Below are positions 1-64,000 of a stretch of DNA of 64,000 nt, in pieces; position 1 is the stretch's first letter; every line of letters starts with the position of its first letter. A program made the position numbers and the translations under genes. The DNA comes from Acetobacter okinawensis JCM 25146 (GTDB lineage Bacteria; Pseudomonadota; Alphaproteobacteria; Acetobacterales; Acetobacteraceae), in NCBI RefSeq assembly GCF_000613865.1, contig NZ_BAJU01000007.1, positions 1 to 64,000 on the forward strand. The letters are read 5' to 3'. The notes below the pieces were generated by a model. It saw only the letters and a program-made list of their open reading frames with translations. It searched no databases and was not told the origin of the DNA.

Positions 1-266
1 TGCTTCGAACGGCCAGCCTGTTCTGTCAGGGCGACAAAGATCCTGTCAAAGACACCCAGACGGCTCCACCGGATGAATCGATTATATAAGGTCTTGTGCG
101 GACCATACGCTTTCGGAGCGTCTTTCCACTGAAGACCGTTGCGGATCACATAAACGATACCGCTCAGAACACGCCGGTCATCCACGCGTGGCACTCCGTG
201 CGCCAGTGGAAAAAATGGCTCAATCCGCCCCATCTGGCTCTCAGACAGCATAAACACATCATTCAC
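1..266 (-). CDS. IS5-family transposase, N-terminal part (runs off window)
   Basis: Reading the minus strand from a GTG at 266 (or ATG at 251) gives an N-terminus with the pattern SESQMGRIEPFFP, then VPRVDDRRVLSGI and GLQWKDAP, ending in FVALTEQAGRSK at the window edge. This is the N-terminal DUF4096-like domain typical of IS5-group transposases common in acetic acid bacteria. The catalytic DDE residues lie outside the window. The reading frame is open over the whole visible part, so the copy may be intact. The start is uncertain between the two codons. Confidence 0.75.
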   Translation of the reverse strand, partial: MNDVFMLSESQMGRIEPFFPLAHGVPRVDDRRVLSGIVYVIRNGLQWKDAPKAYGPHKTLYNRFIRWSRLGVFDRIFVALTEQAGRSK

Positions 267-343
267 AGGCCCACCCTCCATCGGTAAGCCTGTGAATCAC
301 AACCGTGCACTCAGTTCAATACATTAATAGGTCCTGAGCCTAA
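1..343 (-). mobile_element. IS5-family insertion sequence, left part only
   Basis: The window opens inside an insertion sequence. Its transposase is read on the minus strand and runs off the left edge. The inner end of the element is placed near 343, because the VIT-family reading frame stops matching its family after the residues HEL at 342-350. A perfect 10-bp inverted pair (attcacaggc at 261-270, gcctgtgaat at 288-297) lies just upstream of the transposase start. The exact terminal repeat and any target duplication cannot be confirmed, since the other end lies outside the window. Confidence 0.7.
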
Positions 344-614
344 GTTCGTGTTTTTCTCGGGCAATATCAGCATGCTCGGAATCTGCCTGAGAACTGACCG
401 AGACATATTCCCCCGCAGCCATGGACAGGGCACCTGCGACAAGTGCAGATAATCCGGCAACCAGAATACTGGTGTGTGTGGCATGCGCACTGGCGACCCC
501 AACAATAAGACTACCTGTTGACAGGGTTCCGTCATTGGCCCCGAGAACGGCTGCTCGTAACCAGCCGAGTTTTTCAACAGCATGGCGTTCGGTCAGGGGG
601 GGAAGGCGCGACAT
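343..614 (-). pseudogene. VIT family Fe/Mn transporter, truncated by IS
   Basis: About 91 codons match the N-terminus of the VIT1/CCC1 family of membrane iron/manganese transporters: a [15 protein letters not shown] segment (first helix), a second hydrophobic helix around [21 protein letters not shown], then the start of the cytoplasmic metal-binding segment ending at REKHEL. The family is normally about 230 residues, so roughly the last 60 percent is missing, including the remaining helices. The match ends exactly where IS sequence begins; the frame then runs a few codons into the IS to a stop at 324. I prefer the ATG at 614, which has AGGAAA about 6 bases upstream, over a TTG at 638. Probably non-functional. 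Confidence 0.8.
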
Positions 615-808
615 GAGGTTTCCTGCTGCCGAGGTCAATGTAACTCAGGACTAACAAGGTCTTGCATGCCGCTGCAATATATATTTTATTATGATACTGC
701 GAGTAATTTTCAATAATTTTCATTTTTTGGAAAATATACTTTGTTCATCTTCGTGTCATGGCAGTATGATAGGAACTATAGGCCAGACTCCATTTTTTCA
801 GGACATGT

Positions 809-1369
809 ATGACTTATTCAACTCCAGCCACCAGAGTATTCCAGCGTTATGATGGGCCAAGCATTGTCCTGCACTGGATGACGGCATTTTTGGTGCTGTT
901 GCAGTTTGTGTTGGCTGAGTGCTGGAGTTGGCCAACAAAACCTGTGCATCATCTGATGGTCGTTACACATCTGACAGCGGGAATAATACTGAGTGTTATC
1001 ATGGTATTCCGTGTTGTCTGGAGACTTACAAAAGGGCGGCACCTACCCAATCATCTGCAACCGATGAGCAGAGTGTTAGCGCTTGGGGTGGAATACACGC
1101 TTTATGCGTTGATTTTGGCAGAAATTGTGCTCGGTTATCTGTGGCGATGGGGCGGGGGGCAGCCAATGAGCTTTTTTGGGGTGCTGTTTCCCGCTCCATT
1201 CGCGCATTTTCAAAAAGCATCACTTTTGTGGATTCACAGTCTGCATGATTGGAATGCATGGTTGATCATTATTCTTGCAACAGGTCATGGTCTGGCTGCC
1301 CTTTTTCACCACTTGATCCTCAAGGACCACGTTCTTGAGCGTATGCTACCCGGACGTTCTGGTGGGTAG
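809..1369 (+). CDS. Cytochrome b561 family membrane protein
   Basis: This 186-residue protein has four hydrophobic segments and histidines placed as in the CybB/b561 family: IVLHWMTAF near residue 21, a histidine pair and HLTAGI near 45-60, and the closing helix with SLHDWNAW and GHGLAALFHH. The family is an inner-membrane di-heme b protein that passes electrons between quinol and partners, sometimes in superoxide oxidation. The start at 809 has AGGA a few bases upstream; an overlapping ATG at 805 is in another frame. Its 3' end overlaps the 3' end of the opposite-strand IclR fragment by about 50 bases. The physiological partner is unknown. Confidence 0.85.
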   Translation: MTYSTPATRVFQRYDGPSIVLHWMTAFLVLLQFVLAECWSWPTKPVHHLMVVTHLTAGIILSVIMVFRVVWRLTKGRHLPNHLQPMSRVLALGVEYTLYALILAEIVLGYLWRWGGGQPMSFFGVLFPAPFAHFQKASLLWIHSLHDWNAWLIIILATGHGLAALFHHLILKDHVLERMLPGRSGG

Positions 1370-1709
1370 GGCTTGTAGACCGCGTTTTGGATATCTCCTC
1401 AAGCATAGTAATATAGCTGTTACCGATTTTGTAACGTCGGGTTGCCAGATTCTGCTCTAATGCCCCTTCCCGGCGTAATGCCTGCAAAATGCGATGAATG
1501 GTGGCTGAGGGCAGGTTAATCATCGCGGCAATATCTCTCAGGCGGACGTCCTGCTCGGGGTGTTCTGCCACAAATCTCAGAATCTGGAATGCGCGCGCAA
1601 TGGCTTGAGTTCCCTCATTTTTTCGGGCTGCCAAAGGGCGTGGTTTAAGAGATTGTAGCTGCATCATGGCTTCAAACTTTCCCGCATGGTGATAATTTTT
1701 ATGCTCCAC
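1320..1709 (-). pseudogene. IclR-type regulator reduced to its HTH domain
   Basis: The first ~95 residues match the N-terminal winged helix-turn-helix of IclR regulators: QAIARAFQILRFVAEHP, then LRDIAAMINLPSATIHRILQALRREGAL, then RYKIGNSYITML. After that the family ligand-binding domain (about 150 residues) is missing in every frame, because the oppositely oriented cytochrome b561 gene occupies the space. The remaining tail is about 30 residues of unrelated sequence. The start is a GTG at 1709; an ATG at 1667 is also possible. It is either a deletion remnant or a surviving DNA-binding-only protein. Family assignment is firm; functional status is not. Confidence 0.6.
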
Positions 1710-1946
1710 ATAATACGATTAAATTTGAATATATGAAAAATTATGCAATTTCAATGGCATGAATTGTGGATATAAAATTTAACACTATTATAAGTAGTTA
1801 TTTGTGGTGAAGTTGAATATGATGCGCTCCAGCATGGCTGATTCCAGTCTGCATAAAATCCCCAAGGTGGCGTGCTGTGGTTTTACATGCAGAGTCATGC
1901 CAACACCGTGTGTATACTCACAGCCGTTTTGTTCTGTCAGGGTGGA

Positions 1947-3331
1947 TTATTTTTTGCTGTGGTAAGGCAACTGAATTTTACAGCATAACCCAGGTGCATT
2001 GTCCAATAATGTGATGCGGCCATGATGTAACCGAACAATGGCCTTTACTAGGCTTAGGCCAAGCCCCGTACCCGGAATTGAGCGGCTATGGTCCAGTCTG
2101 ACCATTTTTTCAAATACACGTTCACGCTCATGTTCAGGAATGCCGGGGCCGTTGTCGGCAATGATGATCGTATTTGTTGTGTCTGACATAAAGGATGAAA
2201 CGACAATAGTGCTGCCAGCAGGACAGTGATTTGTGGCGTTTTCCAGAAGATTGGAGAACATTTGCACCAGTAGAACTTTATTGCCTGAACAGGTCATTTC
2301 ATTTTGAGCAAGATATACGCTCAGTGTTTGTTGTTTCTCTTCCATTATGGGGCGATAAATATCTGTAATGGAGAGCAGAATACCCCGCAGAGAAACATTT
2401 TGATTGTCCGGAATGTCTGCACCCGCTTCCATCTGGGCGAGTTTGAGTAGGGAAGAAAAAATTTCCAGAGCTTCATTAAGGTTGGTTTTGGCGTGGCTTA
2501 ATGCATCTGCCTGAGAGGGCGAGTGAGGTTGCTGCATTGCTTCATCAAGATGTTGACCAAGATGGGCAAGGGGCCGTCGCATATCATGGGCAATATCATC
2601 TGTGACCTGATGCAGACTTGTAATCAGGCATTCGTTTTTTTCCAGCATGGCGTTCAGGCTGGTGGCAAGATGGTCAAATTCATCGCCGCTTGTATTCAAT
2701 GCGAGCCTTCTGGACATATCTCCGTGCATGATGTCGCGGGCTGTCTGGCTGATTGTTTCGATCTTACCGAGCACAAAGTGGCTGACAATCAGCCGCCACC
2801 TGCACCGATAATAATAAAGCCAGCCATACCCCAGATAAATGTAAACCAGAGGTCACGGCGCAGGGTCTGGACGGGTTCAGCATCGATCCCGACAAACAGA
2901 TAACCTCCATCTTGCAGGGTTAAACCATACCCGATGACTGGCCGGTGCTCGGGCGGGAGGGAGCGGTGTGTCCATGTAAGGTTCCGCCAGCCTTGTGTGG
3001 GTTTAAGATGCAGCATATTGCCCACAACAATATGTTCCTGTGCATCTTGTAGCAGGTAGTAAAAGCCTGGACCATTCCTGACCAGTTCGGTCATGACTGG
3101 GCGCATGTGGGCAATATCATGGATACCAGCCTGGGAGAGTGCCTCCTCCCGTTCGTCTGATACAGTTTTTTGCATCTGCCGGGTTAAAAGGGACAGGCTA
3201 TGGTATCCTGAAATGGCCATAACACAAAGACCACTTATGACAAAACATCCCGTAAATATAGACATAATCCGGAATGATGAACTTTTGAAAATCGAGAACT
3301 GGTAAGCGCTGGGGCGTGTATGCCGCTTCAT
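1947..3331 (-). CDS. Two-component sensor histidine kinase (frame broken once)
   Basis: Joined across one missing base near 2786-2793, this is a 461-residue membrane kinase. It has an N-terminal helix (about 20-45), a periplasmic sensor region of about 115 residues, a second helix ending in IIIGAGGG, a HAMP segment, the phospho-acceptor H-box AHDMRRPL (near 247), the N-box NLLENATNH, and glycine boxes DNGPGIP and GTGLGLSL. Adding one base restores LIVSHFVLGKIE after the second helix. It lies one base downstream of the response regulator and should phosphorylate it. The signal is unknown; metal-transport neighbours make metal or envelope stress plausible. Probably intact in the organism. Confidence 0.8.
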
Positions 3332-3332
3332 T

Positions 3333-4031
3333 TCACTGGTTCCGTAACATGTAGCCTTGCCCTTTGACGGTATGGATCAATGGGGAAGCATGACGGCCAA
3401 GCCGCTCCCGGAGACGGCTGATATGAGTTTCAACAAGATTGGTATGAATTGGAAAATCAATCTCCCATACCGCTTGGAGAAGCATCTCGCGTGAGAGAAG
3501 GGCAAAAGGGTTCCGCATAAAATATTCAAGGAGTTTTAATTCCTGAGGCTGTATATAAAGTTTTGACCCTGCGCGCCAGACTTCCCTGTTCAACAGGTCA
3601 ATTTCTACATCTTCAAAAACCAGACGGGTAGTATTCAGAGGTTCCTTGTGGCGCCGTAACAGGCTTTCTATTCTTGCGGAGAGTTCGGTCAGGGCAAACG
3701 GTTTGACAAGGTAATCGTCTCCACCACTGCGCAAACCACGGACCCGGTCATGAATACCATCCATCGTGGTGAGGAACAGAACGGGAGTCTGTATATTTTT
3801 TGCCCTCAGGTGGGTGAGGATGGTCAGACCGTCTATGCCGGGGAGGCGGCGGTCAAGAATAATGCAATCCCATGACCCAGATTCTGCCAACTCCTGACCA
3901 TAAGCGCCGTGACATGCACTGGTTATGCGAATATGTGATTTTTCAAAAAACTTTTCTATATAAGAAACTGTTTTTTCATCATCTTCGACCAGAAGGATTG
4001 ATACGGCAGGGCAGGGTACGTCCACGTTCAT
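3333..4031 (-). CDS. OmpR-family response regulator
   Basis: This 232-residue protein has a receiver domain with the acidic pair in LLVEDDEK (17-18), phospho-acceptor Asp60 in CIILDRRLPG, and Lys110 in YLVKPF. A C-terminal winged-helix DNA-binding domain follows (FEDVEIDLLNREVWR, then LLEYFMRNPFALLSREMLL and a C-terminal HTVKGQGYMLR hairpin). It is the first gene of a regulator-kinase pair; its TGA is followed one base later by the kinase ATG. The architecture matches QseB/ColR/CusR-type regulators. Target genes cannot be read from sequence. The 460-base AT-rich gap upstream presumably holds its promoter. Confidence 0.92.
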   Translation of the reverse strand: MNVDVPCPAVSILLVEDDEKTVSYIEKFFEKSHIRITSACHGAYGQELAESGSWDCIILDRRLPGIDGLTILTHLRAKNIQTPVLFLTTMDGIHDRVRGLRSGGDDYLVKPFALTELSARIESLLRRHKEPLNTTRLVFEDVEIDLLNREVWRAGSKLYIQPQELKLLEYFMRNPFALLSREMLLQAVWEIDFPIHTNLVETHISRLRERLGRHASPLIHTVKGQGYMLRNQ

Positions 4032-4493
4032 ACTAGGGCTCCGGGTGATGTATCGGGGTATATAAGAGATTGTTTTGTCTAAAGTATGATGTGATTACTG
4101 ATCGATTATACGAAAAAATTCTATTGTGAATGAGGAAATTCTAGATATTTCTTCTTTGTTACGCGTTTAATTTCCGGAATTTATGTTGATTTTTGTTTAT
4201 AAAGGAACATGGCAAAAAATTGAACTTCATGAAATATAAAAATCCCAATGTTGGCATATTTAATGCTATGGGTATGCATGCAGGAGTAGAACTCCTTTTG
4301 AGGGTATTGGCTGAGAATAACCCCCCCCCTCATACATCAAGTGTGTTCAGGTTCGTGCGATGAATATATTTCATAGGTTATTTATACAGACTCTTTGTTA
4401 CATGCGTCATTTTTCAGATTGGCTGCGTCTAAAATAACGCCTGCCTGAGGCATTTTGGTAACTTGGGAGCACACCAGTGCTGCGGAGTGCTTA
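4032..4493. other. AT-rich intergenic region between regulator and TSUP gene
   Basis: I see no gene here. The region is AT-rich and divergent, so it should carry promoters for the response regulator (minus) and the TSUP permease (plus). It contains a small hairpin (ggag-tagaa-ctcc near 4283) and a GGCTGAGA-containing hairpin with a run of nine C at about 4321-4329. The latter superficially recalls a thiamine riboswitch but lacks that motif's second half. Confidence 0.5.
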
Positions 4494-5482
4494 ATGATGA
4501 TTGTTTGGAGTGTTCTATTCGCAACCGCGGTGGTGGCATTTGCCTTGAGTGCTGTGTCCGGGGGCGGTGCCGGATTGGTGCTTATGCCAATACTGGGGTT
4601 GATACTTGCGCCTGAGAACGTTCCTGCGGCTCTGTCTATTGGAACTTCTGTAAGCTCTATATCCCGTATTGCATTTTTTTTCCGAAATATCCGATGGTCT
4701 ATTGTGTTTCGGTTTGTGCCATTGGCGCTTCCCGCAGCTTGGGGAGGTGTGATGCTGCTCAGGCAAATGCAGCCTGCTTATCTGAGCCTGTTGCTCGGCC
4801 TGTTTTTATTGGGAAATCTCCCGCTTATGCTACGTAGTGAGCGTGGAGCAAAAAATAGCGCGGACGATGGAGCCCATGGCATGGTCTGGTTGCCCATTAT
4901 TGGTATTATGGCGGGGTTTATTTCCGGTTTTACCGGTGCTGTCGGTTTGCTTTTCAATCAGTTCTACCACAAGCTAGGCTTGGATAAATCCGAAATTGTT
5001 GCAACGCGTGCGGCGAATGATGTGCTTTTGCATTTTGTTAAAGTTACACTTTACGTAAGCTACGGCATGGTCAGTCAGGCAACATTACTGGCTGGTGGTT
5101 TTGTCGCCTTGGCTGCTCTGGTATCCTCATTTGGTATGAAGCAGTTTTTACATTGTATTCCCGATCATATGTTCAAACAGGTCGGGCATGGGGCTGCGGT
5201 AGCGGCTGGTGTGGCAATGATGGTGATGGCGGGCCAGCATGTTGTTGCGCAGGACCAGCTGGCAATACAGTACACGCGCCACGTTCACGCCTTGGGCATG
5301 ACCGTCGACTGGAGCAGCATCGCCTGTCCGTAGAAGTGGAAGCGCCAATCGAACTGGAGGTGCGGCACAGTTTGATCTCGCACGGTGTTGCCCCGCACTC
5401 TAATGCTCAATGGCATGATGTTCGGCATGCCATTTTGCATATTTCACCATTACAAGGGGCGTATATGACGCGTTCTGAATAG
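4494..5482 (+). CDS. TSUP (TauE/SafE) family permease, C-terminus probably frame-broken
   Basis: The protein has about eight hydrophobic segments and both TSUP half-repeat signatures (SAVSGGGAGLVLMPIL near 16 and AGFISGFTGAVGLLFNQF near 145). TSUP proteins export sulfite, sulfoacetate or related anions. I start at ATG 4494 (GCGGAG 8 bases upstream). As written the frame stops at 5333. Adding one base near 5305-5309 continues into a protein-like tail to 5482 (RLSVEVEAPIELEVRHSL and onward), giving 329 residues. The tail is not a known domain to me, so the extension is less certain than the permease call. Substrate is unknown. Confidence 0.7.
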
Positions 5483-5515
5483 AGAGGCGGGTTTTCGTCT
5501 ATGCTTTACTGCTGG

Positions 5516-6891
5516 TTATAAAAAAGCTCCCAACATAGCCATAACAACCCCTGCCATAAGAAGGGTTGCTGTCCATCCCAGCCATTTTAACCAGCCCTGA
5601 ACAATAAAATTTCCCATAATGTCTTTGCGGGCAGAGACAAGCATGATGATGACCATGACGGGAACAGCCGCTACGCCATTGAGCACTGCGCTCCAGAACA
5701 AGGCTTTTATGGGGTCTATTGGTACAAAATTCAGGATCATGCCAACTAGGGTTGCAATGACCAGCGTTGCATAAAATGCCTGCGCTTCCTTTGGGCGGCG
5801 TTTAAGACCGGTGGGCCATTGGCGTGCCTCCCCCACGGCGTAAGCGGCGGAGCCTGCCAGCACCGGAACAGCCAGAAGGCCTGTGCCAATAATGCCAAGA
5901 GTGAAAATAAGAGATGCAAAATTGCCTGCAATAGGCCTGAGGGCCTCTGCGGCCTGAGCTGATGTCTGAATATCTGTAATGCCGCTCACGTTCAGGGTTG
6001 CGGCTGTAGTAATCAGAATGGCCAATGCAACAAGGTTGGAAAAACCCATGCCAACCAAAGTGTCAATTCTGATACGGCGCAGGGCGTCTTTTCCCTGGGC
6101 TGGCGCATCAATCAGCCGTGTGCGGCGGGGGTGGACGTGCATGTCCTCCACTTCCTGCGAGGCCTGCCAGAAAAAGAGATAAGGCTGATTGTGGTGCCGA
6201 GAATTGCTACCAGAGCGGTCAGGTAGTCCGACGTAAGGGCATGGTCAGGCCAGACCAGAGACCATGCCAGCGTGTGCCAATGAACATGCACATAGGCCAG
6301 TGCAGCAAAATACGAGAATAAGGCCAGTGTAAGCCATTTGAGCACGGCTACGTAGCGAGTGTACTGCAAGAACACCTGCATGGAAATTGAAATGGTGGCA
6401 AAAAGTAGAACGTAAAGTGCACGATGTACGGGAAGCAGCAGGTGCAACGCATCTGCCATTGCGCCAAGGTCTGCGCCAAGATTGATGATGTTTGCAACCA
6501 GAAGTAGCACGATAACACTGCTAACCAGCCACGGCGGACAATGCAGCCGCAGCACACCCGCCAGCCCGTACCCAGTTGTACGCCCGATGCGGGCGCTGAT
6601 TGTCTGTATGGCAACCATGAGCGGATATGTGACGAGAAGCGTCCATGACAGACCATAGGAAAACTGCGCCCCGACCTGTGAATAGGTTGCTATGCCGCTT
6701 GGGTCATCATCTGACGCACCGGTAATGAGCCCGGGCCCAAGAACATGGAACAGGCGAGGGCGGCTAGCCCCGACTGCCGGGCTTGGTGTCTCCGGGTCAT
6801 GGTCAGAAAAAAGTACAGTTTTTTCAATATGTTCAGGCGACAGGATGAGTTTGTCGCTTTTGCTGCAACGGAAGATCTGGGGCGCTGCCAT
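5516..6891 (-). CDS. Nramp/MntH-family divalent metal transporter (frame broken once)
   Basis: Joined across one missing base near 6182-6184, this 458-residue protein is an Nramp-family metal/proton symporter. It shows the helix-1 metal-binding motif ASDDDPSGIATYSQ (canonical DPGN replaced by DPSG), a long series of membrane helices, and after the break the sequence PYLFFWQASQEVEDM, the family segment following helix 6. DPSG-type members form the NRAMP-related magnesium/manganese branch, so manganese specificity is not assured. One added C restores ISPYLFFW. The gene stands alone, with a structured leader at 6980-7020. It is probably intact in the living cell. Confidence 0.82.
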
Positions 6892-6979
6892 GGGGAGTTC
6901 AATTCTGCTAAAATGACTTTATGGCCAGACCATAAGGCAGTTTGAAGCGCAGAAAAATTAAATAGAAATGTAGACTCAC

Positions 6980-7020
6980 ATCCACTCGGCAGGTCTCTGG
7001 CTAAGCCTTACAAAGTGGAC
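6980..7020 (-). promoter_or_regulatory. Stem-loop leader upstream of the Nramp gene
   Basis: About 90 bases upstream of the transporter start, on the transporter strand, two complementary 7-base arms (gtccact and agtggat, one G-U pair) enclose a 27-base region with a further GGC/GCC pairing. Position and size fit a cis-regulatory RNA leader. The sequence does not match the yybP-ykoY manganese or M-box magnesium consensus as I know them, so no class is claimed. Confidence 0.25.
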
Positions 7021-7135
7021 GTCTCTAATGAGTGGTATTTATACAAGTATGTTGTGTTAAATTATTTCAAAAATAAAAATATGCGGAAGAATGTTGATAT
7101 TTAAATAGAGATTTTGCGTAGAAGAAAGGATGTAT

Positions 7136-7369
7136 CTACGCGTAAAAAGCCCCGGAATTTTTTTCTTTCATGATGTTTTCAATCGTTTTGTCCACAAATT
7201 TTTCGTTAGCATTCACGCGGGCTTCCTTCAGATCATTGGCGTAAACTTCGCCAGATCCGCTGACCGTTGCCTGAATACTATCTGCATTATTATTGCTGGT
7301 GGTCGGAATCATATTGTCCCGGATATTGGTATATGCCTGATCCACAAAAGAAACAGCGTATCTGTACAT
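7136..7369 (-). CDS. Small hypothetical protein (77 aa)
   Basis: A 77-residue, mostly polar protein with no membrane segment and no domain I recognise; it is rich in Asn, Ala and Lys (QATVSGSGEVYANDLKEARV). I call it real because a near-perfect ribosome site (GGAGGGG) sits about 6 bases before the ATG. Base composition is more AT-rich than the genes to its right. It is not in an obvious operon: the Nramp gene lies downstream on the same strand after about 240 bases and the thioesterase is divergent. Function unknown. Confidence 0.55.
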   Translation of the reverse strand: MYRYAVSFVDQAYTNIRDNMIPTTSNNNADSIQATVSGSGEVYANDLKEARVNANEKFVDKTIENIMKEKNSGAFYA

Positions 7370-7623
7370 AACTTACCCCTCCATGGCGCGAATATGCCTG
7401 TATTTTTAGATTCGTGTAAAACAAAATTCGATATGAGGAAGCAATAATTTGACATTTTTTATAACAATTGCGTGATTTCTGGCAACACTGAATTACGGTT
7501 GTGAGCAGGATTTTTTCACGTTTGGTACAGGCATGGCGGAGGTGTGCAGATTTCTCTGTATGTTTTGCAGGGAATGGAGAAACATGACCCCATAATGGAC
7601 CAGCGTGAGCAGAAGGGGTGAAC

Positions 7624-8022
7624 GTGGGTAATACTGAGCCGAGTGACTGGGCAACGGATGAGAATCTGGCCGTCAGGGTTGTTGCCATGCGGCGGGATAC
7701 CAATGCGGCGGGCGATATTTTTGGCGGCTGGGTTGCCGCACAGATGGACCTTGCCGCCAGCACGGCGGCGGAAGGGTTTGCCGGATGCAAATGTGTGACA
7801 GTGGCCATTAACGGCATGGTCTTCCATCACCCCATGGCGGTGGGGGATGAGCTGAATGTATATACGCGTATTGTTAAGGTCGGCCGCACCTCCATTACCA
7901 TCTGTGCGGAGTCCGTGCGGCGTATCCGGCGCACTAATATTCGGCAGAAGGTTACATCAGGCAATTTTGTTTTTGTTGCTGTGGGGGAGGATGGGCGACC
8001 ACAAACCCTGCGTCAGATCTGA
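7624..8022 (+). CDS. Acyl-CoA thioesterase, YciA-like hotdog fold
   Basis: This 132-residue protein matches the YciA/acyl-CoA hydrolase family, which cleaves acyl-CoA to free acid and CoA in the cytoplasm. The N-terminal block DTNAAGDIFGGWVAAQMD contains the conserved N..GDIFGG motif with catalytic Asp; the hotdog core follows (VTVAINGMVFHHPMAVGD). Length is normal. I start at GTG 7624, with AGAAGGGG 5 bases upstream; GTG 7618 in the same frame is an alternative. It is single, and separated from pdc by a shared terminator. Confidence 0.88.
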   Translation: MGNTEPSDWATDENLAVRVVAMRRDTNAAGDIFGGWVAAQMDLAASTAAEGFAGCKCVTVAINGMVFHHPMAVGDELNVYTRIVKVGRTSITICAESVRRIRRTNIRQKVTSGNFVFVAVGEDGRPQTLRQI

Positions 8023-8135
8023 GCATGGACTTTAGGAAAAGCAAAAGTGGATTTTGCGCAACATTATTTTTAAATAGTGATTATAAAATCATGTGATTTC
8101 AAGCATGTAGTGGGGAGTGCATAGTTGCATGCATA

Positions 8136-8169
8136 AAAAACGCCCCGGATATAAATCCGGAGCGTTTTT
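8136..8169. terminator. Bidirectional rho-independent terminator
   Basis: A strong hairpin (CCGGAT/ATCCGG extended by CGC/GCG, loop ATAA) is flanked by A and T runs on both sides. It can therefore terminate the plus-strand thioesterase and the minus-strand pyruvate decarboxylase, which converge here. Confidence 0.85.
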
Positions 8170-8191
8170 CACATGGAATATGTGTTGTCGG

Positions 8192-9867
8192 TTATGAAAT
8201 CTGAGGTTTGCGGGCATTGGCAGACGCTACGCGCTTGCCCCACTGCACCAGCATCTCGGTGCAGTCCGTCCGTTCAATCTGGCATTCGATAATGGTTGGG
8301 CCGCGGTGGTTGGCCTGCGCCTTTTTAATGGCTTCGGCCAGTTCCGCACCGGTTGTGACGGTCATGCCCAGACCATGGCCCTCACCCGCGTTGAACACGT
8401 TCATCAGACCGGCATAATCCCAGTTCTTGATATAGTTGTAAGGCCCGTCATGGATGGCAATTTCAATGACGTAACCACGATTGTTCACCAGGAAGATAAT
8501 GACCGGCAGTTCGTAACGCACCATCTGGGCGACTTCTTGCGCCGTCAGCTGGAAGGAGCCATCCCCCACCATGACAATGTGTTCGCGCTCCTGTGACCCC
8601 ATGGCATTCCCGAAGGAGGAAGGAACAGACCAGCCAATATGGCCCCACTGCATTTCCGTTTCCACGCGTGCGTGGCGTGGCAGGTGCATGCGCATGGCGT
8701 TGAACCAGGAATCACCCGTTTCGGCCACAAGGGTGGTCTTGGACGTGAGCATACCGTTGATCTGACGGGTCATTTCGTCATTCGTCAGGCGTGCATCCGG
8801 GGTGGCAGGGGCAATTTTGGTCGGCGTGTAGTGTGACTCCCGTGCGCTGGCCGGGCGTGAGGGGGCTTTTTTGGCCAGTGCGCTCAGGAATTCGCGCAGG
8901 GTAAAGCCCTCAAACGTCTGCCCACCCACGGTTACGCGGTTGGGGTCAGCGACCAGCACGTTCTCACCTTTTGGCCATGCGGTCCAGCCAACGGTTGAGT
9001 AGTCGTTGAACACGGGAGCAATGCACAGCACGGCATCAGCTTTTTCCACCAGTTCCTGCGTACCGGGGGCTGAGACTTCTCCCCAGTAAAGGCCACGGAA
9101 GTTGGCATGGTCCTCGGGGAACAGCCCTTTGGCGGCAGCCATAATGGTTACGGCGCAGCAATACGGTCGGCCAGTGCTTCGGTTTCGCTCAACGCATGGG
9201 CGGAACGGGCTTTGGTGCCAACCAGCATGACGGCCCGCTCGGATTTTTCCAGCAGGGCCACGGCAGCATCCACAGCGGCGTTCAGGCTTGTGGTGTCGGG
9301 TGTCAGTTCTGCCAGCAGGGCGGTCACAGGGCCGGGGCGTACGCACTCGGCGGAGGATACGTTGCAGGCAATTTCCAGATAGGCCGGTTTGCGCTCACGT
9401 AGGGCGGTGCGGATGACGTGGTCGATCTTCGCGGGGGCGGAGGCGGCATCGGTAATGCTTTCCGCAGCGCAGGTTACATGCCGCACCATTTCCAACTGGT
9501 AGCCATAATCGGTATTGCCCAGTGTGTGGTGCAGTACATGGCCGCTGCCATAGTCATTACTGTTAGGCGAGCCGGAGATCAGGATTACAGGCAGGTTTTC
9601 CGCATAGGCACCGCCAATGGCGTTCATGGCGGAAATGGCACCCACGCTAAAGGTGACAACCGCTGCAGCGGCACCATGGGCGCGTGCGTAACCTTCAGCA
9701 CTAAAGCCGCAGTTCAGTTCGTTGCAACAGTAGATCTGCTGCATGTCCTTGTTGAGCAGGAGTTGGTCCAGCAGAACCAGATTGTAATCCCCCGCCACGG
9801 CAAAATGATGTTTGAGACCGATCTGTGCCAGACGCTCGGCCAGATACATTCCAACTGTATAGGTCAT
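8192..9867 (-). CDS. pdc: Pyruvate decarboxylase (frame broken once)
   Basis: Joined across one missing G near 9158-9160, this is a 558-residue thiamine-diphosphate enzyme converting pyruvate to acetaldehyde and CO2. It closely follows the known Acetobacter enzyme: start [31 protein letters not shown] with the catalytic Glu, and the TPP/Mg signature from [10 protein letters not shown] to the NN of [11 protein letters not shown]. Restoring the G gives [15 protein letters not shown]. The ATG at 9867 matches the family start. In acetic acid bacteria it feeds acetaldehyde to acetate production from lactate or pyruvate. It is monocistronic, divergent from gcd, with a terminator downstream. The break is probably a sequence error. 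Confidence 0.93.
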
Positions 9868-10376
9868 GATGGGTGTGCATTCCTCAAAAAATAGAACCCT
9901 GCGTGGACGGGTTTTGCGGTAAGTAAACGCGCGATGCTGGGGGAATGTCCAATATATGAATCTGTTATAACCCATACGTAACCAGTATGGATTGTTGGGG
10001 GCTAAGCAGCTCTTTTAATATCGGAAGAATTTTATAAATTGTTGTAATTCAATGGTTTGTGAATTATTTCGGGGTTTGCACCAGTCTGGCCTCAGAGGCA
10101 GGCTTGGTTTTGTCTATCTGGCGGGGCGTGCTCAGGTTCACCGCAACGTGATACAGGGCGGGATGAGACGCTGTAATGTTGCGGAAAAAAGCTAGCGTCT
10201 GCTTGAAAGCGACTGGTCGTGATTTAAAAACACTGAATTATTATTGACAGAATTGAAGGTAATGGAACACAGACCTCCATCTTTCCAAGGAATGGCGGGG
10301 TGTGGATCAGTCAGGGCGGTTTATCCAGGTCTGCGGCACTGAGGTCTCTGGAAGTTTAGGGTATTGGGAGAAAAAA
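9868..10376. other. Intergenic region between pdc and gcd
   Basis: This 509-base divergent region should contain the promoters of pdc and gcd. A TTGACA hexamer occurs at 10244-10249 on the gcd side, without a convincing -10 element at standard spacing. On the minus strand, 10064-10237 is an open stretch of 57 codons between two stops, with natural-looking composition (HPALYHVAVNLSTPRQ) but no start codon. It may be the tail of a lost gene. I see nothing else. Confidence 0.4.
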
Positions 10377-12818
10377 ATGGATCAACCGCTCAGGACGGGA
10401 GCTTGGGTCACATTGACCAATGTGTACCGGGTTCTTTTTGCGTTGCTCAGTGCCGGGGTTGGGCTTGCCCTCACCTATGGTGGTGGACAGTTGCTGGCTT
10501 TGGGGGGCTCAGCATATTACCTGCTGGCAGGGCTTGCCTATATTGGGCTGGCAGCGCTGTTTTTCCTGCGTAAAAGCAGCGCTTTGCCTGCCAGCGTCGC
10601 CGTATTTGCGGCGACATGCGTATGGGCTTTGTACGATACGCCCCATATTGGTTACTGGGAGCTGCTGCCGCGTCTGGTTGTGCCTGCCATTCTGCTGGCA
10701 CTTGGTCTTTGGCTGGCAGCTCTGTTCCCCAATATCCGTGCAGTTGTGCGGCGCTGGAGCGCTCTGGGTGGTCTGGCTGTGCTGGCGGCCCTGGTGGGCA
10801 CGCTGGTTGCAGCGTTTTACCCGCATGGCCGTATAGCCAACCCCAGTGCGTTGAGTGCAGAGGCCACCGTTGCGCAGGCCGGTCGGGCCGATGCGCCGCA
10901 GAACTGGGAGTTCTATGGCCGTAATGCCGCAGGCACACGCTTTGCGCCCTATAACCAGATTACGCCCGCTAATGTCAGCCAGCTCAAGGTTGCATGGGTT
11001 TACCGTACTGGTCGCCGCATAAGCGGGAGTGGTTTTGGTACGGATGAGAATACGCCTCAGCAGATTGGGAATGTGCTGTATTCCTGCACACCGGAAAACC
11101 TGATTACGGCTATTGATGCCGATACGGGGCAGAAAATCTGGGCTTTTAACCCCGGAGCAAGAACGGCCGAGCATGTAAGCTGCCGTGGTATCGGGTATTA
11201 CGATCAGGACGCGGATACCAGCCTGACGCAGGAGCCGAAGGCCAGCTCCCCCAACTCGGAATGCCGCCAGCGTATTCTGGTCTCCTCTGTTGATGCGCGC
11301 CTGTTTGCGCTGGACGCCCACAGTGGCGCGCTTTGCAAAAGCTTTGGCGATGCAGGGTTTGTAGACCTTAAAAAGCAGATGGGGCCGACCGAAAACAGCA
11401 AGCGCTACCACCCCACCGCGGTTCCCGTGGTTATGGGGCATCTGGTTGTTATCGGTGGCTGGGTGCGTGACATTATGCCCGGTGAGCCTTCGGGCGTTGT
11501 GCGTGCGTTTGACGTGCGTGACGGCTCGCTTGCCTGGGCGTGGGATGTAGGGAACCCGGATAACACGCATGCACCCGCCCCCGACCAGACCTATACGCTT
11601 TCCACCCCCAATGTCTGGACCGTGCCGACATATGACAAGGAACTGAACCTTGTTTACCTGCCTACGGGCAACGGACCGCCAGATTACTGGGCTGGAGATC
11701 GTAGTGCGGCCAACAACCGGTTTGGCTCGGCGGTTGTGGCGGTAGATGCGGCTACAGGCCAGACCCGTTGGGTCTCCCAGTTGATTCACCACGACGTGTG
11801 GGATTATGACCTGCCGTCCCAGCCAGTGCTGTATGATGTCACCAACGCGCAGGGCGAGCGTATTCCCTCGCTGATTCAGACCACCAAGACCGGGCATATT
11901 TTTGTGCTGGACCGCCGCACAGGTAAACCCGTGACAGAGGTGGTGGAAAAGCCGGTGCCCACATCGCCCGCAGGGCAGGGTGAGCAACTCTCCCTCACCC
12001 AGCCGTTTTCTGTTGGCATGCCGACCATTGGCGCAGACCCGCTGAGCGAAAGTGCTATGTGGGGCATCAGCACGTTTGACCAGCTTTATTGCCGGATCAT
12101 GTTCAAAAATTCGGTGTACGAAGGGCCGTTTACACCACCGGGCGAAAAACCGTACATTGAATGGCCCAGTCTTCTGGGCGGGATGAACTGGGGTGGCATT
12201 TCCATTGATGAGAACAGTGGACTTATGTTTGTCAACGACATGCGTATGCCTTTGCGGATGTCGCTGGTCACGCGGGAGAACGCCAAAAAGTTCAAGGTCT
12301 CAACGGACGAGGTGCCGGGCTTTATGGGTACCATACGCCCGCAGCTTGCTGGCCCTTATGGCGGGGTAAAGATTGATATCCTGCAATCCCCTCTGGCGGT
12401 GCCGTGCAGCACGCCACCGTTTGGCACCATGACGGCTATTGACCTGCACAGCAAAAAAATTGTGTGGCAGGTTCCCATGGGTACGGTGGAGGATCTGGGG
12501 CCGCTGGGGATCAAGACCCATCTGCCCGTCCCCATTGGCATGCCCACATTGGGTGGACCGACCTCTACGGCATCGGGTCTGGTCTTTTTTGCAGGCACGC
12601 AGGATTATTACCTGCGCGCCCTGAACGCGCGGACCGGGCAGGAGGTGTGGAAGCAGCGCCTGCCAGTGGGTGCCGTGGCGGCCCCCCTTATTTACCGCTC
12701 ACCCAAAACAGGGCGGGAATATGTGGTTATTTCCGCAGGCGGTGCCAGCCATTCGCCTGATGTGGGGGATTACATCATCGCCTATGCTCTGCCCGAGGGT
12801 GTAAGCACGCACGAATAA
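10377..12818 (+). CDS. gcd: Membrane-bound PQQ-dependent glucose dehydrogenase
   Basis: An 813-residue quinoprotein with five predicted N-terminal helices (about 15-150), then a periplasmic eight-bladed propeller. It oxidises D-glucose to glucono-1,5-lactone with PQQ and passes electrons to ubiquinone. Supporting segments are WEFYGRNAAGTRFAPYNQIT (domain start), VSCRGIGYY, HHDVWDYDLPSQP (catalytic Asp near 470), TGHIFVLDRRTG, and GGPTSTASGLVFFAGT near the C-terminus. ATG 10377 is preceded by GGGAG at 6 bases. Quinate and other polyol enzymes share this architecture, so glucose specificity is the most likely but not the only reading. A terminator follows. Confidence 0.88.
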   Translation: MDQPLRTGAWVTLTNVYRVLFALLSAGVGLALTYGGGQLLALGGSAYYLLAGLAYIGLAALFFLRKSSALPASVAVFAATCVWALYDTPHIGYWELLPRLVVPAILLALGLWLAALFPNIRAVVRRWSALGGLAVLAALVGTLVAAFYPHGRIANPSALSAEATVAQAGRADAPQNWEFYGRNAAGTRFAPYNQITPANVSQLKVAWVYRTGRRISGSGFGTDENTPQQIGNVLYSCTPENLITAIDADTGQKIWAFNPGARTAEHVSCRGIGYYDQDADTSLTQEPKASSPNSECRQRILVSSVDARLFALDAHSGALCKSFGDAGFVDLKKQMGPTENSKRYHPTAVPVVMGHLVVIGGWVRDIMPGEPSGVVRAFDVRDGSLAWAWDVGNPDNTHAPAPDQTYTLSTPNVWTVPTYDKELNLVYLPTGNGPPDYWAGDRSAANNRFGSAVVAVDAATGQTRWVSQLIHHDVWDYDLPSQPVLYDVTNAQGERIPSLIQTTKTGHIFVLDRRTGKPVTEVVEKPVPTSPAGQGEQLSLTQPFSVGMPTIGADPLSESAMWGISTFDQLYCRIMFKNSVYEGPFTPPGEKPYIEWPSLLGGMNWGGISIDENSGLMFVNDMRMPLRMSLVTRENAKKFKVSTDEVPGFMGTIRPQLAGPYGGVKIDILQSPLAVPCSTPPFGTMTAIDLHSKKIVWQVPMGTVEDLGPLGIKTHLPVPIGMPTLGGPTSTASGLVFFAGTQDYYLRALNARTGQEVWKQRLPVGAVAAPLIYRSPKTGREYVVISAGGASHSPDVGDYIIAYALPEGVSTHE

Positions 12819-12835
12819 GCTGCGTTAAAATATGG

Positions 12836-12878
12836 GGGCATTGTCCGGTTTGTCATAAGCCGGACAATGCCCTTTTTT
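12836..12878. terminator. Rho-independent terminator after gcd
   Basis: A long hairpin (GGGCATTGTCCGG paired with CCGGACAATGCCC, loop of about 11 bases) is followed by a T run, just after the glucose dehydrogenase stop. It also lies downstream of the convergent arsC gene and may serve both. Confidence 0.88.
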
Positions 12879-12912
12879 GTGCCGGTGTTCCCTGTGTTGT
12901 GCAGGTTCAGGA

Positions 12913-13263
12913 TTATGGCAGAAGTGCCAGCACCGTATCGGCTGGGCGGCAGGCTCTGGCGCCTTTGGGGGTGACAACAACAGGGCGGTTGAGCAGTGCG
13001 GGGTGCTCGGCAATGGCATCCAGGATCTGGGCATCTGTCACGTCTGCCTTGTCCAGCCCGAGTTCTGCGCATAGTTTTTCTTTTGTGCGCAAAAGATCGC
13101 GTGCGCCCTGCGGGTCTTGGCGGGCAATTTCTTCAAGCTGTTTACGGCTGGGAGGGTTTTTCAGGTAAAGCACCACTTCGGGTTCTATCCCTGCGTTACG
13201 CACCAGTTCCAGCACGGAACGCGACGTGCCGCAGGATGGATTGTGGTAAACTGTTACAGTCAT
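12913..13263 (-). CDS. arsC: Arsenate reductase, glutaredoxin-coupled ArsC type
   Basis: This 116-residue thioredoxin-fold protein has the ArsC active-site loop HNPSCGTSRSVLELV with the nucleophilic cysteine near residue 12, the conserved LKNPPSRKQLEEI stretch, and NRPVVVTPKGARACRP near the end, where family arginines bind arsenate. It reduces arsenate to arsenite with glutaredoxin. No arsenite exporter or arsR is adjacent, so it looks like a stand-alone housekeeping copy. ATG 13263 gives the standard length. Confidence 0.9.
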   Translation of the reverse strand: MTVTVYHNPSCGTSRSVLELVRNAGIEPEVVLYLKNPPSRKQLEEIARQDPQGARDLLRTKEKLCAELGLDKADVTDAQILDAIAEHPALLNRPVVVTPKGARACRPADTVLALLP

Positions 13264-13384
13264 GTTACATGCCCCTTTTATAAAGGCGTAATTGTTGCAT
13301 GTTCTGCAAGGCTGGCAAGGGCCGGGGTTGTCCGGTAGGGGCTGCGGCAGACCACGGTTGAGGCAAAAAAGGAGCAGGTGCCAC

Positions 13385-15076
13385 GTGCGTACAGTGACCG
13401 GCTGGTGGCAAAAACCGTTGACCATAAGCAAAAATGTGTGGGCGGGGCTGTCTCTGGCATCCATGAACATTCCGCAGGTTCTGGGGTATGCGCGTATTGC
13501 GGGCATGCCCACGGTAACTGGTTTGTACACGGTGCTTTTTCCGCTGGTGGCTTTTGCCCTGTTTGGCTCATCGCGCCATCTGGTGGTTGCGGCTGATTCT
13601 GCTACCGCTGCTATTTTCTCCAGCGCTTTATCGGAAATAGAGCCGGTGGGGAGTGCTGCCTACATGCGGCTGGTCAGCGCGGTTGCCCTGCTTAATGCGG
13701 TGTTTTTGCTGGTTGCTCGCCTGTGTCGGTTGGGTTTTTTGTCGGATTTTTTGTCCCGCACGGTGTTGGTTGGTTTTTTGGCCGGTGTTGGCGTGCAAGT
13801 CAGCATGAGCATGTTATACGACATGGTGGGGCTGGAGGCAGGGTCACACAATACTGTGGCCCAGTTTGTCGGGCTTGTGCAGGCTGTGGCGCATGTACAC
13901 CTGCTTTCGCTTGCCATTTCCTGCGCGGCCTGCGCGCTTTTGCTGTGTGGTGGCCGCTTTCTGCCCGGTCGGCCTGTGGCGCTGGTGGTTGTGCTGGGTG
14001 CACTTGGCCTGAGCTGGCTGTTGGGGCTTGCGCGCTATGGTGTAACTGTTCTGGGGCCTATGCAGGGGGGGCTGCCGCATTTTCTGGTGCCCGTAGTTTC
14101 ATGGCACCAGTTTTTGGCGCTTTTGCCCGTTTCGGCTTCCTGCGTGTTTGTCATTATTGCGCAAAGTGCGGCGACATCACACGCATTTGCCTACCGGCTG
14201 CATGAGACGGTCGATGCAAATGCCGATATTGTAGGCCTGTGTGCCGCCAATGCCGTGGCGGGGCTGAGTGGCACGTTTACGGTCAATGGCAGCCCGACCC
14301 AGACCGCCATGGCCGTGCAGGCCGGGGCGACAAGCCAGCGGGCGCAGCTTGTATTTGCCGCAGTCACCTTGTGCGTACTGCTGTTTTTTACCGGGCCACT
14401 CCAGTATTTGCCCCGCTGTATTCTGGGCTCTGTGGTGTTCTGTGTTGCTGTGGGCATGATTGATGTGGCAGCCCTTAACCATATCCGCAAGGAGAGTCCG
14501 GGGGAGTTCCGTCTGGCGCTGGTTACGCTGGCGACCGTGGTCAGTATTGGGGTGGAGCAGGGGATTTTTATTGCCATTGCCCTCTCCTTGTTCCGGCATG
14601 TGCGGCATAGTTACCGGCCCCATACCATGGTGCTCAGGCCCGACCCCGTAACGCATGAGCTGGAGGCAAGCCCCGTGCGCGCCGGTATGCAGACGGAGCC
14701 GGGGCTTGTGATCTATCGCTTTTGCGCTGACCTGTTTTACGCGAACTGCTCGCTGTTTGCGGAGGATATTGATTTACTGCTGTGCAACCCGCCCACTCCG
14801 GTGCGCTGCGTGGTGGTTGATTGCAGCGCTATTACGGATATCGATTACTCTGCTGCCAGCGTGGTGCGTGATGTGCTGTTCCGCTTGCAGATGCGTGGGG
14901 TAAGGGTGATTTTTGGCAGGGTAGCCTCTTATGCGCTGGCCGATATGGAGCGCCACCATATTGCTGCGGCTCTGGGGGAGGGGAATATTTATGCCCAGCT
15001 TCATCAGGCCATGGCCAGTGCGCGGCAGACACTGGCGCAGCCGGAACCGAACAGCCGTGTTGCGGACAGCCTGTAA
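13385..15076 (+). CDS. SulP/SLC26 family anion permease with STAS domain
   Basis: A 563-residue inner-membrane transporter. The N-terminal ~400 residues form 10-12 helices with the SulP signatures (ASMNIPQVLGYARIAGMPTV near 25 and VNGSPTQTAMAVQAGA near 300). The C-terminal ~110 residues are a STAS domain (VVVDCSAITDIDYSAASVV). SulP proteins carry sulfate, bicarbonate or other anions; with sulfur-related genes to its right, sulfate is plausible, but the substrate is inferred. I start at GTG 13385 with AAGGAG 10 bases upstream; in-frame upstream codons have no ribosome site. It is divergent from arsC. Confidence 0.88.
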   Translation: MRTVTGWWQKPLTISKNVWAGLSLASMNIPQVLGYARIAGMPTVTGLYTVLFPLVAFALFGSSRHLVVAADSATAAIFSSALSEIEPVGSAAYMRLVSAVALLNAVFLLVARLCRLGFLSDFLSRTVLVGFLAGVGVQVSMSMLYDMVGLEAGSHNTVAQFVGLVQAVAHVHLLSLAISCAACALLLCGGRFLPGRPVALVVVLGALGLSWLLGLARYGVTVLGPMQGGLPHFLVPVVSWHQFLALLPVSASCVFVIIAQSAATSHAFAYRLHETVDANADIVGLCAANAVAGLSGTFTVNGSPTQTAMAVQAGATSQRAQLVFAAVTLCVLLFFTGPLQYLPRCILGSVVFCVAVGMIDVAALNHIRKESPGEFRLALVTLATVVSIGVEQGIFIAIALSLFRHVRHSYRPHTMVLRPDPVTHELEASPVRAGMQTEPGLVIYRFCADLFYANCSLFAEDIDLLLCNPPTPVRCVVVDCSAITDIDYSAASVVRDVLFRLQMRGVRVIFGRVASYALADMERHHIAAALGEGNIYAQLHQAMASARQTLAQPEPNSRVADSL

Positions 15077-15107
15077 AAAAATACGTTCGCGTAAGACCCG
15101 GAGGTGC

Positions 15108-15900
15108 TTAACCCATAAGCTGGTGGACGCCCTGCCAGATCATATACGCAGCCACGACAAAGATTAGGCCGGCAAAAACAGAGGTCAGCCTGCCCGTGGA
15201 CCCTGCCAGCGCGCGGGATGCCTTGGTGCCGATGCTGCACCCTATGGCGCCACCCAGAATAAACATTCCGGCCAGTTGCCAGTTGACGTAACCGGAGAGC
15301 ATATAGCTCAAGGTCGTGCTCAGCCCAAATGCTGCAACAGCCACCAAGGATGTGCCAACCGCGTTAAGGATAGGCATGCTGGTCGAGGCCATAAGGCCGG
15401 GTACAATCAAAAACCCCCCACCAATGCCAAAAAAGCCGGAAAGCACACCAGTGCCAAACCCGTATCCCATGACCTTGGGTGCGTTCTGCCGGTTGCAGCT
15501 TGCGCCGGGGCAGCCTGTATTGTGGCGTCCACGGATCATCAGAACCCCAACCCCGATCATAAGGATGGCGAACAGCAGCAGCAGGTGTTTGCCGTCCATG
15601 GCCTTGCCAAGTGATGCTCCCAGAAAAGCGCCACCAACGCCGCAAAGGGCAAAAATTCCTGCACAGCGCCATTTTACGGTTTTATTGCGTGCGTGATGTG
15701 CCAGCCCGACCAGCGCGTTGATGGAGACAGAGAGCGCACTGGTGCCAATAGCCACATGGGCATTGGGCACACCCACCAGATACACCATAAGTGGGACGGC
15801 CAGAATGGAGCCGCCCCCCCCCAACCAGCCCGAGGGTAAACCCCACAATGCCGCCAGAGGCAATTTCCAGCGCGATATGCAGGATGTGGGGCGTTAACAT
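15108..15900 (-). CDS. TauE/SafE sulfite exporter family permease (frame broken in a G9 run)
   Basis: Joined across one extra base, this 263-residue permease has both TSUP half signatures (GGIVGFTLGLVGGGGSILAVPL at the N-terminus, FGTGVLSGFFGIGGGFLIVP in the middle) and about eight helices. The break lies in nine consecutive C on the plus strand (15814-15822); eight would keep the frame, so it is either a sequencing slip or a slippery tract. ATG 15900 starts the protein. It sits directly downstream of the MBL persulfide dioxygenase-like gene on the same strand, the arrangement seen in BigR-type hydrogen sulfide detoxification operons, where it would export sulfite. Confidence 0.85.
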
Positions 15901-15942
15901 GGGCTCTCCGCAATCAGGGTGGTCTGGGTATGCACGCGAGGT

Positions 15943-16869
15943 TTACAGGCGATTAACGGGAATTTTGATATAGCTGACGCCATTGTCCTCAGGCTCAGGT
16001 ATATGTCCGCCGCGGATATTGACCTGCACGGATGGCATGATCAGGTTTGGCAGGCTCAGGCTTGCATCACGCGTGGTGCGCATGCTGACAAATGCATCTT
16101 CCTCCACGCCATCATGAACATGAATATTATGCTCGCGTTCGGCCCCTACCGTTGTTTCCCACGCAAATGTATCGCGCCCGGGGGCTTTGTAGTCGTGGCA
16201 CAGGAACAGGCGGGTCTGCACGGGCAGGCTCAGCAGGCGGCGGATCGAGTGGTACAGCATGCGTGCATCCCCACCGGGAAAATCGGCGCGGGCGGTGCCA
16301 TAATCGGGCATGAACAGCGTATCGCCAATAAAAGCGGCGTCCCCTATGACAAAGGCCATATCTGCGGGTGTGTGGCCGGGTACATGCAGGGCAATACACT
16401 CCAGATGACCGAGCTTGAAGCCCTCACCATCCCTGAATAGATGGTTGAACTGGGAGCCATCGCGCGCGAACTCTGTTCCGGCGTTGAATATTTTGCCAAA
16501 AACCTCCTGAACCCGCACAATATCTGCCCCAATGGCCAATTGGCCACCAAGCTGCTCCTGCAACCATGGAGCGGCGGAAAGGTGGTCGGCATGGGCGTGG
16601 GTTTCCAACTGCCAGACTACGTGCAGCTTCTGCTCCAGCACATAGTCCACGATCTGCTGGGCAGATGCATAGTTGGTGCGGCCAGATGCGGGGTCATAAT
16701 CCAACACGCTGTCTATGACTGCGGCCTGCCCTGTGGCGGGGTCATGCACAACATGGCTTGCGGTAAAGGTCGCAGGGTCAAAAAAGCTCCGCACGACGGG
16801 CCGGTCCTGCGGGTGGCGCAGCATCATCATAATCTGGGCCGTAGCTGCTGTGATGGCGGTATCCGACAT
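15943..16869 (-). CDS. MBL-fold hydrolase, Blh/ETHE1-like persulfide dioxygenase
   Basis: A 308-residue metallo-beta-lactamase-fold protein with THAHADHLSAAPWL (metal ligands near 93-98), LHVPGHTPADMAF, FIGDTLFMPDYGTARADFPGGD and LFLCHDYKAPGR. These are the ligand set and substrate-loop signatures of the ETHE1/Blh branch, which oxidises glutathione persulfide to sulfite. It is 5' of a TauE permease (sulfite export) and divergent from a peroxiredoxin and an ArsR/BigR-like regulator, which supports a sulfide-detoxification role. Glyoxalase II is the main alternative; the neighbours argue against it. Its start faces the inverted repeat at 16909-16929. Confidence 0.85.
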   Translation of the reverse strand: MSDTAITAATAQIMMMLRHPQDRPVVRSFFDPATFTASHVVHDPATGQAAVIDSVLDYDPASGRTNYASAQQIVDYVLEQKLHVVWQLETHAHADHLSAAPWLQEQLGGQLAIGADIVRVQEVFGKIFNAGTEFARDGSQFNHLFRDGEGFKLGHLECIALHVPGHTPADMAFVIGDAAFIGDTLFMPDYGTARADFPGGDARMLYHSIRRLLSLPVQTRLFLCHDYKAPGRDTFAWETTVGAEREHNIHVHDGVEEDAFVSMRTTRDASLSLPNLIMPSVQVNIRGGHIPEPEDNGVSYIKIPVNRL

Positions 16870-16908
16870 GCGAAGACTCCAATCATTTATAACTTACTGT
16901 AACATTGT

Positions 16909-16929
16909 ATATTTGATTTCACTAAATAT
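16909..16929. promoter_or_regulatory. Candidate operator of the ArsR/BigR-like regulator
   Basis: An AT-rich inverted repeat (ATATTT, 9-base spacer, AAATAT) lies in the 107-base gap between the divergent MBL gene and the peroxiredoxin-arsR pair. ArsR/BigR proteins usually bind such palindromes across the promoter they repress. It is centrally placed to control both directions. This is pattern and position only. Confidence 0.45.
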
Positions 16930-16976
16930 GAAACCATCTTGCGTCAAGATCGGGATTTCGCGTAAAGGAAACTGCC

Positions 16977-17636
16977 ATGAATGATCGCATAGCAGATGCC
17001 TGTCCCCTGGTGCCTCTTTCCTCCTCCCTCAAGATCGGAGACGAGGCCCCAGATTTTACGGCCCGGACCACTCAGGGTGACTTCACGCTTAGCAGTCTGC
17101 GCGGGCGGTGGGTGATCCTGTTTTCGCATCCGGCTGATTTTACCCCGGTCTGCACCAGCGAATTTATTGCCATGGCCCGTGCCGTACCACAGTTTGAATC
17201 CATGGATTGCGCCCTTGTCGGTCTGTCGGTGGATAGTCTGCCAGCCCATCTGGCATGGCTGGAGGCCATACGCGCCCGCTTTGGCGTGACCATCCCTTTC
17301 CCCGTGATTGAGGACCCGTCTCTGGCTATTGCCCGCGCCTATGGCATGCTGGATCTGGATGCGCGCAATAGTGCGACCGTACGTGCGGCATATTTTATTG
17401 ACCCGCGCGGTATTGTGCGGGTCATCACATGGTACCCCGCAACAGTTGGCCGCTCCGTGGCCGAGATGCTCCGTGTCCTGCGCGCCCTGCAACGGGTGGA
17501 GCGTGGCGATGTCATGACCCCGGAAGGCTGGATGCCGGGTGCCGATGTGGTGCTGCCCGCAGGCCAGACGTATGATGAGGTCATGGCTGCAGGCCCGGAC
17601 TGGTTCATGAACATGCAGCCGGATGACGAGGCATGA
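16977..17636 (+). CDS. Peroxiredoxin, AhpC/TSA Prx6-like
   Basis: A 219-residue peroxiredoxin with the peroxidatic motif HPADFTPVCTSEF (Cys59) and a C-terminal extension typical of the Prx6/1-Cys group (DVMTPEGWMPGADVVLP). It reduces peroxides in the cytoplasm; Prx6-type enzymes can also deal with reactive sulfur species. Other cysteines are at 9 and about 76, neither in a classical resolving position. Its TGA overlaps the ATG of the next regulator gene (ATGA), indicating translational coupling. Together with the divergent MBL and TauE genes this suggests a shared regulon. Confidence 0.9.
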   Translation: MNDRIADACPLVPLSSSLKIGDEAPDFTARTTQGDFTLSSLRGRWVILFSHPADFTPVCTSEFIAMARAVPQFESMDCALVGLSVDSLPAHLAWLEAIRARFGVTIPFPVIEDPSLAIARAYGMLDLDARNSATVRAAYFIDPRGIVRVITWYPATVGRSVAEMLRVLRALQRVERGDVMTPEGWMPGADVVLPAGQTYDEVMAAGPDWFMNMQPDDEA

Positions 17637-18056
17637 GCGCTCTGTGCGTTGAGGAAGCACGGCAGCTTGTCGAACGTATGAAGCTGTTTGCCCAGCCACA
17701 ACGCTGATGATTTTGGATGCTCTGCTGGAGCACAGCTCTCTGGCCGTGGGAGAGCTGGAAACTTGCACAGGTATTGGCCAGCCAACCCTGAGCCAGCAGT
17801 TGGGCGCGCTCCGGCGGGCCGAAATTGTGGTGCCACGGCGCGAATCCCGCACCATCCACTACAGCCTTGCCAGCGAGGAGGAGGCCCTGCGTGCGCGTGC
17901 ACTGATTGGCCTGCTACGGGGGGACCGTGCGGCCCTGCCAGCCTGCGTGCTGTCTCCGAGCGTTATGCGGCCAGCAATCGCACCACCGCCCAGCGGGAGG
18001 CGGAAGGTGGTGCCCAGTTCGCCCTGATCCGCACCAGTGACACGCCCCGTTCCTGA
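17633..18056 (+). CDS. ArsR/BigR-like regulator (two frame breaks)
   Basis: Restoring one C near 17703 and one G in the G6 run at 17918-17923 gives a 141-residue ArsR-family repressor. It reads VERMKLFAQPQRLMILDALLEH, then the recognition region IGQPTLSQQLGALRRAEIV, the wing RRESRTIHYSL, and a C-terminal tail ending SDTPRS. A cysteine near 45 at the start of the HTH and another near 100 (PCGPASL) resemble the redox pair of the persulfide sensors BigR and SqrR. This is inference from spacing only. It overlaps the peroxiredoxin stop and the start of tag. Two breaks in one short gene make sequence error likely, but decay is possible. Confidence 0.65.
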
Positions 18057-18641
18057 CGTGGTGCCGGGTGGCACCGGCGCGCTGGTCCGCTGTGACTGGG
18101 CCGAGGCCAATGACCTGCTCCGCACCTACCATGACCGGGAATGGGGGCAACCCGTTACGCAAAGCCGCGCCCTGTGGGAGGCGCTGGTGCTGGAAACATT
18201 TCAGGCCGGGTTGTCGTGGAATACGGTTTTGCAAAACGTGAGAACTTCCGCGCCGCATTCTGTGGTTTTGACCCGCACAGGGTTGCGGCCTTTACCCCCG
18301 ATGATCAGGCGCGGTTGATGGAAAATGCCGGTATTATCCGCTCCCGTGCCAAAATTGCTGCGACCATTGCTAATGCACAGGCTTGGCTGGCCATGCACAA
18401 CGCAGGAGAGGATTTTGCCGCATTTGCATGGGGCATGGTGCACGCAGCGCAGGCGCACGAGCGCGGCACAGGGTTGGAGGCACAAACCCCTTTGTCGGGC
18501 AGGGTTGCAAAAGCCCTCAAGCACAAGGGCTTCCGCTTTGTTGGCTCCACAACCGCGCAGGCGTGGATGCAGGCGGTTGGTATGCTGGATGGGCACGAGG
18601 CTGCGTGTTTTTGCTACCGGGGTGCCTCTTCCAGACCCTGA
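18037..18641 (+). CDS. tag: DNA-3-methyladenine glycosylase I (frame broken once)
   Basis: Joined across one missing A in the run at 18233-18236, this 201-residue protein is TAG, the base-excision enzyme that removes 3-methyladenine. The zinc-binding residues are visible: Cys19 and His32 in RCDWA...TYHDREWG (the E. coli spacing of 13) and the C-terminal His and Cys in GHEAACFC. The middle is typical (LVLETFQAGLSW and GIIRSRAKIAATIANA). The restored junction reads LQKRENFRAAF. The start could be GTG 18037, 18058 or 18061; none has a good ribosome site. Its end overlaps the converging efflux lipoprotein gene by 28 bases. Confidence 0.88.
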
Positions 18642-20224
18642 GCCGGGGCTTGGCCCAGTGCGCCGGTTGCAAAGCCAAGGCTGGCAGCAGCAATAAGGGC
18701 TGCGTAATAGGCATCCGAGCGGGCGAGTTGTGCATCAACCAGCCCGCTCTGGGCCAGTGTTGCGGGTGTTATGGAACCAACACCACTGCGATAGGCCGCA
18801 AAGGCTGCGTCAAAACTGGTCTGGGCGGCAGCCTCCAGCTTGGTGGCTGCCCGGTAGGCGCTCAGGCCCGTATGTAGGCCGTTTTGTGCGGCAACAATCT
18901 GCTTGGCAGAGTCGTCTACTGTCTGCTCCAGCGTGACCTGCGTGCTGTCTGCCCGACTTTGGGCCTGCCTGAGCACGGCAGCACGCATCCCGCCATCAAA
19001 AATGGGGACAGAAATACCGCCCAGCACAAGGCTGCTGAAGTTGTTGGAAGACAGGTTGAGGGTGGGGGATGAATCGGTCCCGGCTCCGGGCACGGAGGAG
19101 AGTGCCAGATGCCCGGTGGTGTAGGCGACATTGCCGGTTACAAACACTTTGGGCAGGAACTCGGCTTTGGCAGCGGTAACATTGCTGCGCGCGGCTTTTG
19201 CTGCGGCATAGGCAGCCAGCACGTCGGGGCGCTGCGATACGGCAGTGCGGATCATCTCGTCCGTCATGCGCATGTCGTCTATGTTCAGCACCCGCCCGGA
19301 GACATCCTGCGTGTGCAGGCGCGTGGCAGGGGCAATGCCCATGGCGGTCATGAGTTCCAGATAGGTATTTTCAATTCCGTTCTGGGCCTGAACAAGGCGT
19401 AACTCTGCCTGAGCGGTCATCTGCTGGGTCTGGGCAACATCCACTACAGTGCCTTGTCCCTGATGCAGGCGTGCTTCTGCTGCAGCCTGTATGGTCTGGG
19501 CATTGCGGAGGGACTGCGCGACCAGCCCGGCACGGGCAACGGCTGCGGCGTGGGTGTAAAAAGCCAGTGTTACGCCATAAATGACCTTCTGATGGGCGGC
19601 GGTAAACAGCACATTGCTGGCCAGTTGCAATTGGGATGCCGCATCAATCATGGCCTCGCGCTTGCCAAAGTCGAACAGCAGCCATTCCATGTTCAGCGTC
19701 TGCACCTCCCCATGCCCGTTGTTGTGGGTTCTGGGGGTGTCGATGTTGTTGATGATACTGCCCGGCAGCCCGCCATTTTCAACAGTAAGGTCGCTGTTAT
19801 TGTGCCGGGTGCCATAGCCGCCAACAATGGAAGCACTCAGGTGGGGTACATAAGCGGTGCGCGCAATGCCTACTGTAAGTGCCGCATTGCGTGCCGCATC
19901 CCACGCCCTGCGGGTGCTGGGGTTGTTGGACTGGGCAATGTCGATCAGCTCGGGGAGCGAGTATGGGTGTGCAGGGTCTATCGCACTATCCGGCGCACGG
20001 GGCGTTATGGCGTGGTTAGCTGGCAGCACATAACCGGGGGGCAGCATAAGCCCCCGCCGTCCCGCCTTGCCGGGCAGGAGTTCGCCATTGGCGGCAACAT
20101 TGGGCTGCCACGGCATATCCGGCCGCGCGGGTGCGCTGTTCAGGGCCTGTGTGGCACAGCCTGACAGGCTCAGTAGCAGGCTGGGTATGGCAAGCAGGAT
20201 CCGGGTCTGTGCGCGGTCTATCAT
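18614..20224 (-). CDS. Outer-membrane efflux lipoprotein, NodT/TolC family
   Basis: A 536-residue outer-membrane factor with a lipoprotein signal (hydrophobic core then LSGC, lipid Cys near 23), a family entry segment LPELIDIAQSNNPSTRRAWDAARNA, and two helical repeats of TolC type (VDVAQTQQMTAQAELRLVQAQNG). It forms the trimeric outer-membrane duct for the FUSC/EmrA-type pump encoded just upstream. Its ATG overlaps the TGA of the FUSC gene (ATGA), so it is the last gene of a four-gene operon. The protein is slightly longer than usual because of a Pro-rich N-terminal segment. Confidence 0.92.
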   Translation of the reverse strand: MIDRAQTRILLAIPSLLLSLSGCATQALNSAPARPDMPWQPNVAANGELLPGKAGRRGLMLPPGYVLPANHAITPRAPDSAIDPAHPYSLPELIDIAQSNNPSTRRAWDAARNAALTVGIARTAYVPHLSASIVGGYGTRHNNSDLTVENGGLPGSIINNIDTPRTHNNGHGEVQTLNMEWLLFDFGKREAMIDAASQLQLASNVLFTAAHQKVIYGVTLAFYTHAAAVARAGLVAQSLRNAQTIQAAAEARLHQGQGTVVDVAQTQQMTAQAELRLVQAQNGIENTYLELMTAMGIAPATRLHTQDVSGRVLNIDDMRMTDEMIRTAVSQRPDVLAAYAAAKAARSNVTAAKAEFLPKVFVTGNVAYTTGHLALSSVPGAGTDSSPTLNLSSNNFSSLVLGGISVPIFDGGMRAAVLRQAQSRADSTQVTLEQTVDDSAKQIVAAQNGLHTGLSAYRAATKLEAAAQTSFDAAFAAYRSGVGSITPATLAQSGLVDAQLARSDAYYAALIAAASLGFATGALGQAPAQGLEEAPR

Positions 20225-22017
20225 GTCAGAGCCTGTTCCATATCCTGTATCTGGTGCTGCACGGTCTGACGTTGGGCGGGTAAAAGCCCGTCCTCGACCG
20301 CAATGGCCGTCTGTCGTGTTAAAATGGCGTAGGTGGGCAGGAGCGGCATGTGGGCGCGCATGTGCTGCGGTTCGGCCTCGGCCAGTTCCAGTGCCCGCTC
20401 CGCATCGGACAGGTCCTCCTGCACGGTGGAGGCCAGCCGGACCTGTTCGGCGGGATCTGTGGTTGTTGTCAGTTTTTTCAGGCTATCCAGCAGGGTATGC
20501 CACCGTTGTGCAATCGGGGCATAGGCGCTGGTGGGCCAGAACGTAACAAAAACGGCATAAGTAATAAAATTGCCTAGCAGAATGCCAATAATACGGTCGC
20601 GGGCCGTGGTCATGTCTGCGGTGGGGCCATACCCTTTGAGGTCGCTCAGAAAAAAGGCAAGCCCGATCTGGAAGCCTGCATAGGCTATGCGCTCGTCACC
20701 ATTTTTGATCCATGAGGCAAACAGGGACACAACAAAAATCAGCAGTAGAAAAGCAGCAATATTGTAAAGATGTGGCAGGATGAAAATAATGGAGCAATGC
20801 CAATGCTGCCCCCTACCAGTGCACCGCTAATACGCAGCCGGAGCTTTGTTGTCATTTCTCCCACGGTGGGTAGGGCGACAATAAAGCAGGTGATAATGCA
20901 GGTGTGTATGCCCGGCCAGAAAAGAATGGTGAAAATAAAATAGCTGATCAACACCGCTGCCGTGCCCTTGACGGCAAAGCGGACATGTTCGGGGTTGCTG
21001 AACGCATCGGGCACAAAAAATCCCGATTTTGCTTCGGGCGTGCGGGTGTTTTGTGCGGCGGGTTCAGCCGGGATGGTAAAGACGTGGAGCAGGGCCGCAA
21101 GTTCGGCCAGAGCCGGTGTGCTGGGGGAAGCATGCAGGAGAGGCACATCCTGCGTGTAGCCGTTATGCGAGAAAATTTCTGCCATGTTGCGCAGGGTTTG
21201 CGGAAAATCCTGCCCTTCTGGTGGTATCTCCCCATGACGGAAGGCTGTGTGGGTCAGTGCAAGGGCTGCGGCACTGGAGTAGGCGGCCTGCTCCAGATGG
21301 GCCAGATGGTCCTTGCTTAGGATTTTTTCCAGCCGGGCCATTTTCAGCAGTTTGAGCATGCCGCTGGTGCCGGCGCGTAATGTCGTGCGGGCGTAGTCGA
21401 GCTGGTAGCGGTCAGGCTGTTCGAGCAAGGTGGCGCACAGACGCAGGCGCGCTGCAACCTCGCGCATCAGAAGTGTGGCAGGCGAGGGGCAGATGAGTGG
21501 GCCACATACGATCATGACCGCGCCGGGCACCAGAATGAACAGATCGGCGTACAGCAGAGCGCGGGTTGCTAACTCACCAATGGGAGCCTGATCTGCAACG
21601 ATCAGCGCAAACACAACAATCAACCCCAAAAGATAGGAGATAGGCTTGAGCTTGCTGGCCGAAGCCAGAAAAAAGAATGCGAAGGACAGCAGCATAATAG
21701 CTACGACCAGAGTAAACGGGTGGTCCAGCGTGAGGTGAATCAGCACAAAAAGAAGGGACAGAATAAGGACGATCAGCACATTGACTGCAACACCTGCCAG
21801 CAGGTTGGTCGTGCGGTCCTTTTGCCAGAGCGCCATTGTGCACAGGGCGGGCACGGCCAGATCGGGGGATCTGCCATATCTCCCCTATCAGCACCACTAT
21901 GGTACATGCCGCAGCCATCCGCAGGCTGTGGCCACCCCGCCCCGGCAAAGGGGCGCGGATCAGCCACCATAACCGTGCCAGAGTGCTATCGCCTGTGTCA
22001 GTCGCAGGCAGCGCCAT
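20221..22017 (-). CDS. FUSC/AaeB-like inner-membrane efflux protein (two frame breaks)
   Basis: Correcting one extra base in the G5 run at 21864-21868 and one missing base near 20792-20795 gives a 598-residue FUSC-family protein: an N-terminal membrane block of about five or six helices, a cytoplasmic helical region, then a second membrane block (FAVKGTAAVLISYFIFTILFWPGIHTC) and a soluble tail. Restored junctions read GEIWQIPDLAVPALC and IGIASIIFILPHL. AaeB-type FUSC pumps export aromatic carboxylic acids with an HlyD adaptor. The start overlaps the HlyD gene by 20 bases. Substrate is not determinable. Confidence 0.85.
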
Positions 22018-23047
22018 GGCGTATTTCCACTGTGGCCGTGGCCCCGAGCCGCAGCAGTTGCGGGTTGGCATGCTCCAGCCTGATCCGGACAGGAAAGCGC
22101 TGGGCAACATGGACCCAGTCCATCTCCCGCGGGACAATGGGGAGCGTGCGGCTCAACCCTGCAGAATCGGCAGAAAAAACACCCCAGCCAATACTTTCCA
22201 CATGGCCGCGTATGGGGGTGTCCCGGTTGATCATGGAGTAAACCGTGGCACAGTCACCCGGATGAATGGCGTGTAGCGTGCCTTCGCGCATATTGGCGGT
22301 TACAAACCATGCGTCATCGGCAATCAGGGTGAACAGGACCTGTGACGGCATCAGCACCTCCCCCGGTATGACTCGCAGACTGGTGACATAGCCGTCTGCC
22401 GGGGCCGTAACCGTGGTCTGGCGCAGCGCGTAGCGTGCCTGCGCCAGTGTGGCCTCAGCCACCTGCCGCGCTGCAATGGAGCTGTTAAGGTCGCCTACCG
22501 CAACCTGAGCGGCATTTGCCTGTAGGTGGCTCTGGTCCAGTGTTATGCCCGAATCATGTAGGGCAACCTGCGCCTGATCGTACTGCTGCCATGGAATGTA
22601 GGATTTGCTGGCAAGTGGGCGCAGGCGCTCCACAGTGCGTGCGGCAAGCTCCTGGTTGGTCTTGGCACGTAATGCCTGATTTTTGGCAATGTCAGCATTG
22701 GCCGCTTCCACCGCAACCAGACGCTGCTGCTGTTCTACCCCTGCCTGAGTGAGTGCCAGTCCGGCTATGGCCTGCTGGACGGCCAGATTATACGGCTCCG
22801 GGTCGAGTTGGTACAGCAGATCCCCTTTTTTGACCGACTGGTTGACGTGGACATGCAGGGTTTGCAACCGCCCGCCAACAGTGGAGGCAATATGCACGAC
22901 TTCTGCATCCACCGTGCCAGTATCGGACGAGGGGTAGGATTCGTCTTTCCCCATGACATAAATGCCAAGGGCGGACGCGGCAGCAATACAGACAATGGCA
23001 ATGGTCATGCCAAGGGGGCTGCGTGTGGAGAGGGGTATTTTTTTCAT
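21998..23047 (-). CDS. HlyD/EmrA-family periplasmic adaptor
   Basis: This 349-residue protein has one N-terminal membrane helix (GMTIAIVCIAAASALGIYVM), a first biotinyl-lipoyl half motif (VGGRLQTLHVHVNQSVKKGD), a long coiled-coil hairpin (about 80-190), the second lipoyl half (TVTAPADGYVTSLRVIPGE) and a beta-barrel. It bridges the FUSC inner-membrane pump to the outer-membrane lipoprotein. It begins 3 bases after the YtcA stop and overlaps the FUSC start, so the order YtcA, adaptor, pump, duct is one transcription unit. Confidence 0.92.
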   Translation of the reverse strand: MKKIPLSTRSPLGMTIAIVCIAAASALGIYVMGKDESYPSSDTGTVDAEVVHIASTVGGRLQTLHVHVNQSVKKGDLLYQLDPEPYNLAVQQAIAGLALTQAGVEQQQRLVAVEAANADIAKNQALRAKTNQELAARTVERLRPLASKSYIPWQQYDQAQVALHDSGITLDQSHLQANAAQVAVGDLNSSIAARQVAEATLAQARYALRQTTVTAPADGYVTSLRVIPGEVLMPSQVLFTLIADDAWFVTANMREGTLHAIHPGDCATVYSMINRDTPIRGHVESIGWGVFSADSAGLSRTLPIVPREMDWVHVAQRFPVRIRLEHANPQLLRLGATATVEIRHGAACD

Positions 23048-23050
23048 GCG

Positions 23051-23323
23051 TTACGGCCCAAAAGCCAAAAGCCAGAACAGCAGTGCCGTTATGGTGCCAA
23101 GCGAGACATAGGTGAACAGACGCAGGCGGAGCATGGCGTCAATGTCTGTGGCAAGGAAGAGCACGCGCAACCCCACGGCCACAACAATGCCAATAACGCC
23201 GCATAACATCCAACTGGGGAAGTACGCCCCGGCGATTGGAAAAGAGGGAGCGCCCGCAACCTTGCAACCTGCCAGTGGCAGAAACACAACAGGTATGGCG
23301 CGCAGGAAAGGACGGTAGCGCAT
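23051..23323 (-). CDS. YtcA-family small lipoprotein
   Basis: A 90-residue protein with a lipoprotein signal (FLPLAGC) followed by APSFPIAGAYFPSWMLC and two membrane segments. This matches the uncharacterised YtcA family found beside EmrA/FUSC efflux genes. It leads the operon. I choose ATG 23323 because it places the signal peptide at the N-terminus; a TTG at 23362 is also open. Neither start has an obvious ribosome site. Role in the pump is unknown; it may be an assembly or stability factor. Confidence 0.75.
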   Translation of the reverse strand: MRYRPFLRAIPVVFLPLAGCKVAGAPSFPIAGAYFPSWMLCGVIGIVVAVGLRVLFLATDIDAMLRLRLFTYVSLGTITALLFWLLAFGP

Positions 23324-23462
23324 GGTCGGGGCATTAGGACGTGATCGCGCTTTTACTGTCAAGAAAATGCAGCCAGTATTGGTATTTATGGAACAGTTTT
23401 TGAGAACAAAGCTCCATTGTTAAGGTTATACTAACTTATTTTGTGAAGGGACAGATCAAGTC

Positions 23463-23921
23463 ATGGCAGACAATGTCATACAACAGCGCGTTGAGCTGGC
23501 GCGCAGGGGGGCATTTCCCAAGGTTATCGGTCGTATGGCATCTGGCTGGCTGGTCATGGCGGATACACAGCCCGTGCCGGGATACTGCATTTTGCTGGCA
23601 GATCCGGTCGTGCCCAGCGTAAATGACCTGCACGGCCAGCAACGGCTGGATTACCTGCAAGATATTGTGCGGGTGGGGGATGCGTTGCTCAAAGCAACAG
23701 GGGCTGCCCGCATTAATTATGAGACATGGTGCAATCAGGCACCATCGCTGCATACCCATATTGTTCCACGGTATACAACCGAACGTGCGGACAAGCGTCT
23801 GTCCCCGCTTTGCGTGGCTTATGATATTGCGCAGGCACGGGCGTTTGATGCATGTGTGGATGCTGAGTTCATGCAAAAAATGCGTGTTATTCTGGGTATT
23901 TCACCAGTGGAGGATCAAGAC
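23463..23921 (+). CDS. HIT family hydrolase/nucleotide-binding protein
   Basis: About 150 residues of HIT-fold protein: YCILLADPVVPSVNDL, a helix, and the signature SLHTHIVPRYTTE in the place of HxHxHxx (only SLHTHIVPR, so one His is substituted). HIT proteins hydrolyse dinucleotides or AMP-lysine type bonds. The frame has no stop before the next gene: it reads through into the YffB domain. A strong ribosome site (GGAGG at 23909-23913) and GTG at 23922 suggest that the second domain is normally translated separately. I therefore end this entry there; a true fusion cannot be excluded. Confidence 0.75.
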
Positions 23922-24280
23922 GTGCCGACCTGCCTGACCTTATATGGCATTAAAAACTGCGATACCGTGCGCAAGGCCCGTAACTGGCTGGAAGAGCATG
24001 ATGTTGCGTATGTCTTCCACGATTACAAACTGGCTGGTGTTACCACGCAGAGGCTGGAAGAGTGGGCAGCACAGGTGGGGTGGGAAAAACTTCTGAACAA
24101 AGCCGGTACGACGTTCAGGAAACTGCCAGATGCGGATAAAACCGACCTGACGGAAAAACGGGCCATAGCCTTATGCTCGCCCAGCCAACGCTGATAAAGC
24201 GACCGGTGCTGAATACACCGCAAGGTCTGCTGGTGGGTTTTAAACCCGACCTTTACGCTGCAGCCTTGGGCAAAAACTAG
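23922..24280 (+). CDS. YffB/Spx-ArsC-like protein (frame broken once)
   Basis: With one A restored near 24171 this is a 119-residue ArsC/Spx-family thioredoxin-fold protein. The motifs are LTLYGIKNCDTVRKARNWLE (single active-site Cys, no CXXC), LNKAGTTFRKLPDADK, and after the break IALMLAQPTLIKRPVL. YffB proteins are thought to act as glutathione-dependent reductases of unknown substrate. It starts at GTG 23922, 8 bases after GGAGG, and is in the same frame as the HIT gene without an intervening stop, so it may also be made as a HIT-YffB fusion. Confidence 0.8.
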
Positions 24281-24337
24281 GCTATTCAGGCCGACCTGCC
24301 GCCACGCCCGGATAAGGGCATAGCGGCAGGGAGCATG

Positions 24338-24823
24338 TTATTCCTGCTCGGGAGCGGAGGCAGAGTTGAGCTGGATGTAACGCTCAACGCCAATCTGCTT
24401 GATCAGGTCGAACTGACGGTCAATGAAGTCTTCATGTTCTTCTTCATTGGAGAGGATCTTGAGCAGCAGGTCGCGGGACACAAAGTCACGCACGCTCTCG
24501 CAATAGGCAATGCCTTCGCGCAGGTCGCTCATGGCCTTTTCTTCCAGCTTCATGTCGCATTCAAGGATTTCCTTGACGTCCTGACCGATCAGAATCGTGT
24601 TCAGGCGCTGCACGTTGGGCAGGCCACCCAGATACAGAATGCGTTCGATCAGCCAGTCGGCGTGACGCATTTCCTCAATGGATTCTTCGTATTCTTTTTT
24701 GCCCAGCAGGGTCACGCCCCAGTGGCGCAGGGTGCGGGCATGCAGAAAATACTGGTTGATGGCGGTCAGCTCGTTGGTGAGCTGGATGTTCAGGTGTTCA
24801 ATAACCTTGGGGTCTTTAACCAT
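24338..24823 (-). CDS. bfr: Bacterioferritin
   Basis: A 161-residue bacterioferritin that oxidises Fe(II) and stores iron in a 24-subunit shell. The di-iron ligands are all present: Glu18, Glu51 and His54 in EEMRHADW, and Glu/His in EEEHEDF near 127-130. Met52, the axial ligand of the inter-subunit heme, is also present. ATG 24823 gives the usual family start (MVKDPKVIEHLN). It is a single gene; an AT-rich stretch with AATTATCA lies upstream near 24927-24934, perhaps part of an iron-responsive site, but I see no full Fur box. Confidence 0.95.
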   Translation of the reverse strand: MVKDPKVIEHLNIQLTNELTAINQYFLHARTLRHWGVTLLGKKEYEESIEEMRHADWLIERILYLGGLPNVQRLNTILIGQDVKEILECDMKLEEKAMSDLREGIAYCESVRDFVSRDLLLKILSNEEEHEDFIDRQFDLIKQIGVERYIQLNSASAPEQE

Positions 24824-24929
24824 GGGGCTTACTCGCAATAACAGGAATGACTGGAAGGGATACTACTATAGAGTTTGGTCCTTCGCAAACAAAAAAATGT
24901 GAAAAATCAAATGCTTTTGAATAAATAAT

Positions 24930-24968
24930 TATCACTTGCAACATCCGTTCTTTCAGTTGCGAGTGATA
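24930..24968 (-). terminator. Stem-loop after the DUF4105 gene
   Basis: Two 13-base arms (TATCACTTGCAAC and GTTGCGAGTGATA, one G-U pair) enclose a 13-base loop, about 20 bases after the DUF4105 stop on the minus strand. An AT-rich but not pure T tail follows. Most likely a terminator of the lipoprotein hydrolase-DUF4105 operon, though it also lies in the bfr upstream region. Confidence 0.5.
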
Positions 24969-24989
24969 TGCATGTATTCAGCATTATTT

Positions 24990-25997
24990 TTATTTATTCG
25001 CAAGTGCGAGTGGTAGGTGTTCGCGTATTTCATTAGAGTAATTCGCATCTGGTGTGGCATTTTCTGGTCGTATGATCCGGCTGAGCCTGCGCAGCGTTGC
25101 AAAGTCATACTCTGTGTTCAGTAACCCCAGATCATAGGCGAGGGAGGCTGTGTAACCGCTCAGCAAAACACGCCAGTCCAGTCTGTAGCGGGTGCGGGCG
25201 TTGGCACGGGCCAGAATTTCGGTTGTGCAGTTGTCCATGAGCGTATTGTACCAGCGCGGTTGTATGGTGAGCTGGTGGATCTGTGCCAGGTAGTTTTTAA
25301 AAACTGCTTCACGCGTCTGGGCAGACAGGTCCAGACGGTAAAGATAGACCCGCTCCTTGCGAATATCGGTGCGCACGCCAATCAGGTCCCGTTCGTCTGC
25401 TGTGACGTATGTCAGTTCGTAATGGTGGAAAAAACCGGCAATGGTGGAATAGGAAAATTTTTTCTGGCGTCGCGTTTCAATGGATACGGCAAGATGTCTG
25501 CCATCATCAAACCCGAAAGACAAAAACACATGGGCAATGCTGTCTCCCCCCCAGTAGGATGTAATCAGGTCAATGCTTGCTAGGTGGTCGAGATTAAAAT
25601 CGGCATTGTAGTAATGCGGTGTGTAGTCGGTTTCGGTTCTGTAGGTAAAATCGCGGATGTTACGGACATGCACCATGCGGCCGTCCTGTATGGCGTCTGC
25701 CAGAATGGCGTATTCGCCCGCCCACTCGCGGTTGTTGCTCGGGTGGTCCGTGTAAAGCCAGATGGCAAAGCATGCGCACAGGCCACACAATGCGCCAAAT
25801 CGGTGCAGTGTGTGGCGGATGCGCAGGGTGGCTGCGCACAACAGGGCGCACAGGCCGACCGCCCCAAGGCGCAGGGCGTCTGGTTCAAGCGTGGAATAGT
25901 AGAGAGCCGCACAGGCATAAAATGCAAAAAGACAGGTCACAACACAAAGTAAGAGTTTGTTGCGACGTTGGGTTCTGGCGTGTTGTGAGGTGGTCAT
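24990..25997 (-). CDS. DUF4105 (Lnb N-terminal-like) membrane protein
   Basis: A 335-residue protein with three N-terminal membrane segments (about 15-95) followed by a periplasmic DUF4105 domain. The recognisable segments are NREWAGEYAILADA, VRNIRDFTYRTETDYTPHYY, SYWGGDSIAHVFLSFGFDDG, AVSIETRR and RWYNTLMDNCTTEILARA with an invariant-looking Cys. The family is related to Lnb-type lipoprotein acyl transferases, and the NCTT cysteine is a likely nucleophile. The exact reaction here is unknown. ATG 25997 overlaps the stop of the upstream hydrolase (ATGA), so the two are translationally coupled. Confidence 0.8.
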   Translation of the reverse strand: MTTSQHARTQRRNKLLLCVVTCLFAFYACAALYYSTLEPDALRLGAVGLCALLCAATLRIRHTLHRFGALCGLCACFAIWLYTDHPSNNREWAGEYAILADAIQDGRMVHVRNIRDFTYRTETDYTPHYYNADFNLDHLASIDLITSYWGGDSIAHVFLSFGFDDGRHLAVSIETRRQKKFSYSTIAGFFHHYELTYVTADERDLIGVRTDIRKERVYLYRLDLSAQTREAVFKNYLAQIHQLTIQPRWYNTLMDNCTTEILARANARTRYRLDWRVLLSGYTASLAYDLGLLNTEYDFATLRRLSRIIRPENATPDANYSNEIREHLPLALANK

Positions 25998-27955
25998 GGA
26001 GCGGGTTTTGCCCATGATGTGGGGAGTGTGTAATCCCCACCAATACGGGTAATGTTGGTGTGGTTCATGTCCCCCTTCATGGGCGTGTCGGGTAGGGTTC
26101 CGGCCAGTTGTTGCAGCAGAATGCGGCGGACTTCGGCTATGGTTATCGGGTTGGCCTGTGTGGAATGCCCCGAGTTGCGCACAATCAGTTCGCTTTGCAC
26201 TCTTGGGTCATGTGCGCTGGTGTAAGCAACAACACCATCATCCGCCGTGCTGAGTGGCCCATCGCCCAATACGGGAATAATGGAGTGGCTTTGCACCTGT
26301 GGGGCTACAGGAATGGAGGCTAGAGCCTGTATGAACGTACTGCGGGGCGACATGCCATAAACGCTGCCAAGGCGGCTGGGGCTCATGTCCACCTTAAGAG
26401 CCCCCGCATTGCCCTGAAGGATCTGCTGGGTCACTTCCGTAATCGCTGCGGGAAAGGTGACCATGCGCCCGATCAGATGGGCGATGGAAAAATCGGCCAG
26501 ATAACTGCCATGCTGTGGTGTGGAAATAAAAACAACACTTTTGACGTCGGGCATGGGAGTGGGAAAAAGGGCCTGCTCCAGTAACTGCCTTACATTGGCA
26601 GACAGGGTCAGGCTGGATAAGGGACGTGGGGTCAGTTCGTTCCACAGTGCATCATGCGGGTCAATGGCCAGCATTTTTGCCAAAAGTCCCCCCTGACTGT
26701 GGCCGATCAGGGTGATCTGGCCCAGCGCAGGGTCTGCCTGTGTGCCCCCGAGGTCGCGGATGGTGCGGTTTAATGCATCGCGGAGTTGCAGGGCGGAATA
26801 GGGGATGGGGTTGCCCGTTGCATAGGAGAAAAACCAGAATTCAAAATGGGCGCGTATTTCCGGGTCTTCCAGCAGGTCATTGACCATATCCGCCCAGCGT
26901 CCGGGGCTGGAGGCCGTGCCATGAATCAGAACCACAGGCATATGGCCATACTGGTGGGGCTCCATGGCAATAAGCTGGGCACGTTTATTGAAGATGTTTC
27001 CGTCCAGAAAACCCTTGTATTCAACTGACCAGTCTACGGCATTGTTCAGGCTGATCGCGCGTGATGCCGTCTGGTCATATTGCAGGGGAATAACCCCCTC
27101 TGTTGTGGGCAGGGCAGTCGTTTGGTCAATGGTGGCCAGTGTCAGGCGCGCATGGATGTGGTCGGTAAAAATCTGCTGGCGTGGGTTGGGTATTTCCATA
27201 AATAAATTAACGGGAATACGTAGCTTGTCGGTAATGGAAAAGGAAATCTGGCTATTGGCTGGGGGCTGCGGTACCGCTGCGAGAGGTTCGCCCAGCCCGG
27301 CCCTGCGGTAAATATTCTTGATCCCACGGACCGACAGACGCGCCGTGGGGCGGAAGTCGGTTAGGGTGTACCCATACCACTGTTTCTGTTCAGGTGTGGT
27401 GGACAGGTCCAGTGTGGCAAAGGGGAGCGTCCAGCGCTGTGGTGTTATGTCCACGGGGTTGCCCATGGCTTCGGTCAGGCCAAACATGTACAGGTCGCAT
27501 GCTTGGCGAAAATGCACGTCATATGGGTTGGGTTTTGCGTCGTCCGGCCCGGTGGGGTTAAGGTAGGCATAGGCGTACAGGGCCGTGGCCATATAGGCAG
27601 CGCGGTCGGAGTTCTGGCGGGCAAGCAGGTAATTCAGCTCTGCAAGGGCAAATAACTGGTCCTGTAGGTCTGGTGTGTAAAACTGGGCCTGTGTGCTTGC
27701 CCGTAATGTGGCAATCGCCTGTGCTGGTTTCTTTTTCCATAACGGCAGCAGGTTCTGGCGTTCCAGCACAATGCGTGTGGTGTTGCTGAGTGTGCGCCCG
27801 CTCAGCGTGCTCTGGCTGCGCTCCTTGTAGCTGTCCGTCAGGCTCAGGCGTTGCACCGTAACGGGGGCAGCACAGCCTGAAACGGCCAGACACAGGACAA
27901 CACACGAAAAACGTGAGCGCAGCGTGCGAGAGAGCGTGGAGGTGGGGGCGGGCAT
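25994..27955 (-). CDS. Alpha/beta-hydrolase lipoprotein
   Basis: A 653-residue predicted lipoprotein: the signal peptide ends in VSGC (Cys near 28), about 300 residues of unassigned region follow, then an alpha/beta-hydrolase domain with oxyanion motif LIHGTASSPGRW (near 345), nucleophile elbow GHSQGG (Ser near 425) and a late GHS as possible catalytic His region. It is probably a surface or periplasmic lipase/esterase. It is the first gene of a pair with the DUF4105 protein, suggesting joint work on lipids or lipoproteins. The N-terminal half has no domain I can name. Confidence 0.78.
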   Translation of the reverse strand: MPAPTSTLSRTLRSRFSCVVLCLAVSGCAAPVTVQRLSLTDSYKERSQSTLSGRTLSNTTRIVLERQNLLPLWKKKPAQAIATLRASTQAQFYTPDLQDQLFALAELNYLLARQNSDRAAYMATALYAYAYLNPTGPDDAKPNPYDVHFRQACDLYMFGLTEAMGNPVDITPQRWTLPFATLDLSTTPEQKQWYGYTLTDFRPTARLSVRGIKNIYRRAGLGEPLAAVPQPPANSQISFSITDKLRIPVNLFMEIPNPRQQIFTDHIHARLTLATIDQTTALPTTEGVIPLQYDQTASRAISLNNAVDWSVEYKGFLDGNIFNKRAQLIAMEPHQYGHMPVVLIHGTASSPGRWADMVNDLLEDPEIRAHFEFWFFSYATGNPIPYSALQLRDALNRTIRDLGGTQADPALGQITLIGHSQGGLLAKMLAIDPHDALWNELTPRPLSSLTLSANVRQLLEQALFPTPMPDVKSVVFISTPQHGSYLADFSIAHLIGRMVTFPAAITEVTQQILQGNAGALKVDMSPSRLGSVYGMSPRSTFIQALASIPVAPQVQSHSIIPVLGDGPLSTADDGVVAYTSAHDPRVQSELIVRNSGHSTQANPITIAEVRRILLQQLAGTLPDTPMKGDMNHTNITRIGGDYTLPTSWAKPAP

Positions 27956-28064
27956 CCGAGTCTCGATTTTAAATCGCGGTCAAATAATGATTGATGGTGT
28001 AGGGTGTCCGCGCCATGCTGGCAAATCCTGTGCGGCCATGGGCATGTCCTATGGGTGCGGGCCA

Positions 28065-28643
28065 ATGGGGGAGATGTCTGGGTTGAGGTTGCTTTGCTGT
28101 GCATCTGCGTTGCCTCTGGCTGTCAGCCGGGGCGAACTGCCCGGAGGGGCAGACGTGCTGGCAACCGGTTTTGACCTGCAAAAAGCGGCGGCTTACCTGC
28201 CAGCGACCAGCCGCTTAACACTCCATTATGCCCCCGATGTTGCGGCCCCCGATGTGGACGGGCCTTTTCTGTGCTCGCAAAATGCTCTGCGTGACAGGGA
28301 TTATGGCCTGTGGGCAGGGCGGAATTTGCGGGATGTAGGGCCGGAGGAGCAGTTATCCTTTTTGTCCGATGTGGCGTTTGCTCCACCGGGGGGCGAGAGC
28401 TTTGCCGCCAGCTACCAAAGAATGGCCCACTGGCTGGATGTTTTGGAGCAGACGGTGCCAGCCGCTTTGGTGCTGGCGCGGCCAGCGTGCGTGCGTAACC
28501 TGATCCTGCGCGTGCTGTATCCGGGAGAAAACCCGGTGAGCATGGCCCATGCTGCCCGTGTGGATGTCTTGTCCAATAGTTACAGTCTGCTGAGCTGCCA
28601 CGCAGGCCGGTGGCGCGTGGCTATGCTGTCAGCCCCGATGTAA
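28065..28643 (+). CDS. Histidine-phosphatase-like protein lacking catalytic histidines
   Basis: A 192-residue protein with the layout of the phosphoglycerate-mutase/CobC histidine phosphatase fold: an N-terminal strand (GLRLLCCASALPLA) where RHG should be, LRDRDYGLWAGRNLRDV, FLSDVAFAPPGGESFAASYQR, and a strand LVLARPACVRNLILRVL where the second catalytic His (VTHGG) should be. Both catalytic histidines are replaced, so it is probably not a phosphatase. The start could be ATG 28065 or 28074. A cobalamin riboswitch begins about 60 bases downstream, and CobC is of this fold, which hints at a cobalamin link. This is inference. Confidence 0.6.
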   Translation: MGEMSGLRLLCCASALPLAVSRGELPGGADVLATGFDLQKAAAYLPATSRLTLHYAPDVAAPDVDGPFLCSQNALRDRDYGLWAGRNLRDVGPEEQLSFLSDVAFAPPGGESFAASYQRMAHWLDVLEQTVPAALVLARPACVRNLILRVLYPGENPVSMAHAARVDVLSNSYSLLSCHAGRWRVAMLSAPM

Positions 28644-28699
28644 AGGCGCTCCCCTTTTTTGCTCGCGGTGCTCTGGGCTTGCCGCTATAGGTTTAAGCT

Positions 28700-28890
28700 G
28701 TCGGTCAAAGGTTCCGTGCAAACGGATGAAAAGGGAACACCGTAAGCTCTGCTCAGGAGCAAGTCGGAGACTGTGCCCGCAACTGTAGGCAGTAGCCTGC
28801 CACCCGTTGCCCCATAAGGGGCAGCCACTGGTGCATGCCGGGAAGGCAGGGTGGAGTGCGCATCTGCAAGTCAGGAGACCTGCCTTTGTC
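28700..28890 (+). promoter_or_regulatory. Cobalamin riboswitch
   Basis: The conserved cobalamin aptamer elements occur in order: ggttccgtgc, aaaagggaa, gactgtgcccgcaactgta, gccactg, ccgggaaggc, and the B12 box aagtcaggagacctgcc ending near 28884. It is on the plus strand and ends about 50 bases before the start of the unknown 147-residue gene. It should repress expression of that gene, and the coupled dehydrogenase, when adenosylcobalamin is plentiful. Confidence 0.93.
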
Positions 28891-28938
28891 TTGCAAGCCA
28901 TGCCACCGGGCGGGACGGACCGGGGGCGGGGATGTGTG

Positions 28939-29382
28939 ATGTCACGGTATTTTCTGCCGGGTTCCAACCCGTATTCTTTTGCATGTTTTTCCACGGCGGG
29001 AGCGGGAGTGCACCCTGTCCTGCATCGTCTGCTCAGTCTGGCACCCAAACGAACAGAACTGCTAGCCTTTGTTGGGGAGAATGCTCCTGTCGCGGAGGAA
29101 GAGGCTCTGCGATATGCCGGGGGGCAGATGCTGGAAGTTTTTGCGCAGAACCTGCCACGTTCTTACGGAGAGAAAGGGCAGAGGCTGGAAGACCTGTTCC
29201 GTATGATGCTCGAGCATGCGCTTGATTTGGCCCACAAGGCCCGCTTTATGCACGAACAGGGTCCGCAGCAGACGGACACCACCCGGCAGGCCCTGATTAT
29301 GGCCTATGTGGCCGCGCAACATGTGATTGGTGCGCAGTGCAGAGCCATGGATTTGTATAACAGCAAAGGAACATGCTCATGA
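28939..29382 (+). CDS. Hypothetical protein under a cobalamin riboswitch
   Basis: A 147-residue protein, mostly helical and soluble, with no signal peptide, membrane segment or metal-binding cluster. I recognise no domain: it begins MSRYFLPGSNPYSFACF and has a long amphipathic middle (EDLFRMMLEHALDLAHKARFM). It is not CbtB, CbtA, BtuB or a Cob/Cbi enzyme, the usual cobalamin-riboswitch targets. ATG 28939 has GGGGAT about 6 bases upstream. Its TGA overlaps the ATG of the next dehydrogenase (ATGA), so both belong to one B12-controlled unit. Function unknown. Confidence 0.7.
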   Translation: MSRYFLPGSNPYSFACFSTAGAGVHPVLHRLLSLAPKRTELLAFVGENAPVAEEEALRYAGGQMLEVFAQNLPRSYGEKGQRLEDLFRMMLEHALDLAHKARFMHEQGPQQTDTTRQALIMAYVAAQHVIGAQCRAMDLYNSKGTCS

Positions 29383-30275
29383 AAATCGGATTTATCGGTC
29401 TTGGGGCAATGGGCCACCCTATGGCAAAGCGTCTTCTCAAGGCGGGGCATGCTCTTGTTGTCTATAATCGCACAGCCGCAAAAGCTGATGACCTGGTCGC
29501 GCAAGGTGCGGTTGTGGGCGCAACACCCGCTGCGGTCGCCCACGACGTTGATATTGTTTTTTCAATGCTGTTGGATGATGCCGCTACTCAGGATGCAACA
29601 TTCGGCCAAAACGGGATAGCCGCAGGGTTGTCACCCCATGCTGTGCACGTCTGTTGCAGCACAATTTCTCTCGCTCAGGCACGCCGGTTAAGAGATGGCC
29701 ATGCCGAGCGTGGGCAAACCTATGTTAGCGCCAGTGTTCTGGGGCGTCCTCCCGCAGCGGAGGCGGGAGAGTTATTTGTCATGGCCGCAGGGCAGGCTGA
29801 TGTGCTGGGCCGGCTGGAACCAGTGCTCCAGTGCTTTGGCCCAAAGATTTTTCGGGTGGGTGATGACTCGGTGCAGGCTAATCTTGTAAAACTGTCTTTG
29901 AATTTCATGATCTATTCGACCATAGAGCAAATGGCAGAGGTATTTGCCCTGAATGAAAAAGCCGGAACAGACCCACATACAATTTTTGAGATCATGACCG
30001 GGAGCTTCTACAATGCACCGGTTCACAAGAACTATGGCAAGCTGATGGTTGATCAGGAGTATGACCATCCCGGAGCGCCCGTTACACTCGGGCTGAAGGA
30101 TGTCGGCATGTTCATGAGCGCGGGAGGGGATTATGGTGTGCCACTCCCTTACGCATCTGTCGTGCGTGACCGTTTACTGAGCGCTATCAGTGCGGGTGAT
30201 GCGGAGCGAGATTTTGTTGTTATACAGGAACGCGTCCGGCAGGAGAGTGGCTTAAAGCAGGACAGCAAAAAATAG
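29379..30275 (+). CDS. 3-hydroxyisobutyrate dehydrogenase-family oxidoreductase
   Basis: This 298-residue enzyme of the beta-hydroxyacid dehydrogenase family has an N-terminal Rossmann motif (KIGFIGLGAMGHPMAKRL), substrate-binding segment STISLAQARRL replacing the usual DxSTxxP, the NLVKLSLNF block with catalytic Lys near 171, and the all-helical C-terminal domain with LGLKDVGM. It reduces or oxidises small hydroxyacids with NAD(P). I choose ATG 29379 over 29373 because AAAGGA is then 7 bases upstream and the start overlaps the previous stop. Control by the upstream cobalamin riboswitch is inferred from coupling; B12 dependence of the pathway is unknown. Confidence 0.85.
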   Translation: MKIGFIGLGAMGHPMAKRLLKAGHALVVYNRTAAKADDLVAQGAVVGATPAAVAHDVDIVFSMLLDDAATQDATFGQNGIAAGLSPHAVHVCCSTISLAQARRLRDGHAERGQTYVSASVLGRPPAAEAGELFVMAAGQADVLGRLEPVLQCFGPKIFRVGDDSVQANLVKLSLNFMIYSTIEQMAEVFALNEKAGTDPHTIFEIMTGSFYNAPVHKNYGKLMVDQEYDHPGAPVTLGLKDVGMFMSAGGDYGVPLPYASVVRDRLLSAISAGDAERDFVVIQERVRQESGLKQDSKK

Positions 30276-30293
30276 GCCAAGACTCTCCAGCCG

Positions 30294-30920
30294 TTAGGGT
30301 ATTCTGGATGTGGCCAGCTTTAACCCGAAAGCAATAAATACAAAACCGGTCATACGGTCGAGGATTTGAACAGCCTTGGGCTGGCGCAAAAGGCGGCTCA
30401 AGGATGCTGTTGCGGTAATCAGCACTGCAAACCAGATGAGTGTGATGACCACATGCAGGCAGGCCAGAAAAAAGCTGTATCGCGCGACTGATGCTCCGGC
30501 AGGCACGAACTGCGGCAGAAACGTAATATAAAAAACTCCCATTTTGGGATTGAGAAGATCAGTCAGGAAGCCACGCAAAAAAGCACTCGAACCTCTGGAG
30601 GAGGGCGAACAGCTTTCGGTCTGTAAGGTCGTTCTGGGCTTAAAAAGGAGTTTGCCTCCAAGCCAGATAAGGTAGAGTGCTCCAGCAAATTTAAGCACAG
30701 TATAGGCTAACGCAGAAGCACGTAATAACGTGCCCAACCCGAACGATACAGCCGCGCCCCAGATCAGGCACCCCAGCGCAATACCGGATGCTGCCAGCAT
30801 GGCAGGGCGTTGCCCGTCAACTGTTGCTGTGCGCAGCACCAAAGCAGTGTCTACACCCGGTGTGATCGTCAGAACAAACGCTGCCAGCGTAAAGGCGAGG
30901 AGTAGGGGGATATCAATCAT
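30294..30920 (-). CDS. LysE/RhtB family amino acid exporter
   Basis: A 208-residue inner-membrane protein with six helices and the family N-terminal motif TITPGVDTALVLRTATVDGQ, then GALYLIWLGGKLL, DLLNPKMGVFYITFLPQF and a final helix. LysE/RhtB proteins export amino acids such as homoserine, threonine or lysine. It converges with the dehydrogenase, with 18 bases between stops. Substrate unknown; a second family member is at 35179. Confidence 0.9.
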   Translation of the reverse strand: MIDIPLLLAFTLAAFVLTITPGVDTALVLRTATVDGQRPAMLAASGIALGCLIWGAAVSFGLGTLLRASALAYTVLKFAGALYLIWLGGKLLFKPRTTLQTESCSPSSRGSSAFLRGFLTDLLNPKMGVFYITFLPQFVPAGASVARYSFFLACLHVVITLIWFAVLITATASLSRLLRQPKAVQILDRMTGFVFIAFGLKLATSRIP

Positions 30921-31075
30921 CGCACGATCTTAACACATCAATCATGCGCAGGCATGGGGCACACCCAAAGTTGCTCAACAAAGGGGCATGAAATCCTGCA
31001 TACCATAACTCGCGGATGTGCCGCAGGCAGCCCAGAGCAGATGGTGTCCGCCCCGGTAGCCAATGCGTATGTAGT

Positions 31076-33241
31076 TTACCAGCGATAGGCCAAAGTCACG
31101 AACATGGCGCGCCCCGGCGCCCATGCGCATGCGACATTGCGGGTGCAGACCGCAACATATCGGCGGTCCGTTATGTTGGTTCCGTTAAGCTGGATAGATG
31201 TGCGTCTGTAATCAACATGCGCAACAATATCCCATACCAACTGGCTGGGAACGGCAAATGTCTCCGGTAGAGAGCCAGCCGTGTTGCCCGTGTAACGTAA
31301 ACCGACCCCCGCACCGAAGATAAGGTCATGCAGGATATGGATGTCCCGTTTAAGGAAGAGCGAGGCCATGTGGGATGGCACGGCAACAGGCCGCTGATTG
31401 ATTTGCGAGGTGGTTGTGGATTTTGTTATTCTGGGGTCCTGATAGGTAAAAGAAGCCAGAAAATCTATTTTCCCCGGCAGGCGACCCATACCTTCGAACT
31501 CAAAGCCTTTGGTCCGTTGTTCACCTGCCTGAATATCATAAGTTGAATCCGCTGGGTCCGGGGTGAGGATATTGGTTTCAACCAGATCAAAAAAATCGGC
31601 TGTCAGCATCAGGTGTTCGCCCCACGGCGTACCCGGCAATGGCTTGTATTTTAACCCGGCTTCAATCTGCTTCCCACGGGTTGGCAGAAAAGGGGTATTC
31701 AGGCGTGTGGTGCCAACCTGAGGCTGGAATGATGTTGAATACGCCACATATGGTGCGAACCCCAAAGGTGCTGTGTAAAGCAGACCTGCGCGGCCGGTAA
31801 ACGCATTGTTTTTTTGTGGTGTCTGCAAACCGGTGAGGTTGTTTACAGTCAGGCTCTGGGTAAAATCCCCTCGTCCTGAAAGCGTTAAATGGAAATTATG
31901 CCAGTCAGCCTGTTCCTGCGCGTAAAGTCCGGTCTGGCTTTCTGTCTCGTTTGTATTGGTTGTGGTGCCATATGATGGCCATGTAATGGCGCGGTACACC
32001 GGATTATAAAGATCCAGCGAGGGCGCATTACCCTGCCCACGACGGTTTGCCAGAAAATCACTGCGGAAATCAACGCCCACAAGCAGTTCATGCTTGACGG
32101 GACCAGTTGTAAGTTTGAGGTCGGAGCGCGTATCAAGCGTGACATTGTTGTAATTGGCAGATTGGCGGAGTGCCTGACGCGTAATGGTGCGCTGGTCGCT
32201 GGAAAGCGCTTTGGTTGTTACAAAGCGGTAGTCCAAGTCCAAATGGGCATAACGCATATTTTGGGTAATGCTCCAGTTGGGCAGAATACGGCGTGTCAGG
32301 CTATAGCCAATGGCAGCCTGCCGTTTGGAATACACGTCATAATTGGCATCGCTGGATAAGAAGTCGCGTGCGATGCGTCCATATTTTGTTGCGGTAATTG
32401 TGCCCGCAGCAGGCAGGAACTGTGCTGTAGAGCCCGCATCCAACTGCTCAAAACTGGCGAGTATGGTAAAATCAGTTTTGTCGTCCGGCTTCCATCTTAG
32501 GGATGGAGCCACGTAAATCTCATTGTTTTTGATGTTGTTTGCATAGGTGTTTGATTTGCGGATCAGACCATTAAAACGCCATAACAGTGTTTTGGAGGGG
32601 TTGACCGCGCCACCAATATCGGCCGCCCCCTGAACCCGGCTGTAGGACCCTGTTTGAAAATTGATCTCGTTTTTTTGTCCTGCATTCGGGCGTTTGCTCA
32701 CCGCGTTAATAATGCCGCCAAGTTGCCCTGACCCATAAAGGGCGGATGTTGCGCCGCGGAGCACGTCCATTTCCTCCAGCCCCCATGGTTCGATACTGAA
32801 AGACTGGGAGGATGTTGCATCCGGCGTGCGCGTGCCATCCAGATAGATGTCGGGCGAAAACCCCCGGATCGTACCAAAATACCCTCTGGGATCGTCCTTG
32901 GACCCGTAGTCAGAAACACCAGCCGCATAGCGCACGGCTTCCGAAACACTGCGCGAGTTCAGGATTGCCATCCGTTCCTGAGTAATCACGGTAATGTTCT
33001 GGGGTGTCTGCTCGATGGGTGTATCTGTTTTGGTGGCGGAAAACCCGTTACGCGCCAGCAGGCCGTGCCGTAATGCCGAGACGTCGATTGTTTCGTCTTT
33101 GCTGGTTTTGTCCTGGGGGACGGGCTGTTTGACTTTGGTGGGTTTATCCTGCGGAGCCTGCGGTGTTGTTGCAAAGGCATGTGTTGCCAGAAGCAGCAAA
33201 AACGAAGACGCAAGTAAAACTGTGCGGACGGAGTGCTGCAT
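31076..33241 (-). CDS. TonB-dependent siderophore receptor
   Basis: A 721-residue outer-membrane receptor of the FhuA/FpvA type: a signal peptide ending near ATHAFA, a TonB-box-like region, plug domain (TPQNITVITQERMAI, then GFSPDIYLDGTRTP, VLRGATSALYGSGQLGGIINAVSKRP), then a 22-strand barrel finishing in aromatic LAYRW. It imports a ferric siderophore with TonB-ExbBD energy. I choose ATG 33241 at the signal peptide; an upstream in-frame codon at 33280 is possible. A Fur box lies 48 bases before this start. An AraC regulator is immediately upstream on the same strand. Confidence 0.93.
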   Translation of the reverse strand: MQHSVRTVLLASSFLLLLATHAFATTPQAPQDKPTKVKQPVPQDKTSKDETIDVSALRHGLLARNGFSATKTDTPIEQTPQNITVITQERMAILNSRSVSEAVRYAAGVSDYGSKDDPRGYFGTIRGFSPDIYLDGTRTPDATSSQSFSIEPWGLEEMDVLRGATSALYGSGQLGGIINAVSKRPNAGQKNEINFQTGSYSRVQGAADIGGAVNPSKTLLWRFNGLIRKSNTYANNIKNNEIYVAPSLRWKPDDKTDFTILASFEQLDAGSTAQFLPAAGTITATKYGRIARDFLSSDANYDVYSKRQAAIGYSLTRRILPNWSITQNMRYAHLDLDYRFVTTKALSSDQRTITRQALRQSANYNNVTLDTRSDLKLTTGPVKHELLVGVDFRSDFLANRRGQGNAPSLDLYNPVYRAITWPSYGTTTNTNETESQTGLYAQEQADWHNFHLTLSGRGDFTQSLTVNNLTGLQTPQKNNAFTGRAGLLYTAPLGFAPYVAYSTSFQPQVGTTRLNTPFLPTRGKQIEAGLKYKPLPGTPWGEHLMLTADFFDLVETNILTPDPADSTYDIQAGEQRTKGFEFEGMGRLPGKIDFLASFTYQDPRITKSTTTSQINQRPVAVPSHMASLFLKRDIHILHDLIFGAGVGLRYTGNTAGSLPETFAVPSQLVWDIVAHVDYRRTSIQLNGTNITDRRYVAVCTRNVACAWAPGRAMFVTLAYRW

Positions 33242-33288
33242 GAACGTAGAGTGCTCATCATAAATGTTGATGGCCTCCAATAGTGCAT

Positions 33289-33305
33289 TTGATAATCATT
33301 ATCAA
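33289..33305. promoter_or_regulatory. Fur box upstream of the TonB receptor
   Basis: The 17-base sequence TTGATAATCATTATCAA is an almost perfect palindrome and matches the core of the Fur consensus. It is placed to repress the receptor under iron-replete conditions. Confidence 0.85.
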
Positions 33306-33389
33306 TATAATCCTGCGCGTTGGCGGCGGGCATCCCCTATAATGTCATCGTGCCTGTGGCTTATTGGCACCACGTCTTGCCATCTGACC

Positions 33390-34199
33390 CTATGTTTGCA
33401 AATTCCGGAAATGGACGGGCGATAAACCCATCAGGTTTGTAAATGCTTTTGCAAATGCACTCAGCGATGCGTAACCGACATTGGCCGCGACATCAGTAAC
33501 CCGATGGCCTTCAGCCAGCAGGCCTGCCGCGCGGAAGAGGCGCGCCTGCGTAATCCAGTCCTGCCATGTCATTCCTGTTTCTTCCTGAAAATGACGGCGG
33601 AAACTCCGTTCTGACATGCCAGCCTGTTGCAGCGCTCCAGTCAGGTTTGCAAGGCCGAGGTTGGCAAGGGCCGCATCCATGGCGCGCACCAAAGACGGGT
33701 GGGTTGCCCGTGGTAACGTAAAAAGTCGGTTAGTTTTCGCCTGCATCTGCTCCACACAGAGCAGGCCAAGAGTGTGGAAAAAACTCTGGGCAATGGGGGA
33801 CTGCTCGGCTGCCCCAGCTTGCCAGCGCAGAGTATGGAGCAACATCTCCTGTAGCATGGTCGTTATGGGGAATATCTGCACATGCTCTGTCTGGACATGT
33901 GGAAAACAGGCCGGGTCAAAATAAACGGAAACACCATCCAGATCACAGATCATGGTTCGGTGCCGTGTTTGTGCTGGAATCCAGATAGCGTGAGCCGTGG
34001 GCAGAAGGTGATGACCATCCGGGCCTTCAACCTGTGTTGTTCCACGTCTTGCGTAAGTAATCTGGTGGCACGGGTGGGCGTGCCAGTCGTAAAATATGGC
34101 GCAAGACGGATTGCGGAAGGCAAAACCGGGCTTTGCTGAAGTGTCCAGTCTGTTCGCGACAAGAACGCTGTGTGTTTCCGTGGCTGTCAGAGTTTTCAT
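33390..34199 (-). CDS. AraC-family transcriptional regulator
   Basis: A 269-residue regulator. The first ~110 residues form a cupin-like sensor (IFYDWHAHPCHQITYARRGTTQV), and the last ~100 the double helix-turn-helix (LTGALQQAGMSERSFRRHFQEETGMTW, then VTDVAANVGYASLSAFAKAFTNLMGLSPVHFR). Its 3' end is about 150 bases from the siderophore receptor start, and it is divergent from the methyltransferase-LysE genes, so it may control either. Regulators of this architecture often govern exporters or siderophore uptake. The inducer is unknown. Confidence 0.92.
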   Translation of the reverse strand: MKTLTATETHSVLVANRLDTSAKPGFAFRNPSCAIFYDWHAHPCHQITYARRGTTQVEGPDGHHLLPTAHAIWIPAQTRHRTMICDLDGVSVYFDPACFPHVQTEHVQIFPITTMLQEMLLHTLRWQAGAAEQSPIAQSFFHTLGLLCVEQMQAKTNRLFTLPRATHPSLVRAMDAALANLGLANLTGALQQAGMSERSFRRHFQEETGMTWQDWITQARLFRAAGLLAEGHRVTDVAANVGYASLSAFAKAFTNLMGLSPVHFRNLQT

Positions 34200-34284
34200 T
34201 GGCCGATATCCGGTTGTTTATGGCCGGATAGCGTTAGACGGCCAATTGCCCATACCTTACCTTGAACCAACAAGGAAAGGAATC

Positions 34285-35058
34285 ATGATGTCTGTTGCTC
34301 GTACATCTCACGATGCTCGGATTGTTGCGCAGTTCACACGTTGGGCAAAACCGTTTGCTGAACTGGCTATTCACGCAGAGGCAGACAGCTTGGCGCAGAC
34401 GCTCGCCGCCTGTGCTGTGTGCTCCGACATGCCCGTGCTGGATGTTGCCTGCGGCCCCGGGATTGTCGCCTGTGAACTGGCGCGTGCCGGAGCACAGGTT
34501 ACAGCTCTTGACCTGACACCCGCCATGATTGAGCAGGCCCGCCAACGTGCGAACAATATGGGTGTGACAGTTGCATATCATATTGGCTCTGCGCTGCATT
34601 TACCGTTTCAGGCCGAGAGTTTTGACCGGGTGGTGACACGCTACAGCTTGCACCACATGCTGGAGCCCCAGAAAGTTTTGGCGGAAATGGTGCGTGTTTG
34701 CCGTCCCGGTGGCCGGATTATTGTCATTGACGCCACTCCAGCTCCGGAATGCCAGAAAAACTATGACCGGGCGGAAACACTCCGGGATCCTTCGCATACC
34801 AGTGCCCTGACACTGGATCAGTTACTGTCGTTGGGTGCTGAAGCAGGGCTGTCTCCGGTTATGATGCGCCAGTATCGCCTTGAGTCCCGTTTGCACGATC
34901 AGGTCGCGCCGGAGGATTGGAGTGCTCTGCAGGCACTGTTTGCAGAGGATATTGCAGGCGGTGAGGATCGTCTGGGCATGGGAGCGTGGGAGAGTGCGGA
35001 CGGGATCCGCTTTTATTTCCCCATTTCAATCGTGGCATGGAGCAAAGTTGTCCGGTAG
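34285..35058 (+). CDS. SAM-dependent class I methyltransferase
   Basis: A 257-residue methyltransferase with SAM motif I VLDVACGPGIVACELA (near 50), motif II ALDLTPAMIEQA, DRVVTRYSLHHM, and MVRVCRPGGRIIVID. The substrate is not evident; UbiE-like small-molecule methylases are the nearest class. ATG 34285 follows AAGGAAAGG. It is divergent from the AraC regulator and about 120 bases before a LysE-type exporter on the same strand, so AraC-methylase-exporter may form one response unit, for example to a toxic small molecule. Confidence 0.87.
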   Translation: MMSVARTSHDARIVAQFTRWAKPFAELAIHAEADSLAQTLAACAVCSDMPVLDVACGPGIVACELARAGAQVTALDLTPAMIEQARQRANNMGVTVAYHIGSALHLPFQAESFDRVVTRYSLHHMLEPQKVLAEMVRVCRPGGRIIVIDATPAPECQKNYDRAETLRDPSHTSALTLDQLLSLGAEAGLSPVMMRQYRLESRLHDQVAPEDWSALQALFAEDIAGGEDRLGMGAWESADGIRFYFPISIVAWSKVVR

Positions 35059-35178
35059 CCTGTGAGTCAGTGTTTTTTGTGTTGCCTGTTCTTTTTTGGC
35101 GCAATCGTGTTTCCGCGCAGGTTGTGTTTGCCTGCATTGTGGAGTGTATTGCCCGATGTTGCAGAGCAGGATTAAAGC

Positions 35179-35823
35179 ATGCCGGATATGTTGTTACCCA
35201 TACTGACCTTTGCCGCCGCATGGGGCGTTCTGGTGCTGACACCAGGGACCGAAACGGCGCTTGTTATCCGTCTGGGCATGAATGTCGGGCGTTCTGCGGC
35301 ACTGGGGGCGGCACTGGGTACGGGCACTGGGCTTGCTCTTTGGGGCGTAGGCACTGCGTTTGGGGTCAGTGCGCTGGTTGCGGCCTCCCCCACGCTGTAT
35401 CTGACGTTGCAATGGGCAGGGGCCATTTATCTGGCTTTTTTGGGTATCAGACTGCTTAGACCCTCTACCGGGGCCAATGATCAGGCTCAGGCAGATGTGC
35501 AGGCCCGCTGGGTTGCGGGCATGGGTACGGGGTACCAGCGTGGTCTGCTCACAACGTGCCTGAACCCGCTGGTGGGTGTCTTTGACCTGACGGCCTTTGC
35601 GCAGTTCATTCCAGCAGGTGTTGAGCGGGTCAGCTACTCTCTGCTGCTTGCCGGGGTGCAGGTGGTTATGGCTGTCGTGTGGTACGCGGTGCTGGCCTGT
35701 CTGGCATTTTCGCTCGGTCGTGTTCTGTCCAGCCCCAAAGTGGTGCGCGCGCTGGATATGCTGACGGGTGTGGTTTTTCTCTATTTTGCGTTCAGGCTGG
35801 TCCTGAGTGGCCTTCCCGCCTGA
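35179..35823 (+). CDS. LysE/RhtB family exporter
   Basis: A 214-residue six-helix exporter with the N-terminal motif VLTPGTETALVIRLGMNVGR, GAIYLAFLGIRLL and LTTCLNPLVGVFDLTAFAQF. It is a paralogue of the exporter at 30294 but clearly diverged. It follows the methyltransferase on the same strand and precedes an IclR regulator; it could be controlled by either neighbouring regulator. Substrate unknown. Confidence 0.9.
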   Translation: MPDMLLPILTFAAAWGVLVLTPGTETALVIRLGMNVGRSAALGAALGTGTGLALWGVGTAFGVSALVAASPTLYLTLQWAGAIYLAFLGIRLLRPSTGANDQAQADVQARWVAGMGTGYQRGLLTTCLNPLVGVFDLTAFAQFIPAGVERVSYSLLLAGVQVVMAVVWYAVLACLAFSLGRVLSSPKVVRALDMLTGVVFLYFAFRLVLSGLPA

Positions 35824-35874
35824 CGCGTCGGGGCGCTGTGGCTTAAAGGTTCAGCCATGATGGATTGAGAGGCG

Positions 35875-36606
35875 ATGCGCAAAACACCCAAGCTTATTCA
35901 GTCCATAGAGCGTTCTGCCGCTATTTTGGAAATTATTGCCCAGCAGGGTGGGGGCGCGCGCTTGCAGCAGATTGCCAGTATTTCTGGTATTGGCAAAACA
36001 ACAGTGCACAATATTTTGCAAACTCTGGACCATCTGGGCTACGTGCAGCGCCGCGCGGGGGACATGCGCTACCATTTGGGAGGGCGCATCCTCAATATCG
36101 CGCGGATTGCAGGGGATGACAACATGCTGCGTGCCCGCCTGCGCCCGGTGCTGGAGAGTATCGCGCGTAAAAGTGGTGCTACGGCGTGGTTGGCCGTGCC
36201 CAGCGGGGATCAGGCAACTTATCTGGATATTGTGGACCCCAAGGGGTTTTGTGCAGGGCTGCCCGCCATGCCGCAGCGTGAAAACCTGGAAGGGTCTGCT
36301 GTGGGCTGGGTCTTTCTGGCCTGTGTGCCGGGCTTGGGCAAGCGGGTTCTGGCAACGCGCGCCAATGCGCTGGATGATGATGTGCTGAGCCGAATAGAAG
36401 ATGTCCGCATCAAAGGATATGCGCTGGATCTGGAGGCATACAGGCCGGGTTTGAATGGCGTTGCCATTCCATGGCGTGACAATGGAGAGGTCCGGGCCAG
36501 TCTGTGCCTGACAGGCCCGCCAGACAGCTTCCCCCGCCACCGCCTGATCCGGCTTGCATGGATGATGATGCGTGCTGTAGAGCCGCAAAATATTCAGCAA
36601 TATTGA
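35875..36606 (+). CDS. IclR-family transcriptional regulator
   Basis: A full-length 243-residue IclR protein: an N-terminal winged helix (LIQSIERSAAILEIIAQQ, LQQIASISGIGKTTVHNILQTLDHLGYVQ) and the C-terminal effector domain (KSGATAWLAVPSGDQATYLDIVDP onward to VAIPWRDN and ASLCLTG). It precedes the HbpS-like protein and MFS transporter genes on the same strand and probably regulates them through the inverted repeat at 36613-36645. The ligand is unknown. Compare the truncated IclR fragment at 1320-1709. Confidence 0.92.
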   Translation: MRKTPKLIQSIERSAAILEIIAQQGGGARLQQIASISGIGKTTVHNILQTLDHLGYVQRRAGDMRYHLGGRILNIARIAGDDNMLRARLRPVLESIARKSGATAWLAVPSGDQATYLDIVDPKGFCAGLPAMPQRENLEGSAVGWVFLACVPGLGKRVLATRANALDDDVLSRIEDVRIKGYALDLEAYRPGLNGVAIPWRDNGEVRASLCLTGPPDSFPRHRLIRLAWMMMRAVEPQNIQQY

Positions 36607-36612
36607 ACAAAT

Positions 36613-36645
36613 GGGGTTTACGTTATTTTGAACGTTCCTTTCCCC
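36613..36645. promoter_or_regulatory. Inverted repeat, candidate IclR operator
   Basis: An imperfect palindrome (GGGG..ACGTT, 6-base centre, AACGT..CCCC) sits between the IclR stop and the HbpS-like gene. Its position suggests an operator or promoter control site for the downstream pair. No experimental consensus supports it. Confidence 0.35.
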
Positions 36646-36694
36646 ACCTGTGTGATTAACTACGGGCCTTTACGTACACAGGGATGTTCTCACC

Positions 36695-37093
36695 ATGCAA
36701 GATACTGCTGTTACGACTATGCTGGACGCTGCTCATGCCGAGGCGCAGCGGCTTGGTGTTAAGGTCTGTATTTCAATCGTTGATGCTGCCGCTTGGCCTG
36801 TTGCCTTCCTGCGTATGGAGGGTACCATTCTGGGGGCAATTGATGTTGCCAACAAAAAAGCCCGTACGGCTGCACTGTTTCAGATGGATAGTGCCGATTT
36901 TGCCAAAATCGGTCACCCCGATGGTGGGGCTTACACGCTGGAAAACACCAATGGCGGGATGACCAGTTTTGGTGGTGGTCTGGTGCTTAGGGCGGCAGAT
37001 GGCACGCTGCTGGGAGCGATTGGCGTGTCTGGTGCAAGCACGGAAGATGACATCGCCATAGCCCGTGTTGGTGCAGCCACCCTTTTGGCCTGA
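36695..37093 (+). CDS. GlcG/HbpS family protein
   Basis: A 132-residue protein of the GlcG/HbpS (DUF336) fold: VCISIVDAAAWPVAFLRMEG, AIDVANKKARTAALF and GGLVLRAADGTLLGAIGVSGAS. Family members bind heme or small ligands; some accompany glycolate or diol use genes. It is 30 bases before an MFS transporter and behind an IclR regulator, suggesting that the three handle one small molecule. Biochemical role not assignable. Confidence 0.88.
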   Translation: MQDTAVTTMLDAAHAEAQRLGVKVCISIVDAAAWPVAFLRMEGTILGAIDVANKKARTAALFQMDSADFAKIGHPDGGAYTLENTNGGMTSFGGGLVLRAADGTLLGAIGVSGASTEDDIAIARVGAATLLA

Positions 37094-37122
37094 CAGGATT
37101 TTTTGGGTAGAGAAAACACTAC

Positions 37123-38356
37123 ATGACAACACAGACCATACCCCCATCGGGTGGCCCGGCCCCAATGGCCTCACCCGCAGGCAGGGGGGCTGCATTGCTT
37201 GTGCTGACATTTGGCGCTTTTGTTGTTGGTACAGGTGAGTTTGCCATTATGGGCATGCTGCCGGAGTTTGCCGCATCGCTTCACCTGTCCACGGCAGATG
37301 CGGGGCATGCCATTACGGCTTACGCGCTCGGGGTCGTGGTAGGGGCTCCCCTGATTACCATTTTAGGAGCCCGCCTTTCGCGACGGGAACTGCTACTTGT
37401 GCTGCTGCTTCTGTTTGGATTTGGCAATCTGCTCAGTGTTGCCATGCCCACACCCGGACTGGTGGAAGTCGCGCGTTTTATGACCGGGCTGCCGCATGGT
37501 GCTATTTTTGGCGTATCGGCTTTGGTCGCAGCGTCCATGGTAGAGCGGACCCGCAGAGGGTGGGCTGTGGGGCGCGTTTTATCGGGTATTGCCATCTCTA
37601 CTTTGGTGGGCGCGCCATTTTCCACTTTTGCGGCCAATCATTTTGGCTGGCGTGTGGCTTATCTGATTATTGCGCTGTTCGGGTTTTTAACCTTTGTGGG
37701 TGTGTGGCGCTTTATCCCGGCTGATGCACCAAACCGCACCAACTCTCCGCTCAGGGAGGTTACGGCATTGTGCAATGCACAGGTGTTGCTCACATTGTTG
37801 AGTGCTGCCATTGGGTTTGGTGGCATGTTTGCAATCTACACTTACCTGACAAGTGTTTTGCAAAATGTAACCCATGTTCCCGAGTGGCAGGTCATGCTGT
37901 ACATGGTGGTCTGGGGTGTGGGTATGCTGGCAGGTGCCAATATCGGGGCATGGTTGGTGGACCGTAATATCAATCTGGCTGCCATTTTTGCTCTGGCTGG
38001 GAGTGCGCTGGCCATGCTGGTTTTTGCCGGGGTTTTACATAACAGCGTAGCTGATGCTCGATGTGTTCCTGATCCCGGCCTGCGTCAACGCTCTGGGGCC
38101 AGCTTTGCAAACACGGTTGATGGATTTTGCAGGGGATGCGCAAACCCTTGCGGCCTCCCTTAACCATTCAGCATTCAATATTGCCAATGCGCTGGGGGCA
38201 TCGTTAGGCAGTGTTTTGCTGGGGCAACAGTTTGGTTATGGCGCACTGGGCATTGGTGGTGCTTTGCTATCCATTGGTGGGCTGCTGGTTTATCTGCTGG
38301 CGCTGTTCATTCTCAAAAAAAGTGGCGTAGCAGAAGAACGCCAGCCCATAATATAA
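37123..38356 (+). CDS. MFS transporter, AraJ-like (frame broken once)
   Basis: Joined by removing one base near 38050-38053 (or adding two), this is a 410-residue 12-helix major facilitator of the sugar-efflux/AraJ group. It begins with FVVGTGEFAIMGMLPEFAASL, has motif A-like ARLSRRELLL, and after the break continues MLDVFLIPACVNALGPALQTRLMDFAGD, a typical helix-10/11 region, to LSIGGLLVYLLALFIL. It is in the IclR-HbpS group. It probably exports a sugar or drug-like compound. The break is likely a sequence error. Confidence 0.85.
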
Positions 38357-38370
38357 TAGGGCGACTGACA

Positions 38371-38409
38371 GCACACCGCTTGTGAGTGAAAAATAGCAGG
38401 GCGGTGTGC
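38371..38409. repeat. Inverted repeat after the MFS gene
   Basis: Perfect 9-base arms (GCACACCGC and GCGGTGTGC) enclose 21 bases, just after the transporter stop. No T run follows, so a terminator role is only possible. Confidence 0.4.
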
Positions 38410-38774
38410 ATCAAGGTTATGCAAGATGGATGCTATCGTGCAGATGTATATATGGTGGCTGCGAGCGTTCGTTATGCACGACGTCTTGCCGGAGTTATCC
38501 TGTTAGCTGCTCGCGTTTTTCACTGACAAGTTTTGTAACAACATTGATGTGTTCAGAATTTATCAGGATTAAGAATTATGTTTGCGGCTTGAAAAAATGA
38601 ATCACAATGACTTCATTAAAACGCTGCCAAAGATTTGCCTGTGCGAGATGCCGTGCGTCTGCACAACGGCAAACTACGCCAGAGTGTTATGATCTTCTGT
38701 TACAAAAGAAGATGACAACATTCAGCGCGTTGCTAAAAATCTGATATTTTTTGGATATGTAACGCCAAAAATGA
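38410..38774. other. Intergenic region before tRNA-Glu
   Basis: About 365 AT-rich bases between the MFS transporter and the tRNA. I find no convincing gene, ribosome site or structured RNA. As the 3' flank of a tRNA gene it would be a usual place for integrated elements, but no integrase or att-like repeat of the tRNA end is visible. Confidence 0.4.
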
Positions 38775-38850
38775 TGGTATCCCGTACGGGATTCGAACCC
38801 GTGTTGCCGCCGTGAAAGGGCAGTGTCCTAGGCCTCTAGACGAACGGGAC
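38775..38850 (-). tRNA. tRNA-Glu (anticodon TTC)
   Basis: Reading the minus strand gives a full cloverleaf: acceptor GTCCCGT/ACGGGAT, D arm GTCTAGAGGCCTAGGAC, anticodon arm CTGCCCTTTCACGGCGG with anticodon TTC, T arm with GGTTCGAATCC, discriminator A and an encoded CCA. Length 76 bases. Confidence 0.97.
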
Positions 38851-38999
38851 AGAGGCGTTGTTGAGGCGTTATTTAGTGGGGAAACCGGGGGGCGTCAAGC
38901 GACTAAATTGCATTTGTGCATTTTTTTTCAAACGCGGTTTTAGCTTGGTGCGGCTGAGGCTTAAGGCATGGGTCGCAAGGCATGTATGGAGCGTGCGTG

Positions 39000-39430
39000 T
39001 TACAGGCCGAGCAGGGCCAGTTCCTTTTGCAGGGCAGGGGGCAGGCTGTTGTGCCCTAAAGTGGTGCTCAGGTCAGGTGGGGCGTCGGCCGGGCGCAGGT
39101 ATCGCCAACCCTGAAAAGGACGCAGGCGCGTGCTTCCACCCGGATGATTGTGGGGTCTAGAAAAAACAGGGTGCCATCTGTGCCATCAGCCCGGACCTCG
39201 GGCAGAATGTCTAGCAGACGCTGGCGGCACAAAATGAGCCCGGCAATAACCCGGTACAGTGACCCCCCTTGCAGCACGGTTTCCGCCTGTTTGGGAAAAG
39301 TGCGTGTGCGCACAACAGGCAGCATGGTGCCACTGGTCGGGTGCGCGCGCTGGTTGATGGGCAGGTGCTGGCGCTCCACCAGTTCTTCCAGGGAGGATAC
39401 GCCAACAACAAGTTTGATCAGGTTCATCAT
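39000..39430 (-). CDS. DUF1489 family protein (frame broken once)
   Basis: With one base restored near 39128-39131 this is a 143-residue member of DUF1489, a family restricted to alphaproteobacteria. The matching blocks are MNLIKLVVGVSSLEEL, GGSLYRVIAGLILCRQRLLDI, FLDPTIIRVEAR, and after the break FQGWRYLRPADAPPDL to the end LALLGL. Function unknown; no enzyme motif is visible. It lies between hemW and tRNA-Glu on the same strand. The start may be 39439 (GTG), 39430 or 39427. Confidence 0.8.
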
Positions 39431-39474
39431 GTCAGTCACGTGGGGTTGGCAGGTTGTGGCGACAACACTTTTGC

Positions 39475-40629
39475 TTAGAGCACAAGAGCCGCCAGAAGAG
39501 CCTCCAGCCGCAACCGTCCTTCTGGCGTTGCACGCAATGTCTGTGCGCTCAGGTTCAGGTAGCCTTCCTGTAGGGCCTGAGCCAGCACACTCTGGTCCAC
39601 CGCATCTTCCAGCCTTATGCCTGTGCGGGCATAAAAGCGGGACAGGTTAATGCCCTCATACACCCGCAGGCCCATAAGCAGCATTTCCTGCGCACGGTCG
39701 TGTGGGGTTAGCTCTTCTTCCTGTGTCTGGCCGGTGCCTGTGCGCTCTACCCGCTCGGCCCATGGTTCGGGCGCGCGGTGGCGGCGGGTGGCTACAAGCG
39801 CATTGCCAAAGCTCAGGCGGCCATGCGCACCCGGCCCAATGCCCAGATAATCGGCATAGCGCCAGTAGGTCAGGTTATGCTGGCTCTCGCTACCGGGCCG
39901 CGCGTAGTTGGAGACTTCGTACGCGGCCATGCCATGGGCCTGAGTTAAGTCCGCCGTGGCTTCGTACAGGGTGGCGGCGGTGTCATCATCTGGCAGGGTA
40001 AAGGCACCTTTACGGTACAGGGACTCAAACCGTGTGCCGGGCTCGATTGTCAGCTGATAAAGCGAGAGGTGATCATCTGCCAGTTGCAGAGCTGTTGTCA
40101 GTTCCTCCCGCCATGCGACAAGGCTTTGTTCTGGTCGGGCGTAGATCAGGTCAAAGGTCAGGCGGGGGAACAGACCGCGCGCAGTCTCCAGTGCCGCACG
40201 GGCCTGTGCTGCCGAATGCTCGCGACCCAGAAAAGCCAGTGCGCGGTCATCCAGCGCCTGAATGCCAAGGGAGACACGGTTTACACCCGCCTGACGGAAC
40301 TGGTGCAGGCGCCCGGCCTCCACACTGGTCGGGTTGGCTTCCAGTGTGATTTCCAGCTCCGGGGCCGCATCAAACAGGGTTCTGGCGTCTTCTATCAGGG
40401 CGGCCACGGTTTCTGGCGCCATAAGGGACGGCGTGCCGCCGCCAAAAAAGATGGATGTCAGCTTGCGTCGGCCCAGACGTGCAGCGTCATGAGCCAACTC
40501 GGCCCGGAGTGCTTTTGCAAACCGGGCCTGTGGAATGGTGTCCCGCACATGGGAGTTAAAGTCGCAGTACGGGCACTTGGCCAGACAGAACGGCCAGTGG
40601 ATATACAGGGCAAGTGGTTCGTTCTGCAC
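39475..40629 (-). CDS. hemW: HemW, radical SAM heme chaperone
   Basis: A 384-residue radical-SAM protein of the HemN/HemW family with the CX3CX2C cluster motif CLAKCPYC (near 16-23), IFFGGGTPSLM, LEANPTSVEAGRL, and SLGIQALDDRALAFLGR. The C-terminal HemN domain ends normally. HemW lacks the N-terminal extension of true coproporphyrinogen oxidase HemN and acts as a heme chaperone. It starts 4 bases after the kup stop, so the two are co-transcribed. Confidence 0.92.
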   Translation of the reverse strand: MQNEPLALYIHWPFCLAKCPYCDFNSHVRDTIPQARFAKALRAELAHDAARLGRRKLTSIFFGGGTPSLMAPETVAALIEDARTLFDAAPELEITLEANPTSVEAGRLHQFRQAGVNRVSLGIQALDDRALAFLGREHSAAQARAALETARGLFPRLTFDLIYARPEQSLVAWREELTTALQLADDHLSLYQLTIEPGTRFESLYRKGAFTLPDDDTAATLYEATADLTQAHGMAAYEVSNYARPGSESQHNLTYWRYADYLGIGPGAHGRLSFGNALVATRRHRAPEPWAERVERTGTGQTQEEELTPHDRAQEMLLMGLRVYEGINLSRFYARTGIRLEDAVDQSVLAQALQEGYLNLSAQTLRATPEGRLRLEALLAALVL

Positions 40630-40633
40630 GCGC

Positions 40634-42625
40634 TCAGATGGCGACCTTCACGCCCAGTTCCACCGTGCGGTCTGGCGGAATACGGAAGAATTCCATGCTG
40701 GAGGTCGAGTTCCGCAGCATGAACAAGAAGATGGACATACGCCACCGCGACATACGCGGCACCGAGGACCGTGTGACCAGCTCGCGCGATGTGAAGTACG
40801 AGGCCTGAAGGGCATCAAAGTCCACACCGTTGGCCTTGAGCTCTTCCAGCGCGCGGGGGATGTTGGGCATTTCCATAAAGCCGTAGCGCAGGATAACGCG
40901 GTACACATCGGGGGCCAGCTCTTCCACCGTTACGCGGTGGCCACGCTCGGCCTCGGGCTGGTCTAGGTTCTGTACGGTTACAAACAGCACATGGTCATGC
41001 AGGATCTTGTTGTGGCGCATGTTGTGCAAAAGGCAGGGGGGTACAAAGTCGGGCGTGCTGGTCATGAACACCGCCATGCCCGGTACGCGGATGATGGTGC
41101 GCGACTGGGGCAGGCGGGCGATAAAGGAGCCCATGGGCAGGCTGTCCTGCCGCTGGCGGGCAATAATAAGGCCGCGCCCCTTCTTCCACGTTGTCATCAT
41201 CAGGGTCAGCACGCAGCCAAGCATGACGGGGACCCAGCCGCCGTCGGGGATTTTGAGCGCATTGGCAGTAAAGAACGTGCCATCAAGCAGCAAAAAGCCC
41301 CCAAAGACCACGCCCACCTTCCATGCGGGCCAGTTGAAGTGCTTGCGAAAGACCGCAATGGCTAGCACGGAGGTGCAGATGAATGTGCCTGTTACGGCAA
41401 TACCGTAAGCGGAGGCCAGAGCATCCGAACTGCGGAAGGCGACAACCAGCAGCACGGCCCCCACGGCCAGAAAACGGTTGAAGTCTGGCAGGTAGATCTG
41501 CCCTTCTTCCTCCGCATTGGTGTGGGTAATGCGCAGACGCGGCATGTAGCCAAGCTGGATAAGCTGGCGGCATAGGGAGAACCCGCCGGAAATCCCGGCC
41601 TGACTGGCAATAACCGTGGCCAGCGTGGACAGGATGACCATAGGCCCCTGCATCCAGTGCGGGCAGAGCAGGAAGAACGGGTTGGCCAGCGCCTTGGGGT
41701 CGGCAATGACCAGTGCCGCCTGCCCAAAGTAGTTCAGCACCAGCATGGGCAGCACAAAAAACAGCCATGCGTAGCGGATGGGGGCCCGGCCAAAATGCCC
41801 CATATCGGCATAGAGCGCTTCCGCCCCGGTGACGCACAGCACAACTGCCCCAAGTGCAAGAAAAGAGAGTTTGCCGTGATAAAACACAAACTCCAGCGCA
41901 TAGGTGGGCGAGAGCGCGAGCAGAATATGGGGGTGATGCAGGATCTGGATAACCCCGAGCACACCCAGCGTGCCAAACCAGAGCAGCATGATCGGGCCAA
42001 ATATGGTGCCCACACGGCCCGTACCCACCCACTGCACGCTAAACAGGCTGATAATCACCAGTATGGCTACTGGAATGACCACCTCATGTGCCGCGGGAAT
42101 ACTGACTTCCACCCCCTCGATAGCCGAGAGCACGGAGATGGCGGGGGTAATAATACCATCTCCAAAAAACAGACAGGTCCCTATAATACCGACCATACCA
42201 AGTACCAGCCGCGTTCGCGCACTGGTGGTCACCCGCTGGGCAAGGGACATAATGGCCAGAATGCCGCCCTCGCCATTATGGTCCGCCCGCATGATGAGCA
42301 GCACATATTTGATGGTCACGATCAGAATCAGGGTCCAGAAGATAAGGCTGGCAACCCCCATGATCTCCCACGGTGCAGCAGAATGGTGGTCGGAGATAAC
42401 CTCCACCGTGGAGCGGAAGGCGTAAAGCGGGCTTGTGCCAATGTCTCCGTACACAACGCCGAGCACGCTCAGGAGCGCAGCAAAGCCTACGGGGGCCAGA
42501 GCGTGTTGCGGCTGATCGGCGTCGAACTCGGCAATACGCCGTGGTTCTGCTGCTACGGGCGTCTGGTGCGTCTCACCCAGGGTGGGGGCGGAACCTGTGG
42601 GCGGTGTACTGTCGGCGTCGGTCAT
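40634..42625 (-). CDS. kup: Kup potassium uptake protein
   Basis: A 663-residue K+/H+ symporter with 12 helices: LLSVLGVVYGDIGTSPLYAF (family signature near 50), IMRADHNGEGGILAIMSLAQ, FFGDGIITPAISVLSAIEG, and a cytoplasmic C-terminal domain of about 150 residues. It lies upstream of hemW on the minus strand. Length is normal. The start ATG 42625 leaves a Pro/Thr-rich N-terminal tail of about 40 residues before the first helix. Confidence 0.95.
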   Translation of the reverse strand: MTDADSTPPTGSAPTLGETHQTPVAAEPRRIAEFDADQPQHALAPVGFAALLSVLGVVYGDIGTSPLYAFRSTVEVISDHHSAAPWEIMGVASLIFWTLILIVTIKYVLLIMRADHNGEGGILAIMSLAQRVTTSARTRLVLGMVGIIGTCLFFGDGIITPAISVLSAIEGVEVSIPAAHEVVIPVAILVIISLFSVQWVGTGRVGTIFGPIMLLWFGTLGVLGVIQILHHPHILLALSPTYALEFVFYHGKLSFLALGAVVLCVTGAEALYADMGHFGRAPIRYAWLFFVLPMLVLNYFGQAALVIADPKALANPFFLLCPHWMQGPMVILSTLATVIASQAGISGGFSLCRQLIQLGYMPRLRITHTNAEEEGQIYLPDFNRFLAVGAVLLVVAFRSSDALASAYGIAVTGTFICTSVLAIAVFRKHFNWPAWKVGVVFGGFLLLDGTFFTANALKIPDGGWVPVMLGCVLTLMMTTWKKGRGLIIARQRQDSLPMGSFIARLPQSRTIIRVPGMAVFMTSTPDFVPPCLLHNMRHNKILHDHVLFVTVQNLDQPEAERGHRVTVEELAPDVYRVILRYGFMEMPNIPRALEELKANGVDFDALQASYFTSRELVTRSSVPRMSRWRMSIFLFMLRNSTSSMEFFRIPPDRTVELGVKVAI

Positions 42626-42746
42626 GGCATTTCTGGCTCCGGGTCAGGGGCAGAAGAAGAAAAAAGAAAGTCTAGGATGCCCTGCATAAAGTGCACAGCG
42701 TGCCAGAGGCAAGGCATACCGGCTACCATTATTGAGAATAGGCTAT

Positions 42747-43436
42747 TCAGGCTAGTGCCGGGCGGGGGCCAAATATGGCACTGCCAACCCGCACAAGGGT
42801 CGCACCCTGCGCAATAGCTTGCTCAAAATCAGCCGACATACCCATGGACAGCACCGGCAGGCCATGAGTCTGCGCCATGCTGCGCAGGAGCTGAAAATGC
42901 GGCACTGGATTCTGCTCCGCAGGGGGGATGCACATCAGCCCCCGCAGGGACGCCCCAAAACGCTGCTGGCAAAGGCGGATAAAGGCATCAGCCTGTTCTT
43001 TGGGTACGCCAAATTTCTGGGGTTCGTCCCCGGTGTTGACCTCCACCAGCAGGTCGGGCAGGCGGCCTTCCGCATCTGCCGCGCGGGCTATGGCGTCCAC
43101 CAGAGCGGGGCGGTCAAGGCTTTCAATCATGTCGGCAATGCGTACGGCTTCGCGCGCCTTGTTGGTTTGTAGCCCACCAATCAGGTGCAGGCGCAGGGCT
43201 GGGTGGGTGGCGCGCAGGGGCGGGAATTTGGCGGCGGCCTCCTGCACCCTGTTTTCACCAAACACACACTGGTTGGCGGCAAGGGCCTCCTGCACGCTCT
43301 GGAGCGGATGGAATTTGGAGACCGCAACCAAGGACACGCTGGCCGGGTCACGCCCGGCGGCCAGTGCGGCGGCCTGCATGCTGGTCCGGACGGCGTGCAG
43401 CCGTTCTGCGATGCTGGAGGAGAGAGACGTATCCAT
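42747..43436 (-). CDS. YggS/PROSC family PLP-binding protein
   Basis: A 229-residue PLP homeostasis protein. It shows SLVAVSKFHPLQSVQEAL with the PLP-binding Lys near 42, FGENRVQEAAAKF, LHLIGGLQTNK, LLVEVNTGDEPQKFG, LSMGMSADFEQAIAQGATLVRVGSAIFG. It is a single-domain alanine-racemase-like barrel without catalytic activity of its own. ATG 43436 gives the family length. It sits between the quinone oxidoreductase and kup, all minus. Confidence 0.93.
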   Translation of the reverse strand: MDTSLSSSIAERLHAVRTSMQAAALAAGRDPASVSLVAVSKFHPLQSVQEALAANQCVFGENRVQEAAAKFPPLRATHPALRLHLIGGLQTNKAREAVRIADMIESLDRPALVDAIARAADAEGRLPDLLVEVNTGDEPQKFGVPKEQADAFIRLCQQRFGASLRGLMCIPPAEQNPVPHFQLLRSMAQTHGLPVLSMGMSADFEQAIAQGATLVRVGSAIFGPRPALA

Positions 43437-43498
43437 GAAGCCCCGATATTCTGAAAAGACGAAGAGCAGGGCGACCCCTGCCAGTGTTCCATAGTCTT

Positions 43499-44524
43499 TT
43501 AGGCGGGGGAGACGGTTAAGACAATTTTGCCAATGTGGTTGCCATCTTCCAGCGTGGTATGGGCCTGTGCTGCTTGGGCCAGAGGGAAAGTCGCGTGGAT
43601 AAGGGGGCGGATGCGCCCCGTATCCAGCAGGGGCCACACACGTTCATGCAGTTCGTGTGCGATGCGGGCTTTGTTGGCGCTATCCCTTGGACGTAGGCTG
43701 CTGCCGGTTACGGTCAGGCGGCGGGTCATGATCCGGGCCAGATCGGCCTGTTCCGCCTTGGCCCCGCCTTGCAGGGCAATAATGATCAGCTTGCCATCAA
43801 GGGTAAGGGATTTGAGGTTACGGTTGAAGTATGCCCCCCCGATCATGTCCAGAATGATATTGACACCCTTGTCGTGTGTCAGCTCGCGGATACGGGTTAA
43901 AAAATCTTCGGTGCGGTAGTTGATGGCTGTGGCCCCCAACTCCTCGCATAATGCACATTTTTCAGCCGTGCCTGCGGTGGCAAAGGCTTGCCCGCCAAAT
44001 GCTTGGACAAGCTGTATGGCTGTTGTGCCAATACCGCTGGTGCCACCATGGATCAGCACCCGCGCGCCCGCAGGTGGGGGCGTGGGCATGAACAGGTTGG
44101 ACCATACCGTAAAATAGGTCTCCGGCAGGGCGGCGGCCTGCTCGGCAGTAAAGCCCTTGGGCCATGGCAGGCACTGACCGGCAGGGACAAGGCAATACTC
44201 CGCATAGCCCCCTCCATTGGTCAGCGCACATACGCGCGTACCCGGTTGGGGCATGGGCGTACCCTCCTGTGGCAGACCACAGGCTACGACCTCCCCCGCC
44301 ACTTCCAGACCCAGCCGGGGGCATGCGCCCGGTGGAGGGGGGTAAAGCCCCTTGCGCTGCATAAGGTCGGGGCGGTTAACGCCTGCAGCCATAACCCGTA
44401 CCAGCACCTCCCCCCGACCGGGTTGGGGAACCTGGAGGGATTCCAGATGCAGCACGTCCGGGCCGCCAGGTTCGGTAAAACATACGGCTTGCATGGAAGA
44501 GGGAACAACAGGTGCAGCAGTCAT
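43499..44524 (-). CDS. NAD(P)H-quinone oxidoreductase, zinc-independent MDR (PIG3-like)
   Basis: A 341-residue medium-chain dehydrogenase/reductase: AVCFTEPGGPDVLHLESL, VLVRVMAAGVNRPDLMQRKG, YPPPPGACPRLGLEVAGEVV, nucleotide-binding VLIHGGTSGIGTTAIQLVQAFG, and the closing GKIVLTV. It lacks the catalytic-zinc Cys/His set and so belongs to the quinone reductase/PIG3 branch, which reduces quinones with NADPH. I start at ATG 44524; longer reading upstream is Pro/Arg-rich and unlike the family. Confidence 0.9.
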   Translation of the reverse strand: MTAAPVVPSSMQAVCFTEPGGPDVLHLESLQVPQPGRGEVLVRVMAAGVNRPDLMQRKGLYPPPPGACPRLGLEVAGEVVACGLPQEGTPMPQPGTRVCALTNGGGYAEYCLVPAGQCLPWPKGFTAEQAAALPETYFTVWSNLFMPTPPPAGARVLIHGGTSGIGTTAIQLVQAFGGQAFATAGTAEKCALCEELGATAINYRTEDFLTRIRELTHDKGVNIILDMIGGAYFNRNLKSLTLDGKLIIIALQGGAKAEQADLARIMTRRLTVTGSSLRPRDSANKARIAHELHERVWPLLDTGRIRPLIHATFPLAQAAQAHTTLEDGNHIGKIVLTVSPA

Positions 44525-44648
44525 GGGACACCGCCGTATTTGGGATGGAGAACACAGGCTCTGATTATGGCGTGTGTGGCAAAGGGGTAAAAGAGGGCGG
44601 GCGATCACGTCCGTGCTACAAGGCGGAAGGAGCGAGCGCGCTAAGGTG

Positions 44649-46418
44649 TTACCGGCCGTGCTTCTCCCCGGCCAGTTCACGGCGGGTGCGTTCAAGCTCT
44701 TCTGCGTAGCGGCGTAGCACGTAGCGCTCGCTCAGAATGCCCAATACGTGGTTGTTCCTGTCGGTTACGGCAAGGGCGGGCCGGGCTGTGCGTTCAAAGG
44801 CGGCCACCGCATGCCCTATGGAAAAATCAGCGGCCAGCACCTCCATGTTTGTGTCCACCAGAGCGGACAGGGGCTGGTCGGGGGCAATGGTAATGGACTG
44901 GATCAGGTTGCTTTCCAGTAGACCGGCATAATGGTTCTGGTTATCGTGCAGCACAATGTAGCGGGGCATGCGTCCGGCAAAGGTTGTACGGGCAGAGGCA
45001 ACGGTTGTGTCTGCGGGCAGGATGTCCAGTTCCGTGCGCATCATGCGGCCTACGGTCAAGGTACGCATCCAGCCTACATCCACGCCTGAGCGAATGTTTT
45101 CCCCCCGAAGGTGGAAGCGCCATGTGGCAAAGGAGTAGCCAAAAATACGTTTGACCGTAAAGGAGGCCACAAGGGCTGTCAGGGCGACGGCTGCGGTCAG
45201 GTTGGCGCTGTGCGTTGTCTCCAGTGTCAGCAGGATCATGGTTAGGGGGCCGCCAATAATGGCAGTGGCCAGTGCGCACATGCCCGCTACCGTGCAAAGG
45301 CCCAGAGGCAGGTCCATAATAGGGGCAACCAGGCTGGCAAAGGCCGCACCGCCCAGCACGCCCAGATAAAGAGACGCAAAGAACAGCCCCCCCCTGAACC
45401 CCGAACCAATGGACAAGGTAGAGGCCGCCGCCTTGAGCACCAGCAGTCCCAGAGCAGCACCTAGCAGTGGGGGGCTAACCAGTCCTTCGCGCATGGCAAT
45501 ATGACCCGAGGACAAAACGGTGGGGGAGATAATGGCAAGCCCGCCCACCAGCAGGCCGCCAACCATTGGGCGCAGCCACACGGGTTTTATGCAGGTGGCA
45601 AAAACCTGCTCCATATAGGCCGCACTTTTCATGAGTGAGACGCCTATCAGGGCACAAAGCCCCCCCAGCACCGCCAGCAAGGGGTAAGCCAGCACCGGCA
45701 CGCTTTGGGGGAGGGGCACTGCGATGGCGGGCAGGGTTTCCCCACTCAGATGCACAACCGCCAGCGCACAAAGGGATGCGCATGCAACAGGTGCGAGGAG
45801 GGGAAAAGCATAGGAGCCAATAATCAGTTCAAATGCGTAAAATGCTCCGGCCAGCGGTGCGTCAAAAGCAGCGCCAATAGCCCCTGCGGCGCCACAGCCG
45901 ACCAGCAGGCGCACATCGGCCCGGTGCATGCGCAGGTTGCGGCCAATACGCGAGCCAAATGCCGCACCAATCTGGCTGAACCCGGCCTCCAGCCCAAGAG
46001 AAATGCCACATCCGTTGGAAAGAATGGTCTGCCCCGTGACAATCAGGCTGTCGCGTAGGGACATGCGCCCGCCATGCAGGGCATTGGCCTCAATCGGGTC
46101 AACAGGGCGGTGGCGGTTGTGGCGTTGCAAATAAAAGTGCCACAGACCCAGCAGCAGCCCACCCATGGCGGGCACCAGCAAAGCGCGCCATGGCGCTACG
46201 TGCTCCAGCCCGGACAGGCGTTTGTAACCGGGGGCCAGCAGGTTGTGGGCCAGCAGGGTGGTAAAGGTAATCAGGCTGACTGCCAGCCCGGCCAGTATGC
46301 CGGTTACGGCTGCCAGTACAATCAACCACAGGGAATCCGTACGTACCAGTGCCCTCAGGGCCGCAAGCCACCGGGCCGGTGTCTTATGGGTACGCAGGTG
46401 TTCCAGCAGCGCTGTCAT
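44649..46418 (-). CDS. ClC-family chloride channel/transporter with CBS domains
   Basis: A 589-residue ClC protein: about 10-12 helices over residues 30-430, then two CBS domains (about 450-580, e.g. VTDRNNHVLGILSERYVLRRYAEEL). The usual selectivity motifs are altered: GREGP is replaced by LGLEAGF, and GGxFxP by RGGLFFAS. Ion coupling may therefore differ from the H+/Cl- exchanger ClcA; fluoride or other anions are possible. It is followed on the same strand by the quinone oxidoreductase. The family call is firm; the transported ion is not. Confidence 0.85.
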   Translation of the reverse strand: MTALLEHLRTHKTPARWLAALRALVRTDSLWLIVLAAVTGILAGLAVSLITFTTLLAHNLLAPGYKRLSGLEHVAPWRALLVPAMGGLLLGLWHFYLQRHNRHRPVDPIEANALHGGRMSLRDSLIVTGQTILSNGCGISLGLEAGFSQIGAAFGSRIGRNLRMHRADVRLLVGCGAAGAIGAAFDAPLAGAFYAFELIIGSYAFPLLAPVACASLCALAVVHLSGETLPAIAVPLPQSVPVLAYPLLAVLGGLCALIGVSLMKSAAYMEQVFATCIKPVWLRPMVGGLLVGGLAIISPTVLSSGHIAMREGLVSPPLLGAALGLLVLKAAASTLSIGSGFRGGLFFASLYLGVLGGAAFASLVAPIMDLPLGLCTVAGMCALATAIIGGPLTMILLTLETTHSANLTAAVALTALVASFTVKRIFGYSFATWRFHLRGENIRSGVDVGWMRTLTVGRMMRTELDILPADTTVASARTTFAGRMPRYIVLHDNQNHYAGLLESNLIQSITIAPDQPLSALVDTNMEVLAADFSIGHAVAAFERTARPALAVTDRNNHVLGILSERYVLRRYAEELERTRRELAGEKHGR

Positions 46419-46507
46419 GCTTTATGGCATATCAGCAAGGGGGCAGGCCGTCCAACATGTTGTATGAATGTCATACTGTTTATGGAGAGGGCGTGCCTTG
46501 CCAGAGG

Positions 46508-47544
46508 TCAGGGTGCCGGTGGTTTTGCTGCCAGAATGCGCGAGATGTCATCCTCGCTCAGGTGGTAATGGAAGAAGATATTGTAAAAATTGCGCATGGC
46601 TGTCCGTATATCCAGATCAGCGAACAGCGTGGGGTGGAGCATTTTGGCAGCCCACTGGACTTGCAGCAGCTCCTCGCAGCCATAGCGGTCCCATGCAAAA
46701 ACGCCCTTGGGGTTGATCCACCACTTTTGCTGTTTGAAGGCGCTGAGTGTCCGCAGGGGGGAGGTGGCGGGGAGTTCTCCGGCGGAGGAGTCCACAATCA
46801 CCACATCGGGGTTCCAGACTGCAATCTGCTCAAAGCTAACGGGTCTGTGGTTGCCGGTAACTCTGGCGGCATTGGTGCCCCCCGCAGCCTGAATCCATGC
46901 ATCAATCAGGGTTTTTTCGCCATCGACCTGCAGGGGGGAGAAGCGCGCGATATGGAGCACACGCGGGCGCTCCGTTTCGTGGAGCTGTGCGGTGCGGAAT
47001 TTGAGCAGTTCCAGCACCCGCTCCATTTCCTGATGGTAGCGTTTGGCGGTATTGTGCGCCTCCAGCGTGCCAATGGCCTCCGCACTCATGTCCAGCGATG
47101 CCAGCATGTCCGGCATGGTCATGTATTCGGCTGCAAGGGCGGTTACACCGGCGCGTCGCAGTTCCTGCGCTTTGGCGGCGGTCGGCACAAACACAAGCCC
47201 AATTTTGTTGGCCAGCAGGTATTCCGCACTGACCGTATCAGGCTTGACGCCATATGCGCCATGTACAGAACCGGTGCAATTTTAAAAAGCCATGGGTTAT
47301 CTGCCGCATTTTCTGCCGTAACCCGTATGCGTGGGGCGGCACCCAGCATCACGCTGATTTCGTTATGCGCATACCACAGGTCCGCAATGGGGGGCGCATC
47401 ATCCTTGATCTCGACAGTTGCGCCGCTCATATCCGTTACAAGGCGTGCCTGCGCATGCAGCGGCGCAGCGCATAGTAGAAGACCAGCGGTCACACCCGCC
47501 ACAAGGTGCTGCAGGCCAGAACGTCGGGGGTGAGGGAGGGTCAT
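46508..47544 (-). CDS. Periplasmic iron/heme-type ABC substrate-binding protein (frame broken once)
   Basis: With one base restored near 47253, this is a 345-residue class III binding protein: a signal peptide (AGVTAGLLLCAAPLHAQ), a first lobe (VTDMSGATVEIKDDAPPIADLWYAHN), a connecting helix (AEYLLANKIGLVFVPTAAKAQELRRAGVT) and a second lobe (QIAVWNPDVVIVDSS, then KQQKWWINPKGVFAWDRYG). Such proteins deliver ferric siderophores, heme or cobalamin to a BtuCD-type importer. No permease or ATPase is adjacent, so it is a solitary binding protein. Ligand unknown. Confidence 0.8.
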
Positions 47545-47648
47545 GCGGTCATCCTAATTTTATATATATTAAAATATGGACAGAGTGCTTGCAAGGCGGA
47601 TTGGCAACACGGAGTGCACAGGCCCTGCGCTCAAGCACAGGAGGGGAT

Positions 47649-47861
47649 ATGCGAAAACATAGTGTGATGGTGGGGAGCAGGGTGTTGTATTACGCAGCAC
47701 AGCTCTCACACGCCAAGCGTTTTGCGCAGGCACGCAGGGCGGAGGGGATGGATGCGTATGTCGTGCCTGACCAGACACCCCGCCCGGCGCGCAAGGTGCG
47801 CATGAACCCGTTGACCGGACAGCCCTATAACAGGCCGAGCACGGGCAGGCGCGCGCCGTAA
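47649..47861 (+). CDS. Small basic hypothetical protein (70 aa)
   Basis: A 70-residue, strongly basic protein without membrane segments (RVLYYAAQLSHAKRFAQARR, then PARKVRMNPLTGQPYNRPS). The ATG is preceded by AGGAGGGG, a good ribosome site. It lies alone in the gap between the binding protein gene (divergent) and the pentose phosphate operon end (convergent). No domain recognised. Confidence 0.5.
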   Translation: MRKHSVMVGSRVLYYAAQLSHAKRFAQARRAEGMDAYVVPDQTPRPARKVRMNPLTGQPYNRPSTGRRAP

Positions 47862-47887
47862 CCCACCACGCGGGCGGAATGTTAAGT

Positions 47888-48115
47888 TCAGACCGTAACC
47901 GTGCGGTTACGCCGCCAGCTATCTTCCAGCGCATCGGCCGGGTCGGGGTGCGGGTCACTCCATGCACCGCTCTGGCCGGGGGCGTGGGTCAGGGCACGCC
48001 AGAGTGCCTCCCCAGCCTGCCGCTCGACAGTCACATGCCATGATGGAGGAATGCGCCCGAGCAGGCGCTCCATTTTTTGCCCGGTGGTAAGGGGTTTGGC
48101 GTAATTATGACCCAT
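47888..48115 (-). CDS. Small hypothetical protein at the end of the pentose phosphate operon
   Basis: A 75-residue soluble protein (MGHNYAKPLTTGQKMERLLGRIPPSWHVTV at the start, split here as MGHNYAKPLT and GQKMERLLGR) starting 13 bases after the gntK stop, so probably in the same transcript. It contains no recognised domain. Its C-terminal half is rich in Asp, Pro and Arg. A regulatory or accessory role in sugar metabolism is possible from position only. Confidence 0.5.
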   Translation of the reverse strand: MGHNYAKPLTTGQKMERLLGRIPPSWHVTVERQAGEALWRALTHAPGQSGAWSDPHPDPADALEDSWRRNRTVTV

Positions 48116-48128
48116 ATCTGCCAGTCTT

Positions 48129-48707
48129 TCAGCTTTTTTTGGCTTTGAGCAGCCCCATGATCTGGGCAATGGTTTCCGCTGGCTGGTGCAGGGTTGAAAG
48201 GGACCATGCAGCCTCGTCCGGGTGCGGGGGTTCAAGTGTTTCCAGCTGATTGGGGAGCTGGGAGGAGGGCATGAAATGCCCCGTGCGCGCCTCTACCCGC
48301 GTATGCAGGATGTTTTCATCCGCATGTAAATACACGAACTGCACAGCCAGTCCCTGCGCCCGTAGCCGGTTGCGGTAGGCGTGTTTGAGGGCTGAACAGG
48401 CCAGAATGCCTCCCGTGTTCCGTTCAGCGCAGCCGCGAAGCCACGCGTGGCAGCGCTCCAGCCACGCGCTGCGGTCTGCATCGGTCAGGGGAATGCCATC
48501 GCGCATTTTGGCAATGCTGGCTGGCTCATGCAGTGTGTCCGCATCCAGCCATGGCCAGCCCAGTTCGTTGTGCAGACCCTCGGCAATGGTTGTTTTGCCA
48601 CTGCCGCAGACCCCCATAACCACTACAAGCTGCCGGGTAATGCCGTGTGCGGCAGGCTGGGCGGGGAGCGCATGGTCGGGTGGAAAAGAGGAGCTGTTCA
48701 GGGGCAT
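48129..48707 (-). CDS. gntK: Gluconokinase
   Basis: A 192-residue P-loop kinase that phosphorylates gluconate to 6-phosphogluconate with ATP. Motifs: Walker A GVCGSGKTT (near 33), DADTLHEPASIAKMRDGIPLTDADR, CSALKHAYRNRLR and ARTGHFMPSSQLPNQLETLE, all typical of GntK. It overlaps the rpiA stop by 10 bases and lies in the pentose phosphate operon. It connects periplasmic gluconate from the membrane glucose dehydrogenase to gnd. About 25 N-terminal residues are extra compared with E. coli GntK. Confidence 0.93.
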   Translation of the reverse strand: MPLNSSSFPPDHALPAQPAAHGITRQLVVVMGVCGSGKTTIAEGLHNELGWPWLDADTLHEPASIAKMRDGIPLTDADRSAWLERCHAWLRGCAERNTGGILACSALKHAYRNRLRAQGLAVQFVYLHADENILHTRVEARTGHFMPSSQLPNQLETLEPPHPDEAAWSLSTLHQPAETIAQIMGLLKAKKS

Positions 48708-49423
48708 GCCCGCCCTCCTTGGGGTGTGAGCACACGAATGCCCTCCGGCCCTGCTGTAATGGTCTGGGTTGCCATGTGCAGGAACAGGCCATGCTCCACC
48801 ACGCCAACAATGGCGTGCAGGTCAGCGCTGAGTTTTTCCGGCTCCATAATGGCCGGGAAAACGCAGTCCAGAATAAGGTTTTTTTCATCCGTGAGGAAAA
48901 AAGACCCATCGCGTATGCGCCGCGGTGTAACCTGTGCGCCTAAATGGCCCAGCTTGCGCGCGGCGTTTTCCCAACCAAAGGGAATGACCTCCACAGGCAG
49001 TGGGCAACGCAGGCCCAGATGGTCCACGTATTTGCTGGCATCTGCTACCACAACAAACTGAGCTGCTGCTGCTGCCACAATTTTTTCCCATAGCAGGGCG
49101 CCACCAAGCCCTTTGATCAGGTTAAGGGTTGTGGGTTCAATTTCATCCGCGCCATCAATGGCAATATCCAACTCGGGCTGCTGGCCGAAGGTGGTGAGGG
49201 GGATACCCTCCTCGCGCGCCTGTTTTTCGGTTACGATGGAGGTGGGAATGGCCGTAATGCGCAGCCCTTCCTCGCGGATGCGGCGGCCCAGTTCAGCCAC
49301 GACAAATTTGGCGGTGGAGCCGGTGCCAAGGCCCACGGCCATGCCGGTCTGCACCAAGGACGCAGCCTGAATGGCGGATTGCTGCTTAAATGCGGCTGCG
49401 GGGTCGGGCTGTGTGGCGGTCAT
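48698..49423 (-). CDS. rpiA: Ribose-5-phosphate isomerase A
   Basis: A 241-residue enzyme interconverting ribose-5-phosphate and ribulose-5-phosphate. Signatures: GMAVGLGTGSTAKFVV, DIAIDGADEIEPTTLNLIKG, GGALLWEKIVA, and DGSFFLTDEKNLILDC. ATG 49423 is chosen because it begins the family-like region and is 8 bases after the pgl stop, with AAGGA upstream. Same operon as gnd and tkt. Confidence 0.95.
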   Translation of the reverse strand: MTATQPDPAAAFKQQSAIQAASLVQTGMAVGLGTGSTAKFVVAELGRRIREEGLRITAIPTSIVTEKQAREEGIPLTTFGQQPELDIAIDGADEIEPTTLNLIKGLGGALLWEKIVAAAAAQFVVVADASKYVDHLGLRCPLPVEVIPFGWENAARKLGHLGAQVTPRRIRDGSFFLTDEKNLILDCVFPAIMEPEKLSADLHAIVGVVEHGLFLHMATQTITAGPEGIRVLTPQGGRACP

Positions 49424-49431
49424 TCGTCTGT

Positions 49432-50190
49432 TTATCCTTGTTCTTGTTGCACCAATGGCGCGGCGGCCTGGTCTGTAAACCATGTCAGATCGCCCTGCGC
49501 GGTAATGGCACTGGCGGGGCAGTTCGGGTCCTGCGCGCGAATACGGGCGAGAATATCCCGTTTGGCGGCACCTTCCACCAGAAAAACAACATGCTGGCTG
49601 GCGTGGATAGCAGGGTAGGTAAGCGTCAGGCGGGTATGGGGTGCGGCAGGGGGCACGCAGGGGGCAACCCATGCCGTATGGTTGTGCAGCACCGGCTGGC
49701 CGGGAAAGAGCGATGCGGTATGCCCATCGGTGCCAATGCCGAGGAGCTGAACATCAAAAAAAGGCCTCTCGGGCACAAACTCTGGTGCGCCATAAAGGGT
49801 TTTGAGCGTGTGTTCGTATGTTCTGGCAGCATCTTCTGCCGTGCCATGGTCAGGCATGGGAAAAATGTTGGAAGCCGGAATGGGCGCTTTGGAAAACAGC
49901 AGGCGCTGCATCATGCCAAAATTACTGTCCGCGTGATCGTGCGGCACAAACCTGTCATCCCCAATAAAGAACTGCATATTATGCCACGGAAAACGCTCCA
50001 CATAAGGTGCGCTGGCCATAAGGGCATACAGGTGCTGGGGGGTGGAGCCACCGCTGAGTGCTAGCCGGAATGGTGTGTGGGGGGCTTTGGCAAGGCTGCG
50101 GGCAAGCATCCAGTCCGCCAGCCCTGTGATCAGCGCCTCCCGCGTGGGAAAAACGCGCATGGTGCCGGTGGCGGTTGTCTGTCCGGGCAT
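49432..50190 (-). CDS. pgl: 6-phosphogluconolactonase
   Basis: A 252-residue SugarP-isomerase-fold lactonase that hydrolyses 6-phosphogluconolactone. Signatures: FRLALSGGSTPQHLYALM, FFIGDDRFVPHDHADSNFGMM, and QLLGIGTDGHTASLFPG. ATG 50190 has AAGGAG 7 bases upstream, better than the in-frame ATG at 50211. It is 17 bases after the HAD phosphatase stop. Its presence shows that an oxidative pentose phosphate route is used, though zwf is not in the window. Confidence 0.93.
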   Translation of the reverse strand: MPGQTTATGTMRVFPTREALITGLADWMLARSLAKAPHTPFRLALSGGSTPQHLYALMASAPYVERFPWHNMQFFIGDDRFVPHDHADSNFGMMQRLLFSKAPIPASNIFPMPDHGTAEDAARTYEHTLKTLYGAPEFVPERPFFDVQLLGIGTDGHTASLFPGQPVLHNHTAWVAPCVPPAAPHTRLTLTYPAIHASQHVVFLVEGAAKRDILARIRAQDPNCPASAITAQGDLTWFTDQAAAPLVQQEQG

Positions 50191-50207
50191 GTTTGGCTCC
50201 TTTGTGG

Positions 50208-51119
50208 TCATTGGGGGCAGGGCGCGCCGGGTGTGGCTGGGCTGGGGTGTGGCATGTTACCCGCCGGAGTGGTGCGTGGTAGCACAACGTCCGTTATGGC
50301 GCGGGCCCATCCCTCCTGCGTATTGGCGCTGGTTACAAAATGCGCGCAGGCCTGCACATCGGGGGTGGCCTGCCCCATGGCAATAGACAGCCCGGCAATG
50401 GACAGCATGGGAATATCGTTGTTCATATCCCCAATGCAGGCTACTTCATCCACGCTTATGTTGTAGTAGTCTGCCAGTTGGCGCACCGCATGCCCCTTGT
50501 TGGCGTGCAGGGGTGTAATATCCAAAAACCATTTGCTGGACAGCGCCACACAGGCCCGCCCGGCCAGTTTGCGGGCAATGTCTGCTTCCTGTGCCTGCAA
50601 TGCGGCGTGGTTAGCGGTTGAGCCCGCAACCTTGCCAATGTTTTGCACGCATGTGCTTAGGTCAGCGACCTGCGTGGGTATGGTTTGTACGGTTCGGCTT
50701 TCTGCCAGCACTAGAGGGTCCTGCGCGTTGCGTACAAGCCAGTCATGGCCACGGAACAACCATGCATCCACATTCTGGCGTTCCAGCATGTTCAGCGCTT
50801 CTAGCACCGTTTGCGGGTCCAGAGACAGGCTAGAGCGTATGCTTCTGTCGGGGTTAAAGAGCGTTCCCCCGTTGAGAGCGCCATAAGGGGTGCGGATCCC
50901 CAGTTGGTCAAAATACATTTCCATGCCGCCAGCTGGGCGGCTGCTGACAAGGCAGAGTGGAACTCCTGCCCGCTCCAGCGCACGGATGGCGGACAGGCTC
51001 TGGTCTGTGACCTGCTTATCCGGGGTGAGCAGCGTGCCATCCATGTCGGACACAACAAGGCGAATGTGGCGGGCTGGGGCGCGTTCGGGACCATGCCTGT
51101 TCTGCCCTAAACCTGCCAT
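50208..51119 (-). CDS. Cof-type HAD phosphatase
   Basis: A 303-residue HAD hydrolase of the Cof/IIB subfamily: motif I VVSDMDGTLLTPDKQVT, motif II VSSRPAG, a mobile cap domain (about 90-200), motif III Lys in NKGHAVRQLADYY, and motif IV CIGDMNNDIPML. Members dephosphorylate sugar phosphates and similar metabolites. Its location inside the pentose phosphate operon, between gnd and pgl, points to a sugar-phosphate substrate, perhaps a repair role. This is inference from context. Confidence 0.88.
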   Translation of the reverse strand: MAGLGQNRHGPERAPARHIRLVVSDMDGTLLTPDKQVTDQSLSAIRALERAGVPLCLVSSRPAGGMEMYFDQLGIRTPYGALNGGTLFNPDRSIRSSLSLDPQTVLEALNMLERQNVDAWLFRGHDWLVRNAQDPLVLAESRTVQTIPTQVADLSTCVQNIGKVAGSTANHAALQAQEADIARKLAGRACVALSSKWFLDITPLHANKGHAVRQLADYYNISVDEVACIGDMNNDIPMLSIAGLSIAMGQATPDVQACAHFVTSANTQEGWARAITDVVLPRTTPAGNMPHPSPATPGAPCPQ

Positions 51120-51173
51120 TGCGTGCTCCCGGTGTGGCCCTGCCAGTGTGCTGGCAGGGCTATGCGGCTTGTG

Positions 51174-52171
51174 TCAGCCCTTGTTTTCCACGTGGCCACC
51201 AAAGCCAAAGCGCATGGCGGAGAGCACTTTTTCGGCAAAGGTATTGTCGCTGCGTGAGCGAAAGCGCGTGAACAGTGCGGCTGTCATGACCGGCACAGGC
51301 ACGGCCTCCTCAATGGCGGCCTCAATGGTCCAGCGTCCCTCGCCCGAATCACTGACTTCCCCGCTAAAGCTGGCCAATTCGCCATTTTTGGCCAGAGCCT
51401 GTGCGGTCAGGTCCAGCAGCCAGGAGGAGACCACGCTCCCCCGCCGCCAGACTTCGGCAATGTCTGCCATGTTGAGGGAGAAGCGTTCCTCTTCCGCCAG
51501 CAGGGGTGAGTCCTTGCGGTACATCACGTCAAACCCTTCGGCAAACGCCTGCATCATGCCGTATTCAATGCCGTTATGCACCATTTTGACAAAATGGCCC
51601 GACCCGGCAGGGCCGCAATACAGGTAACCCTGCTCGGCACGGGGGTCCAGCCCGTCCCGGTCGCGTCCGGGTGTGCGGGGAATATCCCCCATGCCCGGAG
51701 CAAGGGCTGCCAGAATGGGGTCAATATGATCGGCAGCCTCTTTTGCGCCGCCGTACATCATGCAGTAGCCGCGCTCTAGCCCCCACACCCCGCCTGATGT
51801 GCCGATGTCGAGGTAATCAATCCCCTTTTCGGCCAGCACTCCGGCGCGGCGGATGTCGTCCTTGTAGTAGGTATTGCCACCATCGATCACAATATCCCCA
51901 CGCCCCATGAGCCCGGCGAGCGACATGACGGTCTGCTCCGTAATCTCACCCGCGGGTAGCATAGACCACACGATTTTTTTGGGCCATGGAGCTGCGCTAC
52001 TACATCGGCCAGACTGTTCGCCCCCGATGCGTGCCCGGTTTCTGCCCGTTCTACCGTTTTTGCGACCGCCGCGCTGTCATTGTCGTAAACAACAACGTCG
52101 TGCCCAAATCGTGTCAGGCGGACGGCAATGTTGCCCCCCATCCTGCCCAGCCCAACAATGCCAATCTGCAT
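51174..52171 (-). CDS. gnd: 6-phosphogluconate dehydrogenase, short NAD-type (frame broken in an A run)
   Basis: Joined across one missing base in the run of seven T (plus strand, 51974-51980), this is a 332-residue 6-phosphogluconate dehydrogenase. It makes ribulose-5-phosphate and CO2. Signatures: [54 protein letters not shown], and [19 protein letters not shown] with catalytic Lys. The short length and YqeC-like sequence suit the NAD-preferring form of acetic acid bacteria; the E. coli NADP type is about 470. It follows tal-pgi by 27 bases. Confidence 0.93.
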
Positions 52172-52198
52172 GATGTTTCTCTTGCCTTCAGTCTCTGA

Positions 52199-55053
52199 TT
52201 ACACGGCGTCATGCAGGGCGGCTGCAAGTGCTGCAAGTCCCTGCTTGAGATCGCCGCGGATATGCACGCGCAGGGCACGGCGTTTGCGCTCGCTCAGCAC
52301 GTCAAAATCACCACGTGCCTGTGCGCTCTCGACCACGCCAAAGGTGTAGCTGGTGCCGGGTACGGGCAGGTCCCGCGCATTGTCCGCCGTAATCTGGAGG
52401 AACACGCCGGTGTTGGGGCCTCCTTTGTAGGCCTGACCTGTGGAGTGGAGGAAGCGCGGCCCAAAACCTGTGGAGGTGGCAATGGTTTTGGCATTGCGCA
52501 CATGCAGGCGGGTGTGCTGGAGCCATTCCGCCGTCTCGCGGTTGCGCTCGATAAAGGCCAGCAGGGCCACGTAGTCACCGGGCTGGACACGGTCAAAGTG
52601 GGCTTTGAGGATGGCTGACGCGCTTTCGGCCTTTACCGCAGCAGCATTGTCAGGGTCGGTAAAGAAGGCAAGGGGGCCAAATTCCGCAAACGGGGTCTGC
52701 GTGGGCAGGGCGCCTGTTTTTTCGTAGGCTTCCGTCAGCTTGCGGGTTTCCACCTTGGTGGATTCCACATCGGGCTGGTCAAACGGGTCTATGCCCAAAA
52801 AAGCCCCCGCAACAGCAGTGGCGACCTCCCAGCGGAAAAACTCCTGCGCAATCTGGCGTTTGCTGTGCAGGTTGATGGTCACAACCGGCTGGCCTGCCGC
52901 AATCAGGGTGGCAATGGCCTCATCCTGCTCATGGCGGTGCTCGGTGCTCAGGCGGAGGTAAACGAACAGCCGGTCGTGGCCGTAGCGGTGGGGGCCGCCC
53001 AGTGTTTCGTTATCAATGGGGATAATGCCCTTGCCGTGCTTGCCGGTGGATTCTGCCACCAGCTGCTCCAGCCATGCGCCAAAATCCGCAATCTGCGGTG
53101 TGGCGATAATGCTGAGCTTGTCGCGGCCCAGTTGTGTAGCAGCAACTCCCATAAGGGCGCCAAGCTGTACGCCGGGGTTCAGTGCTGGCGGCACGCTGGC
53201 ATCACACAGGCGGACACCACGTAGGGCATCTTCCAAAAACAGGCGTACAGGCACACCAGCGGCTGCGGCAGGTACAAGCCCGAAGTTGGAGAGAATGGAA
53301 TAGCGGCCACCAATTTTGGGGTCGCCTGCAAAAATTTTCCAGAACCCTTCTTCTTTGGCCAGAGCCTCCAGCTTGGAGCCGGGGTCGGTAATGGCCACAA
53401 AATGCGCGCCTGCTTTGTCCTTGAGTGCGCGCTTGGCCAGATCGTGGAAGTAGGCCAGCATAATGTTGGGTTCAAGCGTTGTGCCGGACTTGGAGGCAAC
53501 GATGAACAGCGTATGCGCGGGGTCTATCTTGCGTTCAAAGGCGGCAACCTGCTGCGGGTCCGTGCTGTCGAGCACATACAGGTGGCCAAACCCTTCGTGC
53601 TTGCCAAAGGTCATGGCCAGCACTTCCGGCCCCATGCTGGAGCCGCCCATGCCCATGAGCAGCACCTGCTGAAAACCGCGTGCGCGGACTTCGGCCTGAA
53701 AAGCCTCTAGCTCTTCCACATGGGTCAGCCGTTCGTCCACCACATCCAGCCAGTTGACCCAGTCTGCTTCTGACTGGCTGGTCCATACTGCGGCGTCTTT
53801 GCGCCACAGGCGGCGGATGGTGCCAGCCTTGCGCCAGTCTTCCAGCCCGGCATCCAGTGCGGATTGCAGGTCGGAGGGCAGGCTGGTTTTAAGGGTGGTC
53901 AGCTTGGTGCCCATAAGAGCAATCTGCTTGGCAGCAACCGAGCCCAGGAGCGCATCAAAGGCATCTTCAAAGGCGCTTACGCCATTGTTGAGCAAGGTTG
54001 TGGTGACGGTGTTCAGGTCCAGCCCAAGGCGTTCGGCACTCTCCATGACCGCGCGGGCTTCGGCTACGCCTTTTGTCAGGGTCTCGCTGACCGTGCCGTG
54101 GTCACGGAAGGCATCCATGGTGGCGGGCGGCAGGGTGTTGACGGTCTGCGGGCCAATCAGCGTGTCTACATACAAGACGTCGCTGTAGGTTTTGTCCTTG
54201 GTGCCGGTGGAGGCCCACAGCAGGCGCTGGGTCTGTGCTCCGGCATCTTCCAGCGCTTTCCAGCGCGGGGTCTGCATGATGTCCTGCCAGTAGCGTAGGC
54301 CATTTTTGCATTGGCAATGGCGACTTTGCCGCGCAGGTCCCGCAGGCTCTGGGCGTCCTTGTCCCCGGCGTTGATGCGGCGGTCTATGGCGGCATCAATC
54401 TTGCCATCAATACGGCTGACAAAGAACGAGGCAACAGACGCCACGCGGGACAGGTCACCCCCACGGGCCTTGAGGTCTTCCAGCCCGCTCAGCCAGGCTT
54501 CCACCACATCGCGGTAGGCGGCGAGCGAGAAAATAAGTGTGACGTTGACGTTAATACCCGCAGCAATTGTCTGGCGGATAGCCGGAATGCTCTGCGGTGT
54601 GGCGGGTATTTTTATCATCAGGTTGGGGGCGTTTACATCTGCCCACAGCCGTGCGGCCTCATGCGCTGTTCCTGCCTCGTCCCGTGCAAGGTAGGGCGAG
54701 ACCTCAAGGCTGACAAATCCGTCCCGTCCTTTGGTCTGCTCATAAACCGGGGCCAGAACGCGGGCTGCGGCCTGAATGTCGGTAACAGCCAGCCGCTCGT
54801 ACAAGGCGCCGGGGGAGAGAGTTTCATGCGCCAGAATATCGCGCATCTGCGGGTCATATTCCGTGCCTTCGCCCATGGCTTTTTCAAAAATGGCGGGGTT
54901 GGAGGTTACGCCACGTATGTCCCCACTGTTCACCAGTTGGGCCAGTGACCCGTCCTCCACAAATGCGCGGCGGATAAAGTCCAGCCATGGGGACTGATGA
55001 ACCGTGGCCAGGGCCTGTAATGGGTTGCTGCCTGTGGGCACTGAGGCGGTCAT
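52199..55053 (-). CDS. Bifunctional transaldolase / glucose-6-phosphate isomerase (frame broken once)
   Basis: With one base restored near 54294 this is a 951-residue fusion. Residues ~1-370 are transaldolase: LVNSGDIRGVTSNPAIFEKA, and the Schiff-base Lys148 in NLMIKIPAT. Residues ~390-950 are glucose-6-phosphate isomerase: VLLMGMGGSSMGPEVL, FIVASKSGTTLEPN, DPKIGGRYSILSNFG (family signature). The restored junction MAYRYWQDIMQT lies inside the transaldolase part, so the fusion itself is independent of the break. Such fusions are known in Gluconobacter and Acetobacter. The ATG overlaps the tkt stop (ATGA), so the operon is translationally coupled. Confidence 0.92.
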
Positions 55054-57244
55054 ACGTGCATATCCTTATCCTGCCCGGCTTCTCTGCCAAGGAGCATGCC
55101 GGGCTTCATCCTGTAACCGTTACGCCAGATTGGGCTGTCTGGTTCAGCCAACTGTTTGCGGGCGGCGTTGAGAACGGCGTCCACCGTAAAGCCAAAGTGC
55201 TTGAGCAACTGACCCGCCGGGCCAGATGCACCAAACCCGCCCATGGCGATAATCGCGCCCGTAGGGCCAGCGTAACGGTCCCATCCAATGGGGGAGCCCG
55301 CTTCTACTACCACGCGCCCCGTTACAATGGAGGGTAGGACGCTTTCGCGGTAAGATTGTGGCTGTGCTTCAAACAGTTCCCAGCTTGGCATGGATACTAC
55401 GCGGGCGGGCACGCCCTGAGCACTCAGGGTTTCGTAAGCTTCCACAGCAAGGGAGAGCTCGCTCCCCGTTGCGATCAGGATGACCTTGGGGGTCTGTTCG
55501 CTGCTGGCCAGCACATACGCGCCCTTGGCCAGCCCGGAGGCGGGTGCATAGCGCGTGCGGTCCAGCGTGGGCAGGTTCTGGCGGCTCAGCGCCAGTGCGG
55601 CCGGGCCGGAACGGTTGGCAACAAGGTAGCGCCATGCTTCGGCTACTTCGTTGGCATCCGCAGGGCGCAGGGTGACCAGACCGGGGGTGGCGCGCAGTTG
55701 CACAAGCTGTTCAATGGGCTGGTGGGTCGGGCCATCTTCCCCCACGCCAATGGAATCGTGGGTGAAAATATAGGTTACCGGCAGTCCCATCAGGGCGGAC
55801 AGGCGGATAGCGCCTTCATGTAGTCCGAGAAGATCAGGAACCCTGCACCGTACGGGCGCAGCCCATACAGCGCCATGCCGTTGACTATAGCGCCCATGGC
55901 GTGTTCGCGAACACCAAAATGGAAGTTGCGCCCGGCATAGCTGCCACCCCACTGGGCGGGCTGAAAACTCTCTTCCCCCTTGAGCAGGGTTTTGGTGGAA
56001 GGGGCCAGATCGGCCGAGCCACCCAGCAGCCATGGCAGGCGGCCAGCAACCGCGTTCAGTACCTCGCCAGAGCTTGCGCGTGAGGCTGTGCCTTTGGCAT
56101 CGGTAGGGTAGAGCGGGATGTCCGCGTCCCAGCCTTCGGGCAGGGAGCCGCTGAAAATAGCGTCCAATTCGCCCGCTTCATGCGGGTGGGCCGTGCGGTA
56201 GCTGGCAAACAGCGCTTCCCATGCGGTGCGGGCCGCAGCGCCACGCGCACCAAGTCCTGCGCGCATGTGGGGCAGAACGGCATCTGGCACGGCAAAATTG
56301 CTGTCTTCTGGCCAGTTGAGGAATTTTTTGGTCTCACGCACTTCTTCAGCACCCAGCGGTTCACCGTGGGCGGAGGCCTTGCCAGCCTTGTGCGGCGCAC
56401 CCCATGCGATAACCGAGTGTGCGATAATCAGGGTCGGCTTACGCGTTTCCGCTTTGGCGTTGGCCAGCAGGTCCATAAAGGTAGTGGTGTCGTTTGCGTC
56501 CTTGAGTTCGAGCACCTGCCAGCCGTAGGCCGCAAAGCGTTCGGCCACATTTTCGGTAAAAGCGACTTCGGTCGAGCCTTCAATGGAAATGCGGTTGGAA
56601 TCGTAAATCCAGGTCAGGTTGCCCAGTTCAAGGTGCGCGGCAAGGGATGCGGCCTCGCTGGAGACCCCTTCCATCATGTCCCCATCACCACACAGCGTGT
56701 ACACATGGTGGTCAAACAGGGTGAATCCGGGCTTGTTGTAGCGGGCGGCCAGCCATTTTTCGGCAATGGCCATGCCTACAGAGTTGCCACAGCCAGCACC
56801 CAGCGGGCCTGTTGTGGTTTCTACCCCCGTGGTGTGGCCATATTCGGGGTGGCCGGGGGTTTTGGAGCCAAACTGGCGGAACTGTTTGAGGTCTTCCACA
56901 CTCAGGGCCGGTTCATCCGTGACTTTGCCGTCCGTAACCTGCCGGATACCTGCAACATGGATCAGTGCGTACAGCAGCATGGAGGCGTGGCCGATGGACA
57001 GCACAAAACGGTCACGGTTAGGCCACAGCGGGGCTGTGGGGTCGTAGCTGAGGGCGTTCTGCCACAAGGTGTAGGCAATGGGTGCCATGGACATGGCAGC
57101 ACCGGGGTGCCCGGAGTTGGCGTTCTGCACGGCATCCATGACCAGTGTGCGGATGGTGTTGATGCACAGGGTGTCTGGGTTGTTTGCGCTACCGGCCTGT
57201 GCGCCGGCTGGTGCACGAAGGGGGGTAGAAAAAGAAACGCGCAT
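55050..57244 (-). CDS. tkt: Transketolase (frame broken once)
   Basis: Joined across one missing G near 55813, this is a 731-residue thiamine-diphosphate enzyme moving two-carbon units between sugar phosphates. Signatures: LVMDAVQNANSGHPGAAM, GPLGAGCGNSVGMAIAE, TPP motif LCGDGDMMEGVSSEAASLA with NR following, the central FGVREHAMGAIVNGMAL, and GVGEDGPTHQPIEQL. Restored junction: DYMKGAIRLSALMG. It is first in the pentose phosphate operon. I start at ATG 57244, preceded by GGAGG; a longer reading to 57340 has no family match. An essential-type enzyme, so the break is probably an error. Confidence 0.94.
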
Positions 57245-57543
57245 AGCGGGCCTGTCCTCCAGCTGGGCTTTAGTGCCAAAGCCCGCAAATAATAAGGGCG
57301 GAGCCTGCGTATGAGGCTCCGTTAAAAGAAGTTTTTGCACAATTCCACGGTTCCGCGTTTTTCGGCAAGAGACGAGCTTGCCCGCAGTGGAACCCTTGCG
57401 GAGTTATCCAGTTGGACCCATTATATCAAAAGAGTTGTTTTTCTGCCATGTGCACCCGCGGGCCTTATGCCATCAGGCCAGTTTGGAGTGTGTGGCAGGG
57501 TTACGCTTTTTTGCCACATCAACCGTTTTTCCGGAGGTCAGCC
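57245..57543. other. Divergent promoter region of tkt operon and ankyrin gene
   Basis: This 300-base region separates the tkt operon (minus) from the ankyrin gene (plus) and should hold both promoters. I see no gene, structured RNA or clear sigma-70 pair. Confidence 0.4.
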
Positions 57544-58116
57544 ATGACAGAAGAGTCTCAACGGACACAGTCCGGGCAGGCCCCCGCCAATCCGGCAGCC
57601 GGAGCAGGCGGGCAGGCTTTTACGCGCGAGCAGGTGGAAGCTCTGTTCATTAACGCTGCCAGAGAAGGGGATGCGGACCTTCTTGCCCGTTTTCTGGATG
57701 CGGGGATGAACCCCAACCAGAGGATGGAAAAGGGCTACACACCGCTGATTCTGGCTGCCTATAACGGGCACAGGGATGCGGTGCGCGTGCTGCTTGACCG
57801 CGGTGCCGATACCAATCTGCAGGATGAAAAAGGCTCTACAGCACTCAGTGGAGTCGCCTTTAAAGGCGATGTTGTTCTGGCAAATATGCTGCTTGAGGCG
57901 GGGGCGGAGGTGGATGCCACCAACGCTGTGGGCCGTACACCGCTTATGTTTGCCGTCATGTTCGGGCGTGATGACGTTGCCCGTGCGCTCCTTGGTGCTG
58001 GTGCCAATGTTCTGCTCCGTGATGGTGAGGGGCTGAGTGCTCTTGATCTGGCCCAGAGGCAGGGGAATGGTGCGCTCTTGCAGGATTTGAAAAAAGCGGT
58101 AGGCGTTTCTGCCTGA
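57544..58116 (+). CDS. Ankyrin repeat protein
   Basis: A 190-residue protein with four ankyrin repeats (about 35-180) showing the consensus GYTPLILAAYNGHRDAVRVLL, then GSTALSGVAFKGD, GRTPLMFAVMFGRDDVARALL and GLSALDLAQRQGN, each about 33 residues. The N-terminal 30 residues are low-complexity, Gly/Ala/Gln-rich. It is cytoplasmic by lack of signal, and probably a protein-protein adaptor. GGAGG is 6 bases before ATG 57544. The partner is unknown; it sits alone before hisC with a terminator between. Confidence 0.9.
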   Translation: MTEESQRTQSGQAPANPAAGAGGQAFTREQVEALFINAAREGDADLLARFLDAGMNPNQRMEKGYTPLILAAYNGHRDAVRVLLDRGADTNLQDEKGSTALSGVAFKGDVVLANMLLEAGAEVDATNAVGRTPLMFAVMFGRDDVARALLGAGANVLLRDGEGLSALDLAQRQGNGALLQDLKKAVGVSA

Positions 58117-58183
58117 TAGTAAGAGCAGGAGCATGGCGCGCAGGAGCGTGCCATGCCCGTTGTGAGCGAAGCCTTTTTTGAGC

Positions 58184-58207
58184 AACGGCCTGCCAGCGCA
58201 GGCCGTT
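58184..58207 (+). terminator. Hairpin terminator after the ankyrin gene
   Basis: The arms AACGGCCTG and CAGGCCGTT pair perfectly around a short loop and are followed by TTTAACTTTTTG. This is a likely rho-independent terminator between the ankyrin gene and hisC. Confidence 0.65.
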
Positions 58208-58234
58208 TAACTTTTTGTCTATGGAATGATCAGC

Positions 58235-59302
58235 ATGAGCCGCTTCTGGAGCCCTCTTGTCCACACCCTTACGCCTTATGTGCCGGGGGAGCAGCCCAAG
58301 ATTGCCAATCTGATCAAGCTGAACACCAATGAACTGCCCTATGGCCCGTCCCCCAAAGCGCTGGAGGCCATAAAAGCTGCCACAGATGACAGTCTGCGCC
58401 TGTACCCGGACCCCGAGGCACTGGCATTGCGCACGGCACTGGGCAAGCGTGTTGGCCTTGGTGCGGAGCATGTGTTTGTTGGCAATGGCTCGGACGAAGT
58501 GCTCGCCCACGCGTTTCAGGCTCTGTTCGCCCACGGGGAGCCGCTGCTCTTCCCCGATGTGAGTTACAGTTTTTACAAGGTGTATTGTGGCCTGTACAAA
58601 CTACCTTACCGCATGGTGCCGCTGAGTGCTGACATGCGCATTGTGGTGGAGGACTACGCAGGCCCGTGCAGTGGCGTGGTCATTGCAAACCCCAATGCGC
58701 CCACCGGCATAGCTCTGGGGCTGGACGCCATTCGCAGGCTGCTGGAGATGCACCCTGAGCGCGTGGTGCTGGTGGATGAGGCCTATGTGGATTTTGGCGC
58801 CCAGAGCGCTGTGGAATTGGTCCGCGAATACCCTAACCTGCTGGTTGTGCAGACTTTTTCCAAATCCCGCGCACTGGCTGGCGCACGGGTGGGCTTTGCC
58901 TTTGGTCAGCCGGATCTGATCGAAGCCCTTGTGCGGGTCAAGGACAGCTTCAATTCCTATCCTCTGGACCGTCTGGCGCAGGTCGGGGCGCTGGCTTCGG
59001 TGGAGGATGAGGCGTGGTTTGCCCAAGGCGTGCAGCAGGTGGTCGACAACCGCAGCCTGTTGAGTGAGGGGCTGGAGGCTCTTGGTTTTGAAGTCTTGCC
59101 GTCTACGGCAAACTTTGTTTACACTCGTCACCCTGACCGTGATGCAGGAGAACTGGCCGCGCAGCTAAGGTCCCGGGCCATTCTGGTCCGCCACCTTAAA
59201 GGCGAACGCACAATGGCGTGGTTGCGCATTACGGTTGGAACACAAGAGCAGTGTCAGGCGTTGCTGGATGTTTTGCGCGACAGTGTTCTTCGCAATTCGT
59301 AA
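58235..59302 (+). CDS. hisC: Histidinol-phosphate aminotransferase
   Basis: A 355-residue class II PLP aminotransferase converting imidazole-acetol phosphate and glutamate to histidinol phosphate. Signatures: [56 protein letters not shown], and the PLP Lys in [15 protein letters not shown] (near 211). It is separate from other his genes, as often in alphaproteobacteria, where HisC may also transaminate aromatic acids. ATG 58235 gives MSRFWSPLV; an in-frame ATG at 58226 is also possible. Confidence 0.93.
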
Positions 59303-59460
59303 AAACTGTCTGCTCAATTCGTCCAGTCGTCACGGCTCTGGCCGGGCCTGTACCGCATAGCAAAGCGGCAGGCGCACACAGAGTCAGGTATTAAATTTTG
59401 AAGACATAAACCATGCCGCAGCCCCAGCCGCATGGTCTTGATTTGATGGAGGATCTGTTC

Positions 59461-59739
59461 ATGCGCGCTTATCGCGGCCAGATGTCTGATAACCAGCCAA
59501 TCCGGCGTTCCCTGCCGGAAAAACAGAAGCAGTTGCGTGACCTGAAGGAAACGCTGGCTGCCATGAAGTCTCACACCTCCCCTGCTTTGAAGGAGAGCGT
59601 GCGCAAACGTATTGCCCAGCTTGAAGCTGAGCTGACGGCAGCGCCTGTGCTTAAGGCTGCCAACCGGAGCAGTACGGCGGCACGGCCCCGGCAGGAGCGG
59701 GCCGCCACGCCACGCAGGCCAACAATACGTTCCCTTTAA
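59461..59739 (+). CDS. Small coiled-coil hypothetical protein
   Basis: A 92-residue basic protein with a heptad-like helical stretch (KQKQLRDLKETLAAMK and ESVRKRIAQLEAELT) and a Pro/Arg-rich tail. I start at ATG 59461, because GGAGG is 8 bases upstream; the frame is open back to an ATG at 59413. No domain recognised. A terminator follows, so it is monocistronic. It may bind nucleic acid or a partner via the coiled coil; this is inference. Confidence 0.6.
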   Translation: MRAYRGQMSDNQPIRRSLPEKQKQLRDLKETLAAMKSHTSPALKESVRKRIAQLEAELTAAPVLKAANRSSTAARPRQERAATPRRPTIRSL

Positions 59740-59754
59740 ATAATGGGAAAGAAA

Positions 59755-59788
59755 GGGGAGGGGTGGTTGACCGCTCCCCTTTTTGTGT
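59755..59788 (+). terminator. Rho-independent terminator
   Basis: GGGGAG pairs with CTCCCC across a 13-base loop, extended by A/T pairs and followed by TTTTTG, just after the small coiled-coil gene. Confidence 0.8.
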
Positions 59789-59900
59789 GGCTTGTGCGTG
59801 GTGAAACATTTTTGGGCGAGATTGTCGCTGCAAGATAAGCCGCGCTGCGGCGCATTGGAAAAAAAAACCATAAGAGCTGAGCAGAACAGGGAGAGCGGAA

Positions 59901-60959
59901 TTGGCTGGAACCACCTTATCTCCACTGGCGGACCTGCTCTCTGAAGGGGGGACCCTCCTGCGTGATGGTCTGGTATGGGCCATTTACTGCCGTCCCGGGC
60001 AGGAACCGCAGGAGCTGGAGCGCGATGTGGTGGTCCATCGCCTGACCACAGGCAATTTTCCCCCCGAGTTTGCCGAAGGTGGGGGATGGGCGTGGTTCCA
60101 TTTTGATATCGTCCACACCATGTCCCGCCATCAGATTGAAACCATTCCCTCCCTGCCAGAGGAAGTGCGGCAGGTGCTCACCAACCTTGAGCGCAGCACA
60201 CGTCTGGAAAACGAGGGGGATATTGTTTTTGGCGCACTCCCCGCGTTTGATGATACGTCGACTGATGATGACCGTAATGTCAGCACATGGCGGTTTGCCC
60301 TTGAGCCTGACCTGCTGCTGACAACCCGCCGCCACCCTATACCCGCTCTTGGCGTGGTCTTTCACGAGCTCAAGCGGGGGCTGGTTCCCCGCTCCCCTGC
60401 CAGAGTGGTGGACCGCGCCCTTCTGGAATTTGCTGATACACTGCGGCGTGACTTTGCCCGGCTGGATGACCAGCTTGACCGGGCGGAGGATGTGCTGCTT
60501 ATGCTCGACCGGGATACGGATCTGGGCCGTATGAGTGGTCTGCTGGGTATGGTGCGCCGCCGCTCCACGGAGTTGCGACGTGTTCTGGCCCCGGTGGATC
60601 GTATTTTCCGCGATGAAGAACTCGAGCTGCCCGAATGGGCCGAAGATGACCTGAAGGACCGCTCGCACCGGCAGGTACATGCGGCACTCGATGACCTTCT
60701 GGCCCTACAGGACCGTGCCCGCTCCTTGCAGGACGAGCTGACGTCCAATCAGGCGGAAGAGACCAACCGGCGTCTGTATATTTTGACGGTTGGTACCATT
60801 CTTATGCTGCCCGCAACGCTGGTGACGGGTTTTTTTGGTATGAATACCGGCGGCATGTTCCTGACCAATGGAACATGGGGTACGGTTGATGCCGGTGGGC
60901 TGTGCTTCCTTATCATGATGGGTACATGGTTTTTGCTCAAACTGATCCGCTTTTTGTAA
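59901..60959 (+). CDS. CorA/ZntB family divalent cation transporter
   Basis: A 352-residue CorA-superfamily protein: an N-terminal cytoplasmic domain, long stalk helices (RSLQDELTSNQAEETNRRLYILTVGTIL), and two C-terminal membrane helices separated by the signature GMNTGG. The family motif GMN is present, and the following residues suit ZntB more than CorA. It likely moves Zn2+ (or Mg2+) across the inner membrane. The start is a TTG at 59901 with GGGAGAG upstream; no ATG is available in a family-consistent place. Confidence 0.88.
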   Translation: MAGTTLSPLADLLSEGGTLLRDGLVWAIYCRPGQEPQELERDVVVHRLTTGNFPPEFAEGGGWAWFHFDIVHTMSRHQIETIPSLPEEVRQVLTNLERSTRLENEGDIVFGALPAFDDTSTDDDRNVSTWRFALEPDLLLTTRRHPIPALGVVFHELKRGLVPRSPARVVDRALLEFADTLRRDFARLDDQLDRAEDVLLMLDRDTDLGRMSGLLGMVRRRSTELRRVLAPVDRIFRDEELELPEWAEDDLKDRSHRQVHAALDDLLALQDRARSLQDELTSNQAEETNRRLYILTVGTILMLPATLVTGFFGMNTGGMFLTNGTWGTVDAGGLCFLIMMGTWFLLKLIRFL

Positions 60960-61260
60960 AAACTGCTGTAGTCGTGCCGCAGTTCAGGCGGCGCATACAG
61001 GTGTGTGGCGGGTTGCTCGGTTTGCCATAAAATTAGCCATATTGGGCGGTAGAGGCATCTACCCCTACGGCTCCGGGTCAAATGGTTTTTGTGTCTGCAC
61101 AAATCAAAGACGGTTTGGATGAGGTGCGGTGTGGAGCCGTACAAGCGTTTTGTTGCATGTGGAGTGGGGTCTGTATAAATACAGGGCCGTATTTTCTGGC
61201 TGGATCATGTGGGACCGGGCGTGAATCAGGCCGGATTTCCTGTGCTACGGCAAGGATGGA
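60960..61260. other. Intergenic region before the SLT-SPOR gene
   Basis: About 300 bases between the ZntB stop and the transglycosylase start. I see no gene or clear terminator. It presumably carries the promoter of the transglycosylase gene. Confidence 0.35.
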
Positions 61261-62680
61261 TTGGACAGCATGACAGGCACACAGGCGCTCCCTCAGATGC
61301 AAGACTGCTGTGCCCTCAGTCGGTCCCGCAAACCCGTGCGTGCCATAAAGGGGGCTGCGGCTCTTGGGCTGCTGGCTTTGCTTGCCGCCTGTGCCAGCCA
61401 GCCCGGTGGGAGCGATACGGATGTTCCCATTGCGCAGGAAGCCGAATTTTACCCGCGCCCATGCCCGTTCCTATTACGCCCCACCGGGTCCGGCGGATGA
61501 CCCGTGGGGGCCGTACATCAGCGAGGCCTCCAAGCGCTTTGATGTGCCAGAGGCGTGGGTGCGTGCGGTTATCCAGCAGGAATCGGGTGGCAAGTTGTTC
61601 CATGATGGTCAACTGGTTACTTCCGGCCCCGGTGCCATGGGGCTGATGCAGCTTATGCCCCCTACGTATGACGAGATGCGCGCCGCCTATAATCTGGGCG
61701 GAGATGCCTACGAACCGCACGATAACATTATGGCGGGCACGGCATATTTGCGGCAGTTGTACGATGTTTATGGCTCTCCGGGTTTTCTGGCGGCATATAA
61801 TGCAGGGCCCGGGCGTCTGGAGGATTTTATCACCCGCAACCGCACCCTGCCGAAGGAGACGCGGAACTATGTGGCCTCCATCGGGCGGCGGATCGTAGGT
61901 ATTTCACCCCTCAACCGCTCGCAGGCCGATATGCAGGTCGCAAGCCATGACACCTTTACACAAAGTGCAACGGCGGGGGGGTATGCCCGCCAGCAAGGTG
62001 GCATCAGTGCCGTGCGTGCTGCGTGGTCAAACAGGCAGCAGGGGAGCATGCAGCCCGTGCAGGTGGCTGATGCCATTGGGGATGATAGTGCGGATACGGC
62101 CCCAGCATCTTCGACAAGCTATGGGCAGGACTGGCATCCTGTTTCACGTAAAACAAAGATGGACGGGCTGACGGAAAGTCCGGCCGATGTCCGGGCAATC
62201 TGGGCTAAACGGCTGGGGGCAACGGCGCAGACAACACCGGATACCCCAATACAGGTGGCGCAGGCAGCGGAAGAGCCGGTGGATGATGCAGCCCCAGCGG
62301 CCGCATCCGCACAGACCGAACCAGAACCCACCAGAATGGCTGTGGGAACGGGGCGCACAGGCGGGAATTTAAGGCTCTTCCCCAGTGTTCACGCGGAGCC
62401 CGCACCCTTGCTGAGTAGAAAGGTGCGGGGGGCGGATGCCAGAAACTGGGCTATTCAGGTCGGTGCTTTTGGGTCTGCCGCGCTGGCGCAGCAGGCATCG
62501 GGGCGGGCGCAGCAGCAAAGTAGCGCCCTATCTGGCGCACATGTGCAGATTGCGATGGTGCAGGCCAAAAAAGGGCGTCTATACCGGGCGCGTCTGATCA
62601 ACCTGTCCCATACCGATGCGGTGGGAGCGTGCCGCAAGTTGAGCGGGTGTGTTGTGATCTCTCCCCAGTCCCAGCCCTGA
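61261..62680 (+). CDS. Lytic transglycosylase lipoprotein with SPOR domain (frame broken once)
   Basis: Removing one T from the run at 61447-61450 joins a lipoprotein signal (LLALLAAC) to an SLT domain and a SPOR domain, about 470 residues in all. SLT motifs: VIQQESGGKLF (catalytic Glu), GPGAMGLMQLMPPT, AGTAYLRQLYDVYG, AAYNAGPGR. The C-terminal ~75 residues (NWAIQVGAFGSAALAQQASG to VVISP) are a SPOR-type domain binding denuded glycan at division sites; the middle is disordered. It cleaves peptidoglycan in the periplasm, probably in cell separation like RlpA or MltD. The start is TTG 61261 (AAGGA upstream) or ATG 61270. Confidence 0.85.
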
Positions 62681-62719
62681 GCGGTTTTAAGAATTCATAA
62701 CCGGCGGGGGGCAGTTTGC

Positions 62720-63685
62720 TCAGCCAGCCGGAGCCGGCTGCACGGTTTTTGCCGCAGGGGCAGGTGCGCCCGGGGCTGCCAGAGGGGCATTGTCCCGGCC
62801 TGAATAGCGGTCAATAATCTGCTTGGTGGCGGCTGCCGCCTCCTGCGCTGCGGCCACGGCAACATCCCCCCAGTACTGGTCGAGCGAGTGGGCGTCTATA
62901 TCGTGGAGTTGCGTGGCGGCTCCTGCTTCCTTGCCGCCTGCATCCACAACCCGCCAGACAATCTCGATATGCTGCTGGGGGTGGCCAGTGGTGCCTGCTG
63001 GGCCGGGGGTCAGCTTTACGGTGGTGGTTACAATAAAGTCAGCATTTTTGGCAGAGTTCTGGAGCGTATCTGCACTGTCGCGGAAGGCGGCGGTAAAGGC
63101 CTGCGCGAGTGATGTGTTTCCATCCCCCGGTGCGCCACTGACACCAGTAAAATAAACCCGTGCCGCACGGTGTTTGAGGCTATGTGGGTCTTTTTCCATG
63201 TCGTCAGCCTGAATACCGGTCAGGGCCGTGGTAATGCGGTTGGCAGCATCCTGCGCGACCAGTGCAAAAAATGCCTGATCCCCGGCAGACCACTGCGCAA
63301 CGGGTACGGGGCTGCCTTCCTGTGTTGCGCGGACCGTGTTCTGGGGGGTCATGACGGTATAGACCGGTACCACCTGCCCGTTGCGCAGTTCGGCCTGCAT
63401 GTTCAGCCACCAGTCCCCCTTGCGGGTTGGCTGGGCTATGGCGGGAATGGTCTGCTGGAGCAGTGCCTGTGCAACATCTTTTGCCCATAGCTCAGCATTG
63501 GCGTTGGAGAGCAGGGCATTGGGGGGTGTTGGCACATCCAGCCGGGAGGGAGGGGCGTTTGTGGCCAGTCCCGGTCCGTTTTTGCCCGAATGGGCAAAGG
63601 GATGAGGCACATCCAGACACCCGCTGAGTAGCAGCAGGGCTGAGCAGGGAAGGGCAAGGCGTAAAGGCTTCAGGCGGCCTGTCAT
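62720..63685 (-). CDS. Hypothetical lipoprotein
   Basis: A 321-residue predicted lipoprotein: the signal ends in LLLLSGC (Cys near 23), then a 250-residue globular region with QALLQQTIPAIAQPTRKGDWWL and ARVYFTGVSGAPGDGNTSLAQAF, and an Ala/Pro-rich tail. I know no named domain; it is conserved-looking and probably envelope-located. Its ATG overlaps the stop of pgeF (ATGA), so it is the downstream partner of a peptidoglycan-editing factor gene, consistent with a cell-envelope role. Confidence 0.75.
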   Translation of the reverse strand: MTGRLKPLRLALPCSALLLLSGCLDVPHPFAHSGKNGPGLATNAPPSRLDVPTPPNALLSNANAELWAKDVAQALLQQTIPAIAQPTRKGDWWLNMQAELRNGQVVPVYTVMTPQNTVRATQEGSPVPVAQWSAGDQAFFALVAQDAANRITTALTGIQADDMEKDPHSLKHRAARVYFTGVSGAPGDGNTSLAQAFTAAFRDSADTLQNSAKNADFIVTTTVKLTPGPAGTTGHPQQHIEIVWRVVDAGGKEAGAATQLHDIDAHSLDQYWGDVAVAAAQEAAAATKQIIDRYSGRDNAPLAAPGAPAPAAKTVQPAPAG

Positions 63686-64000
63686 GAGTTACGGGGTCCC
63701 GTGGCAATGGCAGAAATCTGGTGTCCGATAGGGCCACCGCCAGCAAGAGTACGCCGCCTGTGGCTGAAAAACCGTGTTTCCTCCGTGAGTGTATCTACGC
63801 CCAGAGCAACAGCATGCCGGATGCCTGCACGCTGGAGGCGGAATACGCACCACCCGGCCAGATCAAACTGGTAATGGCCAGCCCGTTTGCCGGGGGCAAA
63901 AAAGCGGGCGGCCTGTCTGTCTGTGCTGGTAATGGCTGTGTGCATGTCTTCTGCTGTCTCGTAGCTTTCCTGCGCAATGCAGGGGCCTACGACGGCACTC
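63682..64000 (-). CDS. pgeF: PgeF/YfiH polyphenol oxidase-laccase domain protein, C-terminal part
   Basis: The visible 105 codons match the C-terminus of the PgeF (YfiH, DUF152) family: AVVGPCIAQESYETAEDM (with the conserved Cys and metal-ligand region), FAPGKRAGHYQFDLAGW, and FFSHRRRTLAGGGPIGHQISAI. PgeF edits mis-incorporated amino acids in peptidoglycan precursors and was earlier called a multicopper laccase. The N-terminal part lies beyond the window edge. It is translationally coupled to the downstream lipoprotein gene. Confidence 0.9.
   Translation of the reverse strand, partial: SAVVGPCIAQESYETAEDMHTAITSTDRQAARFFAPGKRAGHYQFDLAGWCVFRLQRAGIRHAVALGVDTLTEETRFFSHRRRTLAGGGPIGHQISAIATGPRNS

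Follow-up and report, generated by a model that had tools for sequence, protein, structure and literature searches.

Gene Organization of the Locus

The window, that is, the whole stretch of 64,000 nucleotides that was analyzed, carries a cobalamin riboswitch followed by a small gene, here termed X. The features of the locus were as follows:

27924..28643, + strand: histidine-phosphatase-like protein (PF00300, 2.2e-7), outside riboswitch control
28692..28901, + strand: cobalamin riboswitch aptamer (RF00174; cmscan, 98.6 bits, model 1-189)
28776..28780, + strand: CCCGC, putative L5 side of an L5-L13 kissing loop (read from the sequence; invariant in 13/13)
28906..28931, + strand: expression platform with a putative P13 hairpin (read from the sequence; core invariant in 13/13)
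28939..29382, + strand: gene X, an open reading frame of 147 aa; conserved family, no family match
29373..30275, + strand: beta-hydroxyacid dehydrogenase of the 3-hydroxyisobutyrate / tartronate semialdehyde reductase superfamily (PF03446, 3.3e-41; PF14833, 5e-15)

The ATG at 28939 opens a frame of 147 codons with its stop at 29380-29382, in agreement with the first-pass annotation, which had described an unrecognized gene of 147 residues. A longer mechanical ORF from 28807 was not credible, since its start falls inside the aptamer. The dehydrogenase gene overlaps X by 10 nt, a feature absent from the first-pass annotation, and in the window clade the two genes probably share one mRNA under riboswitch control. 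None of the 25 NCBIfam models shown was matched by its product above the cut-off. Among the compared loci, this gene adjoins X only in the window and in A. okinawensis, which share 95% DNA identity over 7.2 kb. In both, a segment of about 5.7 kb (29373-35058) lies behind X, holding the dehydrogenase, LysE, an FhuA-like TonB receptor, an AraC regulator and a methyltransferase; a DNA comparison showed that two sister loci lack it. The dehydrogenase overlaps the stop of X because this segment entered behind it. Upstream, the product of 27924..28643 showed a weak likeness to CobC (TIGR03162, 2e-6, 27.3 bits against a cut-off of 162.9). The catalytic RHG motif was absent by eye near its start, so the protein may be inactive.

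The Cobalamin Riboswitch and Its Expression Platform

When the whole window was scanned with cmscan, RF00174 was matched with an E-value of 2.1e-23 and 98.6 bits against a gathering threshold of 31.5. The match covered positions 1-189 of the 189 in the model, which confirms that the aptamer is complete, as had been claimed. The upstream placement was also correct, while the distance from the end of the aptamer to the ATG of X was 37 nt rather than the roughly 50 bases first given. The 3.16-Mb genome contained three RF00174 matches, including the one before X. By eye, the second, at C121:88878 on the contig of the window, lies upstream of a long cobN-like frame, not directly, and the third, at C81:15341-15560 (L034:9842-10061), stands before a frame that resembles a porin and lies at the end of a contig. 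A porin under a cobalamin riboswitch is not odd, since a riboswitch precedes the porin-cbtB-cbtA genes on pAPA01-011 of A. pasteurianus.

In the putative P13 hairpin, CCGG at 28906-28909 pairs with CCGG at 28920-28923 and leaves the loop GCGGG (28910-28914), to which CCCGC at 28776-28780 is complementary. A G-rich, Shine-Dalgarno-like stretch (28922-28931) overlaps the hairpin, and the Shine-Dalgarno region, which the second CCGG enters, contains GGAGG in several species and GGGGGCGGGG in the window. For comparison, 13 of the 14 riboswitches lying directly before X in the genus were aligned (G018 was left out), and CCCGC and CCGG-GCGGG...CCGG were unchanged in all 13. Because these elements are invariant, the L5-L13 and hairpin pairs give no covariation. 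The single-sequence local fold draws the P13 hairpin, with z values of 0.39 and 0.38, no better than shuffled sequences, and the z value of the whole-leader fold energy against shuffles was −0.94. The support for the hairpin therefore comes from conservation and not from energy. The layout is the same as the L5-L13 kissing-loop layout described in the available part of PMC9600662. Judged from its sequence, the switch of the window looks complete in anatomy. The riboswitch is ordinary in kind, and its target is new among those checked.

Sequence and Predicted Structure of X

Pfam and NCBIfam returned no match to X at E ≤ 1, and known cobalamin-regulon families (Cob/Cbi, Btu, Cbt, MetE and Nrd) were thus not matched in these libraries. 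Likewise, PHROGs and PADLOC gave no match to the X of the window at E ≤ 1, and one of two other family members reached a PHROG at E 0.35. A Pfam scan of the 20 members of the family alignment (A1) produced noise, namely six unrelated families, each hit by one member, with a best E-value of 0.067. The profiles of MesX (PF08908) and MesD (PF01717) matched neither X nor these 20 members, and searches of the PDB by sequence and by profile gave noise only. The claim that X does not resemble the known targets of this riboswitch agrees with the lack of any family match in these libraries.

The AlphaFold model, built from 13 sequences (pLDDT 80.5, pTM 0.74), predicts five helices (26-34, 38-45, 54-68, 76-106 and 113-141) and no strand, in line with the helical protein that had been proposed; residues 1-21 were of low confidence. 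Foldseek found no match of this model in the PDB at E ≤ 0.001, the best E-value being 0.39. The fold of PduO-type cobalamin adenosyltransferases, which are small helical B12 proteins, was not found for X by Foldseek, and the comparisons with 6d5k and 3ke5 gave E-values of 3.5 and 4.9 and Foldseek probabilities of 0.08 and 0.04, respectively. No fold or motif hinting at the biochemistry of X was recognizable in the PDB profile and Foldseek searches. Hence, the family and structure searches that the first-pass annotation had proposed revealed no homology to a cobalamin gene. A literature search by title or abstract found no paper on X.

Distribution and Selection

When 100 genomes were searched with the single sequence, X homologues appeared at 23 places; the 20 carriers, among them the genome of the window itself, all belonged to the window's genus, where the distribution is patchy (20 of 49 genomes). 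The profile search found X in 15 of 397 genomes of the family, in four genera, a count that includes the window's own genome and the doubtful G229, which accounts for one of the four genera. The two hits in G229 (L080 and L083; E 1.7e-4 and 3.1e-4) look like chance matches or very remote kin. In the class-wide sample, the window's own genome was the single carrier among 385. The named carriers are Acetobacter, Komagataeibacter and Gluconobacter; X also occurs on plasmids of Acetobacter, Komagataeibacter and Novacetimonas, annotated as "hypothetical protein" in the rows shown.

Members of the family are about 125-160 aa long. Thirteen residues are invariant in the 20 rows of A1: H25, P26, P36, R38, P73, E84, F87, R88, A94, G131, A132, A136 and M137. 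The dN/dS ratio was 0.12-0.27 in 11 of 11 pairs, three of which had a dS of 1.4 or more, where the estimate is poor. The nine pairs with dS below 1.5 all fell within 0.12-0.27, the two above 1.5 gave 0.24 and 0.13, and the X of the window against that of A. okinawensis gave 0.118. In A. lambici, X is broken by a TAG and is thus dispensable there; broken or partial copies were seen in A. lambici/G005 and in G033. On this sequence evidence, X is a real, conserved protein family under purifying selection.

Association of X with Cobalamin Riboswitches

In 28 of 30 testable loci, which are related and not independent, X has a cobalamin riboswitch upstream on its own strand. The window's genus contributed 19 of 20, with the riboswitch directly before X in 14 and before a Rieske gene immediately preceding X in 5. 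Of the 23 places in the genus, two in G033 and one in G008 were left out because they sit at contig edges, and two of the 19 positives, both in G005, are broken or partial copies of X. The other ten testable places were the further loci of the profile search without the two in G229, and nine were positive: seven had a gene for a 171-aa protein between riboswitch and X, one had a Rieske gene between them, and in G221 the riboswitch lies about 370 nt upstream of X with no intact 171-aa gene. On pAPA01-011, too, X is preceded by a riboswitch of its own. The idea that orthologues always follow a cobalamin riboswitch was therefore correct for most loci, and "always" was too strong. At the Acetobacter locus L031, no riboswitch was found in 19 kb, even with a relaxed threshold. 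At L088, none was found upstream, and the likeness to a sister locus breaks off between riboswitch and X, near the contig start.

The 49 genomes of the genus held 181 cobalamin riboswitches, about 3.7 each, in a count whose filters lose some weak matches. With so few per genome, chance adjacency to X is remote. Furthermore, the contexts of X differ strongly and mostly follow the tree of X, though not wholly, the PepSY context appearing in three places of the tree, which indicates that the link is not one locus that was copied. It is thus well supported that X is a new, regular member of the cobalamin-riboswitch regulon in acetic acid bacteria. The proposal of a new B12-regulated function is favored by this link and by the lack of homology to cobalamin genes, while the three guesses offered for it (replacement of a B12-dependent enzyme, adaptor, uptake accessory) were not separated by the data.

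Gene Neighborhoods of X

Around X, genes of the B12 regulon (a BtuB-like receptor, an ABC transporter, cbtAB and metE) and genes for B12 independence (mesX/mesD and a Rieske oxygenase) were both present. The gene directly joined to X was a Rieske gene, a PepSY_TM gene, the 171-aa gene or, in the window, the dehydrogenase. In the group of the window clade, A. lovaniensis, A. syzygii, A. lambici and G020, X stands after the histidine-phosphatase-like or another gene. In the Rieske group (L041-L044 and L084), mesD-mesX is divergent from a unit of a riboswitch, a Rieske/VanA_C oxygenase gene, X and a small gene, and X overlaps the Rieske gene in all of these loci. The same gene order around X was present on an A. 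ascendens plasmid. The small gene encodes 90-103 aa, with a winged-helix look by eye and no library match. On pAPA01-011 (L103:9462-10177), a 92-aa gene with relatives in the Rieske group has its own riboswitch beside X. The riboswitch-linked oxygenase (L041:8325-9419 and relatives) is an extra paralogue: at least one relative at 50-62% identity was found in each of the 49 genus genomes, and two in most, and the extra copy (75% or more) occurred in 10, once as a partial gene. No riboswitch could be located ahead of the extra copy in G004.

In the PepSY group, X is followed by PepSY_TM, and a divergent TonB receptor gene with its own cobalamin riboswitch is present where the contig reaches. X overlaps or abuts the PepSY_TM gene in A. 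indonesiensis, A. persici, A. malorum, A. orleanensis and A. cerevisiae, and G007 has a BtuB-like receptor between the two. Back-to-back cobalamin riboswitches, with X-PepSY_TM one way and the TonB receptor the other, were observed in L045:8067-12808, L046, L048 and L050, the order in L046 being X, receptor, PepSY_TM. A literature search on such a riboswitch-linked PepSY_TM protein found nothing.

The Komagataeibacter/Gluconobacter group has metE or mesXD in most loci together with a riboswitch, the 171-aa gene and X. The 171-aa gene, whose product has a helix-turn-helix look by eye, overlaps X in 8 of 9 such loci; neither this protein nor the 90-103-aa one had a significant Pfam match. Further units of this group that stand behind a riboswitch are DUF2147, a lone MetE-N-like protein with a Rieske oxygenase, and a TonB receptor with binding protein, permease and ATPase. 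At L087:4644-15390, five cobalamin riboswitches are clustered within 11 kb. At L087:7832-10010 and L102:12845-15023, of the Komagataeibacter type, the Rieske/VanA-type oxygenase stands beside a lone protein like the MetE N-terminal domain (PF08267, 3e-30), and the pair lies behind a cobalamin riboswitch (L087:10047-10284, − strand). These two proteins are possibly a methyl-transfer pair. On plasmids, X follows the porin-cbtB-cbtA operon of pAPA01-011, and on pGXY010 it lies near metE and near genes for a BtuB-like TonB receptor, binding protein, permease and ATPase, names given by similarity below the NCBIfam cut-offs.

Co-occurrence with Methionine and Uptake Genes

The 49 genus genomes were compared by presence of X, and the Fisher p values below ignore relatedness. 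MesX was present in 18 of 20 genomes with X and 13 of 29 without (p = 0.002), and MesX or MetE in 19/20 and 16/29, respectively (p = 0.003). The Rieske copy (identity 75% or more) was found in 8/20 against 2/29 (p = 0.009), and PepSY in 8/20 against 6/29 (p = 0.20). These figures are leads, since p takes account of neither kinship nor the number of tests. Over the genus, MetH was present in 48 genomes, MesX in 31 and MetE in 4. The mesX of the window's genome (G000:C125:79921-80887) is split between two frames that overlap, owing either to a frameshift or to an error of assembly, and was counted as present. G007 has X without MesX or MetE, and G048 and G017 have the Rieske copy without X. PepSY as an obligate partner of X was rejected by co-occurrence, with 12 of the 20 X genomes lacking PepSY_TM at E ≤ 1e-40.

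Possible Role of X

X is probably part of how acetic acid bacteria cope with B12 shortage, and membership in the B12-riboswitch regulon and a low-B12 role, taken together, are likely. As the conserved RNA anatomy suggests, plentiful adenosylcobalamin would be bound by the aptamer and the L5-L13 kissing loop would form. The P13 hairpin would then hide the Shine-Dalgarno region and leave X untranslated, and the overlapping dehydrogenase would be silenced with it in the window clade. When B12 is scarce, X would be made, so that the sign would be repression by B12 at translation. X itself may act in the cytosol as an accessory or adaptor when B12 is low.

Tentatively, X may serve an oxygen-dependent, B12-independent methionine branch of MesX/MesD and the riboswitch-linked VanA-type Rieske oxygenase. 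This choice was made since X is coupled to the Rieske oxygenase beside mesX-mesD in one group, lies near metE or mesXD in another and co-occurs with MesX. Against it, mesX-mesD is divergent from the riboswitch and not under its control, X is tied to no single partner, and MesX is held by 13 of the 29 genomes without X. The genomes with X but neither MesX nor MetE (G007) or with the Rieske copy but no X (G048 and G017), the missing riboswitch of L031, the broken X of A. lambici, the lack of a telling fold or motif and the activity of MesD plus MesX in E. coli without X also speak against it. A stand-alone replacement of methionine synthase, an instance of the enzyme replacement first suggested, is unlikely because X is small and helical, MetH is nearly universal in the genus, and all but one of the 20 X genomes hold MesX or MetE. 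It also seems rather unlikely that an undescribed oxygen-dependent methyl/methionine pathway for B12 exhaustion is formed by X, as its dedicated adaptor, with the riboswitch-linked Rieske oxygenase, joined in Komagataeibacter by the lone MetE-N-like protein, which has a cobalamin riboswitch of its own.

Among the roles ranked, help in the cytosol with the uptake of cobalamin or cobalt or with the handling of B12 inside the cell, for instance passing on or reducing incoming corrinoid, comes after the methionine-branch accessory and is possible but doubtful. It would fit the joining of X to PepSY_TM in five Acetobacter species, with the divergent riboswitched receptor, as well as the BtuB-like receptor of G007, the position behind porin-cbtB-cbtA on pAPA01-011 and the receptor and ABC transporter genes on pGXY010. 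However, the co-occurrence with PepSY was without significance, and neither the X transcript of the window nor the Rieske-group operon contains an uptake gene. Third is a regulator, or partner of a regulator, that tunes other genes at low B12, a somewhat less probable role. The HTH-like 171-aa gene and the winged-helix-like gene next to X speak for it, and the variable neighbors fit a trans-acting regulator; yet X has no recognizable DNA-binding fold, and the two neighbors were read from their letters by eye without significant Pfam support. The patchy spread, plasmid location and broken copies could also suggest a mere passenger, weakly selected or degenerating on plasmid-borne B12 islands, which is very improbable given the low dN/dS and the riboswitch control retained across contexts.

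Comparison with Known Systems

Pairs of a PepSY_TM protein and a TonB receptor serve siderophore-type uptake. In several species such an operon begins with X, but X is predicted to be helical and has no named domain. The available part of PMC3766115 sorts the targets of cobalamin riboswitches into the synthesis of B12, its transport, the transport of cobalt, and isozymes of B12-dependent enzymes. Like members of the RF00174 regulon, X has a leader with the aptamer, kissing-loop complementarity and a platform that spans the Shine-Dalgarno region, and it is probably a gene of the low-B12 state; unlike them, it showed no sequence or fold kinship to these classes in the searches made. In Gluconobacter oxydans, the portion of the RNA-seq study available (PMC5756330) names a single cobalamin riboswitch, located upstream of a TonB receptor. 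A recurrent riboswitch target of no known family offers a direct, testable entry into the low-B12 physiology of acetic acid bacteria, in many of which the oxygen-dependent MesX/MesD route is present, and the riboswitch-linked Rieske oxygenase and the lone MetE-N-like protein are pointed to as further members. According to the part of PMC7857596 available, MesX/MesD makes methionine without B12 and requires O2, its methyl donor had yet to be identified in 2021, and MesD plus MesX work in E. coli without X, which the enzyme thus does not need there. This system, with its PF08908/PF01717 core and its B12-independent function, adjoins X in the Rieske group and co-occurs with it, whereas X is homologous to neither protein.
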